Shown here piece after piece: positions 1-64,000 of a stretch of 64,000 nucleotides of DNA (positions within the stretch are counted from its first letter, which is position 1; each line of letters opens with the position of its first letter). A model generated the notes under the pieces. The model had not been told where the DNA came from. It did not search any database and saw only the letters and a program-made list of their open reading frames with translations. A program made the translations under genes and the position numbers. The stretch is from Candidatus Kuenenia stuttgartensis (GTDB taxonomy: Bacteria; Planctomycetota; Planctomycetia; Planctomycetales; Planctomycetaceae), in the NCBI GenBank assembly GCA_945861465.1, contig CAMAVB010000002.1:40600-104599 (forward strand), given 5' to 3'.

Positions 1-474
1 TCCGTCCGGTGACCAGATCGCAGTGGCCGCATCGGTCGTGATCTTCGTCAACTGTCTCGCTTCACCACCGGCCGGGTTGATGACCCACAACTGGCTGCTG
101 CCTGATCGAGTCGATTCAAACAGAATCCAGCGCCCGTCCGGGGACCATTTGGGATTGGAGTCCTTCGCCGCTCCGTTCGTCAATTGTCGCGGCGATATTG
201 ATCCGTCGCTGGGGACGAGCCACAGTCGCGATTGAGATTTGTTCTGCTGCGAATCGGTAATCTCAGACACGGCATACGCCACCCAACCACCGTCGGAGCT
301 GATGCTGGGTGATCCCACACGTTTGAATTGAAACAGATCTTCTACTGTCATCGGGCGTTTGGACATCGGATTCTCTGCCGGTGCGGCAAGTTGGGCATTC
401 AAAAGTGCGGGTGAAAGGAGTATCGCGACCAGAGCAAATAACAGGCGGATTCGCATGAGTATAGACTTTTCCAT
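1..474 (-). CDS. S9-family (prolyl oligopeptidase-like) peptidase, N-terminal part
   Basis: Reading the reverse strand gives an open frame that runs off the window start, so only about 158 N-terminal residues are visible and the ORF track misses it. It opens with a basic N-region and a hydrophobic signal peptide (RIRLLFALVAILLSPALLNA). The TVEDLFQFKRVGSPSISSDG motif and TolB-like blades follow (WVAYAV, PKWSPDGRWILFES, SSQLWVINPAGGEARQLT), which are typical of the propeller domain of exported S9 peptidases. The catalytic domain lies outside the window. The in-frame ATG at 456 has a better ribosome site (GGAAAAG) than the one at 474, and 483 is a third option. The family call rests on the propeller repeats only, so a TolB-like non-peptidase remains possible. 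Confidence 0.75.
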   Translation of the reverse strand, partial: MEKSILMRIRLLFALVAILLSPALLNAQLAAPAENPMSKRPMTVEDLFQFKRVGSPSISSDGGWVAYAVSEITDSQQNKSQSRLWLVPSDGSISPRQLTNGAAKDSNPKWSPDGRWILFESTRSGSSQLWVINPAGGEARQLTKITTDAATAIWSPDG

Positions 475-854
475 CTTGAACATGACAAACAGCAACCGAT
501 TCCGAAAGCGGAACTGAGTCCGTAGCATGTCACGTCTGCGTATCGCTTGTCCAGCGTCCCCCAAAAAAATCGTGGGTGCCGCGAGGCAATCATCAAACAT
601 GATCGGCAGATATTGCTGGTCGGCAAACTCCGTCTTTCCCGATCACGGCGACTGTTCTACATTCCCTATGTAGACCTTAGGACCGCTCGAGAAATAACTG
701 TCTCTTTTACACCCCTTACCCCGCCCTCTCCCCCTTCGCAGGGGAGAGGAGGATACGGTCAATTATTTCTCGAACGGTCCTGATCCGGCTCGAAAGTGAA
801 ACAGTGGAGGTCGAGCCGCCGTGTTTCTGGCGGCATGAAGGCGAGGAACGCTGC
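475..854. other. Intergenic region between divergent genes, containing one repeat
   Basis: This is the upstream region shared by the S9 peptidase (minus) and the kinase-like membrane gene (plus). I see no convincing gene. The only clear structure is the inverted repeat at 678-781. The small ORFs in the track here have no recognisable protein features. Confidence 0.6.
678..781. repeat. Repeat family A, copy 1 (divergent)
   Basis: The ends are inverted copies of each other: AGGACCGCTCGAGAAATAAC on the left and the near-complement ending in ATTTCTCGAACGGTCCT on the right. The outer arms match family A elsewhere in the window (AGGACCG...GAAATAA). The core differs, with a C-rich hairpin (CCCTCTCCCCC/GGGGAGAGG) in place of the usual GGCACG hairpins. 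Confidence 0.7.
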
Positions 855-1583
855 ATGAGTGTAACCAGGGACGTTGTGACACCCGCGAAACGTCGATCAA
901 ACGTTTGGGCGGGTACGGCATCGACTGTCCGTGAATCGCACGTGGACGTATGGACGATTCAGCGGCTGCCATACCGAGAGCTCAAGCGTCGATTCTGGCA
1001 TATGTGTCCGGGGTTGCTGGCATTTGGTCTGCATGTGGTGTCTCACGCAGATCCAATTTCGCCAACAATGCAGTTGATCATCGTGGGATGTTGCCTCGCG
1101 ATCGCGGCCCGCATCCAGCTGGGCTTTCGACAAATTCGACGTGATGGTGAAAGAACAGGTATTGCGGCTGTCGCTGGCTATTCGCTGTCAGTCCTGTTGA
1201 CGGCGTTAATGTTTCCGCGTCATCTGGAACTTGGACTTGCGGTTCTGGCGATTCTGGCGTTTGGTGATGGGTCCGCAACTCTGGTGGGACTCACGATTCG
1301 CGGACCGAAGCTTTGGTGGAATCGTGGAAAGTCCTGGAGTGGCTTGCTGGGATTTGTCGTGATCGGCTCCCTGATGACGGCGTGGATCTACTGGGGTGAA
1401 ACACACAACCCGGAAGCTGCGGATCCAGCGGTGTCATTTGGCCTCGCGCTGCTGTTGACGTCACCGGCGGTCGTCGCAGCCGCTCTTGCGGAATCCATCC
1501 GCTCGCGCATCAACGACAACATCCGTGTCGGCGCGGCGGCAGCCATCGCTCTGGTCGTCCTGCACAGCTTCCGTCCGCTGTAG
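855..1583 (+). CDS. Polyprenol/phytol kinase- or cytidylyltransferase-like membrane protein
   Basis: A 242-residue integral membrane protein with about six hydrophobic segments. The signature FGDGSATLVG, followed about 15 residues later by GKSWSG, matches the GDxxA...G and KSxxG motifs of CTP-dependent lipid kinases (dolichol, phytol and diacylglycerol kinase-like) and their cytidylyltransferase relatives. RRFWHMCPG near the N-terminus is also typical. It probably phosphorylates or activates an isoprenoid or lipid alcohol at the inner membrane; the substrate cannot be read from sequence. I chose ATG 855 over the upstream GTG at 804 because GAGGA lies about 8 bases ahead of it and the family homology begins after it. 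Confidence 0.7.
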   Translation: MSVTRDVVTPAKRRSNVWAGTASTVRESHVDVWTIQRLPYRELKRRFWHMCPGLLAFGLHVVSHADPISPTMQLIIVGCCLAIAARIQLGFRQIRRDGERTGIAAVAGYSLSVLLTALMFPRHLELGLAVLAILAFGDGSATLVGLTIRGPKLWWNRGKSWSGLLGFVVIGSLMTAWIYWGETHNPEAADPAVSFGLALLLTSPAVVAAALAESIRSRINDNIRVGAAAAIALVVLHSFRPL

Positions 1584-1865
1584 CAGGCGGGAACCGCTGA
1601 GTTGTCCTGACTGAGAACATGGACAGGATTTGGCGATTGATCGGTTGACGAAAAGCGGAAAACCTACATAATCCGGAAAAGAGGCGGTCAGTCGCGAGAA
1701 CCAGAAAACTGAACGGGTGTCTGTTCTTGCGGGCAAAGGTCGTCTTTTGCCTGTCGTAAGGCTTCTCGAAACCGCTATTTTTGAGCGAACTATTTTCGTG
1801 GGCGGCTCAAACAGACGGCAGATTCGTTACAATTCGAAAATGTTCCCGCTGGGAACGTTTGCATT

Positions 1866-1938
1866 GCGGGTGTAGCTCAGTTGGTAGAGCACGACGTTGC
1901 CAACGTCGTTGTCGAGGGTTCGAGTCCCTTCACCCGCT
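1866..1938 (+). tRNA. tRNA-Gly (anticodon GCC)
   Basis: A complete cloverleaf of 73 nt: acceptor GCGGGTG pairs with CACCCGC, D arm GCTC/GAGC, anticodon stem CGACG/CGTCG with loop TTGCCAA (anticodon GCC), T arm GAGGG/CCCTT with loop TTCGAGT, discriminator T. CCA is not encoded. A run of T follows directly and may help end transcription. Confidence 0.97.
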
Positions 1939-2052
1939 TTTTTTCGTCGGCTCCCGAAGGCTACGGTGTGCCTTCTCGGAAGTAAGCCAAAGCAAATTAA
2001 GGCATATTCGTTGCAGGTCCGGCAGTTTGAAAGATCTTGAAAAGGTTCCAGA

Positions 2053-3537
2053 ATGAGTTCTGATGTAGCAGAGCAGGCGGTAGCTGACAGCGAAGAAGCC
2101 AAATCTCGCATGGCTTTGAAAGTTGAGATTAAGGAAATTGGAGCGTGCCGCAAGCACATTTCTGTGACCGTTCCGGAAGCCGATATTCGCACGATCCGCA
2201 CCGACGCGCTGGGGGAATTATCCAAAAAAGCCGAGGTTCCCGGGTTTCGCGTCGGAAGAGTACCGATTGCGTTGCTGGAGAAACGATTCAAGAAAGAAAT
2301 CACGGCAGACATCAAGCAAAAAGTTTTGATGGCCAGTCTGGAGCAGCTTTCGGACGAAAGCAAAATCGAACCGATCAACGAGCCTCGCATTGACGTTGAA
2401 AGCCTCGACATTCCGGACACGGGTGACTTTCACTACGAATTTGAAGTGGAAGTTCGACCGGAATTTGATCTGCCGGATTATACGGGAATCGCAATCAATC
2501 GCTCCATCGCTGAACCGACGGCGAAAGAGCTTGAAGAATACAAAGAACAGTTTCTGGATTCTTATGCCGAACGATTCACGGTTGATGAACCGGCGGTCGC
2601 GGGTGACTACGTTATCTGTGACCTGACCTTCGCCCATGACGGCAGAACTATTCGCCAAATCGGCGAACAAAGTCTGCGTGTCATGGCGCAACTGGACTTC
2701 CCGGATGCTGTTCTGGAAGGCTTTGATCAACTGATGGTTGGCGCGAAGGCAGGGGAGACTCGCACGGCAAATATTCAGATTTCCCTGCAGACTCCCATCG
2801 TTGAAATGCGTGGCGAAACGGTCGTTGCGACGTTTACGGTCTCGGAAGTTCAACAATCTCGAAGGCCAGTGATCGACAGAGAATTCTGTGAAAAGCTGAA
2901 TGCGGAGAATGAAGCCGAGCTTGAGACTTTGCTTCGCGATTCAATGACGCGCCAGTTTGAATATCAGCAGCGCCAGGAAGCTCGCCGTCAGGTTCTGGAT
3001 CAGATCATGGCTTCGGCTGACTGGGATCTCCCGGAATCACTTGTTCGTCAGCAGACAGAAAACGCATTGCGGCGAGAAATGCTGGAAATGTCTCAGGCTG
3101 GATTTACACGCGAACAGATCATGGCTCGTGAAAATAAGATCCGCCAGGATGCAGTGGCCACGACAACGCAAGCGCTCAAGGAGCACTTTGTGCTCGACAA
3201 AATCGCAACGGTCGAAGGAATTGAATGCCTGGAATCCGATATTGATCGCGAAATGCATACGATGTCATTTCAAAGTCGTGAACCGGTGCGGCGCATTCGG
3301 GCTCGCCTTGTGAAGTCGGGTATGATTGAGAACCTTCAAGCTCAGCTTCGCGAACGCAAAGCGGTGGATTTCATTCTGGAGCGTGCAACATTTGTTGATG
3401 TACCTCGGGAACCACAGCAGAAGCAGAATCAGACTTCGGCTCGTTTTGCGATCTGCGGTAACATGAATTCCAGCCTGATTGATGATTCTTTTTCCGCCAC
3501 AGTTGCCACGGCTGCCACTAACGACGAATCTGCATAA
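2053..3537 (+). CDS. tig: Trigger factor, ribosome-associated chaperone
   Basis: A 494-residue protein with the three trigger factor parts: the N-terminal ribosome-binding domain (VEIKEIGACRKHISVTVP, then PGFRVGRVPIALLEKRF, equivalent to the GFRxGKxP ribosome-docking loop), a central FKBP-like domain (GDYVICDLTF... about residues 175-270) and a helical C-terminal domain. It binds nascent chains at the ribosome exit. It is about 60 residues longer than the E. coli protein; the extra sequence is an N-terminal leader of about 20 residues and a C-terminal tail after FVDVP. The internal ATG at 2110 (MALKVEIKE) would remove the leader and is an alternative start. It sits upstream of two clpP genes, as in many bacteria, but a terminator separates them. 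Confidence 0.95.
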   Translation: MSSDVAEQAVADSEEAKSRMALKVEIKEIGACRKHISVTVPEADIRTIRTDALGELSKKAEVPGFRVGRVPIALLEKRFKKEITADIKQKVLMASLEQLSDESKIEPINEPRIDVESLDIPDTGDFHYEFEVEVRPEFDLPDYTGIAINRSIAEPTAKELEEYKEQFLDSYAERFTVDEPAVAGDYVICDLTFAHDGRTIRQIGEQSLRVMAQLDFPDAVLEGFDQLMVGAKAGETRTANIQISLQTPIVEMRGETVVATFTVSEVQQSRRPVIDREFCEKLNAENEAELETLLRDSMTRQFEYQQRQEARRQVLDQIMASADWDLPESLVRQQTENALRREMLEMSQAGFTREQIMARENKIRQDAVATTTQALKEHFVLDKIATVEGIECLESDIDREMHTMSFQSREPVRRIRARLVKSGMIENLQAQLRERKAVDFILERATFVDVPREPQQKQNQTSARFAICGNMNSSLIDDSFSATVATAATNDESA

Positions 3538-3557
3538 ACTTGTCTGTTCTGCAGAGC

Positions 3558-3592
3558 CAGGCGCGCGTAGGATTACGCGGCGCCTGTTTTTG
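3558..3592 (+). terminator. Rho-independent terminator after tig
   Basis: CAGGCGCGCGTA, a GGAT loop, then TACGCGGCGCCTG form a 12-bp GC-rich stem with one bulge, followed directly by a T-rich tract (TTTTTGTT). It lies 20 bases after the tig stop, so tig and clpP are probably separate transcripts or partly attenuated. Confidence 0.85.
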
Positions 3593-3652
3593 TTGGCAGA
3601 CACCGGATCTTATTTTTCAACGACGTAAACGTAATACAGCAGGATCAAGCGA

Positions 3653-4264
3653 ATGAAGGACCCGCGATTCGAATATACGCCGATGGCCGCACGAGAATAC
3701 TCCGCCCAGCGTCAGATGACGGTCGGCGATCTGCTGCTTGACAATCGGATTATCTTTCTCGATGGACCAATTCATGACGGCAGTGCGAATCTCGTCATCA
3801 TGAAGATGTTGTTCCTGCAGTCGGAAAATCGCCATCAGGACATTCATCTGTATATTAACTCGCCGGGCGGCTCTGTCACAGCCACATTGGCGATCTACGA
3901 CATCATGCAATTCATCGAATGCGATGTGGCAACATACTGCGTAGGGCTGTCAGCCAGCGGTGGCGCAATTCTTGTCGCCGGCGGTGCGGCGGGAAAACGA
4001 TTTGCTCTGAAACATTCCAAAATCATGATTCATCAGCCGTACGGGCAGGTGGGCGGGCAGGTATCGGACATCGAGATCCAGGCACGCGACATTCTTGCCG
4101 CTCGGCAACTGCTGAATGAAATCCTGGCCAGCCACACCAAACAGCCGGTTGAAAAGATCGCCAAAGATACGCAGCGAGATCACTATCTCACCGCAGTGGA
4201 GGCTAAAACTTACGGTCTGGTCGATGAAATCCTCGACCGAAAACCGAGTGAAAAAAAGAAATAA
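3653..4264 (+). CDS. clpP: ATP-dependent Clp protease proteolytic subunit (first copy)
   Basis: 203 residues, normal for ClpP. The triad is complete: Ser102 in SASGGA, His127 in MIHQP and Asp176 in TQRD. The oligomerisation and oxyanion region INSPGGSVTA is intact. The residue after the catalytic serine is Gly, where the second copy here and most ClpP proteins have Met. The N-terminus is about 10 residues longer than in the second copy. ClpP forms tetradecamers that degrade substrates delivered by ClpX or ClpA. The next gene is another clpP, 106 bp downstream, so the two may make a mixed ClpP1P2 complex, as known in mycobacteria and cyanobacteria. That is inference here. Confidence 0.95.
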   Translation: MKDPRFEYTPMAAREYSAQRQMTVGDLLLDNRIIFLDGPIHDGSANLVIMKMLFLQSENRHQDIHLYINSPGGSVTATLAIYDIMQFIECDVATYCVGLSASGGAILVAGGAAGKRFALKHSKIMIHQPYGQVGGQVSDIEIQARDILAARQLLNEILASHTKQPVEKIAKDTQRDHYLTAVEAKTYGLVDEILDRKPSEKKK

Positions 4265-4370
4265 GCTGGCCTGAACCCCGGCGTGGCGTGACCGCTGAAT
4301 TTTCATCGCACGGGATGCGATGCGGCAATTGTCCTGACCCTGAACTTTTCATCTCTGCTGGATTCCGGAA

Positions 4371-4958
4371 ATGACAGTACTTGTTCCTTACGTAATCGAA
4401 AAGAATGGTCGCGACGAACGCGCGATGGATATCTACAGCCGCTTGCTGAAGGATCGCATTGTGATCCTCGGCAGTGGTGTGAATGATGACGTTGCCAACA
4501 GCATTGTCGCTCAGTTACTTTTCCTGCAGTTCGACGACCCGAAGGCTGACATTCATCTGTACATCAACAGCCCCGGCGGTTCCATCACTGCGGGCATGGC
4601 AATCTACGACACAATGCAGTACATCAGCTGTGACGTGGCGACATACTGTATCGGCCAGGCCGCCAGCATGGGCGCAATTCTGCTCACAGCCGGTGCTCCC
4701 GGCAAACGCAATGCTCTTCCAAACGCCCGAATCATGATTCATCAGCCGCTGGCTGGCATGGAAGGCACGGCGACGGAATTGGAAATTCACGCCAAAGAGG
4801 TATTGCGGATTAAGGCAAGGATGAACGACATTCTGCTCAAACACACCGGTCAAACGCTCAACAAGATTGAAGACGACACCGACCGTGACAATTTTATGTC
4901 AGCCGAAGAGGCGAAGCATTACAACCTGATCGACACTGTGCTGGAGCGGCTGACGTAG
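4371..4958 (+). CDS. clpP: ATP-dependent Clp protease proteolytic subunit (second copy)
   Basis: 195 residues with the canonical ClpP signature. Catalytic Ser99 lies in QAASMGA, His124 in MIHQP and Asp173 in DTDRD, and [16 protein letters not shown] is intact. It is closer to the typical bacterial ClpP than the copy upstream. It lies 106 bp downstream of the first clpP on the same strand and is probably co-transcribed. No clpX follows in this window; the next gene is recO. Confidence 0.95.
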
Positions 4959-5262
4959 TCCTGCACGAAGGGCGTTGCGAGCTTCGCTTCTCACCGGCAC
5001 TTGGATTGAATGCAGAGCCATCTCAAAAACACTTGTCAGCCACTCACTGGCCCCTCCCAGATTCCGCTCCGCAACCACTCGACTCGTACAATTCTGACCG
5101 GAATAATGGCCCACTTTCTGGCCGGAATCGACAGCCCAGTCCTCCTCCTCGCACTTCATTTGTCGTTGAACCAACATTTCGGCAACCATCCAGGCGAGTG
5201 CTCAGTCGCGTATTGATGTGTGCCACAGGTTCTGACAGTGCTTCTCGAGGAGTTCTTCACAA
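4959..5262. other. Intergenic region clpP-recO, nothing recognised
   Basis: About 300 bp without a credible gene. The overlapping 60-95-codon ORFs in several frames show no protein family features. A GAGGAG ribosome site for recO lies at its right end. Confidence 0.5.
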
Positions 5263-6024
5263 GTGTCGCTCGAAAAAGCTGATGCGCTCGTGATTCGACA
5301 GGTGGATTTCAGCGAATCCAGCCGGGTTGTTACGTTTTTCAGTCTGGAATTTGGTAAGTTCGCGGCTTTAGCGAAGGGAGCGAAGCGACTAAAGGGACCT
5401 TTTGATGCTGCTCTTGACCTACTTTCCACGTGTCGCGTAGTCTTTATCAAGAAATCTTCCGGCACCCTCAATCTGCTCACGGAAGCGCGCCTCATCAGCC
5501 GCTTTCAACCGCAGAATTCCGGAGCCGGAGGTGGTTTGAGCAGTCTTTATGGCGGCTACTATGTCGCGGAATTGCTGAGCGGACTTACGGAAGATTTCGA
5601 TCCGGCACCGGAAGTCTATAATCTTGCGATCTCCACGTTGGCGGCCCTTTCATCTCCTGAAAACCTTTCTTCTCCCCTCATTATTCACTTCGAAATCTCG
5701 CTCCTGCGGCTCATTGGTCTGCTTCCTAATCTCTTTGAATGTTCCGTCTGCGGCGAGGCCGTGCAAACTGGCAAAAAGTTTGCACATTGGGTCAGCCAGG
5801 GCGGTGTGCTGTGCGGTGCCTGTCGCCGCGAAGACTTCGCTGGAGTTTCCATTTCGTCAGGCTCCATCGAAATCCTGCGTCGCCTGACTCAGGAATCTGC
5901 AGAGACGATCTGCAACATTGAATTTACAGGAAAACAGTCGGAGGAGTGTCACAAGCTGGCAGTGTCGGCCATCACTCACGCTCTCGGGCGTCGGCCTTCG
6001 ACATTGCGGTACATTCAGATCTGA
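5263..6024 (+). CDS. recO: DNA repair protein RecO
   Basis: 253 residues. The N-terminal OB-fold begins with EKADALVIRQVDFSESSRVVTFFSLEFGKFAALAKGAKR, the classical RecO opening. The C-terminal part has the zinc-finger cysteines CSVCG and CGAC about 25 residues apart. RecO loads RecA on SSB-coated single-stranded DNA together with RecR. The start is GTG at 5263, supported by GAGGAG about 12 bases upstream. The next gene begins 48 bp downstream on the same strand. Confidence 0.9.
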   Translation: MSLEKADALVIRQVDFSESSRVVTFFSLEFGKFAALAKGAKRLKGPFDAALDLLSTCRVVFIKKSSGTLNLLTEARLISRFQPQNSGAGGGLSSLYGGYYVAELLSGLTEDFDPAPEVYNLAISTLAALSSPENLSSPLIIHFEISLLRLIGLLPNLFECSVCGEAVQTGKKFAHWVSQGGVLCGACRREDFAGVSISSGSIEILRRLTQESAETICNIEFTGKQSEECHKLAVSAITHALGRRPSTLRYIQI

Positions 6025-6072
6025 CAACATTGACAACATTGACTTTGGCCACGATTCAGGAAAGTTTTCACC

Positions 6073-7449
6073 ATGCAGCTTCGCAGGATGCTCGATCGCC
6101 GAAAGGAACCGGCTCGTCGAACCCGATCGGGCGGTGGGCTCGACGCGCGAAGACATGCCCCTGATTCCGGAATCCGTTGCCTGTTGATTCCGGGGCTGCT
6201 GTTGATCTGCCTGCTGTCGGGCTGCTCGACATTTTCGCGTGACGGCGATTCGGGGATGCTGGATATATCCCGGATGCTCAAACCGGGATCGATCCGCGGG
6301 CCGCTCGAACGCTCGCTCTTTGGCGAAGACAATCCTCTGGAAATGGGACGACGGTTTTCGGAAGCAGAACGCCGCCAGGTTCAGCAGTGCCGTGTCGCCT
6401 TTGAAAGCGGCGACTACGAGCAGGCGATCAAGCTCAGCAAAAAAGCCGCGAAGAAATTCAAAGAGACGTCACTGGGCGAAGAAGCTCAGTTCTATCTGGC
6501 TGAGTCCTATTTTGCTCAGGGAGAACATGGCAAGGCACAGGATGGTTACGATCAGTTGTTCCAGGACTATCCTTCGACGCGTTATGTCGAACCGGCCACG
6601 CGCCGAATGTTCACAATCGCATGCAATTGGCTGGAAGTCACTGAACCGACGGCAAAGAATGCAATTCGCCAGGTGAGCGGAGAAAAGGTGATTGAAGACA
6701 AGACACCCGCCAGGCGTTCGAACGATCCGACAGTTCGCGTCCCCGTACTTCCGAATTTTCACGACAAGTCGCGTCCATGGTTCGACACGCAGGGCAACGC
6801 GCTCAAATGTTTGAAATCCATCTGGATGAATGATCCGACCGGACCCCTGGCAGATGACGCATTGATGCTGACGGCGACATATTATCAACGCAAAAAGAAC
6901 TTTGTCGAAGCGGATCGCTACTTCGAAATTCTGCGGGACGAGTACCCCGACAGCCCGCATCTGGAAGATGCCTTTCTGCTTGGGGCACACGTGAAACAGA
7001 TGAGTTATCAAGGTCCGTACTACGAAGGCCGCGAACTCAAAGGTGCCCAGAAACTGAAGGAACAGTCTCTGCATTTGTTCCCGGCATCTCTCGAACGACC
7101 GCAATTGCGGACAGACCTTCAGAAGATCTATCTGCAGGAAGCCGAACGGGCATGGTATGAAGTTGAGTATTATCAGAAAAAACGCAAACCACGAGCCGTG
7201 GCGATCGCCTGTATTCAGGTGATCAATGAATACCCCGACACGTCGTACGCAAAAGACGCACGAGACACTCTGACAGCCATCGATCGCCGAGAACTCCAGG
7301 GTCTGCCGGAAGTCGCGGAATTCGTTGAATCCTTGCCTGCCAATGAGCCACCACCGTCTGAGTCTTCTGGCAGCAAACAAGGCCCCGTGAAGTCGGTCAG
7401 CCATTCAACGAGTGAAGAGGACCGTGGCGGTCGCATGACGTTCCCATAA
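6073..7449 (+). CDS. BamD-like TPR lipoprotein (outer membrane assembly)
   Basis: 458 residues. After a basic leader of about 35 residues comes a hydrophobic stretch ending in the lipobox LLSGC, so it is probably lipid-anchored. Tetratricopeptide helices follow (RVAFESGDYEQAIKLSKKAAKKF, FYLAESYFAQGEHGKAQDGYDQLFQDYPSTRYVEPA), which is the BamD/YfiO pattern. It is nearly twice the length of E. coli BamD, with a second TPR set near residues 240-400 and a Ser-rich tail. The LptE-like lipoprotein is the next gene and bamA lies about 9 kb downstream, which fits an outer membrane role. The assignment to BamD itself, rather than to a general TPR lipoprotein, is inference. Confidence 0.75.
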   Translation: MQLRRMLDRRKEPARRTRSGGGLDARRHAPDSGIRCLLIPGLLLICLLSGCSTFSRDGDSGMLDISRMLKPGSIRGPLERSLFGEDNPLEMGRRFSEAERRQVQQCRVAFESGDYEQAIKLSKKAAKKFKETSLGEEAQFYLAESYFAQGEHGKAQDGYDQLFQDYPSTRYVEPATRRMFTIACNWLEVTEPTAKNAIRQVSGEKVIEDKTPARRSNDPTVRVPVLPNFHDKSRPWFDTQGNALKCLKSIWMNDPTGPLADDALMLTATYYQRKKNFVEADRYFEILRDEYPDSPHLEDAFLLGAHVKQMSYQGPYYEGRELKGAQKLKEQSLHLFPASLERPQLRTDLQKIYLQEAERAWYEVEYYQKKRKPRAVAIACIQVINEYPDTSYAKDARDTLTAIDRRELQGLPEVAEFVESLPANEPPPSESSGSKQGPVKSVSHSTSEEDRGGRMTFP

Positions 7450-7477
7450 AATCAGCCATGACACGGTGACATGATTC

Positions 7478-7562
7478 TTGGCGCGGGCTTCGCCCGCAAC
7501 CGAAACAAGTACGCAGATTTCGCTGAAATCTGCTGTGCCGACTTCGGCGAAGTCGCCCTACA
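7478..7562. repeat. Three consecutive short hairpins
   Basis: GCGGGCTTCGCCCGC, GCAGATTTCGCTGAAATCTGC and CGACTTCGGCGAAGTCG follow one another between the BamD-like and LptE-like genes. The first module, CTTGGCGCGGGCTTCGCC, recurs at 32869, so this is an interspersed repeat rather than a dedicated terminator. Confidence 0.6.
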
Positions 7563-7629
7563 TTGAGTCGGCCTCAAAATAATGTTTTGCAAAAAAATCT
7601 TCTCAGGGATTTTGAACTCTCATTGTTTG

Positions 7630-8145
7630 ATGAGCAGAATTCTCAATCGGATGCTTGTCTTCAGCGTCGTCGCCATCGCCGGCTGCGGCTATACGCTTGG
7701 AACGCAGACACTGCACGATGTGCGAACGGTACATGTTCGTGTCTTCCAGTCTGAATCGTACCGTCGAAATCTGGATTATCTGCTGACTGAAGCCGTGCAG
7801 CGCGAGATTCGAACACGGACACCTTACCGGCTGGAAGATGCTGATACTGCTGACACAATTTTGACAGGCCGGATCGTCGATATCCGCAAGTCGGTCCTCA
7901 GCGAGAATCGCTACGATGATCCACGCGAATTGCAACTGATGGTGGGTGCGGAGGTGACCTGGGTCGATCGTCGCAGCGGACAGATTCTGCATCAACAGAC
8001 TTTTCCGGTCGGCCCGCAACTGACCCACCAGGCCAGCAACGTCAGCTTTGCACCGGAAGTGGGCCATTCACTTGCGACAGCTCAACAGGAAGCTGCCCAG
8101 CGCCTTGCGTCTCGAATTGTGGATCTAATGGAGGCCCCGTGGTAG
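7630..8145 (+). CDS. LptE-like lipoprotein (LPS transport to the outer membrane)
   Basis: About 171 residues from ATG 7630. A short hydrophobic signal ends in the lipobox AIAGC, followed at once by GYTLG, the hallmark of LptE (GCGY/GCGF). The remainder (VHVRVFQSESYRRNLDYLLTEAVQREIRTRTPYRL) fits the LptE fold. LptE plugs the LptD channel that inserts LPS into the outer membrane. The ORF-track start at 7582 adds an implausible leader; 7651 is a third possible start. No lptD lies nearby in the window. Confidence 0.8.
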   Translation: MSRILNRMLVFSVVAIAGCGYTLGTQTLHDVRTVHVRVFQSESYRRNLDYLLTEAVQREIRTRTPYRLEDADTADTILTGRIVDIRKSVLSENRYDDPRELQLMVGAEVTWVDRRSGQILHQQTFPVGPQLTHQASNVSFAPEVGHSLATAQQEAAQRLASRIVDLMEAPW

Positions 8146-8191
8146 CCGTGCCTCACTTCTCCCGCAGCGACTTACTCCGGAAAGCGCCAAC

Positions 8192-8821
8192 ATGCCAATT
8201 GTGACTCCCGTCTCCCAGGACCAGGCGACTGATAAAGCGGCTCAGACGTACGAACGTATCCGCGAAATCTTTGAGGTCTCTGAAATTCCTGAGATTTTTC
8301 AGTACATGGCCAACGTCCCGGCGTTCGTCCATGACTTCTTCATGAATTTCCGTAAGTTTGTACTGACTGCCGGTAAACTTGACGAGAAACGAAAGCTCCT
8401 CATTGCCTGCGCCGTAGCGGGACAGGCGGGCAGCACAAAATGGCTGGAATACTTGCAGACATTTGCGGCTGCGCGCAACGTCACCACTACGGAAGTGACC
8501 GAAGCACTGGCCGTTGGCGCGACCAATTCGATGTACAACGTGCTCTTCAAGTTTCGCGACATCAGCGGCACGGATGTCTTTGACGGCATGGGTGTTGGAT
8601 TGCGGGCGCACACGTTTCAGGGGACGTCGCTGGATGATATGACCGTGGAATTGATCAATTTGTCTCTGAGCGACATTAACGGGTGCAAACCATGCACCGC
8701 AGCTCATGTCCAGAAAGCCCGGCAAACAGGCGTTGGAGATGAAGCGATCTACGAAGCCATCCAGTGCGCGGCAACCATGATCGCCGGAACGCAGTTTCTG
8801 AGATCAGTTGGAATTGCGTAA
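8192..8821 (+). CDS. Carboxymuconolactone decarboxylase / AhpD-family protein
   Basis: 209 residues made of two AhpD-like halves. The second half holds the redox motif CKPCTAAH, matching the CxxCxxxH peroxidase signature of AhpD. The first half lacks the cysteines, so it probably serves only structure. AhpD proteins reduce a partner thiol protein or peroxides; the partner is not evident here. The downstream neighbour is ribosomal L24, 160 bp away. Confidence 0.85.
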   Translation: MPIVTPVSQDQATDKAAQTYERIREIFEVSEIPEIFQYMANVPAFVHDFFMNFRKFVLTAGKLDEKRKLLIACAVAGQAGSTKWLEYLQTFAAARNVTTTEVTEALAVGATNSMYNVLFKFRDISGTDVFDGMGVGLRAHTFQGTSLDDMTVELINLSLSDINGCKPCTAAHVQKARQTGVGDEAIYEAIQCAATMIAGTQFLRSVGIA

Positions 8822-8981
8822 CCTGGATTCACCCGTGCGAAAGACTGCGATTTCGGGCGTAAAGCCTTGATTTCAAGTCCAGAAGCTGCCATCCTTCCGG
8901 GCTTCACTGCTGTTTGGCGTTCGCAGGGAAGTGAATTTCCGGCTATTTTGTCTCAGTTGAGTGTTTTCGGAGTCGTTTGAG

Positions 8982-9320
8982 ATGCATATTCGTAAGGGTG
9001 ACCTGGTTGAAGTTATTTCAGGTGACGATTCAGGTACTCGTGGCCCAGTGATGTCCGTGGATCGAAAAAACGGCAAAGTCGTTATCGAAGGCGTCAATAA
9101 GGTCTACAAGCACGTTAAGCGTGGACATCCTAAAAGCCCGCAAGGCGGTCGGCTGCACAAAGAACTGGCAATCGATGCCTCCAACGTGATGCACATCTGT
9201 CCGAAAACGAATAAACCCACGCGTGTTGGGATCAAAGTTAACGAGGACGGCAGCAAAGAATTGATTGCCAAACGCAGCGGTGCAGCGATTCGCCAGATCA
9301 TGCAAACGAAAAAGGCCTGA
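8982..9320 (+). CDS. rplX: 50S ribosomal protein L24, encoded outside a ribosomal operon
   Basis: 112 residues. It begins MHIRKGDLVEVISGDDSGTRG, the KOW motif of L24, and has the second conserved block VYKHVKRGHPKSPQGG. L24 starts assembly of the large subunit by binding 23S rRNA. The ORF-track start (8961) adds seven residues; ATG 8982 fits the family start and has CGGAG upstream. None of the usual neighbours (rplN, rplE) are here: the gene stands alone between an AhpD-like and a DoxX-like gene. The C-terminus (GAAIRQIMQTKKA) is somewhat longer than in common L24. Confidence 0.92.
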   Translation: MHIRKGDLVEVISGDDSGTRGPVMSVDRKNGKVVIEGVNKVYKHVKRGHPKSPQGGRLHKELAIDASNVMHICPKTNKPTRVGIKVNEDGSKELIAKRSGAAIRQIMQTKKA

Positions 9321-9437
9321 CAGGCCGCTCGCAAGTCTTTGGCCAGCGGGGATGATGAATTGCCAGGTGCAGAATTCTGATCGCGCATTTCCTCAATTTG
9401 TTGCCTGGCTCGAACCTGTCCGCGAAGGTCCGCCTCA

Positions 9438-9815
9438 ATGAAGAAAGAGATTGTCTATTGGGCGTGTACCCTGTTGCTGTGCCTGGCATGTGGCGCTATG
9501 GGGGTTTCAAATTATGCGCAACCAGGTGACATGAACGTAGAGATAGCGAAGAGCGGCTATCCGTCTCATTTTTTCAAGTTCCTGGGTGTGTGGCAAGTCC
9601 TTGCTGCAATCGCGATCTCTGTTCCAAAAGTTCCACGTGTCAAGGAATGGGCGTACGCGGGTGTCGTGATCAACCTGATTGCTGGCGGACATCACCACTA
9701 CATGGCAGGTGACGGTCTCAGTAAGATTGCCCTTCCATTCGTCGTGCTGCTGTGTGCACTTGGCTCGTATTTGCTTCGCCCCATGTCTCGTCGTTTGACG
9801 GGCTCAATGATCTGA
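9438..9815 (+). CDS. DoxX-like small membrane protein
   Basis: 125 residues with four hydrophobic segments (WACTLLLCLACGAMGV, FLGVWQVLAAIAISVP, WAYAGVVINLIAGGHHHYMAGDG, LPFVVLLCALGSYLLRP). The order, short length and histidine cluster at the end of the third segment fit the DoxX-like family. The role is unknown; such proteins are often linked to redox or stress processes. Confidence 0.7.
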   Translation: MKKEIVYWACTLLLCLACGAMGVSNYAQPGDMNVEIAKSGYPSHFFKFLGVWQVLAAIAISVPKVPRVKEWAYAGVVINLIAGGHHHYMAGDGLSKIALPFVVLLCALGSYLLRPMSRRLTGSMI

Positions 9816-10114
9816 TTCGATTCACAAAACAAGACCGAACAAAAGGTTGAACCGGAGAGTTATGCTCCGCGCGGTCGGATTCGAGGTTTTGTGAGCGGCA
9901 AGGCACCTAGGGGATGTTGATTTAATACCAACCCGAAGCGCCAGCGAGGCAGAAACGGCTGAATTCCTCGCTGACGCTTCGGGTTAGTATGAGTCTGAGC
10001 CCCAATAATCACTAAATCAACAGACCGCTGGCGCCATGTCGCTCACGTGGTTGATTAGATCAACAGACGGCCAGCGCCTTGCGGCTCGGTTGTGTGGCCG
10101 GGTACAGTTCAGTC
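9816..10114. other. Intergenic region with nested palindromes
   Basis: It holds a nested inverted repeat. Outer arms GTTGATTTAA and TAAATCAAC (about 9917-10023) enclose the inner palindrome at 9926-9990 (AACCCGAAGCG.../CGCTTCGGGTT). I see no gene in it. Confidence 0.6.
9917..10023. repeat. Nested inverted repeat (GTTGATTTA ends, AACCCGAAGCG core)
   Basis: The outer arms TGTTGATTTA / TAAATCAACA flank a core palindrome in which AACCCGAAGCGCCAGCGAGG is answered by CCTCGCTGACGCTTCGGGTT. The design resembles the other planctomycete palindromes in this window. TTGATTAGATCAACAGACGG nearby repeats part of the right end. Confidence 0.7.
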
Positions 10115-13100
10115 ATGACTCCCGCACGGAAATATTTTCGCAATGCACTGTCGTCCTACTTCACGTGGGCGGATCATGGGCGCGAATTGTGCTGGTGCAA
10201 TGGGGTGACGATTGCTTTTCACGAGGAGATTTCTCCAGTTCTTGATCGACTTGTGGATCAGAATTTCCCGGACTTTTCGACGCTGGCGCTGAGCCTTGCG
10301 ACGCTGCGGAATTCGTGGCCTGAAGTGGCGGCACAGCTGACTGATGCGTTCACATTTCTGGCGTCGTCACCGATTGCACAAATTCGCAAAGCAGCTGACT
10401 CACGCAACGAGCTGTTCGAGGCGTGGCCTGAATCGTTGCGAAAGTTGAGTTTGCTTTCGAGTTATGTCGAAGTCTATTCACCCTCAACGTTGCAACGTTG
10501 CGAGCTGCTTGCTCTTGTTTTTGGGGAATTCTCCAGCAACTTCGCAGCATCGACGCAGGAAGAACTTGCCACGGCATTTCGATCTGGTCTGCCGGAAGAC
10601 TGGCTCGTAGAGAATGAACGACATTCGGGGGCCGAACTGCTGTTACTTCCAAGAAACCTTGGCTACGCATTGCGGATCGGCCGTCACGAGGAAATCACGA
10701 CATTCGCTGTACCTCGAATTCTGCGGATGTTAAGAATTGCGAATTCTCTTGCAGCCTGCATTCCGTGTGATACCGTCGAACAACTGGACCAACTGCTGAA
10801 GACCGGGATCGCGGATGACATCAAGGCTCCGGAGGATGAGCTGCTGGATGAGCTGCAGGATCAGCGAGCTCAGGCACGCGGTCTGCTTGAACAGCTTTCG
10901 GACGATGCGCAACTCAGTGGATTCGCAAGACTGACGAAGCAACTAATTGCGGCGATCACGCTTCCTCGGACGTTGTCGGTGCCTGATGACCTGCAGATGG
11001 GCGGCATTTCGGACATCTCCAATCGCGGCCGCCTTGACAGTCTTTTGCTGAGTGAGCTGGCTCACGATGACCTGACGCTGGCAGTTCGACTGGCTATGAA
11101 CGAAGCGCTTTACATGCGTCGTGAATCGCCGCCTTCGCCGCAGACGAGAACTCGCAGCGTGCTCATTGATCTCAGCTTGCCCATGTGGGGAATCCCGAGG
11201 CTCTACGCGACTGCTGCCGCAATGGCCCTGCATGTGACAAGTGACAAACAGATTCGCATTCACTGTTTTCGTTCGTCGCTGACCGGGATGAAGGCCACAA
11301 AGCTGACAACTCGCGAGGGTTTGCAGGAACACATGTCGGCTCTTGAACCGACGGAACATCCTGGAGCGTCGCTGCAGTCGTTCTTCCAGGCCATTTTGGA
11401 CGAACCGTTGTCCGCCGAACCCGTACTGATCACCACAAGCGACGTTTTGGAGAGCACCGAGTTTCGTCAGACGCTGGACAAGACATGCATCGGCGATCTC
11501 TGGTTGATCGTAGTCGAACGAGACGGGCGGTTGAAAGTTCTGCAGAGAACTCGCCAGGGGACATCCGTCCGTAAGCAATTGCAGTTGCCGCTGGATGAGA
11601 TTCTGAGTCCTCGAACGGCCGCGAAGATTCGTCGAACGGATCTGCCCGATGACCTTCCCGCGATTTTTCATCTTGCGAAGTTCCCGTTGCTGCTGTCGCA
11701 CGAGATTCGAATTAGTCGACTCTGGAAATGGGGCGAATCTGCCATTGCAGTGACAGACGACGGTCGGTTGATGCACTGGACTGAAAAAGGTCTGGGGGCT
11801 CGACAGTTGGCGACGGGGTTGTCCGGTCGAGGTGATGTGAAGATATTTATTTCGCGAAGGCTGGCAGGCACGACCCTGCAACTCTTGTTTTGCCCGATGG
11901 GAGAGCAGGCTGGAACGTTGGTGACCGTTTCCGGGATGAATGATGACGTGACCATTCAACGAGCCGACTACCGAGTTCCCATCGTATCGGATATCGTCGT
12001 GACCGAACCCGCTCTGCTCGTATTCGGAAAGACTCACGAAGGTCTGGAAGTCTGTTCTGCAATTACACATTACGCATGCGATTTTCTCGGGACTCACATT
12101 CTAGGTCACGATTTCAAGGCACGAACGGGCCGATGCATGTTACATGCTGAGAAGGGCTTTTGTGTCCTCAACTGGGTCGGTGGTCACGCTTCGTGGTTAT
12201 TGCAGAAGCTGCCAGAGCCCTATCAACGTTACGTGGGAGTGGAAGAAGCCAGGTCCGCTGTGGCCGAGATTACATCCGGGGTTTACTTTGCCATCAGCAT
12301 GCGCCAACTCATTGATCCGCAGTTCCAGAAGCGATTTGATACGCTGAATGATGTACTTCAAAATAGGTACGATGTCTATCTGCATTCATTTCTTGAAGTG
12401 TCGGTCGATGGCGATCTAGCGGTCCTGGGGCATGTCGCTCGTGCCAGTTTGGCAAGAACTCGGAGCGTGAGGGATTCGTCGCCGACATCGCCGTTAATTG
12501 CGACGACGGGACGCACAACGGTCGATTTGCGTTCCGGAAAAGTCATTTCCAGTACAAACAACGAATCAACGGGGAACGAGATTGCTCGCATCGAATACGA
12601 ACGTGCGTTCCATTTCGTGCGTCAGCACACTCCACATTATCGGTTTTCACGCATCGGCACCGACAGCGGACGATTGGTGTTGCAGGATCCCAGCGGCGGA
12701 TTGTTTCACGTTGCCTGGGATTCAACGAACCGAGCGATACGATTAGGGCCAGCCGGTGAAACAGCAGCATTGCCGCAGTTGATTGAGTTTATTGAAACGC
12801 CCGCCTGTGTTTCCGAAAAGAACTCGACCTCCAATGAGGCTGAGAGACCCGTTGATGACGCTGACAAATACACAGTGAGGCTTACGGGCGTCGGAGAAAA
12901 CCAAATCTCAATCATTAAGACGATACGCACTGCAACAAACGTGAGCTTGCGTGAAGCAATAAATCTCGCAGAAGGCGTACCAATTGTTTTGAGTCAGGGT
13001 GTCTCAAAGAAATCGGCGGATGCTCTTCAGTCGGAGATCATCAATGCTGGTGGCACCTGTGAGATTCTTCCTTCGCAGTGCATTGACCAGAAAGCAACCG

Positions 13101-13438
13101 CTACAGGTGTCACGCTGCAGAAAGCCGAGTGGGAAAACGGCAGCAAAGCCTGGCTGGATTCCCGAGGCTTGCTGCATCTGAAGAGTGCCAATCGAACACA
13201 TCCGGAGATCACTCTGGTGATGCGTGATGGTCCATTGTCCGGCTGGCTGTCATCCGGCGAAGTTTTTGGAGACAATTATTACTGCGGCAAAGATCCGACC
13301 GCTCAGGGGCTGCGGCGAGTGACCGCAGATTTTGCCTGGAATTCGGCCATTCGGCTATTCATTGAATCCGTGCCATGGAACTTCCACTACAGCTCCGATA
13401 CTGCTCAAACGGGAAATACAGTGTTGCCGGGATACTGA
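10115..13438 (+). CDS. bpX-like vWA/beta-propeller protein with an L7/L12 C-terminal domain
   Basis: 1107 residues from ATG 10115 (the ORF-track start is TTG). In order: a helical N-terminal region; a vWA-like domain near residues 345-475, beginning RSVLIDLSLPMWG, where the MIDAS DxSxS is degenerate (DLSLP); a long beta-strand-rich part with propeller-like repeats (about 530-880); and, near 918-985, a ribosomal L7/L12 C-terminal domain (YTVRLTGVGENQISIIKTIR...GVSKKSADAL). That domain keeps the I-I-K-x-x-R helix which binds translation GTPases in L7/L12. A further beta-rich tail follows. The architecture recalls the vWA partner of MoxR-vWA-beta-propeller systems. It overlaps the next gene by 64 bp. 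No MoxR ATPase gene is adjacent. Family naming is from memory; the L7/L12 domain is clear. Confidence 0.75.
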   Translation: MTPARKYFRNALSSYFTWADHGRELCWCNGVTIAFHEEISPVLDRLVDQNFPDFSTLALSLATLRNSWPEVAAQLTDAFTFLASSPIAQIRKAADSRNELFEAWPESLRKLSLLSSYVEVYSPSTLQRCELLALVFGEFSSNFAASTQEELATAFRSGLPEDWLVENERHSGAELLLLPRNLGYALRIGRHEEITTFAVPRILRMLRIANSLAACIPCDTVEQLDQLLKTGIADDIKAPEDELLDELQDQRAQARGLLEQLSDDAQLSGFARLTKQLIAAITLPRTLSVPDDLQMGGISDISNRGRLDSLLLSELAHDDLTLAVRLAMNEALYMRRESPPSPQTRTRSVLIDLSLPMWGIPRLYATAAAMALHVTSDKQIRIHCFRSSLTGMKATKLTTREGLQEHMSALEPTEHPGASLQSFFQAILDEPLSAEPVLITTSDVLESTEFRQTLDKTCIGDLWLIVVERDGRLKVLQRTRQGTSVRKQLQLPLDEILSPRTAAKIRRTDLPDDLPAIFHLAKFPLLLSHEIRISRLWKWGESAIAVTDDGRLMHWTEKGLGARQLATGLSGRGDVKIFISRRLAGTTLQLLFCPMGEQAGTLVTVSGMNDDVTIQRADYRVPIVSDIVVTEPALLVFGKTHEGLEVCSAITHYACDFLGTHILGHDFKARTGRCMLHAEKGFCVLNWVGGHASWLLQKLPEPYQRYVGVEEARSAVAEITSGVYFAISMRQLIDPQFQKRFDTLNDVLQNRYDVYLHSFLEVSVDGDLAVLGHVARASLARTRSVRDSSPTSPLIATTGRTTVDLRSGKVISSTNNESTGNEIARIEYERAFHFVRQHTPHYRFSRIGTDSGRLVLQDPSGGLFHVAWDSTNRAIRLGPAGETAALPQLIEFIETPACVSEKNSTSNEAERPVDDADKYTVRLTGVGENQISIIKTIRTATNVSLREAINLAEGVPIVLSQGVSKKSADALQSEIINAGGTCEILPSQCIDQKATATGVTLQKAEWENGSKAWLDSRGLLHLKSANRTHPEITLVMRDGPLSGWLSSGEVFGDNYYCGKDPTAQGLRRVTADFAWNSAIRLFIESVPWNFHYSSDTAQTGNTVLPGY

Positions 13439-16400
13439 TTCACGGCGACTCGCCCGCTGACTGGTTGACCACCGTGACCCACTGGGGGCTTGGTACGGAG
13501 ACGCTGCGTTTTCTGGTGATCGATGAAAGTAGCAGGCACTTTCCAAGTGCCGTAGCCGAAAAAATCGCTGAAAACGCGGACGGCACACGGAGTGTGCCTG
13601 CTACTCTGAAGCCAAACCAAGGGCCATCAGGCGAATGCCCGCCGACGGAGCGACGGGGCTACGGGAGTTGCTCAGCACTGATTATTGGCACTGGCCTTCC
13701 GCAAAGCCGTGACGAATTCGAACGCCTGGTGAGCCACAAAGCAGCCATCCCTGTCCTGCCTTTGTTTTATCGCTGCGTCGCCGATCGACTGTTTCTTCCC
13801 ATCGACGCGGAACTCACGCCGCACGTTTCTGATGCAGAGCTTCGAGATCTGCTGCCGTCGGATGTATCCTCAGTCCTCGTGTGGCATCCTGCGGCGGGAT
13901 TGATTCAATTTGAATCGGATCAGATTCCGCATGTGGCCGATCTTCTGCGAAGCCCCCCGATTGCAGAGACACATTGGAATGACGCAAAATTCGGCGAGAC
14001 ACTGAACGATCGAATTCGCAGCCTCAATCCGATTGAATCTGACAGACTGGTCGATATTCTTCAACGGGGACAGGACGACATTGGCAAAGACGCGGGCGAC
14101 ATTTCAAAAGCACCACCAAGTCCGGATGAAGTTCAACATCCAAAGCTAAACGACGCCAAGCGTGCCCTGCAGCGAATGATCGCCAAAGGAATCTTCGGGA
14201 TCACAAGCCGTCTGCCAGAAGGACCGGGCGGCAGTCAGGCTCTGGCAAAAATTCACCAATGGGCGGCGTCACTTTTGAGTAATCTGACTGCTGGTTCCGC
14301 TGCTGGTGCTGGCGTTGCCGGCCAGGAAATTCAGCGAGCGATCAGCAACATCTCTTCGCAGCGGGAGAATGAACTCAAACGCCTCCTGCACCTGCTGAAA
14401 AACGACCCCGACCAGGGCTTGCGATACGCGCTGCCTTTGCATGGAGGTTCTCATCGAGGCCAGGCGAACCCGTCAGGACGGCTGGGTGAGCGGACTCCGG
14501 ATTTTCAACTGGGGCAGCTCGGCGGGGCAGGTCCTGCTGATGGCTGGGATCTTCCGTGGGAATATCACGTCAAGCTGATGCAGAGTTATCGCGATCTGGC
14601 TCAGCGTGAAATACGGCTGGCCAATCATCGGCGAGCGGCCTACATTTACGCGACGCTGCTTGGTGATCTCAACGCTGCGGCGACGGCTCTGGAAGCTGGC
14701 AGTCTTCATCGCGATGCCGCGACGATTTATGAGAAACATCTGAACAATCCGCTCAAGGCGGCCGAGTGCCTTCGCAACGGCGGTTTCTGGGAAGACGCGA
14801 TTGTGATCTATCGTGGGCTAAGTCGCTGGATTGAGTTGGGTGAGTTGCACTTGAAACTCGATCAGCCGGAGGAAGCACGCATCATGTTTTCGAACGAGAT
14901 TCGAAGCTGTGAATCGCGTCGAGATTTTCTGAAAGCCGGTGAGTTGGCCGATCAGCGGCTGCAGGATCCCGACCAGGCCGCAGCACTCCTGACAAAGGGC
15001 TGGAAACTGAATGCTTCGGCCGAAAAATGCTTCCGGGCTCTGTTGGATCTGCATGGTCAGCGAGGTCAGCATGCTCAGTCGAGCCTGGCGATTCAGAAGC
15101 TGGCAGGCGGACCGAACCTGTTCGTTCATCAGCGCGCCGACGCGGTCAAAGTCTGCAGTGAAACGGCTGTGGCCTATCCTGACGCCGGTGTTCGTGATCT
15201 CGCACGTCGGCAGACATGGCAGATTGCGAGCGCGGTGTTGCAGGATGCTCAGTCCGAACTGCATCCCTTCGCACTCGCGGTGATTCGCACGCTGTCAAAA
15301 CAAGACGCACTGCTTCAGCAGGATGCTCAGCGATTTGCAGCGCATCGAGTCAAAATGCTGAAGGTGCAAAAAGATCAACAGCGGAAATCTGCGGCGAAGA
15401 GGACGAAAGTGATCCCGCAGCCAAAGACTGTTGTCAAGACGCTGGTTCCTGTGTGCAAAGTTCAGATCACTCCGCCGAACGCTCCGCAGGGAATGAAATG
15501 GCTGTCTGGTGTGATCTCGCACGGGCATTGTTTTGTGCTCGGCGTCGCCCCGGATGAGTCATTGGTGCTTGTTGAAAGCGCGCAGGCGCTTGTTTCGGAA
15601 ACTCACGGGTTTCCTCGCGCCGCATTCATTCTCCGCGCGGAAGAGAATCTACCATTAAAAACCTGCGAGCTTCGACAGAACGGAATTAGGCCGCGGGCCT
15701 GGCTGCAGTCTTTCCCCGCGTCATCCAACTGGAACAAAGTGGCGTTGGAACGAGTTCGCGGGCAGATGAGGTTTCTGGATGTTCTCGCACCGCAGAACAA
15801 TCTCCTGCTGGATTTTATGCAGCTTTCGACGGGCACAATCTGGGCCTTGTTCATCAATGCGCAGCGCCGCCTGGTTTTGGAAGCGATTGGACTGAACGGG
15901 CTTGTTCGCCAAACGCTGGTGCTCGATCTGGAGTTCAGCACGGACGATAATTTTCTTTATGATCGTTACAAAGTACAGTCGTACCGAATTCATCACGATG
16001 GCGCTCGCGTAATCGTCCTTGCAGGCCGACATGTCTGGCGGGTTGATTCTGTTGAAGCTGCAGTCGTTGATACGTCGAGCGAAATCCTCGTGAAACCGAC
16101 CCCGGTGATTGAGTTTCCCGAGGCTCCCTTGAAGATGGTTGCCTCGCCGGTGAACACCACGCTGCGTCTGGCATTTTCATTTAAAGACAGTGCTCAGGCT
16201 GTTTGGCCGATGTCGAATGAGAGCTGTTCATTCGCATCGGGATTTGATCAACCATTGATTGCCTGTACTGGCAACGGTCTCTTCGTTGCGGCATGTAGTA
16301 CGACAGGACGAATCGCCAGTTATCGGCTGAATGCGGGCATTGCAGTACTCCTGGCCGAATTTGAGCAAGCGATCGATTCCGACCCGATCGTTGATCTCAT

Positions 16401-16479
16401 GCCAGGACCGGGTGGCAACGATTTCTGTGTACTGCACGCATCCGGTCGCCTGCTGAGGCTTCAGATTCCGGTCCGGTAG
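13375..16479 (+). CDS. bpX6-like protein with TPR-like helices and C-terminal beta-propeller
   Basis: 1034 residues. The N-terminal part (residues 1-220, SVAGILIHGDSPADWL... VLVWHPAAGLIQFESDQIPHVADLL) resembles the bpX6-type domain of MoxR-vWA-bpX systems. A glycine-rich linker, then an alpha-helical, TPR-like region (about 390-640: RRAAYIYATLLGDLNAAATALEAG, AAECLRNGGFWEDAIVIYRGL) follow. A Lys/Gln-rich stretch and a C-terminal beta-propeller (about 690-1034) close the protein. The start lies inside the previous gene in another frame, which suggests translational coupling. Residues about 52-77 are encoded by an in-frame palindromic repeat (13528-13605), so this piece is probably an insertion that kept the frame. 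I do not know the function. Confidence 0.65.
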   Translation: MELPLQLRYCSNGKYSVAGILIHGDSPADWLTTVTHWGLGTETLRFLVIDESSRHFPSAVAEKIAENADGTRSVPATLKPNQGPSGECPPTERRGYGSCSALIIGTGLPQSRDEFERLVSHKAAIPVLPLFYRCVADRLFLPIDAELTPHVSDAELRDLLPSDVSSVLVWHPAAGLIQFESDQIPHVADLLRSPPIAETHWNDAKFGETLNDRIRSLNPIESDRLVDILQRGQDDIGKDAGDISKAPPSPDEVQHPKLNDAKRALQRMIAKGIFGITSRLPEGPGGSQALAKIHQWAASLLSNLTAGSAAGAGVAGQEIQRAISNISSQRENELKRLLHLLKNDPDQGLRYALPLHGGSHRGQANPSGRLGERTPDFQLGQLGGAGPADGWDLPWEYHVKLMQSYRDLAQREIRLANHRRAAYIYATLLGDLNAAATALEAGSLHRDAATIYEKHLNNPLKAAECLRNGGFWEDAIVIYRGLSRWIELGELHLKLDQPEEARIMFSNEIRSCESRRDFLKAGELADQRLQDPDQAAALLTKGWKLNASAEKCFRALLDLHGQRGQHAQSSLAIQKLAGGPNLFVHQRADAVKVCSETAVAYPDAGVRDLARRQTWQIASAVLQDAQSELHPFALAVIRTLSKQDALLQQDAQRFAAHRVKMLKVQKDQQRKSAAKRTKVIPQPKTVVKTLVPVCKVQITPPNAPQGMKWLSGVISHGHCFVLGVAPDESLVLVESAQALVSETHGFPRAAFILRAEENLPLKTCELRQNGIRPRAWLQSFPASSNWNKVALERVRGQMRFLDVLAPQNNLLLDFMQLSTGTIWALFINAQRRLVLEAIGLNGLVRQTLVLDLEFSTDDNFLYDRYKVQSYRIHHDGARVIVLAGRHVWRVDSVEAAVVDTSSEILVKPTPVIEFPEAPLKMVASPVNTTLRLAFSFKDSAQAVWPMSNESCSFASGFDQPLIACTGNGLFVAACSTTGRIASYRLNAGIAVLLAEFEQAIDSDPIVDLMPGPGGNDFCVLHASGRLLRLQIPVR
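13528..13605. repeat. In-frame palindromic repeat inside a coding sequence
   Basis: A 12-bp perfect terminal inverted repeat (AGTAGCAGGCAC / GTGCCTGCTACT) flanks two small hairpins, GGCACTTTCCAAGTGCC and GGCACACGGAGTGTGCC. Its length is 78 bp, exactly 26 codons, with no stop in the host frame. A half copy (AGTACCAGGCACATTCCATG...) lies in the intergenic region at 57667-57696. Confidence 0.85.
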
Positions 16480-16550
16480 CAGGCTGCGAACATCGACCTG
16501 CTTTACGCGGCTGAGAACGAGGGATCACCCGGAGTGCGATATACCGCGCG

Positions 16551-16683
16551 CGGTTGAGGAAGCATATTCGTTTAACCGCGTGGGCAACGCCCCGCGCTTC
16601 AAATTTCAAATTTCAAATTTCAAATCTCAAATTTCAAATCTCAAATATGCCAATCGCGGCCCGCTGGGCACGCGGTTAAACTA
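16551..16683. repeat. Inverted repeat with internal TTTCAAA tandem array
   Basis: Arms TTTAACCGCGTGGGCAACG and GGGCACGCGGTTAAA enclose 16599-16647, where the 7-mer TTTCAAA (with TCTCAAA variants) repeats about seven times. The left module appears inverted at 56574-56604. A similar AAATTTGAAAT-containing element lies at 25391-25474. Confidence 0.75.
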
Positions 16684-16742
16684 GCCAATCCCAACCGCGT
16701 GCGGCATAGCACTCGGTTGTTGCTGGGAATGCAGACCTAACC

Positions 16743-19721
16743 CTATCGATTGATGCCGACGTAGAAGCTGAAGATACGTTCGTCGTCTTCGTCTTCGGCA
16801 AGCACGGGGAAGGCGAAGTCGAACGCGAGCGGGACGGGGCCCATCGCGGGAATGACGATGCGAAGCCCGAAACCCACGCTGGTTCGAAACTTATTGAGCG
16901 AGACACTTTCATCGACCGTCCCGAAGTCTGAAAAACCCACAACGCTGATCATGTCGTCTGCCGTGACTGGCATTCGGTATTCCACAGTGCCGAGAGCCTG
17001 AAACGTACCACCGGTGGTGAACCCGCTTTCGCGTGGGGTCACACCACGATAGGAAAAACCGCGGAACGACTGGAATCCCCCTGCAAAGTAGCGTTCAAAC
17101 GTGGGCGTGTCATTGCCGCTGACGCCGATGTTCCCGGCTAACGTCAGGACATGGCGTCCGGTTCCGTCGGGTCGATTATACATCGTAAAGTACTGCCGCG
17201 CATCTGCTTCGACCTTCGGGAATGTGAAGTCGCCGAACGCCTGCTCGTAACCGCCGTCAAGGTAATGACCTTCCGTCGGCATCATTGAAGAATCTCGCGT
17301 GTCGTGCGTCACAGACGCCCGCAGAGTGGACAGGAAATTGCTTCCAATATAAGGCAAAACGCTGGCGGGCGTCGGAGTCTGCGGGTTGCGCATCTCGACT
17401 TGTTCTAGACGTGCTGCCAATGAGCCCGACCATTCCGGCGTGAACTGTTTTCCAAGGGAAATACGACCGCCGTATCGATCTTCAGTCCAGTCCGGATAAA
17501 AGCGATTGAAGTAGAAGCCACTCACACCGAAGCTGTAATCCGTATACAAAAAATACGGATCCGTCCAGCTGACGGCATACCGACTGACCTGATTACCAGG
17601 TGCGGCTTCCAGACGAAATCGCTGTCCGCCACCACGCCAGGCTCGACCTTCGATGATGTCGGAGAGGGTTGTTGGCGGACGGAGGATGTCGAAGTTCGAT
17701 TCGTCCCACACAAACGATCCGACCAAACCGGAGTTGCTGTTAACACCGGCACCAAACATCAGCCGTCCCGTGCGACCTTCAGTCGCGTTCACATTGATGT
17801 CCAGCCATCCTGGCTCGATTTTGCGGAATTGGCCATCGTACGGGCCCCCGTCGATTTTCGGGTCCGTCTGGTCGAGACTCTGGGCACGCACGACTGGTTC
17901 TGCTGCACCGAAATCCTGCGATGTCTCGAATGCAACAGGCTCAAAAGAAAAGAGTCGCGACGGCGTGACCGTACGAAATCCCATCAGGTCCGATTCATAG
18001 ACGGGATGGGCCACGTCATGATTTAACTCTGCCGGTGGGGTGGCCAGTGGCTCAACTTCACGTTGATAACGCGGTCGAGTTGGCTTGGTTTGTCGTTTTT
18101 CCGCGTCATCTGACTCCGCACCTGTGTCACGGTCACTTACCGTATCGGTTTCACCTTGGCGAGTCGATCGCCGACGACCGCTCTTGATAATTTTTGGATT
18201 TGCCAGATCACCCGGCTGCATCTGCAATCGTTCATACAGCGGTCGAACCGGTTCACTGGCATTCGCCGTGTCGGTTTCGTCTCGGCGAGTCAGCCAGTGA
18301 TAATCTTCGTCCGCACTCTGCGACGCAGATCGTTGGGCGGCGACTGAGAATTCCTGAGTCCAGTCATCGGGACCCGACGGAGGTCCCTGAGCGCGATACG
18401 TTCTCGAATCGCCCGAGAATCCGGACTGGCCTGGCTCGACAGGTTCAAACTGGAACCCGATACCAGCTTCAAACAACTGACTTCCGTTGAGTCGCGACTG
18501 TCCACGCCTGATGATTCTTGGGTCTGCCAGATCGCCCGGTTGAATCTGGAGACGGTCTAACGCAACCGTTTGCTTCGTATGGGGATGATCGCCATCGTAT
18601 TTGATGTTGATGTCGCGAACGTAGCGCGGTCGGTCTTCGTCAATTTCAAAGACCAGATCAACAATTCCAGGCTGTTCAGTAAAGTGCGGAACAGGGGTCA
18701 CTGTTGCAAAAAAGTGACCCTTCTCACCGTAATACCCAAGCATCCGGCGGACATCCTTTGCCAGGGGATACGCGCTGTAATAGTCGCCATTATTCAGTTT
18801 CGATTCGGACCTCAGGCGATTCGTCGCGATTGTGGCATTCCCCTCATAGCGAATTTCACGAACCTTGTATTGCTTTCCTTCAGTGACAACAAAGTGCAGA
18901 TTGACATCAGAACGGTCCTTTGAAAACAAAGGTGTACCCGTGACTTCCACGTCAAAAAAGCCCACATTACGGTAGTACTGTTTCAGAGCCTCAACGTCTG
19001 CCGGAATGGTGTCAGGATTATAGATTCCGCCAAAAATCAGGAAGGCTTCCTTGCTGATCAGATTCTTTCTCAGATCTCCATTCGACCAGAAACTGTTGCC
19101 TTCGAATGTTCTTTGTTTGACCTGAACCTTAGGGCCTTCCTCGATCTCGAAAATGACGTCGCGATCGCCGGAGCTGTCACCTTCGATCAGTGTGACTTTA
19201 ACAAAGTAGTACCCCTTGTCCTTATATTCCTGTTCAATTCGATGGACGGCTTCGTTATTCGCGCGGGCATCGAACGGACTGCCCGCCTTCAAGCCAGTCC
19301 ATGCCTTCAGATGCTTGACCTTGACCTTCTTGTTGCCGCGGAATTCCACGCGTTGCACAATTGGTTTTTCGTGAACCGTATAGACCAGAATCAACCCATC
19401 CGGCGTATCGTCGATTCGTTCGTTAACGTTGAAAAACCAGCGAGTCGACATCAATGATCGTTTGTCTTCGAGCATCAGTTGTTCGGAAATTGGTCGCTGC
19501 GGCTGGGCCTGAATTTTCTGCAGAATGACCGACTCCGGAATTGTCTGATTGCCTTCGATGCGAACATCCGCGATCGTCACTTCACCTTCCTGTTGAGCGT
19601 AGATCATCCCCGGCTGAGACACCAACGCGGCGGTGATCGCAGCAATCAACAGAATGCACGAATTCAGCCACAATTGTGGATGGCGTCGGATTCGCCGAAT
19701 CTGAGCGTGCGAACTTGGCAT
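16743..19721 (-). CDS. bamA: Outer membrane protein assembly factor BamA
   Basis: 992 residues. Signal segment (LWLNSCILLIAAITAALVS), then five POTRA domains: VTIADVRIEGNQTIPE, IVQRVEFRGNKKV, VQVKQRTFEGNSFWS, YKVREIRYEGNATIA and RYVRDINIKYDGD. The C-terminal 16-strand barrel carries the conserved loop-6 motif as SFRGF and ends FYVGINR. It inserts barrel proteins in the outer membrane. It is about 180 residues longer than E. coli BamA because of a low-complexity insert of about 250 residues between POTRA5 and the barrel. In it, LQIQPGDLADPRII (near 390) recurs as LQMQPGDLANPKII (near 493), so part of POTRA5 is duplicated. The gene stands alone on the minus strand, away from the BamD-like and LptE-like genes. 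Confidence 0.93.
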   Translation of the reverse strand: MPSSHAQIRRIRRHPQLWLNSCILLIAAITAALVSQPGMIYAQQEGEVTIADVRIEGNQTIPESVILQKIQAQPQRPISEQLMLEDKRSLMSTRWFFNVNERIDDTPDGLILVYTVHEKPIVQRVEFRGNKKVKVKHLKAWTGLKAGSPFDARANNEAVHRIEQEYKDKGYYFVKVTLIEGDSSGDRDVIFEIEEGPKVQVKQRTFEGNSFWSNGDLRKNLISKEAFLIFGGIYNPDTIPADVEALKQYYRNVGFFDVEVTGTPLFSKDRSDVNLHFVVTEGKQYKVREIRYEGNATIATNRLRSESKLNNGDYYSAYPLAKDVRRMLGYYGEKGHFFATVTPVPHFTEQPGIVDLVFEIDEDRPRYVRDINIKYDGDHPHTKQTVALDRLQIQPGDLADPRIIRRGQSRLNGSQLFEAGIGFQFEPVEPGQSGFSGDSRTYRAQGPPSGPDDWTQEFSVAAQRSASQSADEDYHWLTRRDETDTANASEPVRPLYERLQMQPGDLANPKIIKSGRRRSTRQGETDTVSDRDTGAESDDAEKRQTKPTRPRYQREVEPLATPPAELNHDVAHPVYESDLMGFRTVTPSRLFSFEPVAFETSQDFGAAEPVVRAQSLDQTDPKIDGGPYDGQFRKIEPGWLDINVNATEGRTGRLMFGAGVNSNSGLVGSFVWDESNFDILRPPTTLSDIIEGRAWRGGGQRFRLEAAPGNQVSRYAVSWTDPYFLYTDYSFGVSGFYFNRFYPDWTEDRYGGRISLGKQFTPEWSGSLAARLEQVEMRNPQTPTPASVLPYIGSNFLSTLRASVTHDTRDSSMMPTEGHYLDGGYEQAFGDFTFPKVEADARQYFTMYNRPDGTGRHVLTLAGNIGVSGNDTPTFERYFAGGFQSFRGFSYRGVTPRESGFTTGGTFQALGTVEYRMPVTADDMISVVGFSDFGTVDESVSLNKFRTSVGFGLRIVIPAMGPVPLAFDFAFPVLAEDEDDERIFSFYVGINR

Positions 19722-19941
19722 GTTCGGGCCTATGAATTGGGAAAAGACTGAGCGGTCTCAGTCCAACAACGGAAGGGAATTTGTCAGAAATGACAGGAAT
19801 CAGCGGATTGACTTGAGACTGGCGATGAGAGGAGAAGCTGTAGCATTGCAGAATTGTGCGTTATGACTCAAGACGAATGTCGAGAGAAAATTGCTGAACA
19901 ATTGCCGAGCTTTGTCACGCCAACGAATTGGCCTTGATTCT

Positions 19942-20016
19942 GTAGGCCGGACCAAGCGGAGCCGCGTTCCGGCAGGTCGGCCCCTTGCCGGACCTGCGCT
20001 TGTTCCGGCCTGCCAC
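19942..20016. repeat. Palindrome GTAGGCCGGACCAAGCG type, copy 1
   Basis: GTAGGCCGGACCAAGCGGAG at the left is answered by GCGCTTGTTCCGGCCTGC at the right, with an inner CCGGCAGGTC/GACCTGC-like hairpin. The same module is found as a longer, better preserved palindrome at 46729-46804. Confidence 0.7.
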
Positions 20017-20028
20017 AAAATCAAGTCC

Positions 20029-20145
20029 TTAGGCGAGCGGCGGATAAGTTCTTACCGTACAGCGGACTTCCAAGTCCGCCGAAACAAACGACGGACAAGG
20101 ATGTCCGTCGTACAGCAGGTAAATTCTGATCTTCCGCTCGCCTTA
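20029..20145. repeat. Repeat family B, copy 1 (divergent)
   Basis: The ends TTAGGCGAGCGG and CCGCTCGCCTTA match copies at 34812 and 42424. The inner part carries ACGGACTTCCAAGTCCG-like hairpins and GTCCGTCGTAC, again in the family pattern but with substitutions. Confidence 0.75.
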
Positions 20146-20348
20146 CAAACCGCTGGCATTCTGGGTGGTCTGGGAGGGAGTTGTGCGTGGCGCGGAAAAA
20201 ATGATCCTTCGCCATTCGAATGCCGATTCAGAAGAAACCGCAGGATCGGCGTTCACGGAAGAAATGCACAGATCAAGCCAGTGAGACAGCAGCGTCTCAG
20301 GTCTTGACGGACTACATTCTCGATAGAAAAGACGACGGGGTTCAAGCC

Positions 20349-21710
20349 ATGGAACGGCTCAGATCCGTATATCTGCTGGCGTTTTTGGCGCTGGCAGCGG
20401 TCCCCGCAGCAGGGCAGCAGCCCGCGCCACCCGACCCGAACGCACCGACATTCGCGGTCGTTGGTGATATCGAGAATTGCAGGACATATCCGATTCCGAC
20501 TGGTTCGACGCTGACTGTCCGACAGGCGGTGCTGAATGCCGGTCTGGTATCCGAGTTCGTCAATGTCATGCTCATTCGTTCGGCACAGGACGTCCCTCAA
20601 CGGACTCAATTCGTCTCAGCAACATCCAGCGACAACGGTGAACGTGTTGGGAATGGCGACGTGCTGGTTGTGCAGTCGATGTCGCCGCTGACCGCTGCCG
20701 TCAGGAAAAACGCCGCACTTCGATCGGACCTCGGTGTCGCTTTCGTGAGTCTGGAACAGGACGGGATTGTGATCGGCGATGTCCTGCAGGCCACACAGAC
20801 TCTCCCGCCTGCAGACGGGCAACTCAAAGTGATTTGCCGGTTTTCGGAGCAAACACCGATCGCGAAAGCAGAACTCTATCATTCAGTTGCACACGGCGAT
20901 GTGATTTCAATTTCACGGAGCGATCGCGCAGTGCTCACGGGCTTCGGCAACAAGTCGCCTACTGTTTCGGAACGGAAGAGCAGTGGCCCCAAAGTGGCAC
21001 GGGACCCATTTATACCAATGACATTGCCAGCGAGCAATCACTCGTTCGCCAGCAGTCCATCCATGTTTCAGTCACTTCAGTTGCCAGAATCACCTGAGCC
21101 ATTGATGGTTCTTCCGGTGCCGGACGGCGATTCGGCGAAAGCAGACGCAGCTGTGCCTGACCATGCCGAGGAGGCTCCTGCCGTCCGGGTTTCTGCACTG
21201 TCCATCAGTCAGGCTGAGGACGTCGGGGACTCTAGCGCCGTGGACAGCAAGATACGTTTTGCTGCCGAATCCATGGACGTCGCTCCGACCGCACCATCAG
21301 AAATACAAATCGGGGAGGTCGCAAATCGAGCAGCGACCGCGTTCAATTTATGGAATCTGATTTTCATCGGCGGGCTGCTGTTGGCAGGAACACTGATTCT
21401 GGCGGGAACAGTGAAGCCCGAATCTGAAGACGATGCGACATCCAGTAAAACGGCCGGCATTCAGAAAGCGTCTGATGGCAGACATGTTGGTGCGCCGCCA
21501 GCCTCGCACGGAAAGTGGACTGAGTCGCCGGGTCCGCACGGAAAGTGGACTGAGTCGCCGGGTCCGCTGAGTGTTGCCATGCCGGTTTCGCGAACTGCTG
21601 CAACGCTGACAAAGATTGAACCGGCGGTCACACACACGCCGCCGGTTGCCGATTCATCGGGCAGCCTTGATCGAGCCCTGCATTTATTGCAGCACCGGAC
21701 AGATTTATGA
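20349..21710 (+). CDS. Secreted/anchored protein with an SLBB-like N-terminal domain
   Basis: 453 residues from ATG 20349. The signal peptide RSVYLLAFLALAAVPAAG is followed by a beta-rich segment (FAVVGDIENCRTYPIPTGSTLTVRQAVLNAGLV...VMLIRS), which resembles the SLBB domain of polysaccharide-export proteins. The middle is low in complexity. One transmembrane helix (LIFIGGLLLAGTLILAG, near residue 340) precedes a short tail. The tail contains a perfect 30-bp tandem duplication coding HGKWTESPGP twice (about 21517-21577). The function is unknown; the SLBB resemblance is modest. The ORF-track start at 20220 lacks signal-peptide logic, so I chose the later ATG. Confidence 0.6.
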   Translation: MERLRSVYLLAFLALAAVPAAGQQPAPPDPNAPTFAVVGDIENCRTYPIPTGSTLTVRQAVLNAGLVSEFVNVMLIRSAQDVPQRTQFVSATSSDNGERVGNGDVLVVQSMSPLTAAVRKNAALRSDLGVAFVSLEQDGIVIGDVLQATQTLPPADGQLKVICRFSEQTPIAKAELYHSVAHGDVISISRSDRAVLTGFGNKSPTVSERKSSGPKVARDPFIPMTLPASNHSFASSPSMFQSLQLPESPEPLMVLPVPDGDSAKADAAVPDHAEEAPAVRVSALSISQAEDVGDSSAVDSKIRFAAESMDVAPTAPSEIQIGEVANRAATAFNLWNLIFIGGLLLAGTLILAGTVKPESEDDATSSKTAGIQKASDGRHVGAPPASHGKWTESPGPHGKWTESPGPLSVAMPVSRTAATLTKIEPAVTHTPPVADSSGSLDRALHLLQHRTDL

Positions 21711-22050
21711 TGTGCGCGATCGACTTTGACTGCTGCCGGATTCGTTCCGTATTTCGCAACCCGCAGACGACCGACCGCTTGACCATGTTTTCAGCACGCT
21801 GGAATATACGCTGCTTTCGAAATCGAAACAGACTCGGATGACGCTCGAAGCCCGGACAGTTCCGCGTTCACACCGATTCAGCCCTGGCTGACGCTTCGCG
21901 TTCGTGGCATTTTTGACCGCGCCGGGGATAATTTCGTGGAAAATCCAAAAGGGCAGCGTTGTCATTCCTCGAACCTTGAATCATTGGTGGTTATAGTTCC
22001 CAAGTGTTGACTGATTTTGATTTCTTGACTCTCCGATTTGATGGCGTTCC
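21711..22050. other. Intergenic region upstream of sucC, no clear gene
   Basis: 340 bp. One frame gives an open stretch of about 50 codons (SFRISQPADDRPLDHVFSTL) ending in a stop near 21890. It could be a remnant of a lost gene, but it has no start and no recognised family. Confidence 0.4.
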
Positions 22051-23238
22051 ATGAAAATCCATGAATATCAGGCCAAACAGCTGTTTCGCGCTGCGGGCGT
22101 CGCGGTGCCGCAGGGGATTGTGGCGAAAACGGCAGACGAAGCCGGGCAGGCTTTTGCTACTCTCGGCGGACCAATTGCCGTCGTCAAGTCGCAAATCCAT
22201 GCTGGCGGGCGAGGCAAAGGGACGTTCAAAGAATTGCCCGCACAGCGTGGAGTTGTGCTCGTGAAGTCTGCGGCGGAAGCGGCTGAAAATGCGAAACGGA
22301 TGCTCGGGCAGACGCTTGTCACAATTCAAACAGGCGAAGAAGGTAAAGTCGTCAATACGCTGTTCGTCGAGCAGGGTGTGAAGATTGCTCGCGAACTGTA
22401 CCTTGGCATCGTCGTCGATCGTGAAGTCGGCGGGCCAGTGCTTATCATGTCTTCTGAAGGCGGCATGGAGATCGAAGAAGTTGCGAAGCACTCCCCGGAA
22501 AAAATTCTGTCCGAGCCATTCGATGCCGTCGCCGGGCTGTATCCTTACCAGGCACGCAAGCTGGCGTATGCTCTGGGTCTGGACGCCACCGCTGTTCGCA
22601 GTGCCGAAAAATTCCTGCCGCAGATTTGTCGCTTCTTTGTGAATTATGACTGCAGCATGGTCGAGATCAATCCGCTCATCATCACGGAAGACAGTCAGAT
22701 GATGGCGCTCGACGGCAAAGTCACGTTTGATGACAACGCTCTGTTCCGGCACAAAGACGTGGTGGCCCTGCGAGATCTGTCAGAAGAGGATCCGTCAGAA
22801 GTGAAAGCTGCTGACACGGGCCTGAGCTACGTCAAGCTGAACGGCAACATTGGATGTCTTGTCAACGGGGCAGGGCTCGCGATGAGCACCATGGACCTGA
22901 TTAAAATACACGGCGGCGAGCCGGCGAATTTTCTGGACGTCGGGGGCGGAGCGAACGAACAACAGGTCACGGAAGCGTTTCGTATCATTCTGGCAGACAA
23001 GAATGTTAAGGCCGTGCTGGTCAACATCTTCGGCGGAATCATGAAATGCGACGTCATCGTTTCGGCATTGCTGAATGCGTACGAAAAAGTGGGTTTCAAC
23101 GTGCCACTGGTCGTGCGGCTGGAAGGGACGAACGTCGAGAAAGCCCGCGAAATGCTGAAGGCCAGTGGTCGTCCCATCATTAGTGCCAGTGACCTGACAG
23201 ATGCAGCTCAGAAGGTTGTAAAATCCCTGGGTATCTAG
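22051..23238 (+). CDS. sucC: Succinate-CoA ligase (ADP-forming), beta subunit
   Basis: 395 residues, normal for SucC. It begins [22 protein letters not shown] and has the ATP-grasp features GGRGKG and the [20 protein letters not shown] block. VEINPLI and the CoA-ligase domain [30 protein letters not shown] are intact, as is [13 protein letters not shown]. The enzyme converts succinyl-CoA to succinate in the TCA cycle with ADP or GDP phosphorylation. It forms an operon with sucD 52 bp downstream. The gap holds an AAATTTCAGATCTCAAATTT run of the repeat type. Confidence 0.97.
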
Positions 23239-23290
23239 GCGTTGACAGTGTATTTCAAATTTCAGATCTCAAATTTGTGAAAACAAACTG

Positions 23291-24184
23291 ATGAGTATTC
23301 TTGTTTCCAGATCAACGCGCGTGATCACTCAGGGCATCACCGGGACTTCAGGACTTTTCCATAGCCAGCAATGCCGTGCCTACGCAGCGGAATGTCAGCC
23401 GGGTGTGGATGTTTTCGTCGGTGGTGTCACGCCAGGCAAAGGTGGCACATCCGTCGATGGCTTTGCGGTGTTCAACTCCGTGATTGAAGCTCGCGAGAAA
23501 ACCGGCGCAAACACGTCGATGGTCTTTGTGCCGCCACCGTTCTGTGCAGATGCGATTCTGGAGGCGGCAGACGCAGGGATGGATCTGATCGTGGCGATCA
23601 CCGAAGGCATTCCGGTGATGGACATGCTGCGTGTACGACGTGGACTGGAGAGTTCCAGGTCTCGCCTGATCGGACCTAACTGTCCCGGCGTGATCACGCC
23701 GGGCGTCGCAAAGATCGGGATTATGCCGGGTTACATTCACACACCCGGCACGATCGGGATTATCAGCAAGAGTGGTACGCTGACCTACGAGGCCGCATGG
23801 CAACTGGGCCGCGTCGGCCTTGGACAAAGCACCGCAATCGGCATCGGCGGTGATCCGATCAACGGCACAGACTACATCGACCTGCTTGAGATGTTTCAGA
23901 ACGATCCAGGCACCGAAGGTATTTTGATGATTGGCGAAATCGGTGGCAGTGCAGAACAGCTCGCTGCGGAATACATCAAGTCGTACGTGAAGAAGCCCGT
24001 TGCCGGATTCATCGCGGGACAGACAGCTCCGCCCGGAAAACGCATGGGACATGCCGGGGCGATTATTTCCGGTGGCGGCGGCGGTGCCGCTGAGAAGATG
24101 GAAGCCTTGCGAGCCGTCGGTGTCATCGTCTCTGCCAGCCCCGGCGGCATGGGCGACGCGATGAAACAGGCACTGAAGAAATAA
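23291..24184 (+). CDS. sucD: Succinate-CoA ligase, alpha subunit
   Basis: 297 residues. The Rossmann CoA-binding domain opens with [42 protein letters not shown] and [15 protein letters not shown] are all conserved. The phosphorylated histidine lies in [12 protein letters not shown] (about residue 253). Together with SucC it makes the heterodimer or tetramer of the TCA-cycle enzyme. Confidence 0.97.
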
Positions 24185-24893
24185 GTAGATTTCCGTAGCT
24201 TGACTCTCTGAGTCGAGTGCGATTCCTGTAGCTTGTGCGTATCCGTACAATGCGGTCGTAATCGATTTGTTTGTCGCCGTGGCACTCTGCCGGTGATTGA
24301 AGAATCAAGCGTAGGGCGCACTACACTCCGTCATGATGGCGGCAGAGGCGGATCGGAACACGATTTCGGGCGGTTTTTGCCGACTCGGCGCGTACCATTC
24401 CACCGGCTATGTCCAAATCGTCGCGATTTTTTTCAACGGCCCGCTGCAAAGCTAACATGAGGAATTCGCGCGTACGCCACCGTCAATACGACGTTTTAGA
24501 AGCGAGGACGTTCGGGGCAGAAAAATGTATGGGCAGAAAAATAGCAGCCATTTTTTGCCCAACATCTTTTTGCCCATGATGTTGAGGCCCGACGATAAAT
24601 CTTAGCCCGGCAGCGGATCGTTGATTTTTTGGAGGGGGCGTTGCCGCCTCAGACGGCTTTGCGGCGAATCGATGCGTGATTGCCGTGGCCTATTTTGCAA
24701 TAGTTCATACCTTCGCGGCCTCGCTTCGCCGACGTCTCGCCGTTGATGTCACTCATCGAAGATTGCGCAATGATTTTCCGTTTTGCTGACGATTTCAATC
24801 AACTCTACGGTTTCTCACCTCATCTTCGCGGAGCCTTTCTTACGTGTCGCCTGCTTTTCTCCACTTCAAATACATTTACGGACATGTACTAGT

Positions 24894-25190
24894 TATGAAA
24901 AAGACCTGACCGCAGCGTTAAAGGCTAAACACGCAGCGGACCTTTTCATCGGAGGCAGCGTCGATCTGTCCAGCGAGACGATCACATTGTGGCGCGGTTG
25001 CCTCCCGCCACTCACGGTTCCGCTCTCGGCATTTGAAAAATCCGGAGACGGGACCAGACCGGTTTTGCCAGGTTTGCAGTGACTGATTTCGGCCAGACGG
25101 TTCGGCTTGGACGCTACGAGGCAGCTGCCGATGCGAACCACTATGAGTTCGATCCCGACTCATCCGGCCTCCGGCCACCTTCTCCCCCTT
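24894..25190 (+). pseudogene. Frameshifted remnant of a small hypothetical gene
   Basis: Three frames together give one sensible protein. ATGAAAAAG begins it, but one base is out of step with DLTAALKAKHAADLFIGGSVDLSSETITLWRG...PLSAFEKSGDGTRP. That frame stops at LPGLQ, while the next frame continues FARFAVTDFGQTVRLGRYEAAADANHYEFDPDS. The joins show an indel near 24903 and another near 25068. The intact form would be about 95 residues; I do not recognise the family with certainty. A sequencing error cannot be excluded, but two shifts within 300 bp suggest decay. Confidence 0.45.
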
Positions 25191-25390
25191 CCCAGGGGGA
25201 GAAGGGACTTCGAGAAACTTTGTGAAAACACGACGATAAATCCTTAACGGCGTTGCCCAACGGGGTTCACATCGCCTCAGGATGTTTCCGTTCCACCATC
25301 GAAAGTTGTGGACCCCGTTGGGCCTGAGTCCACCCTGTAAGCCAAGTGCTCTTGACTGCACATTTATCTCGCTCGGTTGGCAATGACTCG

Positions 25391-25474
25391 TTGCACGGCG
25401 TAGCCAACGCGCCGCGTTTGTTCGTATTTGAAATTTGAAATACAAAGGTCGGGGCATTGCTCACGCGGTTAGAC
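25391..25474. repeat. Inverted repeat with TTTGAAATTTGAAAT core
   Basis: CACGGCGTAGCCAACGCGCCGCG at the left and GGGGCATTGCTCACGCGGTTAGACG at the right flank a TATTTGAAATTTGAAATA palindrome. It is related to the element at 16551-16683. Confidence 0.55.
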
Positions 25475-25507
25475 GCCTCGCAAGCGAGTTGATGATGAAT
25501 TTGCAGA

Positions 25508-27373
25508 CTACTGCTGAGGAACACTGGATGCTCCACTTTCGTCGTCCGGAGCAGGGTCGTCCAGACGCACGAGCAGCCAGCTTTCGACCTTTTCGGGGCC
25601 GAAGTGAACCAGTACCGGAGCTTCAGCCTGAGTCAGGTTGTACAAACCAGTCTCGACAACAATGTCCTCGCTCTCACCAAAGCGCACGGCGACTCGTTGA
25701 GTCTCCTTATCGACTTGTCCCTGAATGGTCTGAGTCTCATCTGTTTCTGTGTTATACAGCGTACCGCTGACAATGCCTTCCTTACTGACAGCCAGTTGCA
25801 CGATGCGAGTCGGATCGACGTCGTTCTCACCCGCTGACACTGTGAACGTTCCCAGAGCCAGCCACTCCGCCTTCTGTGCTTCCTCTTCACTGGCAGGCGC
25901 AGGAACCGTTGCCAGGTCCGCCGCGCTTTGGGCGAACTCAGTGCTTGTCGCAACCTCATCCCCGTTGATGTAGACCGAGTTGTCGTTGTAGACGACATTG
26001 CCGCCCTGACCGTAGTCGTAGTAAACCGGCTCAACCCAGACGGTGGGTGGTGCTTGCCATGTGAACCAATTGACACAGGCCGCGTATGTCGGAACGGTCC
26101 ACCAAAATCTCCATGGACGATTGGCGAAGCCATAGCCATAGTTCCAGCCACCCCAGCGACACGGATGGCCGTACCACCAGTTGCCGCGGAAGCAGCCGGG
26201 ATTGCGGTGGTGCCAACGAAAACTGCTGTGAACGCCGACACCCCAGCCCGCCCAAAAGGCCGCTCGGTTCGGATGAACTCCCCGCCAGTTGTGCATTCCG
26301 CCAATCTGATTCTGCCAGCGATTGTTGATGCTGGTCACACGACCTCGATCAAGATTGGCCCACGTCGGACGATTGCTGATGGCGACGTTGTTACCAACAT
26401 TGATCTGCCCGATATTTACCGACCCATTGTTAATGACGTTGTTTCCAATATTGTTTCCATTGCCATTTCCAATGTTTGGTCGATTGCCGATGCCGTTGCC
26501 CACACCCGGTCGATTGCCGATGCCGTTGCCCACACCCGGTCGATTGCCGATGCCATTGTCGATTCCGGGTCGATTCCCGATGCCATTGTCGATTCCCGGT
26601 CGATTCCCGATCCCGTTACCTATGCCTGGACGAGTTGTCCCCGGTAATGGCGCAGGACGCAGCTTGTCCATTCCCAGGAAATCCCCAACGTCACCAGCGG
26701 ATGGCCGACCGCCATTGCCCGGAAGATTTGGACGACTCCCAGCTCCCGGCAAGTTCGCGTTGGGACGACCGCCGTCGGGACGGTTAGGGAGATTCACGTT
26801 AGGGCGGCCGCCGTCTGGACGATTAGGAAAATTCCCGTTGGGACGGTTTCCCGCGCCACCACCCAGTCCGGGAATGCTGGGACGGTTTTCGGGACGATTC
26901 GGCAACGTGTTACCTGGATTGCTGCCTTGACCTGGCAACTTGTTGCCCGGCAAAGTCGTTGGCAACGATGGACGGGTGCCTGGTTGTGATGGCCGTGTTG
27001 ATGGGGTTGATGGCCGCGTCGATGGTTTCAAACCACCAGATGGCCGGTTGACCTCCGGACGACTGGGCGTCGCCGGGCGAGTCGTCGGGCGATTCACCGA
27101 CGGTCCGCTGACGTTCGGCCGACTTGGTGACGGACCACTTGGTGATGGACGACTTGGTGATGGACGACTTGGTGATGGACGACTGGCTCCCATGCTCGGA
27201 GCGCTTGGTCGAGTGGCCGGACGGGAAGCTCCACCGCCCCCGCCACTTCGCGCCGCACCGCCACCACTTCGTGCAGCTCCACCGCCGCCACGAAATCCCT
27301 GAGCGGAAATCTCAACCGAAAACAGCCCCACCATGATCCAAAGCGCAAGAACGCTGAATGTGATTTTTCTCAT
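25508..27373 (-). CDS. Secreted low-complexity Gly/Pro/Arg/Asn-rich repeat protein
   Basis: 621 residues with a signal peptide (ITFSVLALWIMVGLFSVEISAQ). Residues about 25-330 are repeats: GGGAARSGG, SRPSPSRPSPS, NRPDGGRPN and GNGIGNRPGI/V units in tandem (about seven). A Trp/Tyr/Gly-rich region follows (about 390-450, NWWYGHPCRWGGWNYGYGFANRPW), then a regular C-terminal domain (about 500-610) with beta structure (GTFTVSAGENDVDPTRIVQLAV). It is probably an exported surface or matrix protein; proteins of this kind are common in planctomycetes, but the role is unknown. The start has a strong signal and a SnoaL-like gene lies 20 bp upstream in the same direction. Confidence 0.75.
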   Translation of the reverse strand: MRKITFSVLALWIMVGLFSVEISAQGFRGGGGAARSGGGAARSGGGGGASRPATRPSAPSMGASRPSPSRPSPSRPSPSGPSPSRPNVSGPSVNRPTTRPATPSRPEVNRPSGGLKPSTRPSTPSTRPSQPGTRPSLPTTLPGNKLPGQGSNPGNTLPNRPENRPSIPGLGGGAGNRPNGNFPNRPDGGRPNVNLPNRPDGGRPNANLPGAGSRPNLPGNGGRPSAGDVGDFLGMDKLRPAPLPGTTRPGIGNGIGNRPGIDNGIGNRPGIDNGIGNRPGVGNGIGNRPGVGNGIGNRPNIGNGNGNNIGNNVINNGSVNIGQINVGNNVAISNRPTWANLDRGRVTSINNRWQNQIGGMHNWRGVHPNRAAFWAGWGVGVHSSFRWHHRNPGCFRGNWWYGHPCRWGGWNYGYGFANRPWRFWWTVPTYAACVNWFTWQAPPTVWVEPVYYDYGQGGNVVYNDNSVYINGDEVATSTEFAQSAADLATVPAPASEEEAQKAEWLALGTFTVSAGENDVDPTRIVQLAVSKEGIVSGTLYNTETDETQTIQGQVDKETQRVAVRFGESEDIVVETGLYNLTQAEAPVLVHFGPEKVESWLLVRLDDPAPDDESGASSVPQQ

Positions 27374-27393
27374 CGTGACAATGCCTTTCGAGG

Positions 27394-28305
27394 CTACTTT
27401 TGTGGTGCAGAATCGGTCGCTGGTGGTGTTGGAACACGGACAACAGTGACAGCTGGTTCAGTCGGCTGAGGCTCACCGCCCACTTCGTGACCGACCAGTT
27501 GAATCGTGAACGAGTCTTCGTCCAGTCGTTCGATAACGTACGTTCCGGAAGCGACGTCGCCGCTCGCCAGTGTCTGAGCCGACTTTGACAACCAGCTGTC
27601 ACCATTTCGCGCCCATGTGGATTCACCGAAAGATCCATCAGAATTGAATGACCAACTGCGAATCTGCTGACCTCGAGGATCCCAGCCGATCACCTGCGTG
27701 CCGGTCATCGCCACGCCTTCATTAGTTTCGACCCTGAACGACCGCAGCAGAAATGCCTGACTATCTGTCCAGCGGAACGACGTTGTGACTTTCACATCGC
27801 CCGAATCATCGACCCACTCGCCGACAAGCCACTCCAGTTCTTTCAAAGCGTCGGCAGTGGACGCAGGTTGAGGCAGCGGCATTTCTTCAACGGTATCCAG
27901 CAACCACTTATCACCCTGTTGAACCAGAATGGCGGTGTACTTCGAAACAATCGGTTCTGCGTCGCTGAGCACGACCGTCGTTTCACCTTCAACACGCGCA
28001 ACGTTTGCTGTGATGAATCGGATTCCGTCAATCGTCGCTGAGAGTTTGAAATTATGGCCCTCTTTCAGCACCTCATTCATATCCGCCTGAATTGCGTCAC
28101 GCCCTTCAGTGCGTTCACCAGTCTCACGATTTGTATGAGTGCCATTTTCCGTCCAGAACCCGCCAACCTTTTCTGGCGTCTTTTGAGTGAAGGCATCGAC
28201 GTATTCGGCGAGTGTCTTTCGCACGGCGGCTTCATCCGCATCGACCGATGGCACAGCAAACGCGCTCAACAAAAAAACAATCGCGACAGAAAATACTCTC
28301 TTCAT
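27394..28305 (-). CDS. Secreted SnoaL-like/DUF4440-type protein
   Basis: 303 residues with signal peptide (RVFSVAIVFLLSAFAVPSVDA). Residues about 25-150 fit the SnoaL-like fold of small ketosteroid-isomerase relatives (VRKTLAEYVDAFTQKTPEKVGGFWTENGTHTNRETGE, ...YTAILVQQGDKWLLDTVEE). A second domain follows (ELEWLVGEWVDDSGDVKVTTSFRWT), of the type often fused to it. I chose ATG 28305 because AGGAG lies nine bases upstream; the TTG at 28314 is the ORF-track start. It is followed after 20 bp by the low-complexity protein, so the two are probably co-transcribed. Enzymatic activity is unknown. Confidence 0.75.
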   Translation of the reverse strand: MKRVFSVAIVFLLSAFAVPSVDADEAAVRKTLAEYVDAFTQKTPEKVGGFWTENGTHTNRETGERTEGRDAIQADMNEVLKEGHNFKLSATIDGIRFITANVARVEGETTVVLSDAEPIVSKYTAILVQQGDKWLLDTVEEMPLPQPASTADALKELEWLVGEWVDDSGDVKVTTSFRWTDSQAFLLRSFRVETNEGVAMTGTQVIGWDPRGQQIRSWSFNSDGSFGESTWARNGDSWLSKSAQTLASGDVASGTYVIERLDEDSFTIQLVGHEVGGEPQPTEPAVTVVRVPTPPATDSAPQK

Positions 28306-28366
28306 GTGGAACAACTCCTGTGGGGTATCATAATCAGAACGCTATTGAAATTCTCGGCGATTCAGT

Positions 28367-29605
28367 TCACTCCGGCGACTTGACGGACTTCACGCAGCGG
28401 AAGCCGACGTGATTGCTGGCCGTGCGAACTTCGCCTTTGCCGCGCGTGCCGACCATGTAACGCGTGCAATACAAATCGGTACACAGGAATGAACCGCCAC
28501 GATGAACTCGTTTCTTCTCCGTCGGTTCCGCTGGATCGAAGGGTGCATTCGGGCCCTGCGGATTGCGCGCCACGCCGCCCTGAGCAGCCAGCGATCCGTA
28601 ATAGTCGGGGCGATACCAGTCGCTTGTCCATTCCCAGACGTTGCCAGCGACGTCGTACAGTCCATATGGGTTCGGAGCGTACTGCTTCACTGGTGCAATG
28701 CCTTTGAATCCATCCGTCCCTGTATCGCGTCCTTCCACGGGAAACTCTCCCTGATAAATGTTGGCCTGGAACTTTCCACCCGGCTGAAGCTCATTGCCCC
28801 AGGCATAAAGCTCTCCCGCCTTGCCGCCACGCGCTGCAAATTCCCATTCGGCTTCTGTGGGCAATCGTTTGCCAGCCCAGGTCGCATAGGCCACCGCATC
28901 TTCGTATGCAATTTGCACGACCGGATAGTCCTCACGCCCTGTGTGATCTATTTCCGGTCCGGTCGGATGTTTCCAGTCAGCTCCTGGGACGTAGCTCCAC
29001 CATTGAAAATAATCGTTTATCGGGACAGGTTGAGGCGTTGGAGCAAAGACCGTGGATCCCGCGATGAGATTCTCCGGTGGCGCTGTGGGAAATTCTTCCT
29101 GCGTCGGCTTCTGCTCGGCAACCGTCACATAACCTGTGGCCTTGACGAATTTTGAATACTGCTCGTTTGTCACTTCCGTCGCATCCATCCAGAAACCGTC
29201 CACCGCAACACGATGGATCGGCAGCGCGTCTCGTGTCACGCCTGGGAGACTGCACAGCGATTCGGATTCTGCGTCACAGCCCATTGAGAATTCACCGCCG
29301 GGAATCCAGACCATCCCCTCTGGCGCTGAGGCTGTGGCAGGGACTGGCTGGGCGACAGTTGGAGCGAATTCGTTCTGTACCGACGACACGGGTGCCACAG
29401 GCACATTGTCCGTGTTTTCCTGCGTGATCGAAACGGGCTTCTCGGGCGATGACGATGGCGTTGAGGGTATCGTCTGAGACGACCGTGAGTACGCGGCCAG
29501 CAACAAGACGAACGCCGCGCTCAGTACCATCAGGCCAACGACGAGCCTCAACGGGAATCCGGACACCGGTTTCTCGACAGAGGGTTCTTTCTTTTGCTCG
29601 CTCAT
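28367..29605 (-). CDS. Membrane-anchored formylglycine-generating enzyme-type protein
   Basis: 412 residues. A single N-terminal transmembrane helix (LRLVVGLMVLSAAFVLLLAAY) and a Ser/Pro/Val-rich linker precede an FGE-sulfatase domain (about 100-410): GMVWIPGGEFSMGCDAESE, DGFWMDATEVTNEQYSKFV, RLPTEAEWEFAARGG, GNVWEWTSDWY, HRGGSFLCTDLYCTRYMVGTRGK. The two cysteines in SFLCTDLYC correspond to the copper-binding active-site pair of true formylglycine-generating enzymes, which the many non-catalytic relatives lack. It may convert a sulfatase Cys to formylglycine, although no sulfatase is in this window. The ORF-track start runs back through repeat A, so ATG 29605 is right. Confidence 0.85.
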   Translation of the reverse strand: MSEQKKEPSVEKPVSGFPLRLVVGLMVLSAAFVLLLAAYSRSSQTIPSTPSSSPEKPVSITQENTDNVPVAPVSSVQNEFAPTVAQPVPATASAPEGMVWIPGGEFSMGCDAESESLCSLPGVTRDALPIHRVAVDGFWMDATEVTNEQYSKFVKATGYVTVAEQKPTQEEFPTAPPENLIAGSTVFAPTPQPVPINDYFQWWSYVPGADWKHPTGPEIDHTGREDYPVVQIAYEDAVAYATWAGKRLPTEAEWEFAARGGKAGELYAWGNELQPGGKFQANIYQGEFPVEGRDTGTDGFKGIAPVKQYAPNPYGLYDVAGNVWEWTSDWYRPDYYGSLAAQGGVARNPQGPNAPFDPAEPTEKKRVHRGGSFLCTDLYCTRYMVGTRGKGEVRTASNHVGFRCVKSVKSPE

Positions 29606-29649
29606 AGTTGCGGACTGATTCTCAGGATAACTTACTCGAAAATTGGCGC

Positions 29650-29752
29650 TAGGACCGGCGCAGAAATACCTGTCGTCTTCCGGACGTGGGACACGTTTGT
29701 ATCTTGCCCGGCACGATGGAATCGTGCCCCACATATTTCTGTCTCAGTCCTT
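29650..29752. repeat. Repeat family A, copy 2
   Basis: It reads TAGGACCGGCGCAGAAATA...CGGCACGATGGAATCGTGCC...ATATTTCTGTCTCAGTCCTTA. The GGCACGATGGAATCGTGCC hairpin is intact; the partner hairpin is worn (GGGACACGTTTGTATCTTGCC). It lies in the reverse orientation to copies 3-5. Confidence 0.85.
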
Positions 29753-30049
29753 AGACCCTCTCATCCGCAAAATGCGTACAACCGCGCTGCGGACCTTCCT
29801 TGAACCTGGATCGAATCGAAACCACGCCCGGGAGGTCATGCGTTTTAGCTTAGGCACGCCCTGCAAGCAAGGAATGTACCGAATTCGTGAGACTTCGGGT
29901 TGAATCATGCCGCGGATCCGAATTCTGACGAATCGGGCCACAGCCGATTGCATGGCTGACTAAATGAGGTGAAACGCAGCAGGAAATTCGGGAACTTTGC
30001 GGACTTTCCGGGTTCTGCCGCAGAAGAAAACAATGACGGGATTCGGCAT

Positions 30050-30078
30050 TTGACCAACCAGCATTCTCGCCATATAGT
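30050..30078 (+). promoter_or_regulatory. Sigma-70-like promoter upstream of the S41 protease gene
   Basis: TTGACC, exactly 17 bases, then TATAGT: four or more matches in each box with ideal spacing. It would leave a leader of about 200 nt before ATG 30283. This is a sequence match only. Confidence 0.5.
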
Positions 30079-30282
30079 CATTTTAAGGTAAAGTTTGGCC
30101 AAGATTTTTGATACGGTGGTCAATCATGTTCACTCGCTGGCAAACAGACCAGCAGTGAGCACAAAGAAATTTCGATTTCAGGGAAGAAATTGAATCGCGA
30201 GGCATGACGCCGCTCGGTGACACGCTACTGAGACACATGGTCAGAAACTGCGTTTGTGGCAGGAATGATCGAGGGGAAAGTC

Positions 30283-31947
30283 ATGCCGATGAGTCCATGG
30301 ATTTGTAAAATCCGGTCGCTCCTGTTCCATGCGCTGGCGGCATTGCTGGTGGCGGCATTGCTGGTGTCGGCGGGAGCGGCAGCAGAGGACGTTTCAGGCG
30401 TTGATCTTTCCCGTTATGCCAATGCCGAAGAAGCAAAACAGGCTGGCGAACAGCTCGAAAGCAGTCGTCAGTGGGTCGAAGCCATCACGCTGTATGAAGC
30501 GTCATTGGAAGCATGGCAAAACGACGAAGGTCTCAAGTACGCTCTGCGTCGCACACGAATTCACTTCGGGGTCGATCGACGCTATTCGGATCGCAGCTTC
30601 GAAAATCAGTTGCTCAGCAAAGGTCGGGCAGCAGCACTGGATTTATACGAAGACATACTTTCCCGTGTTCAAAATGAATACGTTGACACCGTTTCACCCG
30701 GTCGATTTGTCGCACATGGCACCGAAAGTCTGTACATGGCGCTCAAGAATGAAAAGTTTCTTGGTCGTAACGTGCAGCCGGGTCGTGATGCAGCAGTCGA
30801 ACGAGTTCGCAGTGTTCTGATCAAGGACTTCTGGAACCGTCCACTCGAAACGCGAATGGATGCCCGATCGGCGATCACGACCGTCTGCGAGCTCTGCGAT
30901 CGCGAGCTTGGAATTTCCGGGACGGCGGTTGTCATGGAATACATCTTCGGCGGCTGCAATGCGCTCGACGAATACAGCAACTTCCTGACACCCGATCGTT
31001 ACAACGATCTGTTTGGGAGTATTCAGGGCGAGATGGTCGGGATCGGCATCGAGATGAAAGGCGTCAAAGGGCGCGGCATGCATCTGGTCAACGTCTTGTT
31101 GGATAGTCCGGCTGAACAGGGTGGATTACAGCCGGATGATTACATTGTCGCGATCGACGGTCAGGACTGTCGGGACTTTTCTACCGACGATGCTGCGCGC
31201 CTGTTGCGAGGTTCCGGTGGCAGTCGTTTGGAGCTGACCTTCGAATCCCCCGGAGGAACTCAGAAATCCGGTACATTCACTCGACGCCGCGTTCAGATTC
31301 GCAGCATTACCCGCACCGTCATGCTGGATGAAACTCGAGGCATTGGGTATATCAGGATGGAAGGCTTTCAGAACAATACGGCAGAGGAACTGGACGAAGC
31401 GCTGCGGACCCTGGAACGCAAGGGCATGAGGGCGCTGATCTGGGATCTGCGAGGCAATCCGGGTGGTTTGCTCGAAACAGCAGCGGCCGTGATTGAACGC
31501 TTTATCGATCGTGGCGTATTGGTTTCCACAGAAGGTCGTGCACCGGAGCAGTCACAGATCTTTCAGGCACATGGCAACAACGTGCGTCACTATCCGTTGA
31601 CGCTGCTAGTTGACGAAAACAGTGCCAGTGCCAGCGAAATTGTTGCCGGAGCGATCAAGGATCATCGTCGTGGTACGATTGTGGGGCGGAAGACGTACGG
31701 CAAGTGGTCGGTGCAGAGTATCATTCATCTGCCCGGTGAAACCGGCCTGAAACTGACCACCGCGAAATTCTTTTCGCCCGCTCATGGAAACTACGCAGGC
31801 AAAGGCCTGGTTCCGGATGTCGTTGTGCCTTCACCAGAAGATACGCAGGTCACCTTTTTCCGTGGTCGGACTTCTGATGAGATTTCGGCTGATGCTGACG
31901 TCGCCGCCGCGATCGAAGAATTGCAGACTCGCCTCACCCGCAAATAA
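30283..31947 (+). CDS. S41-family C-terminal processing peptidase with PDZ domain
   Basis: 554 residues. A signal peptide (LLFHALAALLVAALLVSAGAAA) leads to a TPR-like helical region, a PDZ domain (about 270-345: GMHLVNVLLDSPAEQGGLQPDDYIVAIDG) and the S41 protease domain. The catalytic Ser is in ENSASASEIVAGA and the Lys in KTYGKWSVQS. The residue after that Lys is Trp, where GKGxVQ is usual. Tsp/CtpA enzymes cut exported proteins from the C-terminus in the periplasm. I chose ATG 30283 since GAGGGG lies about 8 bases before it; GTG 30256 is the track start. The next gene starts 14 bp after the stop, so it is likely an operon. Confidence 0.88.
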   Translation: MPMSPWICKIRSLLFHALAALLVAALLVSAGAAAEDVSGVDLSRYANAEEAKQAGEQLESSRQWVEAITLYEASLEAWQNDEGLKYALRRTRIHFGVDRRYSDRSFENQLLSKGRAAALDLYEDILSRVQNEYVDTVSPGRFVAHGTESLYMALKNEKFLGRNVQPGRDAAVERVRSVLIKDFWNRPLETRMDARSAITTVCELCDRELGISGTAVVMEYIFGGCNALDEYSNFLTPDRYNDLFGSIQGEMVGIGIEMKGVKGRGMHLVNVLLDSPAEQGGLQPDDYIVAIDGQDCRDFSTDDAARLLRGSGGSRLELTFESPGGTQKSGTFTRRRVQIRSITRTVMLDETRGIGYIRMEGFQNNTAEELDEALRTLERKGMRALIWDLRGNPGGLLETAAAVIERFIDRGVLVSTEGRAPEQSQIFQAHGNNVRHYPLTLLVDENSASASEIVAGAIKDHRRGTIVGRKTYGKWSVQSIIHLPGETGLKLTTAKFFSPAHGNYAGKGLVPDVVVPSPEDTQVTFFRGRTSDEISADADVAAAIEELQTRLTRK

Positions 31948-31961
31948 TTCAGGCAGACCGC

Positions 31962-32846
31962 GTGGCTTCACCACTGCTTCACAACAGCCACGGATCCAGA
32001 CCGGCGGAAGTCTTTGAAGATTTCTTTTCCGACGGTGTGGTCGCGATTGATTTCGCCGACGAGGCCCGCACTTTGCTCGTCGGTACAGAATCTGGCCACC
32101 TGTGCCTGATGAATCAGAACGGCGATCGCCTTGTCGAAGATCGCAGTTTTGTCGGACTTCGTAAACTGGTCTGGTCCGACAGCGGAAATATCGGCGTTGC
32201 GGTGCTCGGCCACAGCCGCATGGTGTGCTTCGATGCAAGATTAAAACCGCTTTGGGACGCTTCGATCACTGGTCGAATTGTCAGCATCGCAATCTCTCCG
32301 CACGGTAGCCATATCGCGTTCAGCAGCGATTCCGCCAGACTGCATATCGTGACCGCCGATCGTAAGGAAATTGCCAAAGTTGATACGAAACGGGCGATGG
32401 AACATCTGACATTTCTGGGAGAGGCACCGGAACTGATCGGTGCGGCTGAGTTTGGTCAGTTGTGCCGCCTCGATCTGAATGGCAGGGAAATCTGGAACGA
32501 ACGCCTCATGAACAATGCTGGTGACATGGCTGTGTCGGAAGGTGGCAAGCGGATCTTTCTGGCTGCATTCAACCACGGCGTTCAGGTCTATGATCGCTCG
32601 GGCACTCAACTGGGATCGTTCGCCATCGATGGCATCCCGAGCCGCGTATCAGCCTCCGCCACTAAGAGTCGCGTCGCCGTGTTGACGCTGGAGAACCGAA
32701 TTTTCTGGCTCAACTTCGAAGGCACGATCCAGTGGGCCGTCGATATCTCACAGGATCCGCCCGTCCATATCTGCACCGGTCCCCTCGGCGACCGCCTGTT
32801 CATCGCCACTCAATCCGGCTGCGTGTTGCAGGTCGCCTGGCCGTAG
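31962..32846 (+). CDS. Beta-propeller (WD40/PQQ-like) protein, probably cytoplasmic
   Basis: 294 residues made of repeated four-stranded blades (VVAIDFADEARTLLVGTESGHLCLMNQNGD, SIAISPHGSHIAFSSDSARLHIVTADRKE, MAVSEGGKRIFLAAFNHGVQVYDRSGTQ, VHICTGPLGDRLFIATQSGCVLQVAW). There are about six or seven blades and no other domain, with no signal peptide. It starts with GTG 14 bp after the S41 gene, so they are likely translated from one message. The function is unknown; it could be a scaffold or sensor. Confidence 0.7.
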   Translation: MASPLLHNSHGSRPAEVFEDFFSDGVVAIDFADEARTLLVGTESGHLCLMNQNGDRLVEDRSFVGLRKLVWSDSGNIGVAVLGHSRMVCFDARLKPLWDASITGRIVSIAISPHGSHIAFSSDSARLHIVTADRKEIAKVDTKRAMEHLTFLGEAPELIGAAEFGQLCRLDLNGREIWNERLMNNAGDMAVSEGGKRIFLAAFNHGVQVYDRSGTQLGSFAIDGIPSRVSASATKSRVAVLTLENRIFWLNFEGTIQWAVDISQDPPVHICTGPLGDRLFIATQSGCVLQVAWP

Positions 32847-32868
32847 TCGATGTCGTTCAAGGAGTAGT

Positions 32869-33032
32869 CTTGGCGCGGGCTTCGCCTGCAACCCAAAGTA
32901 GACGTCACTCTCCGAGTGACGCAATGCGATTCATTTGGCCAGCTCAGACAGGCGTCACTGACGGAGTCACGTGCTCGTTGATCCGCCGTTATCGCAATTC
33001 ATCGCAATTCATCACTCAGAGAGTGATGGCCA
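32869..33032. repeat. Cluster of short hairpins (CTTGGCGCGGGCTTCGCC type)
   Basis: It opens with the module also seen at 7478, then has GTCACTCTCCGAGTGAC and GTCACTGACGGAGTCAC hairpins, a tandem ATCGCAATTC duplication and ATCACTCAGAGAGTGAT. Confidence 0.6.
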
Positions 33033-33141
33033 CTTTGAACTCAACCTCGTGCTCTCCTGCTGGTCAGGCCAAATCTTCTCAGAATAGCAACGTTCTAAAC
33101 GTTTGCTGAGCAAAGGACTAGCCGAAATTGATTGTGAAATT

Positions 33142-33213
33142 GGGAGGGCGAGGCTCCTGCCGAGCCGAGAATTGGCGATGCTGTCGTCGGCTCGGCAGGA
33201 GCCTCGCCCTCCC
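33142..33213. repeat. Long perfect inverted repeat (GGGAGGGCGAGGCTCCTGCC)
   Basis: GGGAGGGCGAGGCTCCTGCCGAGCCGA is matched exactly by TCGGCTCGGCAGGAGCCTCGCCCTCCC about 20 bases later. The 27-bp stem lies 23 bp before the stop of the minus-strand acyltransferase gene. Confidence 0.85.
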
Positions 33214-33236
33214 GAAAATCAACGTCGATGACACGC

Positions 33237-34637
33237 TTACGCCTCGTCGATATTGCTGACATGCGAAGCCAGGCCTTCCATCGCTTCGACAAACTCCTGC
33301 AGGAATCGCTGTGAATCTGCCACATTGATCATCGAAGCATCCGTGCGCAGACTGATTGATAATTCGCCGGCGTACTCACCGATCGACACGGCAGCGCGGG
33401 TATTGGGCCGTACGGGAGCGACTCCTGTCAGTCGTTCGACCAGCACATTGCCTGCGATCCACTTGCCATTGTTGAGTGGAAAACGTCCGCTGAAGCGTCG
33501 CCGGATGTCGCCGATATTTGCCAGCACGGCTGTACTCAGGCATGACTTCAGACCCAGAAACATCTTCATCCCGCGCGGGAACTTGCGCAATACCTTAAAG
33601 ATCTTCAGACACACGATCCCTTCACGATTGAAGACGACATCGTTTGTCTGACGGTGAATCGATTTCAGCAGCGCGTCCATGTCATCGCATTCGTGCTGAC
33701 GCCGAGTCACAAATGCGTAACTCACGACGTTTGCCACCGGCATCTGATCGTGAACTCGCGTCCTCATGCTCACGGGAACGCTGAGACGAATCCAGTTCTT
33801 CCCGTTGTCAGGCTGCGTCCTGGAATTCCAACGTCGAATGTGCAGCAGAAACTGTCCGATGAAAAGATCGTTGATCGAAACATCGTGCCTGGCTGCCACG
33901 CCGCGAAGTTTTCGATGCGTGGCTATGGAGATTACGGCTTCCAGAATGGCAGGTGCTGAAGCTGGCGCTCCAGCGGAAGGCAACGCGGCAGATGCGACGG
34001 TGGGAGCCAGCGTCACCGGCTTTCGAAACAACAGGCGTGAGATTTTTCCAACGGTCTTCCTGAGTGATTTCTTCTGCCGTTCGACTGTCGCATCACCGGC
34101 GTCATAGTTTTCACGTTCAAGCAGCAATTCTTTCCGTGGCTCGTCAAACACGGGTCGCTTCGCACCAGCCGCCGCTGTCTTCTGACCATAGCGCGCCAGT
34201 AATTCTCCCAGAATCTGAAGTCCTCCGATCCCGTCGCAGCAGACGTGATGGATGTAGAGGATCAGTCGCGCCGAATTCGGTGAGGCCCGTACAACAACCT
34301 GCAGGCCGGTTTCGGACGTCAGATCAATGGAACGCACCTGCGGCACAAATCCCGAGACAGACGCTTCATCGCCGTCGATCCAGTCCAGACGCCCCGCAGG
34401 CTGCGCTGCCGTGGCTATGGTCGTCGCAGGCGTCCAGCACCAGCCTCGTCCCTGGATTTCCGTGACGCAGCATCTCAGGAACGGATGGCACTGTACGAGT
34501 TCATCCAGAGCCTGCTGCAATGCGGCCTGCTGAAACGCACCTGACAGATGTGCGGCGATAACGAACACCATCGGATGCGACGGTCTGTCATCGACCAGCA
34601 TGTAGTATTCAAAGTCGGAAAGCGGCAGAGGAAACAT
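33237..34637 (-). CDS. Condensation/WS-DGAT-type acyltransferase
   Basis: 466 residues from ATG 34637. The signature HHVCCDG (HHxxxDG) near residue 155 is the catalytic motif of condensation-domain, wax ester synthase/DGAT and PapA-like acyltransferases. LPLSDFEYYMLVDDRPSHPMVFVIAAHLSG opens the first half-domain. The second half has the SVPVSMRT and NVVSYAFVTRR blocks. It most likely transfers an acyl group between a thioester and an alcohol or amine. The substrate cannot be inferred. The ORF track extends to 34700, but this ATG fits homology and avoids the repeat. No NRPS or lipid genes adjoin it. Confidence 0.75.
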   Translation of the reverse strand: MFPLPLSDFEYYMLVDDRPSHPMVFVIAAHLSGAFQQAALQQALDELVQCHPFLRCCVTEIQGRGWCWTPATTIATAAQPAGRLDWIDGDEASVSGFVPQVRSIDLTSETGLQVVVRASPNSARLILYIHHVCCDGIGGLQILGELLARYGQKTAAAGAKRPVFDEPRKELLLERENYDAGDATVERQKKSLRKTVGKISRLLFRKPVTLAPTVASAALPSAGAPASAPAILEAVISIATHRKLRGVAARHDVSINDLFIGQFLLHIRRWNSRTQPDNGKNWIRLSVPVSMRTRVHDQMPVANVVSYAFVTRRQHECDDMDALLKSIHRQTNDVVFNREGIVCLKIFKVLRKFPRGMKMFLGLKSCLSTAVLANIGDIRRRFSGRFPLNNGKWIAGNVLVERLTGVAPVRPNTRAAVSIGEYAGELSISLRTDASMINVADSQRFLQEFVEAMEGLASHVSNIDEA

Positions 34638-34710
34638 GATTGTGGTGCTGGCGTCCAGCCGTTGTGTAGGGTGGGACAAGCGACAGCGCCGGCCCGCCAT
34701 TCATTCTACC

Positions 34711-34815
34711 AAGGACTGAGACAGAAATAAGTGGGGCACGATTCCATCGTGCCCGGCACGTTATCAACGTGCCCCACGTCCGGAATACGTCCGTTGTTTC
34801 TGCGCCGGTCCTAAG
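34711..34815. repeat. Repeat family A, copy 3
   Basis: Full-length 105 bp. Outer arms AAGGACTGAGACAGAAATAA and TTTCTGCGCCGGTCCTAAG enclose GTGGGG...CCCCAC. Inside lie two adjacent hairpins, GGCACGATTCCATCGTGCC and GGCACGTTATCAACGTGCC: a three-way-junction layout. Confidence 0.92.
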
Positions 34816-34940
34816 GCGAGCGGCAGGATAGAACTTACCATTCGCAATTTGTACGACGGACTTCCAGTCCGTCGAGTAGCACCATGCGACGGACTGGAAG
34901 TCCGTCGTACCGGTAAATTCATTTCTGCCGCTCGCCTAAG
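34812..34940. repeat. Repeat family B, copy 2
   Basis: It starts TAAGGCGAGCGGCAGGATAG and ends TTTCTGCCGCTCGCCTAAG. The centre is a long palindrome, GTACGACGGACTTCCAGTCC with GGACTGGAAGTCCGTCGTAC. It is nearly identical to copy 3 at 42424 and abuts repeat A copy 3. Confidence 0.92.
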
Positions 34941-35204
34941 TGCCCGGATTCGTCAGAATTCGGAGCCGGGCCATGATTCAACCCGAAGTCTCATGACTTC
35001 GGCTACAAGAAAATGTCGCACTCAGACCCGCGCAAGTCTACTCATTCTGCTAAATCGTTTCCTTTCGCGTGCGTTTTACGCAATAATATCGATTACCTGC
35101 CTCAGGTGTGCGTGCTGCGCAAGCAGCGCGGCCTGTTTTTCGTTAAAGTCTGCAGCTCGCGGACTTAAACGTTTTCCCTCCAAGATCCGTACCGGAGCCA
35201 TTGT

Positions 35205-36584
35205 ATGACGACCAACTTCTCCGAAGCCTCACGACGAAGCTTTCTCAAATCATCCACAGTCGCAGCGGCAGCCACCACGCTGCTCAGCGGAGCAGCATCC
35301 GGAATGTATGCCGCTCAGGACAGCACCATTCAGATTGCCCTCGTCGGCTGCGGCGGTCGCGGTACGGGTGCTGCCGGCAACGCATTGTCTGTGGACAACG
35401 GGCCGATCAAGCTCATCGCCATGGCGGATGTCTTCGAAAAGAATCTGACGGCCAGTCACGAAACTCTGAACAAGTCACATGCCAGCGACGGCAAGCTGGA
35501 CGTACCCGAAGATCGTCGGTTCATCGGTTTCGACGGCTATAAGAAAGCGATGGACTGTCTGAAGCCTGGCGACGTCGTGATTCTGACAACTCCGCCGGCA
35601 TTTCGCTGGGTCCATTACACGTATGCCATCGAGAAGGGTCTCAACGTGTTTATGGAGAAGCCGGTCACCGTCGATGGACCGACAACACGGCGCATGCTGG
35701 CGTTGAACGACAAGGCGATTGCGAAAGACCTGAAGGTCGCGGTCGGTCTGATGTGCCGTCACTGCGAAGCACGCCGCGAATTGTTCGACCGCATTCAGAA
35801 TGGCGAAATCGGCGACATCACTATGATGCGTGCCTATCGTATGGCCGGACCCACCGGCACTGCCGCGACTGGCCCGAAACCGGAAGGAGCCAGCGAGCTG
35901 TTGTACCAGATCAGTCGCTTCCATGGATTTCTCTGGCTCAGTGGCGGAGCGGTCAGTGACTTCCTCATTCACAACATTGACGAATCATGCTGGATGAAGA
36001 ATTCGTGGCCCGTCAGCTGCAAAGCCAGCGGTGGACGCCACTACCGCGGCGACAACGTCGATCAGAATTTCGACACGTATTCGATGGAGTACACGTTCGA
36101 CGACGGCACAAAACTGTTCGTTAACGGTCGCACCATTCCCGGCTGTTATCAGGAATTTGCGAGCTATGCGCACGGCACGAAAGGACTGGGTGTGATTTCC
36201 TCCGCATCGCACTGGCCATCGCGCGCCCGCATCTACAAAGGGCACAAAGAAGATGATGCCAATATTGCCTGGCAGTTTCCGCAGCCCGAAACGAACAATC
36301 CGTACGAAGACGAATGGAAGCATCTGATTGCGGCCATCCGTAAGAACGAAAAGTACAACGAAGTCGAACGCGGCTGCATGGCCAGCATCGTGACATCGAT
36401 GGGCCGCATGGCCGCTCATACAGGACAGGAAATGACACTCGAGCAGATGATGAACTGCGAGCACGAATTTGCTCCGGACATCGAAAAACTCACGATGGAA
36501 TCGATGTCACCACTCCAGGCCGATCAAGAAGGCCGATACCCGATCCCACTTCCCGGTCTGGAAAAAAACCGCGAATACGCATAG
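35205..36584 (+). CDS. Gfo/Idh/MocA-family oxidoreductase with Tat signal
   Basis: 459 residues. The N-terminus has the twin-arginine signal SRRSFLKSSTVAAAATTLL, so it is exported folded, probably with NAD(P) bound. The Rossmann motif GCGGRGTGAAGN follows (about residue 50), then the family motif MEKPVTVDG. The last third is an alpha/beta substrate domain. Typical substrates are sugars or inositol derivatives in the periplasm. Large families of such Tat oxidoreductases are usual in planctomycetes. It stands alone with repeats on both sides. Confidence 0.9.
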   Translation: MTTNFSEASRRSFLKSSTVAAAATTLLSGAASGMYAAQDSTIQIALVGCGGRGTGAAGNALSVDNGPIKLIAMADVFEKNLTASHETLNKSHASDGKLDVPEDRRFIGFDGYKKAMDCLKPGDVVILTTPPAFRWVHYTYAIEKGLNVFMEKPVTVDGPTTRRMLALNDKAIAKDLKVAVGLMCRHCEARRELFDRIQNGEIGDITMMRAYRMAGPTGTAATGPKPEGASELLYQISRFHGFLWLSGGAVSDFLIHNIDESCWMKNSWPVSCKASGGRHYRGDNVDQNFDTYSMEYTFDDGTKLFVNGRTIPGCYQEFASYAHGTKGLGVISSASHWPSRARIYKGHKEDDANIAWQFPQPETNNPYEDEWKHLIAAIRKNEKYNEVERGCMASIVTSMGRMAAHTGQEMTLEQMMNCEHEFAPDIEKLTMESMSPLQADQEGRYPIPLPGLEKNREYA

Positions 36585-36638
36585 GGTGTGGATCGTCGCG
36601 GGACTCTTCCGGGAGGCCACCGGCCAGGGCAACGCCGT

Positions 36639-36744
36639 TAAGGACTGAGACAGAAATAAGTGGGGCACGATTCCATCGTGCCGGGCACGTTATAAACGTG
36701 CCCCACGTCCAAAAGACGACAGTTATTTCTGCGCCGGTCCTAAG
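36639..36744. repeat. Repeat family A, copy 4
   Basis: Full-length copy, TAAGGACTGAGACAGAAATA...GTTATTTCTGCGCCGGTCCTAAG, with both inner hairpins (GGCACGATTCCATCGTGCC is one base off at its edge; GGCACGTTATAAACGTGCC is intact). Its end overlaps the last codon area of the lipoprotein gene at 36740. Confidence 0.92.
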
Positions 36745-37147
36745 GATTTGAGAGAGTGCGAATCACCAGCAACTTGTGGTTCTCGACATCGTACTGATAC
36801 TCCAGTCCGGGGGACAGGACGGGCAGGCGGATTTTGTTCTCTTCGATAATTCGCGTCATGAATTCGTCGTACGAATCTGGATACCGACCTTCTGTGGCAT
36901 GGAACAGGTTGACTGCCTGGTCGATATTCAACCCCGCCAACATTTGCACCATCGGGCCATACGCTTCCAGTGGCCCGGTGATCGGGTTGGTCATCTTGAC
37001 TTCCGGCTTGACGACTTCGTCGCCGGCATTGGGATCAAATTCACCGATTTTGTCGGTAGTCTTTTGTCTCGGGGCTGACGGTTGTTGAGACTCGAAACAA
37101 CCGCACAAAAGGAGCGTGGTCAGTGCCATTGGCAAGTATTGATTCAT
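36740..37147 (-). CDS. Small hypothetical lipoprotein
   Basis: 135 residues from ATG 37147, which has GAGGAAAA about eight bases upstream. The signal ends in the lipobox LLLCGC. The remainder is one small domain (QMLAGLNIDQAVNLFHATEGRYPDSYDEFMTRIIEENKIRLP), resembling the pilin-like tail of type II secretion or prepilin proteins (NLFHATEGRYPDSYDEF). The function is unknown. The stop overlaps repeat A copy 4. Confidence 0.7.
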   Translation of the reverse strand: MNQYLPMALTTLLLCGCFESQQPSAPRQKTTDKIGEFDPNAGDEVVKPEVKMTNPITGPLEAYGPMVQMLAGLNIDQAVNLFHATEGRYPDSYDEFMTRIIEENKIRLPVLSPGLEYQYDVENHKLLVIRTLSNP

Positions 37148-37677
37148 GGTTTTTTCCTCAAACTGTTTGACTTCGACTGTCCGCATCATATCAGGAACAA
37201 CCAGCCGAATCATCAACCGGGACCCCAGTCATCTTCAGGAGCCAGTGCCGCGCGCAGACAATTACTGATGGCACGTTGCCAAACGCCAGTGAGCCAAGCG
37301 ACAGATGCAACGTTTCTGCCCGCCCCCGGGACGACTGGTCGATCGCCGAATCGATTCCGGACGCAACCTGGCGGAGTTCTCGGAAATGGGTTACGACGTG
37401 ATCGGTTTCGGTCTGATGCCGGAATTCGTGCGGCATGTCCGCTGAAATTCTTCTACGTCATTGCGTGCATTTCTGCCACGATCTGGATGGGTACTGTCGG
37501 CTGTGCAATGAGAACTCTTGCTGGCGGAACGGAACGCATTCACCAGTGGCTGGACTGAGTCGGATGGAAAAACTACTGTTCGCGTCGCGACGGGGAAACT
37601 CTTCTTCGGATAACCTGCAGGCCTGAGACACAGTACATTTCTTATCAAATCAAATCTGGCGAACGCTGAGCGAAGTT
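37148..37677. other. Intergenic region with a possible small remnant
   Basis: 530 bp. A 46-codon stretch from about 37301 (MQRFCPPPGRLVDRRIDSGR) ending at the stop near 37446 reads like real protein (NLAEFSEMGYDVIGFGLMPE) but is too short to assign and may be a fragment of a lost gene. Otherwise I see nothing. Confidence 0.4.
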
Positions 37678-39018
37678 ATGAAAATTACGATGATTGGAAC
37701 CGGATACGTGGGACTCGTGACCGGAACGTGTTTCGCGGAAAGCGGCAACGATGTGACATGTCTGGATGTCGATAGCCGCAAAGTGCAGCTCCTTAACGAC
37801 GGTGGCGTCCCAATCTACGAACCGGGGCTGGAAGAACTCGTGAAACGCAACGCCGCCGCCGGTCGTCTGAGCTTCACCACCAGCTACGAAGATGCCATTT
37901 CGTCGGCAAAATGTGTCTTTATCTGCGTCGGCACACCACAGGACGAATCCGGAGCTGCCGATCTGCGATACGTGCAAAGTGCATCCGAGAACATGGCTTC
38001 TTACCTACAGCGTGATACGGTCGTTGTCTGCAAGAGCACCGTTCCGGTGGGTACGAACCGCCGAGTTGCCGCATGGATCAAAGCGAAAACAGACACGCCG
38101 TTCAGCATTGCATCAAATCCCGAGTTCCTCAAGGAAGGCGCGGCGATTGATGATTTTACGAAACCCGATCGTGTCGTCGTGGGTGTCGATGATCCCGCTG
38201 CAGCAGACATTCTGCTCGAATTGTACAAGCCTTTTCTGCGTACCGAAAAGCCGTTTATTTCTGTCGGCATCGAAAGCGCGGAGATGATCAAGTACGCCGC
38301 CAACTGCATGCTCGCCACAAAGATCAGCTTTATCAATGAGATGGCAAACATCTGTGAATGCGTAGGAGCGGACATAAACGAAGTTCGCAAAGGGATCGGG
38401 CACGATGCCCGGATTGGATTCTCGTTTTTGTTTCCCGGCGTTGGCTACGGCGGATCATGCTTTCCGAAAGATGTACGAGCCCTCGCGTCGCTGGCTGCTG
38501 AATGCGGCATTGAACCTCGGATTCTGCGAACTGTCGATGAGACGAACAACCAGCAGAAGCATGTGCTCTTTCGCAAACTTCGAGACTACTTTGGCGGTGA
38601 CCTGTGCGGACGCACGATTGCCGTCTGGGGGCTGAGCTTCAAACCGCGCACAGATGACATTCGCGAGGCACCCGCGCTGGTCCTGATTCACAGCCTGCTG
38701 GAAGCCGGTGCGATCGTAAGAGCTCACGATCCTGTCGCTCTGGAAAATGTCCGCAAGGAACTCGGTGACAAAATCACCTACTGTGACCACCACTACGACT
38801 CCTGTGATGGTGCCGACGCAATTGCCATCGTGACAGAGTGGAATGAATTTCGAAATCCGGACTTCGACTACATCAAACGGAAGCTGAAGTCACCGGTCAT
38901 CTTCGACGGTCGCAATTTGTATGATCGCGTTAAGATGGCAGCTCGCGGTTTCCACTACTCCGGGATCGGCCTGCGGGCTTTACCAGTGCCTGGATCTGCT
39001 CCGCGCGGGTCTGAATGA
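37678..39018 (+). CDS. ugd: UDP-glucose 6-dehydrogenase
   Basis: 446 residues. It starts [21 protein letters not shown], the NAD-binding motif. The catalytic Cys261 lies in [13 protein letters not shown], and [20 protein letters not shown] and the C-terminal UDP-binding block are all present. It oxidises UDP-glucose to UDP-glucuronate for exopolysaccharide or LPS sugars. It stands alone here, without glycosyltransferase neighbours. Confidence 0.95.
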
Positions 39019-39068
39019 GGCTCCGCCTTCTCCCTTTGGCAAGGGGTAGAAGGTGGCTGGAGGCCGGA

Positions 39069-39174
39069 TAAGGACTGCGGCAGAATTAAGTGGGGCACGA
39101 TTCCATCGTGCCCGGCACGTTGCAAACGTGCCCCACGCCCGGAAGACGACAGTTATTTCTCCGCCGATCCTAAG
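39069..39174. repeat. Repeat family A, copy 5
   Basis: ATAAGGACTGCGGCAGAATT...GTTATTTCTCCGCCGATCCTAAG with both hairpins GGCACGATTCCATCGTGCC and GGCACGTTGCAAACGTGCC. A CTTCTCCCTTTGGCAAGGGG hairpin precedes it. Confidence 0.9.
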
Positions 39175-39314
39175 GGGGGTTATTCGCTGATTCTGACTCG
39201 ATCAAATAATTAACGGCGTTGGCCTACCCGTGTGCTGACGCCTTCCAGTTAATCCTTCGTTCTCAGCCACGTGAAGTAGGTGTCGTCGTTCTCCTCGCGC
39301 CGTGAGTCTGGACG

Positions 39315-40532
39315 TCACTCCGGGGCCAGTTCAGTGCGTGTTGTCATCGTGCGATGGATGCGTTGCCACCAGAACCACGGCTCAGGTTCTGAGATGTCGA
39401 TGCGAAATTCTGCGTCATCCGGCAAAGTCGCCAGCACCCGGCCAATGACTTCGCGCTGAAATCGACCTTGCGGGTAGAGCGGCGAATCTGTTTCAGCCAG
39501 TGACCAGCGATCCAGCTTGAGAACAACCCAATCGTCCACAGGTTCGGGTTTCGAAACATGTTGCTGTATGTCGTGTTCGAGGTACTGGATGTCGGCTTCC
39601 TTGATTCGCAGCACCCATGTTTCCGGGCGCGTTGAATACAGTTGCCATGCTGGCCAGTTATCAGCGATGCCGAAGAGGCCGGACAGCGGAAACAGCCACA
39701 CGAAAAGAGTCGCGGCTCGAAAACTCCAACGCTTTCCTGTTTCCCCGGACGGCAAATATCTTACAGGCCCGGAAAACACCACCGGAATCAGGCACAGGAA
39801 GCACACGTTCCAGATCGACACTGCCGGGTGATGACCAAGTCCCAGAGGCCCCAGGGCCAGCAGCAGCGTTCCGTGCAACAGCATCGCCGACGGCATGCCA
39901 AATCGGCGCGACTTCGGCCAGAGCAGCAGCAGTCCGACGGCTAGTTCTCCGATGTTAAGTGCATGGCACATGATTTCGATTTTGCTTTCGGCCGGGACTT
40001 CAAAGTGGATGCCAGTCATCCTCAGCAACTGGTCCACGATGGCTGCCGACATTCCCTGGTAGGCCACCGGGGCTATGCGGGAAAGCGCCGAGCAGACATA
40101 GATGGACGCCAGCACCGATCGCAGCAGCTGGAGTCCGCTTTCTGGTTTGAAAAAGGAAGCTCCGAGCCCCAGGGCGAACAACCAGTGCCATGCCTGGAGA
40201 CGATGTTGATTCGAAACACACAGCATCAATGCAGCGGCAAGACCCGCAGCTCGCACAGTTCTGACCCATCGCTGTTGTCCGAAAGAGCCAGCGACGATCA
40301 GGCATGCTGCCAACAGCATCCCGACAACGATCCGGTCAGCCACAATGGGCGGCGAGAGGCTGTGGATCAGTGGTATCCGTGGAAAGGAACTGTGACCCCA
40401 CCAAAGCGGCCATGTGGCCGCAATCAACAGGATCTCGAACCCCGCCAGAATCCGCACGGCTTTTCCGCAACGACATTGCCCGTCATTGGAGTAAGTTGCC
40501 GAAGAAGATACATTTTGGGTTATGGACACCAT
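39315..40532 (-). CDS. Multi-pass membrane protein, HTTM/DoxX-like
   Basis: 405 residues with about ten hydrophobic segments in the first 300. The C-terminal ~110 residues are soluble. SNQHRLQAWHWLFALGLGAS and the ALSRIAPVAYQGMSAAIVDQLL arrangement resemble DoxX/HTTM-like proteins (vitamin K-dependent gamma-carboxylase-like transmembrane domain). I cannot assign a reaction. It reads away from the MFS gene. Confidence 0.55.
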   Translation of the reverse strand: MVSITQNVSSSATYSNDGQCRCGKAVRILAGFEILLIAATWPLWWGHSSFPRIPLIHSLSPPIVADRIVVGMLLAACLIVAGSFGQQRWVRTVRAAGLAAALMLCVSNQHRLQAWHWLFALGLGASFFKPESGLQLLRSVLASIYVCSALSRIAPVAYQGMSAAIVDQLLRMTGIHFEVPAESKIEIMCHALNIGELAVGLLLLWPKSRRFGMPSAMLLHGTLLLALGPLGLGHHPAVSIWNVCFLCLIPVVFSGPVRYLPSGETGKRWSFRAATLFVWLFPLSGLFGIADNWPAWQLYSTRPETWVLRIKEADIQYLEHDIQQHVSKPEPVDDWVVLKLDRWSLAETDSPLYPQGRFQREVIGRVLATLPDDAEFRIDISEPEPWFWWQRIHRTMTTRTELAPE

Positions 40533-40990
40533 GCGTCTTGATCGACTGTCTGGAGAGGTGCGGTCGCGATTGATTATTAGAGCAAGTCCTGTCTGCCGAG
40601 CTCATCCTGACCCACATTTTAACTCGTCCGCAGAATCTGTGGGTGAAAATCGATTAGGAATCTGTCTTGACTTGGCAAAACACTGGATTTTGTCGCAAGC
40701 GAGCGTCTTGGAATGTAACGATCAAGTTTAAACAACGGCTCGCTCACTCGCCATCACGAAATCCACCGCCATGTAGCCGATTTCACCCACAGATTTGGCG
40801 GAAGACCCACATTTTTGAGCGCGGTGTTGCCGGAGGAAACGGAGGCGGTCTAAATTCTGTGTTCCCGCGAAAACGGCTCTTTGGTTGCCCGAAATGGTTT
40901 CCGTTGTCATTATCCGCCTCTGCCTGATCACCGTCCCGGGGTATTCCGTCACCCATTTCGTACCTTCCGCCAGGATTACTGAAGCTAACC
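40533..40990. other. Intergenic region, nothing recognised
   Basis: 458 bp between divergent membrane protein genes. It contains no clear repeat. The ORF 40783-41175 (minus) is a shadow. Confidence 0.45.
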
Positions 40991-42379
40991 ATGAAAACTC
41001 GCCTTTCGATCATGATGTTTTTTGAGTTCTTTATCTGGGGAGCATGGCTGCCAGCCAGCTTTGGCTTCTTTGGCGGCAGTGCGCTGAACTTCACGGAGAC
41101 CACCCAGTTGTTCGGGCTTGAGATTCCCTGGCAGGAAATGGGTTTGACACTCGCGTTTCCAGTTTCAGCCATCATCGCGATGTTTTTTGCAAATCAATTC
41201 GTGGATCGAAACTTCGCGGCGGAAAAATACCTGGCATTCAGCCACTTGCTCGGTGGAATATCGATGCTTGGTTTTGGGTATCTGTCGTGGTCATCATTCC
41301 AGGGACCAGAGCCGATCGTGCCGAGCTACTGGTTGTTCTTCGGATGCATGGCTGTGCATTGCCTGTTTTATGTGCCGACGATTTCTGTCACGAACAGTAT
41401 CGCATTCGCAAATATTCAGGACGCCCAAAAAGACTTTGGCCCGGTGCGCCTGTGGGGCACGATCGGGTGGATCGCTGCTGCGTGGCCGTTTGTGTTTATC
41501 CTGCTGGATTGGTCAAAGATTCCATCAATGGAGGAGGCTGGTGGATTCACGGATTGGCTGGGGACAGCATTTAAAACCGGGCTTTCTGGTCAGGCTCTGA
41601 ATCAGGGCAAGAGTTGGGCATTCCTGACCTCAGGGATCGCATCGCTTTGTCTGGCTGCATTCAGCCTGACGCTGCCTCACACGCCACCGAAGCCAGCAGC
41701 GCCTGGTCAGGGTTTGGCGTGGCTGGAGTCCATGAAACTGCTCAAGCACCCATTTTTGTTCGTCCTGTTTATTGTCACTCTGATCGATGCGACCGTGCAT
41801 GACGGCTTCTTCTTTTTTGCGTTCAAATATCTGGAAGATGTCGGTGTGCCGGGCAACTGGGTTCAGGCGGCGATGAGTATCGGCCAGGTCGCAGAAATTG
41901 CCACGATGGCGTTTCTGGGACTTGTGCTGAAGCGACTGGGATGGCGATACACGATGATCATAGGAATTCTCGGGCATGCTGTGCGGTTCGGAGTTTTCGC
42001 CTTCTTCCCGGATCCAAAGTGGGCCGTCGCGGTGAACGTTCTGCACGGGATTTGCTATGCGTTTTTCTTTGCTACGCTCTACATTCTGGTGGACGAAGTA
42101 TTCCCGAAAAATTCGCGAACGAGTGCTCAAGGCCTGTTTAACTTTCTGATTTTGGGGATGGGCCCGATCATTTCGCGATTCCTGTGGCCGGTGCTGCGAG
42201 ATCAATATACAGAGCCCGCGACTGTACTGGCCGCAGAAGGCGAGATAGCGAATCCGCTTGCAGGGATGCTGCAATATCGCGAACTTCTGCTCTATCCAGC
42301 CGGTGCCGCGTTGGTTGCAGCCGTGCTTCTGCTGCTGTTCTTCCATCCGCCGAAGAACTCGGCATCAAATGAATCGTAG
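40991..42379 (+). CDS. MFS transporter, nucleoside:H+ symporter-like
   Basis: 462 residues, about 12 transmembrane segments. The N-terminus MKTRLSIMMFFEFFIWGAW is the hallmark of the NupG/XapB nucleoside-symporter family, and VRLWGTIGWI around residue 155 is likewise conserved. It probably imports nucleosides or a related compound; planctomycetes carry several of these. No purine catabolic gene is adjacent. Confidence 0.85.
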   Translation: MKTRLSIMMFFEFFIWGAWLPASFGFFGGSALNFTETTQLFGLEIPWQEMGLTLAFPVSAIIAMFFANQFVDRNFAAEKYLAFSHLLGGISMLGFGYLSWSSFQGPEPIVPSYWLFFGCMAVHCLFYVPTISVTNSIAFANIQDAQKDFGPVRLWGTIGWIAAAWPFVFILLDWSKIPSMEEAGGFTDWLGTAFKTGLSGQALNQGKSWAFLTSGIASLCLAAFSLTLPHTPPKPAAPGQGLAWLESMKLLKHPFLFVLFIVTLIDATVHDGFFFFAFKYLEDVGVPGNWVQAAMSIGQVAEIATMAFLGLVLKRLGWRYTMIIGILGHAVRFGVFAFFPDPKWAVAVNVLHGICYAFFFATLYILVDEVFPKNSRTSAQGLFNFLILGMGPIISRFLWPVLRDQYTEPATVLAAEGEIANPLAGMLQYRELLLYPAGAALVAAVLLLLFFHPPKNSASNES

Positions 42380-42423
42380 CCGTTTCTTCAAGATCGACTT
42401 GCACTCAACCCCAATTCGTTGCC

Positions 42424-42550
42424 TTAGGCGAGCGGCAGGATAGAACTTACCATTCGCAATTTGTACGACGGACTTCCAGTCCGTCGAGTAGCACCATGCG
42501 ACGGACTGGAAGTCCGTCGTACCGGTAAATTCATTTCTGCCGCTCGCCTT
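42424..42550. repeat. Repeat family B, copy 3
   Basis: TTAGGCGAGCGGCAGGATAG...TTTCTGCCGCTCGCCTT, nearly identical to copy 2 over about 125 bp, including the central GTACGACGGACTTCCAGTCC palindrome. Confidence 0.92.
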
Positions 42551-42642
42551 GACAGAGCGCTAGTGCGAATCTCCGACAGTCGCCTTCTTCATTTTTGCAT
42601 CGCAGATAAGTAGTGCAGCAAAACTGATGATGGCGATTGGAT

Positions 42643-44658
42643 TCACTTCACGAGTTGATTCGGTATCGACCAATTCACTCGTCCAAGCCAGACGGTGCCG
42701 TCGGCTCCTTTTTGGTGTGGCTTATCGCTGACGAGGAACTCGGCATCCGTGACCCATGATTGCTCGTTAGTAATGGCCGCCGCGCCGAAGTTGCCCAGCA
42801 TGACGCCGCGTTCCGGTAAAAGGATTTGCTCGGTTCTGCGAAGCACCTGCAGAGTTTCCGGATCGACCTGAGCAATAAAGAGTGGAGCGCGATTTCGCAT
42901 GATATGGTCATTGTTTGCGCCGCGTCGAGTGTACGTCAGGAATAGTCCGCCGCTGTGAGTGAGCCAATGCGATTGAGTGTTGTAGCTCCCCAGATCCTGG
43001 TCGTCATCAAACGTCCATTCTCGGACCGGCTCGAAGTGCAGTCCGTCATCGCTCGTCGTCACAAAGGCCGCCGTGTCGTGGCGCAAGGTGAGGTAGTATT
43101 TGTCTTGAAATCGTGTCAGCGAAGGTTCGTAAAAACCACGTCCTCCCGGCGTGGTCAGTTCGTCACCATGCGCGAGGTACTTGAGTTCCTGCCCGTCGAA
43201 CGCACAATGCAGAATTGTTGCGGTGTAATCGCCGCCATTCGACCCCTGGAAATAGACGGGAATCAACAACGTCCCATCTGCCTGCTCAAGCCACTGCACA
43301 CAACCCGGCGCGACAAGAAAGAATTTGCCATCGGTCTCGGGCATCGCCAGCATCTTCCATGCGGTCCATTTGTCAGACTTTGGGTCGTAGGTCGCGTAAG
43401 CACATTCGTGCGACCGCGGCTTATCGACAAGTTGGTCTCCCTTTGGACCGTAGCGCAGCTTGACGCCCACCGCGAGAAGTTTTTCGCTGTGCGTGAGCCA
43501 ACCGGGCGTGACGTCGCAGACGGCGATCGTTTCGTCCTTTTCGCCCGGTCGCGAAGCCAGTTCCGGAATCTCGGTCGGACCAGTCCATGTTTCGCCAAAA
43601 TCGTTGGTGCGCAGGTAGTACAGGCCGGAATAGTGATCGCTGACGCCGAGGTGTTTCTGAATCGTCATGACCACCGCTGGCTGGCCTGACTCGCCGTGAC
43701 CCGGCAATGCAGCAACGCGAGGATGAAACCAACAGGACTTTGCGTTGAGTTCTTTGAACACTGCATTGGCCTGCACCTTGAACGGGAGCACTTCCGGACC
43801 GGCCAGCACGAGGAGTGATTGAGCCGCGCGGATGCGTGCATCGGGAAACGGATCATCCAGCATTGCTTTCAGGCGGTCGGCCGCACCTATGGCCCGCGCG
43901 TCACTCGCGAATGTGGCTGCATAGGTTCGGATGGAATTATCTTCGCTGGTCAGGTTTTTCTCCAATGACTTCAGTCCGTCAGGATCGCCGAGAATTGCCA
44001 GTGCGTGTTCGAAATTCGCCCGTGTCGTGGCATCCGGACAGCGTGTCAACTGTGCCTTGAGGCGCGGAATGTCGCTGCTGTCGCCGATCTGTCCCAGGAC
44101 CCATGCGGCGATGGTGTAGTTTTGAGGATCGCCGTCGCCCAACAAATCCCGCACCGTTTGCAGCGGCGGTGCATATCTGCATCGCACCAGTGCTCCGGCA
44201 GCCATCAATTTCAATTTGATATTATCGTTCTGCTCGTACGCCCGCAGCATGGGCTGAAGATCGCCCACTTCAAACACCTTGAAGAGACTCTCAGCAGCAT
44301 GGACATGGCCGTAACTCTTGTCGCCGGTGAGGATGTCGCGCATCACAGGAAGGACCGAACGGTCGCCAGCTCGCGCGATTTCGCGCGCGATGCCGCACAG
44401 ATGCTGGTCGTCCGTTTCTGTCGTCAGTTTCGGGGTGAGATATTCGATAACCTCAAGGCCGTGACCTCCCAGTGTCAGGCCTTCCGCAGCGTGCATGGAT
44501 GGCCAGAATTCCTCGCCCCGCAAACCGGATCGGAGAACAATCAGGCATTTCTCGCGCGTTGCTGAATCAAGTGTGATTCGAGTGAAATCCTGAGCATTGC
44601 AGGAGAGCATCGGAAGGAGCCAGACAATGATTGAAACGACTCGGACAACTGCATTCAT
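42643..44658 (-). CDS. Secreted HEAT-repeat and sialidase-like (BNR) fusion protein
   Basis: 671 residues with signal peptide (VVSIIVWLLPMLSCNA). Residues about 45-290 are HEAT-type helical repeats (VLPVMRDILTGDKSYGHVHAAESLF, IPRLKAQLTRCPDATTRANFEHALAIL, AADRLKAMLDDPFPDARIRAAQSLLVL). Residues about 310-665 are a six-bladed sialidase-like propeller, with the Asp-box form TNDFGETWTGP and HDTAAFVTTSDDGLHFEP. An exo-sialidase function is possible but key active-site residues were not verified. The two domains in one protein suggest a binding or scaffold part with a glycan-facing propeller. Confidence 0.7.
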   Translation of the reverse strand: MNAVVRVVSIIVWLLPMLSCNAQDFTRITLDSATREKCLIVLRSGLRGEEFWPSMHAAEGLTLGGHGLEVIEYLTPKLTTETDDQHLCGIAREIARAGDRSVLPVMRDILTGDKSYGHVHAAESLFKVFEVGDLQPMLRAYEQNDNIKLKLMAAGALVRCRYAPPLQTVRDLLGDGDPQNYTIAAWVLGQIGDSSDIPRLKAQLTRCPDATTRANFEHALAILGDPDGLKSLEKNLTSEDNSIRTYAATFASDARAIGAADRLKAMLDDPFPDARIRAAQSLLVLAGPEVLPFKVQANAVFKELNAKSCWFHPRVAALPGHGESGQPAVVMTIQKHLGVSDHYSGLYYLRTNDFGETWTGPTEIPELASRPGEKDETIAVCDVTPGWLTHSEKLLAVGVKLRYGPKGDQLVDKPRSHECAYATYDPKSDKWTAWKMLAMPETDGKFFLVAPGCVQWLEQADGTLLIPVYFQGSNGGDYTATILHCAFDGQELKYLAHGDELTTPGGRGFYEPSLTRFQDKYYLTLRHDTAAFVTTSDDGLHFEPVREWTFDDDQDLGSYNTQSHWLTHSGGLFLTYTRRGANNDHIMRNRAPLFIAQVDPETLQVLRRTEQILLPERGVMLGNFGAAAITNEQSWVTDAEFLVSDKPHQKGADGTVWLGRVNWSIPNQLVK

Positions 44659-44677
44659 GGAAAATCCCCGGATGAGT

Positions 44678-44741
44678 GTTTAACCCGAGCCAACGGCAAG
44701 GCGTCGGGCTGAAGGAATCCTCGCCGTTGGCTCGGGTTAAA
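44678..44741. repeat. Inverted repeat GTTTAACCCGAGCCAACGGC
   Basis: GTTTAACCCGAGCCAACGGC at the left is answered by GCCGTTGGCTCGGGTTAAAC at the right, a 20-bp perfect stem upstream of the HEAT-sialidase gene. Confidence 0.85.
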
Positions 44742-44785
44742 CGAAAATGGCCCATTCTTCAAGGAAGTTGTAGGTATTGCCTTGC

Positions 44786-45583
44786 TCACCATGCCGTCCA
44801 CCCTCCGTCAACGAGCAGATTCTGCCCGGTAATATAACTTCCCGCATCGCTGACTAACATCAACAGAGGGCCCTTCAGTTCGTGTGGCTCCCCCATGCGA
44901 CCGGTCGGACTCTTTAGTTTCAGTCGCTCGACCATCTGCTGTGGAGCTTTCTCCGATGGAAACGGACCGGGACTCAGGCAATTCACGCGAACATTATCCT
45001 TCGCCCAATAGACTGCCAGATGCCGCGTCATGTGAACGATGCCACCCTTGAGCGTATGATATTGCACCGGACTGGCAGCACAGATGCCATCGTAAGCATC
45101 GGGGTATGAACCGACCACGCCATACATCGACCCGATCATCACGATCGATCCCGCCGCTTTTCGGCTGACAACATGATCTCGGAGGCGGCGCGCCAGGAGA
45201 AAATAACCGGTCGCGTTCTGCAAATCCTGATTAAATGCCTCTGCTGTCACGCTGGTCAGATCGAGCGCGTGCCCCTGCTGACCGTTGTTGATCAGAATAT
45301 CCACCTGCCCGACTGCAGCGACTGCCGCGTCGAAACCCTCGTTCAGGGACGACTCGTGGAGTTGATCAAGTGCCACAGCGTAATGTACCGCGCCGCCAGG
45401 GGAGGGCAATTCATCGGCGATGCTTTGAGCACGGGTCCGATCCCGACTTCCAATCACAACGGTGGCTCCGGCCTCGGCGAGCGCCCGCGACATCGACTGG
45501 CCGAGATACCCGGACCCGCCGGTGATCAGCGCAACGCGACCTGTCAGGTCAAAAAGTATCTGGATCGTAGGTTCACTCATCAT
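44786..45583 (-). CDS. SDR-family oxidoreductase
   Basis: 265 residues, a classical short-chain dehydrogenase. The cofactor motif is TGGSGYLG, the catalytic Ser lies in VMIGSMYG and the Tyr/Lys in YHTLK. NINGQQ-like NNGQQG replaces the NNAG motif. The C-terminal YITGQNLLVDGGWTAW is typical. Its start ATG 45583 overlaps the stop of the aminotransferase gene (ATGA), so the two are translationally coupled. The ORF-track start (45637) would overlap it by more. It probably works on a keto or hydroxy intermediate in the same pathway. Confidence 0.88.
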   Translation of the reverse strand: MMSEPTIQILFDLTGRVALITGGSGYLGQSMSRALAEAGATVVIGSRDRTRAQSIADELPSPGGAVHYAVALDQLHESSLNEGFDAAVAAVGQVDILINNGQQGHALDLTSVTAEAFNQDLQNATGYFLLARRLRDHVVSRKAAGSIVMIGSMYGVVGSYPDAYDGICAASPVQYHTLKGGIVHMTRHLAVYWAKDNVRVNCLSPGPFPSEKAPQQMVERLKLKSPTGRMGEPHELKGPLLMLVSDAGSYITGQNLLVDGGWTAW

Positions 45584-46503
45584 GCCATCTGCCGCTGAGC
45601 CTGTGCAACAATGTCCACGCCGACCAACGCACTCCATGCCGCAAGTAAGCGCTGAGTGACGGGACCCACGCGCCCGTCGCCAATAGCCAAGCCGTTAAAC
45701 CGAGTCGCGGGCATGATACAGTAAGGTGTGCTGGTAAAGAAGACTTCGTCCGCCGTGTAGAAGTCATAAACCTGCAGGCGTGCTTCACGGACATCGATTC
45801 CGAGGTCGTCGGCTAGTTCCATCACCGTCTCTCGACTGATCCCCGCGAGACAGTTTTCGGTCGTTGGCGTCAGCAATTCTCCATCCACGACCGCAAACAG
45901 ATTGCCACCTTTGTTTTCTGAAACATAGCCGTCGACATCCAGAATGACACATTGAGCGTCGGGATCCACCAGCCGCGCCTCGGTATCCGCCAAAGTGTAG
46001 AAAAGCCGGCTGCGATTCTTAATTCTCGCATCCAGTGACTGTGCGGGCACAGCTCGACTCATGGAGGTCACCGCGTGGCAGCCTTCGGTGTAGTATCTGA
46101 CCCAGCCGCGCAGGTCCATATGATTGGTGAAGATCATGATCGTCGCGGCATTGGTCTGCGAGGTACTGGGCCCGGGCTTCATCAGCCCCCGTGAAATATT
46201 GTGGACGATCCAGCAGTCATCGTCGGAGTCCATCAGACTGCGATTGGCATCTAGGACCTCCAGCGTGATCCGCGTCAGCTCGGACGGTGACAAACCCGGA
46301 TCGACGCGACTGACTTTGAGCGACCGGTACAGTCGAGAGATATGCTCATCAAGGCGAAATGGTCGATGTCGAAACGTCCGAGTCGATTCAGTGAGACTGT
46401 CGCCCAGCATGACGGCGCTGTCGAAAATCGAGATTTTCGCTTCGGATTCAGGGACCATCTTCCCGGAAAGATAGACCTGTCGCTGTTGAATCGTGTTGTC
46501 CAT
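45580..46503 (-). CDS. Class IV aminotransferase (branched-chain/D-amino acid type)
   Basis: 307 residues. The PLP-binding Lys162 is in DARIKNRSRL and Glu197 in YVSENKGGNLF. Fold-type IV transaminases include branched-chain and D-amino acid aminotransferases and aminodeoxychorismate lyase; the exact substrate is unclear. It overlaps the downstream SDR by ATGA. Next upstream are repeats and then the aspartoacylase-like gene. Confidence 0.88.
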   Translation of the reverse strand: MDNTIQQRQVYLSGKMVPESEAKISIFDSAVMLGDSLTESTRTFRHRPFRLDEHISRLYRSLKVSRVDPGLSPSELTRITLEVLDANRSLMDSDDDCWIVHNISRGLMKPGPSTSQTNAATIMIFTNHMDLRGWVRYYTEGCHAVTSMSRAVPAQSLDARIKNRSRLFYTLADTEARLVDPDAQCVILDVDGYVSENKGGNLFAVVDGELLTPTTENCLAGISRETVMELADDLGIDVREARLQVYDFYTADEVFFTSTPYCIMPATRFNGLAIGDGRVGPVTQRLLAAWSALVGVDIVAQAQRQMA

Positions 46504-46623
46504 GGATTATCAAAACCTTCTGTGTGTTCACATGCAACTGAGAGTGATCTTAGAGAGACTGTCTGTCCAAGTCACCCTACTGCCTTGGGGACTGTCGTTT
46601 TAGTCTCCTGGATCGGCATTTTC

Positions 46624-46686
46624 GTTTAACGGCGAGCCGCAGGCGTAGGCGAAACTTGGCCCTGACGCCTGCGGCTTGCCATTAAG
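46624..46686. repeat. Inverted repeat TTTAACGGCGAGCCGCAGGCG, copy 1
   Basis: GTTTAACGGCGAGCCGCAGGCG at the left and CGCCTGCGGCTTGCCATTAA at the right. The same module is found at 52304-52375 with a different loop. Confidence 0.82.
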
Positions 46687-46728
46687 AGATTAAATCCTCA
46701 ATCCCCCTGGCAAGACGGTATTTGGGAA

Positions 46729-46804
46729 TAGGCCGGACCAAGCGCAGCGCCGTTCCGGCACGTGGCGGCACTGCCGGAACGGCGCTGCGCTTGGTCCGGC
46801 CTAC
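46729..46804. repeat. Palindrome TAGGCCGGACCAAGCGCAGCG, copy 2
   Basis: TAGGCCGGACCAAGCGCAGC followed by GCCGTTCCGGCA is matched by TGCCGGAACGGC then GCTGCGCTTGGTCCGGCCTA: a 32-bp stem with a short loop, the best preserved copy of this module. Confidence 0.9.
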
Positions 46805-46851
46805 AGACTCAACGCCAACTCGTCGCTTTGACAACGACTAGTGGGTTGGCA

Positions 46852-47763
46852 TCATTGTATCTCCTGTACAACGCCGACCGATTCGCCGACATGAACACGG
46901 GGAAATGTTCTCAGAACGAGCACAATGCCAGACTGCGTTGCCTTGACGACGGCCGGCGCGCTGCCGTCCAGAGGGTAGATTGTACCGAGGGGATCACCTT
47001 GACGAACAGCATCGCCGAGTTTCACGTGCGTTTCAAAGTATCCAGTGACGGGGGAAGGGTTGCAAACCTGCATGTGCCCGGCGTTCGGCTGAGAATCCTC
47101 AACAAAATGTATGAGGCGACGTGCGGGACGTTCGCGGTCGAGCATTCCCAGGACAGACATCACATTCAGACAGCCATCGACATAAGCCTCGACGCCCGCC
47201 GGATTACAAGTGGCTGAACCCAGATACTCACAGTAGATCGCTGGAATGTTCGCATCCCGCGCGACCGAGAGAGACCGGCCATCCAGTGCAGCCGACGTTC
47301 CCCAGATGACAGGCAGATTGAAGGCGTGTGCCATGCCTCGCTGTGTTGCGAGGATATCCGGATTTGTGTGCAGCATGTAGCCGGCCAATGGGTACACACT
47401 CAGTTCCGTGCCGCCGGTATGCAGATCAACGTAGTAGTCCGCGCTGCGGATTGCTTCGCTGAGTGCCCAGGCCGTCTGTTCGGTAACGCTGCCATCCGAT
47501 CGACCGGGACAGGTTCGCGCAAGGTCAAGTCCATCTTCACCGCAGCGATGGCCTCGTAAAAATGCCGATTTATTCACGACAGGGATCAGAGTGACTGTCC
47601 CTCGGAAACCCGATACAGTCCTGTCAGAATCCGAGAACAAGGTCACCAGCCGGCGTATTGCAGCGATCGGTTCAAACTCATCCCCGTGAACGCAACCAGT
47701 GATCAACAGCCGAGGTCCGGCGACCTGCGAACGGAATTCGAATTCCCGGAGCTGCAGCGTCAT
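46852..47763 (-). CDS. Succinylglutamate desuccinylase/aspartoacylase-family amidase
   Basis: 303 residues, M14-like zinc metallo-amidase. Zinc ligands His26 and Glu29 lie in CVHGDEFEP and His115 in VDLHTGG. The C-terminal part has the biotinyl/lipoyl-like beta domain usual for this family (YFETHVKLGDAVRQGDPLGTIYPLDG). It hydrolyses an N-acyl amino acid or a similar amide; the substrate is not evident. Its 5' end overlaps the upstream SDR stop by four bases (ATGA). Confidence 0.88.
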   Translation of the reverse strand: MTLQLREFEFRSQVAGPRLLITGCVHGDEFEPIAAIRRLVTLFSDSDRTVSGFRGTVTLIPVVNKSAFLRGHRCGEDGLDLARTCPGRSDGSVTEQTAWALSEAIRSADYYVDLHTGGTELSVYPLAGYMLHTNPDILATQRGMAHAFNLPVIWGTSAALDGRSLSVARDANIPAIYCEYLGSATCNPAGVEAYVDGCLNVMSVLGMLDRERPARRLIHFVEDSQPNAGHMQVCNPSPVTGYFETHVKLGDAVRQGDPLGTIYPLDGSAPAVVKATQSGIVLVLRTFPRVHVGESVGVVQEIQ

Positions 47764-48560
47764 CGTCCGGATTCCGTCAGCGGAATGATTGACTCAGCGC
47801 GGCAGTCTTTGAAGCGGAAGCAACCGTCCACAGGCAAGATAGTCCCTGTGATGTAGTCCGCCTCGTCGGACACGAGGAATGCTGCGGCGTTGCCGATATC
47901 TTCCGGCAATCCCAGCCGTCCCCAGGGCAGACGCTGGCCTTCGTTGGCGATCGTTTCGTCTGAGAACGCGATGTGTTCCCCCGGCGTGTCGATCCAGCCG
48001 GGTTCTATCGCATTGACGTTGATGCGGTATGGTGCCAATTCGACGGCGATCGATCTCGTCAGGTGATTCAGCCCCGCTTTGGCAGCTCCATAGGCAGCAC
48101 ACAGACTGATGGGCATCTCGGCCTGTACGCTTGAGACAAAGACGATCTTGCCTCCACCGCCGCGCGCAACCATATGGCGCCCCACCAGTTGGCTCATGTG
48201 GAATCCGCTGGTCAGTGTTCCGTTGAGGGTCCGTTCGAATTCTTCGGGCGGGTAATCAAGAAACGCACAACGGCGACTGTACGCAGGGTTGCTCACGAGG
48301 ATGTCGATTCGCTCAAAGGCTGCAAGTGCCGCAGTCAGCAGTCGTTCACAGCCGGATCGGGAAAAGACGTCGGCTTCGATGGCGTGGCAGGTGCGTCCCA
48401 GTAATCGGATCTCGACGGCCGTCGCCTCAAGGTCCGGACTGCCGGGACGATCATTGATGACGATGTCCGCTCCGCGCCGCGCAAGTTGCATGGCGCAGCC
48501 TTTGCCGATTCCCCGACCAGCACCGGTGACGAGGGCGACTTTGCCGATCAGGTTCATCAA
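47760..48560 (-). CDS. SDR-family oxidoreductase (second copy)
   Basis: 266 residues. TGAGRGIG is the cofactor motif, SSVQ holds the catalytic Ser and YGAAK the Tyr/Lys pair. It has the C-terminal ADYITGTILPVDGCFRF block. It differs from the SDR at 44786 and is not a recent duplicate. The downstream gene overlaps by ATGA. ATG 48557 (second Met) is an equal alternative start. Confidence 0.88.
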   Translation of the reverse strand: MMNLIGKVALVTGAGRGIGKGCAMQLARRGADIVINDRPGSPDLEATAVEIRLLGRTCHAIEADVFSRSGCERLLTAALAAFERIDILVSNPAYSRRCAFLDYPPEEFERTLNGTLTSGFHMSQLVGRHMVARGGGGKIVFVSSVQAEMPISLCAAYGAAKAGLNHLTRSIAVELAPYRINVNAIEPGWIDTPGEHIAFSDETIANEGQRLPWGRLGLPEDIGNAAAFLVSDEADYITGTILPVDGCFRFKDCRAESIIPLTESGR

Positions 48561-48581
48561 GAAGCTTCCTGTGTACTGGTC

Positions 48582-48683
48582 TTAGGATCGGCCCGGAAAT
48601 AACTGTTGTCTTCCGGACGTGGGGCACGTTTTTAACGTGCCCGGCACGATGGAATCGTGCCCCACTTATTTGTGTCTCAGTCC
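48582..48683. repeat. Repeat family A, copy 6
   Basis: CTTAGGATCGGCCCGGAAATA...GGCACGATGGAATCGTGCC...ATTTGTGTCTCAGTCC. It is reversed relative to copies 3-5. Its right end supplies the last codons and TGA of the aldolase gene. Confidence 0.9.
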
Positions 48684-49435
48684 ACAAAAGCTGCGGCGCA
48701 GTCCTTGAGCATATTCATCACGGCACCGAATTCTCCTCCGTGATTGAGTAACTGGCCTCCCTGTTTCTGACGTTGTTTCAGAATCTCCGGAGTCCCCGTT
48801 GGCGCGCCCCACGCTTTGCCGTGCCGCTTGCAAGCGTTCGCCACGCGATCATAAGCTGACTCCAGCGTGCCCTCGCTGGGATCGAGTTTCATTCTCAGGC
48901 CAAGGTCACCCGGCCCGATGAATAAACCATCGACTCCCGGGACGGCGGCAATCTCGTCCACGTTCTGCACGGCTTGCAGTGTCTCGATCTGTACGACAAG
49001 GAAGGTCTCTTCATTGGCGTGTTTCACAAATGAATCGGAGTCACCAACATAGAAATCTGCGTCGAGTCCCGCTCCATCAAGGCCACGGTCACCAATCGGA
49101 GGAAACTTCACCGCATCGACCAGCATCCGGGCTTTCTCCGCCGTGTTGACATGAGGAATCATCAGCCCGGCCGCGCCGTCTTCGAGATAACGGTACAGTC
49201 GGGTTTTCTCCAGCGTGGCCGGTCTGACCATGATGTCGATGTCATGCAGGTGCGAATAGGCCAGCAGCGCCTGCACGTCACGATCCGAGAAATTCCTGTG
49301 TTCAAGGTCAAGCCAGATACAGTCGAAGCCGAAATGAGCCGCCTGCTTGACGAAGAACGGCATGTAGTGACCAAGGCAACACATTCGCACAGTCTGGTTG
49401 CTCCGAATCCGGGAGAGTGTTTTACTTTTTCTCAT
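48677..49435 (-). CDS. HpcH/HpaI-family aldolase
   Basis: 252 residues, a class II pyruvate-type aldolase of the HpcH/HpaI group. Conserved blocks are FDCIWLDLEHRNFS, IMVRPATLE, the metal-binding VVQIETLQAVQNVDEIAAV and GLFIGPGDLGL, and AWGAPTG. Known members cleave 4-hydroxy-2-oxo acids to pyruvate and an aldehyde or act on related C-C bonds. The C-terminal Val-Asp and the stop come from repeat A copy 6, so the end may have been remodelled by the insertion. Confidence 0.9.
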   Translation of the reverse strand: MRKSKTLSRIRSNQTVRMCCLGHYMPFFVKQAAHFGFDCIWLDLEHRNFSDRDVQALLAYSHLHDIDIMVRPATLEKTRLYRYLEDGAAGLMIPHVNTAEKARMLVDAVKFPPIGDRGLDGAGLDADFYVGDSDSFVKHANEETFLVVQIETLQAVQNVDEIAAVPGVDGLFIGPGDLGLRMKLDPSEGTLESAYDRVANACKRHGKAWGAPTGTPEILKQRQKQGGQLLNHGGEFGAVMNMLKDCAAAFVD

Positions 49436-49542
49436 AACGTCATATGGTCCTGTAGATTTGGGATGTCAATGCTTGATTTTCGAGTAGGCCGGATGAGGGG
49501 GTTGTCCTGCCTGACATCGTGCGAAAAAAGCCCCCTCACCCT

Positions 49543-49621
49543 GCCCTCTCCCCCAATTCGTTTGCGGCGACGCTGCGTCATCATAAAGTGTCCAAACAGG
49601 CAAACGAATTGGGGGAGAGGG
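49543..49621. repeat. Long inverted repeat CCCTCTCCCCCAATTCGTTTG
   Basis: CCCTCTCCCCCAATTCGTTTG at the left pairs with CAAACGAATTGGGGGAGAGG at the right (20 bp). It lies between the quinoprotein and aldolase genes; the CCCTCTCCCCC part also appears in repeat A copy 1. Confidence 0.8.
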
Positions 49622-49708
49622 GACACGTTTTGTTCGTTCCAGATGGAACAAATCCTGGCCAGAGATGTCCATGCAGAATGCGTCTGTTTGGCGCAGCCCA
49701 GTCCCACT

Positions 49709-51175
49709 CTACTGTATTCTCAGCAGCGATTTTCTCGTTCGTACAAATAAAGCACCGTCAGCGATCGCGGGTGTGCCGAGGATTGAGTCACCCATGTCAT
49801 TGACCGCCAGCACTTCGAGCTCCGGCGCGTTCTTCAACACAACAATCTTTCCGTTTTCACTGGCAATATAGATTTTATTATCGCCTGACACCGGAGATGC
49901 AAAGTAGTCGCCTGCATTTTCGATGCGGACGGGGCCGAAAAGTGGCTTGCCTTCCCCGACTTCAAAGCAAGTGGCAATCCCGCCCGCTTTGATCAACAGC
50001 ATTCGGTCGTTCACGACAAGGGGTGAGACAATGTGGTCCGTGTGTTTGGTGGAATGCTTCCAGAGGACATGCGTCTGAGTCACATCGCCTCGGCCTCCCC
50101 CTTTGACCGCGAGCACAAATTCATCTTCGGCGATCACCGCATCAAATGCCGCGCCGGCCGCGTTGCCGGGAGGCAGGAAGGCGATATCCAGTTCGCGGCC
50201 TTCGAGGACACCATCCTTGTTCAGATCGCCTCGCTCAAACGTTTTCTTGTAGAACGCTTCCGGCACGGGACGCTTGCCGAAGAACTTCTGCACCTCATCC
50301 TTCGAGACTTTGTGGTCGCTGTTCCCTGTTTCTGCCTGATCGATGGACGCCAGCCATTGACTGGCGATCCCTTTGCTCTGCAGGGAGACGTACACGATTC
50401 CGTCGCGACTGACGGGCGTCGTCTTGATGTTGCGCAGCAGCGTCTTAGCCTGCCACAGCCGCTTGCCGGTGGACGGTTCGTATCCGATCAGCATCCCGGT
50501 ACCGGCAACAACAATCTCGTCACCGCTGGCTGTTTCGCAGATCACCGGGTGCGAATAGTTGACCGCCATGTCATTGCGATCATCCTGCCACCGAATCTCC
50601 CCGGTGTGTTTATCGAACGCATACAACGCCGGATGCAGGTCGTCGTCCTGACAGAACAGGACCAGATCCTTGTAGAGCACAGGCGACATTCCCGCGCCCC
50701 ATTTGAACACGAAATACGGAACCGGCAGTTCTTTTCGCCAGACATCCGCACCGGTCTTCGCATCAAGCCCCACCATGCCGAGCGTAGAGAAGTAGAAGTA
50801 GACACGTTCCGAGTCGGCAGCAGGTGTCGTCCCGGCATGGCTGTTCGTCAGATGAATTTCGTCAACGTCGCCTATCGGCCATGACCGCATCCAGAGTTGT
50901 TGGCCCGATGCCGCGTCGAACGCGAACAGGCCAACCGTCTTGTCATCAATCATGGCTGACGTAAAAACTCGCCCTGCGGCAACCACCGGACAACCGATCC
51001 CGTCGCCGAGCTTCACAGACCATTTCACATGCTCAGTAGCCGAAAAGTGAACCGGAAGCGGAGAATCTGTTTCGGAAACTCCCGAACAATTGGGACCGCG
51101 AAACTGTGGCCAATCCTCAGCCGACACAGGGGCAATTACCGTAATTACTGAAGCAATGAACGCCATTCGTGTCAT
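49709..51175 (-). CDS. Secreted PQQ-like beta-propeller protein with one EF-hand
   Basis: 488 residues from ATG 51175, with GGAG about seven bases upstream. Signal peptide (MAFIASVITVIAPVSA), then EDWPQFRGPNCSGVS, the opening that is typical of planctomycete quinoprotein-like PQQ-repeat proteins. Propeller repeats follow (GRVFTSAMIDDKTVGLFAFDAASGQQLW, LYAFDKHTGEIRW, GKRLWQAK). An EF-hand calcium loop, DLNKDGVLEGRE, lies near residue 330. The function is unknown; it may bind calcium or sugars in the periplasm. It is the third gene of the minus-strand run from 52172. Confidence 0.85.
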   Translation of the reverse strand: MTRMAFIASVITVIAPVSAEDWPQFRGPNCSGVSETDSPLPVHFSATEHVKWSVKLGDGIGCPVVAAGRVFTSAMIDDKTVGLFAFDAASGQQLWMRSWPIGDVDEIHLTNSHAGTTPAADSERVYFYFSTLGMVGLDAKTGADVWRKELPVPYFVFKWGAGMSPVLYKDLVLFCQDDDLHPALYAFDKHTGEIRWQDDRNDMAVNYSHPVICETASGDEIVVAGTGMLIGYEPSTGKRLWQAKTLLRNIKTTPVSRDGIVYVSLQSKGIASQWLASIDQAETGNSDHKVSKDEVQKFFGKRPVPEAFYKKTFERGDLNKDGVLEGRELDIAFLPPGNAAGAAFDAVIAEDEFVLAVKGGGRGDVTQTHVLWKHSTKHTDHIVSPLVVNDRMLLIKAGGIATCFEVGEGKPLFGPVRIENAGDYFASPVSGDNKIYIASENGKIVVLKNAPELEVLAVNDMGDSILGTPAIADGALFVRTRKSLLRIQ

Positions 51176-51272
51176 CAATTTGCTCCGCTGAAAAGGAGTC
51201 GGAAAACGGGCCGCTTCCATTGTGACAACTTCAGGACGTTGTGTGAAGCGGACCGAAACCCGCCAAGGATAG

Positions 51273-52172
51273 TCATCGGACGAACCAATGAACGGCATTC
51301 TGAGTGACGTGGTCGGAGAATTTCAGCGAATACGGATCGCAGCGGCGATACACGACATGTCCATCGCTGCGAGCCATCAACCAGCCGAAGTCCCAGCTGC
51401 CGGTCGCGTATTGCATTGGTACGCCGGGGCGAACTCGAACCAACGGGTGCGAACCCGTGATGAAGAGTTTCTGTTCGGTATAGTAATAAGCCGAACCACC
51501 CTGGACGAAGACCTCGTGTTGCAGCGTGGTCGCCGCATGGGACGCAAGATCCGCGCAGAGGTTGTCGATCCCCAGTTTGATCGCACATCCCGAGGAAAAC
51601 GCATCCACCAGCTCTGCGAGGGATCCTGACAGCACTTCTCCCGTCGCTGAGTGATGCAACACCTCACGCCAGCAATCGTGGACGCAGAATCGAAAGACGT
51701 CAAAGTCGTAGACAAAGTTGTGCGACGGTGCATTGGTACCGTGATCCCAACCGTCGGACGCATGGTACTTCGGCATGTCGTCCTGACACACGGTCAAGGA
51801 TGGACCGGGTGAATCAACGGGCGATTCCCCGTCGAGGTACGGCCTCGCAATGGCCTGCGATCCATCCTGGTTGTACAGAAAAAACGACATCGACGATCGA
51901 GGGCCAAACCCAATGGGCAGCTCAATGGGCTGCCGGAGACTCATCACGCCGGCGGACCATGTCTTGTCAATTCGATAGGTCACGCCGAATTCCGCGACCT
52001 CGCGAATCCGTTCAGAGCAGGGCGATCGGACGTCAATGTGTTCATTATGCAGGAACTCAGTGTAAATCCGCAGGTCTGCCGCACGACCGATTGCATCTGC
52101 AAGTTCGTTAGTGCTGCCGGAAGTCACATTTCTTCCGGAATCCAGTTCAAGAGCACATCGCCAGGCGGTCAT
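51273..52172 (-). CDS. Unrecognised protein of 299 residues
   Basis: No signal peptide or membrane segment. The sequence is rich in aromatic and polar residues (SFFLYNQDGSQAIARPYLD, YHASDGWDHGTNAPSHNFVYDFDVFRF) with several Cys and His. I could not match it to a known family. It begins the minus-strand run and diverges from the Gfo/Idh/MocA gene across a 271-bp gap with a palindrome. Such a conserved position next to sugar- or amino acid-type enzymes suggests a pathway role, but I cannot say which. Confidence 0.75.
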   Translation of the reverse strand: MTAWRCALELDSGRNVTSGSTNELADAIGRAADLRIYTEFLHNEHIDVRSPCSERIREVAEFGVTYRIDKTWSAGVMSLRQPIELPIGFGPRSSMSFFLYNQDGSQAIARPYLDGESPVDSPGPSLTVCQDDMPKYHASDGWDHGTNAPSHNFVYDFDVFRFCVHDCWREVLHHSATGEVLSGSLAELVDAFSSGCAIKLGIDNLCADLASHAATTLQHEVFVQGGSAYYYTEQKLFITGSHPLVRVRPGVPMQYATGSWDFGWLMARSDGHVVYRRCDPYSLKFSDHVTQNAVHWFVR

Positions 52173-52303
52173 GTTTGGTCCTCGGGTGCCGTCAATTCAG
52201 GGTCATGCTACATTCCGACGGCAAATATCGCTATCGTGCGTCGTCCGGTGTCCAAGTGTGCCATCGCAACAGGTGGTCTTAAGCACCAATGCAGAAGTTT
52301 TTT

Positions 52304-52375
52304 AGTTTAACGGCGAGCCGTAGGCGTAGGCGGAAGCACGCTGGATTCGCCTACACCTACGGCTCGCCGTTAGAC
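52304..52375. repeat. Inverted repeat TTTAACGGCGAGCCGTAGGCG, copy 2
   Basis: GTTTAACGGCGAGCCGTAGG is matched by CCTACGGCTCGCCGTTAGAC in the divergent gap between the two operons. The module matches 46624-46686. Confidence 0.85.
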
Positions 52376-52443
52376 GATTTGTGCCAACTTACTTATGCAC
52401 CAGTGCTTAGATGCTGGAGTCCAGGGATTTTCAGGGAGTCTCT

Positions 52444-53481
52444 ATGCAAACAATCGGTGTCGGAATCATTGGCAGCGGTTTTATGGGGCTGACCTACAGT
52501 GAGGTCGTGGCGAGGCATGCACAAGGCTGCCGCTTGATCGCCATCACCGGCGGTCGGCGAGCCGAACAGTTGGCCGCGGACTATAGCGTGCCGGCAGACT
52601 CGTCCGTCGATGCATTGCTCGCGCGGGACGATGTTCATGCCGTCGTGCTGGCAACTCCGGATCTGGACCGTCTGGACCTGACCAGAAAAGCGGCTGCCGC
52701 CGGAAAGCACGTCCTTGCCGAAAAGCCCATGGCTCCGACTGTTGCCGAATGCGATCAGATGATTTCTGCGTGTGCCGCAGCGAACGTCAATCTGGCCGTG
52801 GTGAAGACTGAACGATTTCGAAAGATCACGCGGAAGGCGAAGGAGTTGATTGACGACGGAACACTCGGGCCGCTGCAGATGCTCCGCACGGTCTCCGCGT
52901 TTCCATTGCCGATGTCCAGGCAACTGTTTGAAGAGCGATCATGGATGGCAGATCCCCGAGGCGGTGGCCTTTTCATGGGAATGGCGTCGCACAACACCGA
53001 CTTTCTCCGCTGGCTGACCGGCCGCAATGCCGTGAAAGTCTTTGCACAGGCGACGACCTACAGCGACATCCCCGGCCCACCGCTTTCCGTCATGGCACAA
53101 ATCGTGTTCGAGGACAACATCATGGCACAGATGTGGATCACGGGAGAACTTCCGAATCCGAGTTTGCCCAGCAGTGAGGTTCGATTTCAGGTCTTCGGTC
53201 GCGATGCGATGATTGATCTCGAGAATTTTGAGTACCTTGACGTCGGCAAAGGCGACAAGTGGGAACGCATCTATACGCCGGAACGATTCGACTACCTCAA
53301 GGAACCGAAATCGCCGATTCGCCTGTATCCGCATATTGGTGTCATTCAGGAATTCATTGACAGCATTCGAGAGCAGCGACCGCCGTGCGTCGGCGGTGCA
53401 GAAGGCCGCGCCGCTGTTGAGATCTGCGAAGCCTGCCTGATTTCGGCGAAGTCCGGTGAGGCCGTCACGTTACCCCTATGA
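52444..53481 (+). CDS. Gfo/Idh/MocA-family oxidoreductase
   Basis: 345 residues from ATG 52444 with AGGGAG upstream. Rossmann motif GIIGSGFMG, family motif AEKPMAPTVAECD, and a C-terminal domain with VGGAEGRAAVEICEACLIS. No signal peptide, unlike the one at 35205. It probably oxidises or reduces a sugar-like or inositol-like substrate with NAD(P). It heads a plus-strand set with the MFS and PLP genes. The gap to the MFS gene holds a palindrome. Confidence 0.88.
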   Translation: MQTIGVGIIGSGFMGLTYSEVVARHAQGCRLIAITGGRRAEQLAADYSVPADSSVDALLARDDVHAVVLATPDLDRLDLTRKAAAAGKHVLAEKPMAPTVAECDQMISACAAANVNLAVVKTERFRKITRKAKELIDDGTLGPLQMLRTVSAFPLPMSRQLFEERSWMADPRGGGLFMGMASHNTDFLRWLTGRNAVKVFAQATTYSDIPGPPLSVMAQIVFEDNIMAQMWITGELPNPSLPSSEVRFQVFGRDAMIDLENFEYLDVGKGDKWERIYTPERFDYLKEPKSPIRLYPHIGVIQEFIDSIREQRPPCVGGAEGRAAVEICEACLISAKSGEAVTLPL

Positions 53482-53511
53482 AGCGACTGGAAGTTGTTAT
53501 CTTCCCCGTTC

Positions 53512-53569
53512 CGTAGCTGAATTCGTAAGAATTCAGAACATCCCTGAATTCTTGCGAATTCAGCTACGA
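53512..53569. repeat. Near-perfect palindrome CGTAGCTGAATTCGTAAGAATTCAG
   Basis: CGTAGCTGAATTCGTAAGAATTCAG and CTGAATTCTTGCGAATTCAGCTACG pair over 25 bp with one mismatch and a 7-base loop, in the gap between the oxidoreductase and transporter genes. Confidence 0.88.
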
Positions 53570-53604
53570 TCAGTTTTAAACCGCCTTTCGCCAACGAAGA
53601 CTTG

Positions 53605-55137
53605 ATGAGCGAATTGACAACAAACGGTTCTCCAGCCACTTGTGGACTCTCCTGGCCAGAGCAGCGTCGGAATCTGATTCTGTTTGCGGTCTGCACGGGG
53701 ATGCAGTATCTGGCGGCTCCCGTGCTGTACGTTGGCATCACTCAGGCATCATTATGCGATAGCCTCGGAGCCAACGCGCGAACTTCGAATCTGCCGGGGA
53801 CTCTCTTTTTTGCGATGACGGCAATGCCGGCGCTGTTTGCGTGGTTGTCGCCGCGAGTGTCGTCTCTGAAACGGAATCTGAGCCTGTTCTACGGAACGTC
53901 GGCTCTGATGCTGGCGTCGCTGGCCATCACACTCGCGCTGCCTGTCTCCAATCAGTTTAAGCTGGCCATAGTCGTTCTGCAGGGCGGCGTTTCCGGTGCC
54001 GTAATGCCAGCAGCCATTGCACTGTTGTGGGAAGCGATGGTACGCGGGTCGGACGAGTCTCGCCGCGGTCTGGCACTCAGCCTGGCATTTGGAGCGGCAC
54101 CGTTGATGGCGGTTGTCGGTTCGTTCGGCCAGACAGCTCTGATGGGGGGTGACCTGTTCGGATGGCATTTCACACGCCTCGCGTATCCGACGAACTTCAT
54201 CATTCTGTTTGCGGCCGGTGCGCCTGTAATGGGATTGGTGGCGATCTTCTCGCAGTTCTTCGTGATCTCCCCCGTCGAACACGAACAGCCACGGGAGCCG
54301 GTTTCCTCGGTGATTGGCTTGCTGATTGGTCTGCCTCTGATGTTCGCGGCAGTCGCGCTGATGCAATTCTCATCGGTTCCTGATGAGGCCGTGACCGAGG
54401 GGCTGTCGTCCGCATGGTTGCTCACTGGAGCAGAGCTTCGCGCGGCGGGAGGCATGTGTGCCTTTGGTGCGGCGCTGGCGTTCATCTACCATTTCCGGTC
54501 GATCCTTCAGCAGCGCGTACTGTTATTCGCGACGCTCGTCACGATTTTGATCTACGCGGGAAATGTCATTCCGTCGAACATGAACCTTTATACCACGGAA
54601 GCTGTGGGCGATCTTCCGCGGGATTGGGCCGGAAAGCAGAACATGCTCCGCTTCAGCTTCAAGGTCGTCGCAGGTGCTGTGCTTGGTTGGGTACTCACTC
54701 GCACGAATCCGCGAGTCGGCATCCTCGCGACCTCGTCGATTTTTCTGTCCGCTCAGGTTTGGGCGATTTTCGTGACAGGACCGTGGTATCTGGTCGCGTC
54801 GGGACTCCACGGCGCGGGGGAATTAGTGGGAGTCTACGCGCCGAACTACATTGTTTCTGCATCTCGGCGAGATCAGTTGCGGCGAAACATGGCGTTCGTC
54901 ACGATGCTGATGGTGCCAGCTGCACCGGCCGGTTATCTTTATGGAGCCATCGTGGACGGCGTGAAGCAGGCCGGCTGGACGGCCTTCGGGATGAACAGCA
55001 CATCTCTCGGATTTCGCCTCAGCTTTCTTGTGTGTGGTCTGTTGATCTTAAGCGGCATCCTGCTGGCGGTCTTGCTGTTACCCGCCAGACCGAGACCTCA
55101 ATCTTCAATCCTCAAACCTGCAGAAACTCAACTATGA
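53605..55137 (+). CDS. MFS-type transporter
   Basis: 510 residues from ATG 53605 (the ORF-track start is the preceding TTG). About 12 transmembrane segments with a long cytoplasmic loop near residue 210. The residues are not of the NupG family. It has no clear substrate; it presumably moves the substrate or product of the surrounding gene set. It overlaps the next gene by four bases (ATGA). Confidence 0.85.
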   Translation: MSELTTNGSPATCGLSWPEQRRNLILFAVCTGMQYLAAPVLYVGITQASLCDSLGANARTSNLPGTLFFAMTAMPALFAWLSPRVSSLKRNLSLFYGTSALMLASLAITLALPVSNQFKLAIVVLQGGVSGAVMPAAIALLWEAMVRGSDESRRGLALSLAFGAAPLMAVVGSFGQTALMGGDLFGWHFTRLAYPTNFIILFAAGAPVMGLVAIFSQFFVISPVEHEQPREPVSSVIGLLIGLPLMFAAVALMQFSSVPDEAVTEGLSSAWLLTGAELRAAGGMCAFGAALAFIYHFRSILQQRVLLFATLVTILIYAGNVIPSNMNLYTTEAVGDLPRDWAGKQNMLRFSFKVVAGAVLGWVLTRTNPRVGILATSSIFLSAQVWAIFVTGPWYLVASGLHGAGELVGVYAPNYIVSASRRDQLRRNMAFVTMLMVPAAPAGYLYGAIVDGVKQAGWTAFGMNSTSLGFRLSFLVCGLLILSGILLAVLLLPARPRPQSSILKPAETQL

Positions 55138-56243
55138 ACTCAGGCATCTGGCGATTTTCAAAATGGCTCGATCCGGTGACGACGTCAGCCCGCATGACAC
55201 TCGGGGAGGGAAATACTCCGATCGTAAGATCCCGTCGCCTGGGTCCGTCCGTCGGGCTGAAAAACCTGTTCTTCAAACTGGAATTTACGAACCCCAGCGG
55301 CTCGTATAAGGATCGCTTCGCCTGCGCGGCAATCTCCGACATGGTCGCATGCGGCAAGACAGAGTGCATTGCCATGTCAAGCGGAAATACCGGCGCTGCG
55401 CTTGCCGCGTATTGTGCTTTGGCGGGAATCTCGTGTGAGATTGCGATTGTCGAAAAAGCACCCGAGGGAAAACTGAAGCAGATGCTGGCCTACGGTGCCA
55501 CGCTGTTTCGAGTCCGAGGTTTCGGGATTGACAGCCAGTTGTCAGAACAGGTCGTCGAGTGTCTGAAAAAGTTGAGTGCCCGGCCGCAGTCTCAGATGCA
55601 GATCAGCGCGTTCGCTTACAGCCCGGTTGGCATGAGCGGCGTGAAGAGCCTGAGCCATGAACTGGTTGAGCAAGCAACCACGATCGACCGCAATTCATGG
55701 GATCACGTCTTCTGCATGGCAGGCGGTGGCGGGCTGACGCTGGCGGTCTCACTCGGATTCGAACAACTTCATGATGCGGGTGAATTGTCGGTGTTACCGC
55801 GCGTCGAATGCGTACAACCGGAAGGGAACAATACGATTGCCGGTCCGCTGCGCAATGGAATCAAGGTGGCACAAGCGGTGCAATGCACCAGCCAGATCAG
55901 TGGCCTGCAGGTGCCGCAGATCATTGACGGCAATGAAGTGATCGCCGCGTGCAGGCGAAACGGCGGGACCGGACATCTGGTCGAGGATCACTTCGTCTGG
56001 GAAACTCAGTCACGTCTGGCTCGCGAAGAAGGAATCTTTGCCGAACCCGCAGGCTCAACCGCAGTCGCCGGTGCATTGCAGGCAGCGAAAGCAGGAATTC
56101 TCGATCCAGAAGCCAACATCGTCTGTCTGATTACCGGTTCGGCGTTCAAAGATCCGCCATCACTGGATGCCATGGTGCAGCACACATCCGCTCCCATAAT
56201 CGAACTCCGGGATCTCCAGCGCCGGGTCGCCGAGACTTGCTGA
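55134..56243 (+). CDS. Threonine synthase-like PLP-dependent enzyme
   Basis: 369 residues. GEGNTPIVRSRRLG and the PLP Lys59 in NPSGSYKDRFA are hallmarks of fold-type II threonine synthases; SSGNTGAALAAYCA and AGGGGLTLAV bind substrate and phosphate. The start ATG 55134 overlaps the MFS stop (ATGA); the longer 609-residue ORF in the track (54414) is spurious upstream of it. Threonine synthase makes Thr from O-phosphohomoserine, but the company of transport and oxidoreductase genes suggests a related lyase or ligase role. Without other thr genes I would not call it thrC. Confidence 0.85.
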   Translation: MNSGIWRFSKWLDPVTTSARMTLGEGNTPIVRSRRLGPSVGLKNLFFKLEFTNPSGSYKDRFACAAISDMVACGKTECIAMSSGNTGAALAAYCALAGISCEIAIVEKAPEGKLKQMLAYGATLFRVRGFGIDSQLSEQVVECLKKLSARPQSQMQISAFAYSPVGMSGVKSLSHELVEQATTIDRNSWDHVFCMAGGGGLTLAVSLGFEQLHDAGELSVLPRVECVQPEGNNTIAGPLRNGIKVAQAVQCTSQISGLQVPQIIDGNEVIAACRRNGGTGHLVEDHFVWETQSRLAREEGIFAEPAGSTAVAGALQAAKAGILDPEANIVCLITGSAFKDPPSLDAMVQHTSAPIIELRDLQRRVAETC

Positions 56244-56382
56244 GCGGCTAGAGGCTAGAGGCTAGAGGTGAGCCGGGGCTGCGATTTCGGTAGCTTGGAA
56301 ATTCATGTCCGAGATATTGGCCAGACACGGTCGATTTGTTGCAATGGCCCGCTGAATGACTGGGGCAGATTTGGGAAACTCT

Positions 56383-56450
56383 CGTTTAACCCGTGGCCGA
56401 AAGGCCAGGCCGCACAATTACAACCTGGCCTTTCGGCCACGGGTTAAACG
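56383..56450. repeat. Long inverted repeat CGTTTAACCCGTGGCCGAAAGGCC
   Basis: CGTTTAACCCGTGGCCGAAAGGCCAGG is matched by CCTGGCCTTTCGGCCACGGGTTAAACG over 27 bp. The outer part resembles the 44678 element (GTTTAACCC). Confidence 0.9.
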
Positions 56451-56573
56451 AATTGGGTTGTAATTCATCGGAAATAAAGCCTCTGCAATCCCAGCAATGA
56501 AGCGGTACGTTGAAACGAATGACTTTCCCGTAAACACGCACGTAGAATCCTGTAGGGTTTGTGAATTACACAG

Positions 56574-56630
56574 CGCGGGGCGTTGCCCACGCGATTAAAC
56601 GATTGTGCCATCCTCAACCGCGTTAGGTAT
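56574..56630. repeat. Module GCGGGGCGTTGCCCACGCGATTAAACG
   Basis: It is the reverse complement, with one change, of the left module at 16551 (CGTTTAACCGCGTGGGCAAC). AACCGCGTTAGG at its right side completes a partial inverted repeat. Confidence 0.65.
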
Positions 56631-56654
56631 CGTACGCAAGGAGGCGTTGGATCC

Positions 56655-57572
56655 ATGGGGACATTGAAGCATCTTCAGATTGTCTGTGTCACGGTCTGTG
56701 TCTGTCTTCTGTTCGCCAGTGATTGTGGCGGGCAGGTATCACCGTCCGACGGTCAGACGGATGAATTCATTGTGCTTCAGGAATGTCGCGTGACGTTGTT
56801 TCAGTCAGCAGTGCTGGCCAGTACGCGATCCGGAATAATTGACCGAATTGATGTGCTGGACGGTGACGTTGTACCGGCGGGTTTGCAGATCGCACAGATC
56901 CGCGCCGACCTGGCCGGTGCCGAGGTCGCCACTGCCCACCTGAAGGCGAGGAACGACATTGATCTGAGATATGCAGTTAAACTGAGTGAATTGGCACAGC
57001 TGGAATACTCCCGGGCCCTTGCGCTCAACAAGGAAATTCCCGGAGCTCAATCCGAACTCACGGTCAAGAATCTCAAGATTGCTGCCGAGCGTGCTTTGCT
57101 GCAGATTGAACTGGCTTCGCATGGCCTTGAAGTTTCAAAGCTTGAACTTGAAACGGCTCGCATCTCACTTGCTGGATACTCCGTCAAGGCTCCGTTTGAG
57201 GGCGTGATTCTGCGCGTGCAAAAGTCCGTCGGTGAATCAGTTCAGGAAGGCGAACCAATTGCCGATCTCGCAAATCTGAACGAGCTGAAAGTCGAGGGGT
57301 TTCTGCCGCTGGAGGCTGCATGGATGGTCCGTCGGGGATATCCGGTTGAAGTGCAGGTTGAGATTCCGGGAATCGAACTGGAAGTGGAGAAGGTCCGCTT
57401 CACCGGAGAAGTTGTTTTCGTGGACTCTGAGGTTCAGGAAGTCAGTCAAAAGGTCCGTGTCTGGGCCAGAGTCGCCAATTCCAGGGGCCTCTTGAAGTCC
57501 GGACTCATTGCAACCATGCGCATCCCACGCGGCGAACATCAGAAAGTCGCGGTCAAGTCGAAACGGAAGTAG
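56655..57572 (+). CDS. HlyD-family membrane fusion (periplasmic adaptor) protein
   Basis: 305 residues from ATG 56655, preceded by AAGGAGG. Signal region (IVCVTVCVCLLFASDCGG), then a barrel-sandwich half (SGIIDRIDVLDGDVV), a coiled coil (about 90-170), a second lipoyl half (YSVKAPFEGVILRVQKSVGESVQEGEPIADLANL) and a beta-barrel domain. Such adaptors connect inner membrane pumps to outer membrane channels. No RND, ABC or outer membrane partner follows; the partner must be elsewhere or the protein acts otherwise. Confidence 0.85.
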   Translation: MGTLKHLQIVCVTVCVCLLFASDCGGQVSPSDGQTDEFIVLQECRVTLFQSAVLASTRSGIIDRIDVLDGDVVPAGLQIAQIRADLAGAEVATAHLKARNDIDLRYAVKLSELAQLEYSRALALNKEIPGAQSELTVKNLKIAAERALLQIELASHGLEVSKLELETARISLAGYSVKAPFEGVILRVQKSVGESVQEGEPIADLANLNELKVEGFLPLEAAWMVRRGYPVEVQVEIPGIELEVEKVRFTGEVVFVDSEVQEVSQKVRVWARVANSRGLLKSGLIATMRIPRGEHQKVAVKSKRK

Positions 57573-57666
57573 CGGAACCTGCTGGCGTGGACAGATTGCA
57601 ATCCCTTATACTCCGCGTAGTTGAAGATGGCACGCCCAGTGCTAGCTTTCGGTCACGTGCGACAAA

Positions 57667-57778
57667 AGTACCAGGCACATTCCATGTGCCGTAGCCAGTC
57701 CCTGCCGTTTCAATTCTTGTCACTTGTGTCGCCTTTCGTTCCGCGAGAGAACACTGCTTTCGCGGAGCGAAAGGCGAC
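57667..57778. repeat. Half element plus CGCCTTTCG palindrome
   Basis: 57667-57696 (AGTACCAGGCACATTCCATGTGCCGTAGCC) matches the left half of the repeat inside the bpX-like gene at 13528. GTCGCCTTTCGTTCCGCG and CGCGGAGCGAAAGGCGAC (57728-57778) form a separate inverted repeat next to it. Confidence 0.75.
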
Positions 57779-57847
57779 ATTGGCAACCACGAGCGTCATA
57801 AGTCGTTCCGGAAATTCAGCCAACAGGTCCATTACAGGTTCGCTCAC

Positions 57848-58612
57848 ATGAAGGTTGAATTTCTTCCATCAACCGTCGGGACCCCTGCCACAAAGCAGTT
57901 TTGTATTTCGGCAGTGGTCAACGACACAATTGCGATTGACGCCGGATCCATTGGATTGCTGTGGCCGGTGGAGAAACAGCTGCAGATCCGGCATGTCTTT
58001 CTTTCCCACAGTCATCTCGATCACATTGCGTCGCTGCCACTGTTTCTGGACAACGTTTACAGGCTGGGCCCCGATTGCCCGGCGGTCTACGCCTGCGAAG
58101 CAACAATCAAGTGTCTGCGCGAAGATGTTTTCAACGACCGCCTGTGGCCGGACTTCATTCGGTTGTCCGAAGAAGAATCTCCGTTTCTCCAACTTCAGAC
58201 GCTGAAGCCGGAAGTGCCCGTCAAACTGCATGGTCTGACCGTCACACCGATACCGCTCAACCACATCGTGCCGACGATGGGCTTTATTCTGCAGGACGCG
58301 GAAAGTACCGTGGCTGTGGTGTCTGACACGAGTCCGACACACCGCATCTGGGAAGTGCTGGCTGCCACAAAGAACCTCCGTGCAGTGATTCTCGACTGCA
58401 GTTTCCCGAACTCACACCGTTGGCTCGCGGATAAATCCGGACATCTCTGCCCGGAACTCTTCGCAGACGAAATCCAGCGATTGCCTGAGTCGGTGCATGT
58501 CATTGCATACCATCTGAAGCCCTGTTTCTTTAGTGAGATTGAACACGAACTCAAAGCCATTCGCCGTGACAATCTGGAGATCGGCGTTACCGGTCGTGAA
58601 TATGTCTTCTGA
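57848..58612 (+). CDS. MBL-fold class II 3',5'-cyclic nucleotide phosphodiesterase-like protein
   Basis: 254 residues of the metallo-beta-lactamase fold. The metal motif HSHLDHIASLPLFLDN (about residue 57) is the pattern of class II cyclic nucleotide phosphodiesterases (PDE1 of yeast, CpdP of Vibrio) rather than the usual HxHxDH of lactamases. A second block, PLNHIVPTMGFIL, and VVSDTSPTHRIWE fit the remaining ligands. It probably hydrolyses cAMP or cGMP. It is 13 bp upstream of a class III cyclase gene and likely in the same operon, so the two would set the nucleotide level together. Confidence 0.85.
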   Translation: MKVEFLPSTVGTPATKQFCISAVVNDTIAIDAGSIGLLWPVEKQLQIRHVFLSHSHLDHIASLPLFLDNVYRLGPDCPAVYACEATIKCLREDVFNDRLWPDFIRLSEEESPFLQLQTLKPEVPVKLHGLTVTPIPLNHIVPTMGFILQDAESTVAVVSDTSPTHRIWEVLAATKNLRAVILDCSFPNSHRWLADKSGHLCPELFADEIQRLPESVHVIAYHLKPCFFSEIEHELKAIRRDNLEIGVTGREYVF

Positions 58613-58625
58613 TTAGGCAGACAGG

Positions 58626-60416
58626 ATGTTAGAGATCTTTGTGATCGGTCCGGAGACGACGCAGCAATTCAGCGTGCCACTCCTGGAAGCGAAGACGTTG
58701 CGACTCGGCCGGTCGTCGCACTGCGAGATTCCCGTACCGTGGGATCGCGCAATCTCCCGCATCCATGCAGAAGTGACGCTGTCGCACGGATACGTCCTGA
58801 TCAGAAAGCTGGACGCAGCCCAGAACCAATTGGTTTTCAAGAACAAGGAAACCTCATCGGTCAACCTGCAGGTTGATGAAGAATTCAAAGTTGGTCAAAC
58901 GACGTTTCGACTTGGATCGACCAGTGATTCGACCACCGACGTCCCGCGGGATTCGGCGGTCAACGAATACACGTTCGCGCCGGGGGAACTGCGCAGCGTC
59001 CCGTTTGTGCAGACGCAAGGGCGGTCGCTCGAACTCCTTGCCACGATTCCGCAACTCATGCGGGAGTCGCGGAATGACCCTGAGTTTGCGGCGGCAATGG
59101 TCAAACTACTGCTTGAGGCTATCCCGCGGTGCTTTGCAGCCGCAGTCGTTGTATTCGATAATGTTCGGGAACAGGAAGACCTGGCAGCAATTCCCGAACC
59201 ATCACTTATGCGATGGAACAGCCGCGATGAAGGCAGCAGTCAGTTTCGGCCAAGCCGTCGCCTGATGGCGACAGCCTTAAGAACGAAACAAAGCGTCCTC
59301 CATATCTGGGATTCGTCGGCCGAACAGGCAGCCTTCACAAATCTTGGCAACCTCGACTGGGCCTTTTGCTCGCCGCTCGTGGACGAATCCTCGCGCGGCT
59401 GGTGCCTCTATCTGAGCGGCGCCTTTGATTCACTCCGACCGACTTCGATGAAGACTGAGCTCCAGGAGCCCATGCGATTTACGGAACTGATGGCACAGTT
59501 CGTTGGTGCCACACGTTCCGTCCGAATGCTGCAGCAGACGCAGACACGCATGTCCAGTTTTTTCCCGCCTGCGGTCGTCAAGACGATAACCAACGAAAAC
59601 GCAGACGCCATGCTGCAGCCGCGGACCAGCAAAATCACGGTGTTGTTCTGTGATCTCCGGGGCTTTTCGAGGAAGATGGAACAGTCTGACGGAGACCTGC
59701 CCGCGTTCCTGTTGAAAGTCAGTGCCGCACTGAGCGCAATGGTCCGTTGCATCATGCAGCACGGCGGCGTCATTGCAGATTTTCAGGGAGACTCGGTACT
59801 CTCATTCTGGGGCTGGCCGCAGGCCACTGACGACGGCCCGTTGCATGCATGCTGTGCCGCGATGGACATCCGAAAACAGTTCGCTGCTGGCCAGGCGGAT
59901 GAAAGCCATTCGCTGCACGGCCTGACAATTGGGATCGGAATCGGCCACGGAATCGGCATCGCAGGCCAGATTGGTCCGCCGGAACAGAGCAAGGTCGGTG
60001 TTTTCGGAGCGGTCGTCAATCAGGCATCGCGTCTGCAGGGCATGACCAAGATGTTTCGAACGCCCATTCTGCTCGATGACGCAACAGCTGCCGTCATCCG
60101 GGAACGCGGACACCTGAACAATCTGCGCTGCCGCCGCGTCGCCCGCGTGCGGCCTCGAGGCATGGAGACCGCCGTGACCATCAGTCAGTTGTTATGGCCG
60201 GAAGGTACAGACCGCGAACTTTCAAATCTGCAACTCGAACTTCACGAACGCGCAGTTGACATGTTCATCTCCGGCCAATGGGCTGAAGCCGAGGAAATCT
60301 TCGGGACACACCTTGCCCAGGATGAACCAAATTCAGTCCTCCGCGACATGATCGCCCTGGGCAACAAGGTTCCGCCGAATCCCTGGGACGGCGTCGTCAC
60401 ACTTCGGCCAGAATGA
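58626..60416 (+). CDS. FHA-GAF-class III nucleotidyl cyclase
   Basis: 596 residues, cytoplasmic. FHA domain (about 1-100) with phosphothreonine-binding motifs LGRSSHCEI and ISRIHAEV; GAF-like domain (about 135-290); class III cyclase domain (about 335-515). Metal-binding Asp343 (LFCDLRGFS) and Asp389 (FQGDSVLSFWG) are present, as are the transition-state Asn465 and Arg469 (VNQASRL). The adenine-selecting Lys of adenylate cyclases is replaced by Asp385, and its Asp/Thr partner by Gly458, so the purine preference is in doubt and GTP is possible. The FHA domain suggests phospho-signal input. The stop at 60416 overlaps the 3' end of the ChrB remnant on the other strand. It may share a transcript with the phosphodiesterase gene. 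Confidence 0.88.
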   Translation: MLEIFVIGPETTQQFSVPLLEAKTLRLGRSSHCEIPVPWDRAISRIHAEVTLSHGYVLIRKLDAAQNQLVFKNKETSSVNLQVDEEFKVGQTTFRLGSTSDSTTDVPRDSAVNEYTFAPGELRSVPFVQTQGRSLELLATIPQLMRESRNDPEFAAAMVKLLLEAIPRCFAAAVVVFDNVREQEDLAAIPEPSLMRWNSRDEGSSQFRPSRRLMATALRTKQSVLHIWDSSAEQAAFTNLGNLDWAFCSPLVDESSRGWCLYLSGAFDSLRPTSMKTELQEPMRFTELMAQFVGATRSVRMLQQTQTRMSSFFPPAVVKTITNENADAMLQPRTSKITVLFCDLRGFSRKMEQSDGDLPAFLLKVSAALSAMVRCIMQHGGVIADFQGDSVLSFWGWPQATDDGPLHACCAAMDIRKQFAAGQADESHSLHGLTIGIGIGHGIGIAGQIGPPEQSKVGVFGAVVNQASRLQGMTKMFRTPILLDDATAAVIRERGHLNNLRCRRVARVRPRGMETAVTISQLLWPEGTDRELSNLQLELHERAVDMFISGQWAEAEEIFGTHLAQDEPNSVLRDMIALGNKVPPNPWDGVVTLRPE

Positions 60417-60510
60417 AGAGAAATTGGGCCTGAGGATCAATCTCGCGCATGATGAACCAGGCGCATCCGATGCGATCGACACCGACATTCTCCCATGTGA
60501 CCCACTTCAT
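60397..60510 (-). CDS. Truncated ChrB C-terminal domain (37 residues)
   Basis: Too short for the ORF track. It reads MKWVTWENVGVDRIGCAWFI then MREIDPQAQFLFILAEV and stops. This is the start of the C-terminal domain of ChrB (usually MKWVTRxxxxxDRIACPWLI), which normally runs about 150 residues. Its ATG overlaps the stop of the ChrB N-domain gene (ATGA), and its 3' end overlaps the cyclase gene. It is probably a remnant, though a short functional peptide is not excluded. Confidence 0.75.
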   Translation of the reverse strand: MKWVTWENVGVDRIGCAWFIMREIDPQAQFLFILAEV

Positions 60511-60941
60511 GATTCTCGACCTCCATCAGCAGCCAACAGTTCTTCGCGTGTCTGTGGCCCAAGTTCGGAATTGAAATAGTCTCGCTGTTGCGCGTTCTGA
60601 AATCGCTTCGAAAGGGCACTGAGATCGCGATCTTTCCTCTTCAGTGCTGCAAGAATCTCCCGATACTCCGTGTTTACCGGCTCGACGAACTGCTTCTGAA
60701 GTGACTTTGAATCTGCGGCATACGCCTGGTCTGCGTCAAACAGTATGGCATCGCCGCCAAGCTCAGTGATTTCAGCAGACAGCCACTGAAATTGTTCTCG
60801 TGTTCGCGACGTGTTTGGCAGAACCCACGCAGCGTCCTGCAGCGCGATGGCCCCCAGCTGCTTGAGCTTCCGCCATATGGAAACTCGGCCAGCCGAAGGT
60901 TCACGCGGGATTTTGTAAATCAGCAGCAGCCATCGCGTCAC
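60507..60941 (-). CDS. chrB: ChrB N-terminal domain protein (chromate resistance regulator)
   Basis: 144 residues. The full length matches the N-terminal domain of ChrB: WLLLIYKIPREPSAGRVSIWRKLKQLGAIALQDAAWVLP, with EYREIL and a coiled-coil-like end. ChrB is a chromate-responsive regulator that controls chrA. Here it is a separate gene followed by a 37-residue C-domain fragment (ATGA overlap). chrA starts upstream, 18 bp away. Confidence 0.88.
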   Translation of the reverse strand: MTRWLLLIYKIPREPSAGRVSIWRKLKQLGAIALQDAAWVLPNTSRTREQFQWLSAEITELGGDAILFDADQAYAADSKSLQKQFVEPVNTEYREILAALKRKDRDLSALSKRFQNAQQRDYFNSELGPQTREELLAADGGRES

Positions 60942-60959
60942 GGCGGATCCCCAGGGGCA

Positions 60960-62201
60960 TCAGCGAACAAACGGATAGATCAGAAGTCCCGCCAGTGCCG
61001 CAGCCAGAATCACAACGGGTTCCGGCAGTTTCCTGAACTTAAGCAACAAGCCGACCGTAATCAGCAGTATGACAATTTTTGGGACTTCCGGGGTCCAGGC
61101 ATTCGCAAAGATGGTTCGACGACCCAGAACAAGACAGGCTCCAGCGATGGCCCCCACTGCAGCAGCAGTCACGCCATCGACAAAAGCCACGATGCCAGGA
61201 CGTTTGCCATGCTTTTTGAAATAGGGTGCAGGAATGATGGTCAGGAGATAGCAAGGAAGAAATGTGGCGAGTGCGGCTACCGAAGCGCCAGCCAGCCCGG
61301 CTCCAAACCCCGCCCCTTCTGCCGTCACAATGTAACCGATGAATCCTACGGTGATGACAACAGGCCCCGGTGTGATCATGGCGACAGCGACAGCATCCAG
61401 AAACTGCTGGTCATTGAGCCAACCGTATTCTTTGACAACGCCACCATAGAGAAACGGGACAATCGCCAGCCCACTTCCAAATACGAAAGCGCCGGCCTTC
61501 GTAAAGAATATGGCAATCTGAGTTAGAAGTTCGTTCAGGGACGCCTTGACTGCTGGAGCCATTGCCAGAATTGGAAACGCCAGTCCCGCAGCAGTGCCCT
61601 CGGCCTTCTTCCACGGTGGCGTTCGGAGAGCCCAGACGATCAGTCCCGCTCCGAGAAACAGCCAAACGCTTTCACTCTCGGTGACGACGGTCGTGGCCGC
61701 ACTCATCAGATAGATGGCCCACATCAAGCGATTGGTACCAATTGTTTTCTGAGTGAGCTTGTAGGCACTGATGGTGATGATCCCGATCACGCTGGCTCCG
61801 ACACCGTAGAAGACCGCCTGCATCCAACTGATGCCACCGAACGCAACGTAGGCCCAACCGAGCACCAGCACCATCAAAAAAGAGGGTAGTACAAACGTCA
61901 CACCGACCAGCGTTGCTCCCAGAACACCATAGTGGACATATCCAAGATAAATCGCCAATTGCGCCGCCAAAGGCCCCGGCATTAACTGCGCGAGAGTCAG
62001 GCCTTCTTTATACTCGGCTTCAGAAATCCAGTTCCGTTGCTCGACCAGATCGCGGTGCATATAGCCGACAAGTGCCACCGGCCCGCCAAACCCGATTGTC
62101 CCAAGTTTCAGGAAGTAAAGAACCAGTTGACTGAGTCGATACACGAGTGGTTCTGTTTCAATCTGGTCAGTTGCTGTTTTTTCTGTTGTCACGAGGATCA
62201 T
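60960..62201 (-). CDS. chrA: Chromate transporter ChrA
   Basis: 413 residues from ATG 62201. Two CHR domains: FLKLGTIGFGGPVALVGYMHRDLV...LTLAQLMPGPLAAQLAIYLGY, the signature of the first half, and FFTKAGAFVFGSGLAIVPFLYGGVV...DAVAVAMITPGPVVITVGFIGY for the second. About 12 membrane helices; it exports chromate by proton motive force. The 478-residue ORF start (62396) gives an extra leader of cysteines and low logic; the shorter start fits, although the ribosome site is poor (GTG a few codons later is possible). It is followed by ChrB fragments. Confidence 0.92.
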   Translation of the reverse strand: MILVTTEKTATDQIETEPLVYRLSQLVLYFLKLGTIGFGGPVALVGYMHRDLVEQRNWISEAEYKEGLTLAQLMPGPLAAQLAIYLGYVHYGVLGATLVGVTFVLPSFLMVLVLGWAYVAFGGISWMQAVFYGVGASVIGIITISAYKLTQKTIGTNRLMWAIYLMSAATTVVTESESVWLFLGAGLIVWALRTPPWKKAEGTAAGLAFPILAMAPAVKASLNELLTQIAIFFTKAGAFVFGSGLAIVPFLYGGVVKEYGWLNDQQFLDAVAVAMITPGPVVITVGFIGYIVTAEGAGFGAGLAGASVAALATFLPCYLLTIIPAPYFKKHGKRPGIVAFVDGVTAAAVGAIAGACLVLGRRTIFANAWTPEVPKIVILLITVGLLLKFRKLPEPVVILAAALAGLLIYPFVR

Positions 62202-62771
62202 GCTCCACTGCAGGCAAGTAACCACGGTTACAAAATGTAGTATGCATTCAGAAACGGAATCTGCAATACTGGAACCCGAAGATGTTTTGCCGCAGCAAAA
62301 GTCGGGAACTGCGATGTCGCTGCACCGGCCACCATTTCTTAGAAGACATGCCAAGCATGCCATCAATCCGATCACACCTGCGGCACGCGTCGCCAAATGG
62401 TTCGATGCAGAAACGCGAAGTGACCAGATTTCTGGCGGCTCTGGAGATCGACCCTCCCGATTCGATATTCTGACGCTTGGCTTCGCGCTGTTTCCTCAAC
62501 TGCCGTTGGCATTTCCCGGAACGGCGAGAAGTGCCGATGGAAGCGACGGCAGTGAATTGCCGTCCTGCCGGACTCGCATTCCTTCCATGTCGAGTTGACC
62601 GTTTGTATCAATTATTCCGATTATTCTGGCATCGTTGGTTCATTTGCGAAGCAAATCAACCGCGTCTTTTTCTGCTGACCGGACAACCGGAGGCGGGAAC
62701 GGATTCCCGTAAAAAATGTCACGTAGAGGGAATCATGTCTCTGCCCGATTGCCACGGAAGGTGAAGGTCCG
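62202..62771. other. Intergenic region between divergent chrA and porin genes
   Basis: 570 bp. The overlapping ORFs (62200-62598 and others) have no family features. A GGAACGGCGAGAAGTGCC-type imperfect hairpin and AACCGGAGGCGGGAACGGATT are the only structures noted. It probably holds promoters for both genes. Confidence 0.45.
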
Positions 62772-64000
62772 ATGATAAAGTTCAGCCCCAAATTCTGCAT
62801 GGGACTTTGCAGCGGGCTGTTGTCAATCGTTCTGCACACATCCTTCGCCTGCGCACAGGACGATCACAGTGATGTGTCGCAAAGCCTGATGGCACAGGCG
62901 TTTTCTTCAGAGCCAGACTGGCTGACTGTCAGTACTGACTCCCAATCAGGCACTCTGCTGACCGATTCTCTCCGAGTCACTGCACCTGATGGCTCGTCAG
63001 ATGAGCTTGAGCTGTCGGGTGCGCAACGCCCTGGAGCCGAAGCCAATCCTTTTGAAGCCAACCTGAAGCAACTGCAGAAACGCATTGATGATCTGGAGGC
63101 TTCAGAGAAAAAGCGAGCTGATTCGGACAAGAAGAAGAAAGAAGACGAATCGAAAAAAGCTGAAGGCTGGCAGGATATGTCCACGGACAAGTGGACCGTC
63201 AAGATGGGCGGGCATGTCCAGATGGAATACATCAATTGGGCCAATGCGGACCCAGCGATTCCCAATACCCAGGACTATTTTGAATTCCGTCGATTGCGAC
63301 TTGTGGCAGACGGCACGGGATACGGCCAGTGCGACTTTCGGCTGCAGATGACGCTGGAGCCGGAAACCTTAGGGGCAAACCCCGCCGGGGCCGTGACTAC
63401 CCCCGAGGTCAAGGATGCCTATTTCTCGATGAATGAAATCCCCGGACTGGGACGTGTCCGGATCGGAAACTTCTTCGTCCCGTTTGGACTTGAACAGGTC
63501 ACAAATGACACAATGAACATTTTCATGGAACGCTCCATTCCGACTCAGGGGGTTTTCACTGCGGATCGAGAAGTCGGCATCGCGTTGTATAACTGTACTG
63601 ACGACCAAAGCGTGACGTGGGCCACTGGAATCTTCTTTGACAGTATCAGTGAAAGTCTGAAAGAGCGAATTGATGACAATCAGGGTTACCGCATCAGTGG
63701 GCGTCTGACATGGACTCCGTTTTATGATGAACCGTCGAATGGTCGGTACCTGATTCATACGGGCATCGGTGTTTTGCACACACAGGATCAGGACCGCAGA
63801 GTCCGCGTCCGTGCCCGGCCTCAGGTTCACGAAGGTCCGTTCTTGATCGACAGTGGTCCCATGGCCGCGAGTTCCTACACCACCGGAAATCTGGAATTTG
63901 CGGCGGTGATGGGACCAGTCACGCTGCAAAGCGAAGCCTACGCTTCCAGTGTCAACATGACATCTGGCGGGGCACAGACGCTGACCGGCGCATATGCTCA
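62772..64000 (+). CDS. Phosphate-selective porin OprP/OprO-like protein (partial)
   Basis: At least 409 residues; the gene continues past the window. Signal peptide (FCMGLCSGLLSIVLHTSFACA) then a coiled-coil segment (LKQLQKRIDDLEASEKKRADS), as in OprP/OprO-like porins. The beta-barrel begins at about residue 130 with KWTVKMGGHVQMEYINW, and the VRIGNFFVPFGLEQVTNDTMNIFMERS block is the family hallmark. It probably forms an anion-selective trimeric outer membrane pore. The ribosome site GAAGG lies before ATG 62772. Confidence 0.88.
   Translation, partial: MIKFSPKFCMGLCSGLLSIVLHTSFACAQDDHSDVSQSLMAQAFSSEPDWLTVSTDSQSGTLLTDSLRVTAPDGSSDELELSGAQRPGAEANPFEANLKQLQKRIDDLEASEKKRADSDKKKKEDESKKAEGWQDMSTDKWTVKMGGHVQMEYINWANADPAIPNTQDYFEFRRLRLVADGTGYGQCDFRLQMTLEPETLGANPAGAVTTPEVKDAYFSMNEIPGLGRVRIGNFFVPFGLEQVTNDTMNIFMERSIPTQGVFTADREVGIALYNCTDDQSVTWATGIFFDSISESLKERIDDNQGYRISGRLTWTPFYDEPSNGRYLIHTGIGVLHTQDQDRRVRVRARPQVHEGPFLIDSGPMAASSYTTGNLEFAAVMGPVTLQSEAYASSVNMTSGGAQTLTGAYA

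Follow-up and report, generated by a model that had tools for sequence, protein, structure and literature searches.

An L7/L12 C-terminal domain in the vWA subunit of a planctomycete MoxR-vWA-beta-propeller ternary system, derived from the host's own rplL

The window, that is, the whole 64,000-nucleotide stretch of planctomycete DNA analyzed here, encodes the vWA subunit of a MoxR-vWA-beta-propeller ternary system, and residues 920-984 of this protein are a genuine L7/L12 C-terminal domain (CTD) rather than a chance resemblance. Its donor was clearly the rplL of the host itself. That such a domain was captured separately at least twice is well supported: once in a planctomycete and once or more in Bacteroidota, where two insertion sites were found. 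We proposed that the captured domain probably serves as a docking site or bait. Fusions of this kind are already on record: the sections of Kaur et al. (2020, eLife 9:e52696, PMC7159879) on beta-propeller MoxR-vWA ternary systems describe L12/ClpS insertions, with L12 inserted C-terminal to the vWA domain "in several bacteroidetes ... at different points", and the planctomycete case is thus a further member. In these same sections the domain is called multimerizing, and its origin and factor-binding face are not discussed. What is new here is the evidence on the origin of the insert from the host's own rplL and on its repeated capture.

The reading frame of the host protein extends from 10079 to 13438; position 10079 is an in-frame TTG, and the ATG at 10115 is the likely start. 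The protein aligned over its full length with the vWA proteins of its closest homologues (L060 from Fuerstiella sp., L061, and L062) at 39-41% identity, and its order bpX0-vWA-propeller-[L12]-bpX1 (table 1) identifies it as the vWA subunit. The Pfam matches to bpX0 and bpX1 agree with the initial annotation, which had placed the L12 domain in a vWA/propeller protein of conflict type. The ivWA profile matched weakly, just upstream of the vWA region (E=0.045, below the cut-off); a divergent vWA domain is given as a trait of the beta-propeller MoxR-vWA family in the sections cited above (PMC7159879), and D352, W358, and G359 were conserved across the vWA protein family. The best Foldseek matches of the propeller region were beta-propellers, with low whole-query TM-scores. 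The protein ends in a C-terminal tail of ~20 residues that is not present in its relatives.

Table 1. Positions in the window of the vWA subunit, its parts, and the adjacent bpX3 protein (residues are those of the vWA subunit).
Feature	Position	Strand	Description
vWA subunit of MoxR-vWA-beta-propeller ternary system, with inserted L12 CTD	10115..13438	+	1107 aa; Pfam bpX0, Ribosomal_L12, and bpX1 above cut-offs
bpX0 helical domain	10202..10615	+	residues 30-167; PF19915 E=1.2e-7, above cut-off; helical in AlphaFold2 model
Divergent vWA domain	11147..11524	+	about residues 345-470; strands and helices alternate in AlphaFold2 model
Beta-propeller region	11717..12721	+	about residues 535-869, C-terminal to vWA; repeated strands, pLDDT 80-94 (AlphaFold2)
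N-side linker of L12 domain	12770..12871	+	residues 886-919; AlphaFold2 pLDDT below 50; missing in homologues
L7/L12 C-terminal domain	12872..13066	+	residues 920-984; PF00542, 1ctf match, model and Foldseek
Helix with factor-binding positions	12902..12928	+	Q930 (K65), I931 (V66), I934 (I69), K935 (K70), R938 (R73); E. coli numbering in brackets
C-side linker of L12 domain	13067..13117	+	residues 985-1001; low pLDDT; missing in homologues
bpX1 beta domain	13118..13366	+	residues 1002-1084; PF19917 E=4.7e-18, above cut-off
bpX3 protein, third component	13375..16479	+	1034 aa, next ORF after vWA; PF19919 E=6e-31; 35% identity to bpX3 beside vWA in L061

Profile, sequence, and structure comparisons converged on the identity of the insert. 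The initial annotation had located an L7/L12 CTD at 12860-13075; its coordinates and frame were correct, the profile match falls inside them, and profile alignment and structure prediction both bore out the assignment. Ribosomal_L12 (PF00542) matched the whole protein with E=4e-14 (53.1 bits against a gathering score of 25.9) and the insert segment by itself with E=4.6e-16. In a phmmer search against the PDB, all of the 18 matches of the insert were L12 proteins, including the E. coli L12 CTD (1ctf, E=6.3e-11, 70 residues without gaps). The NCBIfam L12 model TIGR00855 scored under its cut-off (E=1.8e-11), as expected for a fragment without the L12 N-terminal domain. The N-terminal family responsible for dimerization and L10 binding was absent from the Pfam scan of the window protein. 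When the 79-residue segment was modeled alone with AlphaFold2 and no alignment, a strand-helix-helix-helix-strand fold was obtained with moderate confidence (mean pLDDT 70), in agreement with 1ctf/1rqs; the top 15 Foldseek matches of this model in the PDB were all L7/L12 (best E=2e-5, TM 0.66-0.70), and next came ClpS, a protein that shares this fold. The full-length AlphaFold2 model with the family alignment gave no information on the insert (pLDDT below 50 at residues 872-995), because the aligned homologues all lack it. Of the conserved columns of the fold, 27/34 were similar in the window insert. The genome has a separate rplL of its own (contig C123). A chimeric assembly or mis-assembly was rejected, as the best rplL is only 50% identical and the insert DNA has no significant similarity to rplL DNA.

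The insert was rare. It was absent, together with its linkers, from L060-L062, which indicates that the domain is no regular component of the protein family. No L12 insert was found in about 100 further vWA/bpX1 loci, among them 27 other planctomycete bpX1 loci and 80 loci of a GTDB-wide scan, or in a Pfam scan of all 40 other members of the A3 alignment; the sets overlap. Among 396 Bacteroidota genomes, 10 bpX1 proteins were found, three of which (in G732, G644, and G728) have an L12 domain between the propeller and bpX1; family-level searches added G1098, with the domain at the same junction, and G1048, with the domain inside bpX1. The five Bacteroidota carriers thus comprise four at the propeller/bpX1 junction and one inside bpX1, and in some of them the L12 domain is joined to bpX1 without a long linker. 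L12 scored above the gathering score in all four of these carriers that were searched with Pfam, and the L12 N-terminal domain was found in none of the five insert-bearing proteins scanned (the window protein and four from Bacteroidota). A linked bpX4-MoxR-bpX2-vWA-bpX3 order was present in G728, G644, and G732. A plasmid of Hymenobacter yonginensis (NZ_CP115397.1, 9486-17322) carries a complete beta-propeller ternary system without an L12 insert. In a search with PF00542 over 392 planctomycete genomes, the matches listed were mostly rplL. L12-like segments were also observed in two other kinds of protein. In the genome of the window, a 141-aa protein (contig C186; L142:1252-1677, minus strand) has two L12-CTD-like hairpins (IKRYREETGVGLAEAK and VKLFRDRFRVDLRGAK) and a C-terminal hydrophobic stretch, with Pfam matches to Ribosomal_L12 and DUF6793; small proteins resembling it were seen in G1074 and G1079. 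In a Fuerstiella sp. MAG (L194, contig C117 of G1073), a transporter-like protein of 558 aa, whose sequence looks MFS-like, carries an L12-CTD-like domain behind the first hydrophobic segment, in which the IK..R positions are absent.

We addressed the origin of the insert by comparing it with rplL of both phyla and with the other inserts. On average, the window insert shared 44% identity with rplL from planctomycetes and 28% with rplL from Bacteroidota; with the inserts of other vWA proteins it shared 25-30%. Its best rplL match, at 50% identity, came from the same genus. The pattern was reversed in the G1048 insert, with 42% identity to rplL from Bacteroidota and 27% to rplL from planctomycetes. 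At 11 columns by which the two phyla can be told apart, the window insert has eight planctomycete-type and no Bacteroidota-type residues, and the G1048 insert has one and eight, respectively; the other three inserts compared were mixed. In trees of this short domain with long branches, the window insert was nested in rplL of its own genus (support 100/97), and the terminal branches leading to the inserts measured 1.2-2.1 substitutions per site, whereas the median for rplL was near 0.05. The AU test rejected one common origin for the complete set of inserts (p=0.0057 for five inserts, p=0.025 for six) but did not reject a clade joining the window insert only to those flavobacterial inserts that share its position (p=0.15 and 0.27). 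In the tree of the host protein with the insert removed, the window protein grouped with the insert-free planctomycete proteins of L060-L062 (support 100), far from the Bacteroidota carriers, and the four Bacteroidota carriers included formed a separate clade (support 100). This grouping of the host protein led us to reject acquisition of the gene, insert included, from Bacteroidota. In the window and in G1048, the insert clearly derives from rplL of the host; for the remaining inserts this is less clear.

The gene neighborhood of the vWA subunit showed a divided operon. The usual order, seen in L060 and L061, is bpX4, bpMoxR, bpX2, vWA, and bpX3; the window holds only vWA and bpX3, preceded upstream by genes for a DoxX-like protein and for ribosomal protein L24. 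The vWA and bpX3 frames overlap by 64 bases in the window (13375-13438) and by 4 bases in L060 and L061. No bpMoxR gene is linked to the vWA gene in the window; it was found elsewhere in the same genome, where the bpX4-bpMoxR-bpX2 half lies on other contigs (C69:1-1100 and C221:1-1800; loci L154 and L153), with the break between C69 and C221 falling inside moxR. This bpMoxR is 74-80% identical to that of L061, and bpX1 occurs only once in the genome. Thus, if the assembly bin represents one organism (contamination 3.7%), the ternary system is complete but split over two genome places. A REP-like inverted repeat (AACCCGAAGCGCCAGCGAGG ... CCTCGCTGACGCTTCGGGTT) lies at 9930-9985 of the window, immediately upstream of the vWA gene. 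Such a repeat was considered as a candidate cause of the split: near the other breakpoint there are short matches to the window region upstream of vWA, but the 20-base palindrome was not there. PADLOC returned nothing useful for either the vWA or the bpX3 protein of the window. The L24 gene (8961-9320) stands alone near the trigger factor gene and two clpP genes, outside any ribosomal protein cluster.

The factor-binding face of the insert was partly retained. The initial annotation had described the factor-binding helix as kept; in E. coli numbering, this held for V66 (as I, the planctomycete type), I69, K70, and R73. Three lysines present in each of the 40 rplL compared are, however, replaced in the window insert: K65 by Q, K84 by I, and K95 by S (position 81 is R). 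K65 was lost in 5/6 inserts, K95 in most, and K84 in the window. Homologues, to which the same annotation had looked for conservation of the domain and of these positions, spoke partly against it, as the nearest ones have no L12 domain at all. Most of the other five inserts have an identical or similar residue at the named positions, with flavobacterial exceptions in G1098 (N at 73) and G728 (Q at 70). At 66, 69, 70, and 73, the window insert is identical to the host-phylum rplL consensus. When three lineages were compared (the window, G1048, and one flavobacterial representative), these positions, fixed in advance by the initial annotation, matched the host-phylum consensus in 12/12, 11/12, 10/12, or 9/12 cells, the outcome varying with the representative, against 42-45 of 90 cells for the other columns conserved at 90% or more. 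In this small sample, the Fisher p value for the difference was 0.00025, 0.003, 0.028, or 0.08, depending on the flavobacterial representative. This better retention is no more than suggestive, as positions 66 and 69 may be structural. When K65 of E. coli L12 is changed to Q, EF-Tu is bound about twofold more weakly, with a KD of 1.52 uM instead of 0.74 uM (PMC10602876). From these sequence comparisons, factor binding by the window insert is plausible.

We proposed, with a probability of about one half, that the insert is a stalk mimic, a docking module for ligands that normally visit the ribosomal stalk. The vWA subunit has taken in the bL12 CTD of an rplL from its own genus and holds it on linkers, with the propeller on one side and bpX1 on the other. 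On this model, EF-Tu, EF-G, IF2, RF3, or a stalk-binding partner would dock on it; docking would bring these ligands to the vWA-MoxR machine, or the machine to translation; and the ternary system may thereby sense or act on translation. We infer that the insert retained binding of stalk ligands and that binding was the reason for its capture. In bL12, the CTD recruits IF2, EF-Tu, EF-G, and RF3, and the N-terminal domain dimerizes (PMC12548414); the insert consists of the CTD only, and docking is therefore a better default than multimerization. Counted against docking are the loss of K65, K95, and, in the window, K84, the possibility that V66 and I69 could be kept for packing only, and the rarity of a domain that the vWA family does without. 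Compared with the rplL product, the insert has the same fold, a similar sequence (at best 50% identity to an rplL of its genus), and the same I69, K70, and R73, but it has no N-terminal dimerization/L10-binding domain, has lost the three lysines, and is tethered at both ends in a large protein.

The reading ranked second, which we considered rather unlikely, is that the captured domain would be an integrated decoy, a bait for a phage or toxin protein that attacks the ribosomal stalk, so that contact or damage would trigger the MoxR-vWA machine. Consistent with this, a host housekeeping domain was captured repeatedly into a conflict protein, at two positions, in few members, and with fast divergence, and the linkers on both sides would expose the domain in the window protein; however, an attacked surface should be kept, yet part of the charged surface was lost. 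In plants, NLR receptors with integrated decoys have captured housekeeping domains into immune receptors repeatedly and in few members. The pattern of capture is alike, but the proteins and the kingdom are different, and a decoy role here would be an analogy whose logic is taken from plants, which counts against it. Stalk-dependent action is known in bacterial immunity from Cami1 (CARF-RelE), described as an immune effector acting via the ribosomal stalk where PMC11229360 cites Mogila et al. (2023); PDB entry 8phj is Cami1 on the ribosome. Like the window protein, Cami1 ties bacterial immunity to the bL12 CTD, but it visits the stalk on the ribosome, whereas in the window the stalk domain has been copied into the immune-type protein itself; the two are not homologous. 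With an immune effector acting at the stalk on record, both the docking and the decoy readings become less outlandish. More broadly, and tentatively, conflict systems of different phyla may have repeatedly captured the host stalk factor-binding domain as an integrated sensor or decoy through which the MoxR-vWA machine would directly read whether translation factors or the stalk have been attacked or altered, with the factor-binding face under selection and the rest of the domain diverging.

Third in our ranking, and doubtful, is a role of the L12 domain only in complex assembly, the link to translation being gone. The loss of K65, K84, and K95 and the direct junction with bpX1 in some Bacteroidota inserts would fit such a scaffold, as would the label "multimerizing" in the relevant sections of Kaur et al. 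(2020, PMC7159879); but bL12 dimerizes through its N-terminal domain and binds factors through the CTD (PMC12548414), and the missing dimerization domain, found in none of the five insert-bearing proteins scanned, makes the label doubtful. Moreover, the four factor-binding positions were kept better than the other conserved columns. Finally, although the insert occurs only once among the planctomycetes examined and its operon is split, a chance insertion of little function that is being lost is improbable given at least two separate captures, four Bacteroidota proteins with the domain at a matching position and one elsewhere, an open frame, an intact predicted fold, and similarity at 27/34 conserved fold columns.

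The window system resembles those covered in the sections of Kaur et al. cited above in the order bpX0, vWA, propeller, and bpX1, in its partners bpX2, bpX3, bpX4, and bpMoxR, and in an L12 domain C-terminal to vWA, and differs in its planctomycete host, in an insert that stems from planctomycete rplL instead of from the Bacteroidota inserts, and in an operon split over two genome places. The evidence on origin argues against reading the insertion as a multimerization module. We know of no effector or trigger for beta-propeller ternary systems. The host-rplL origin and the repeated capture give concrete ground for a direct binding test of the function proposed here from sequence. Taken together, the fact that Planctomycetota and Bacteroidota each took up an rplL-derived domain on their own suggests that the ribosomal stalk, or its ligands, may be among the things that this class of systems senses or acts on.
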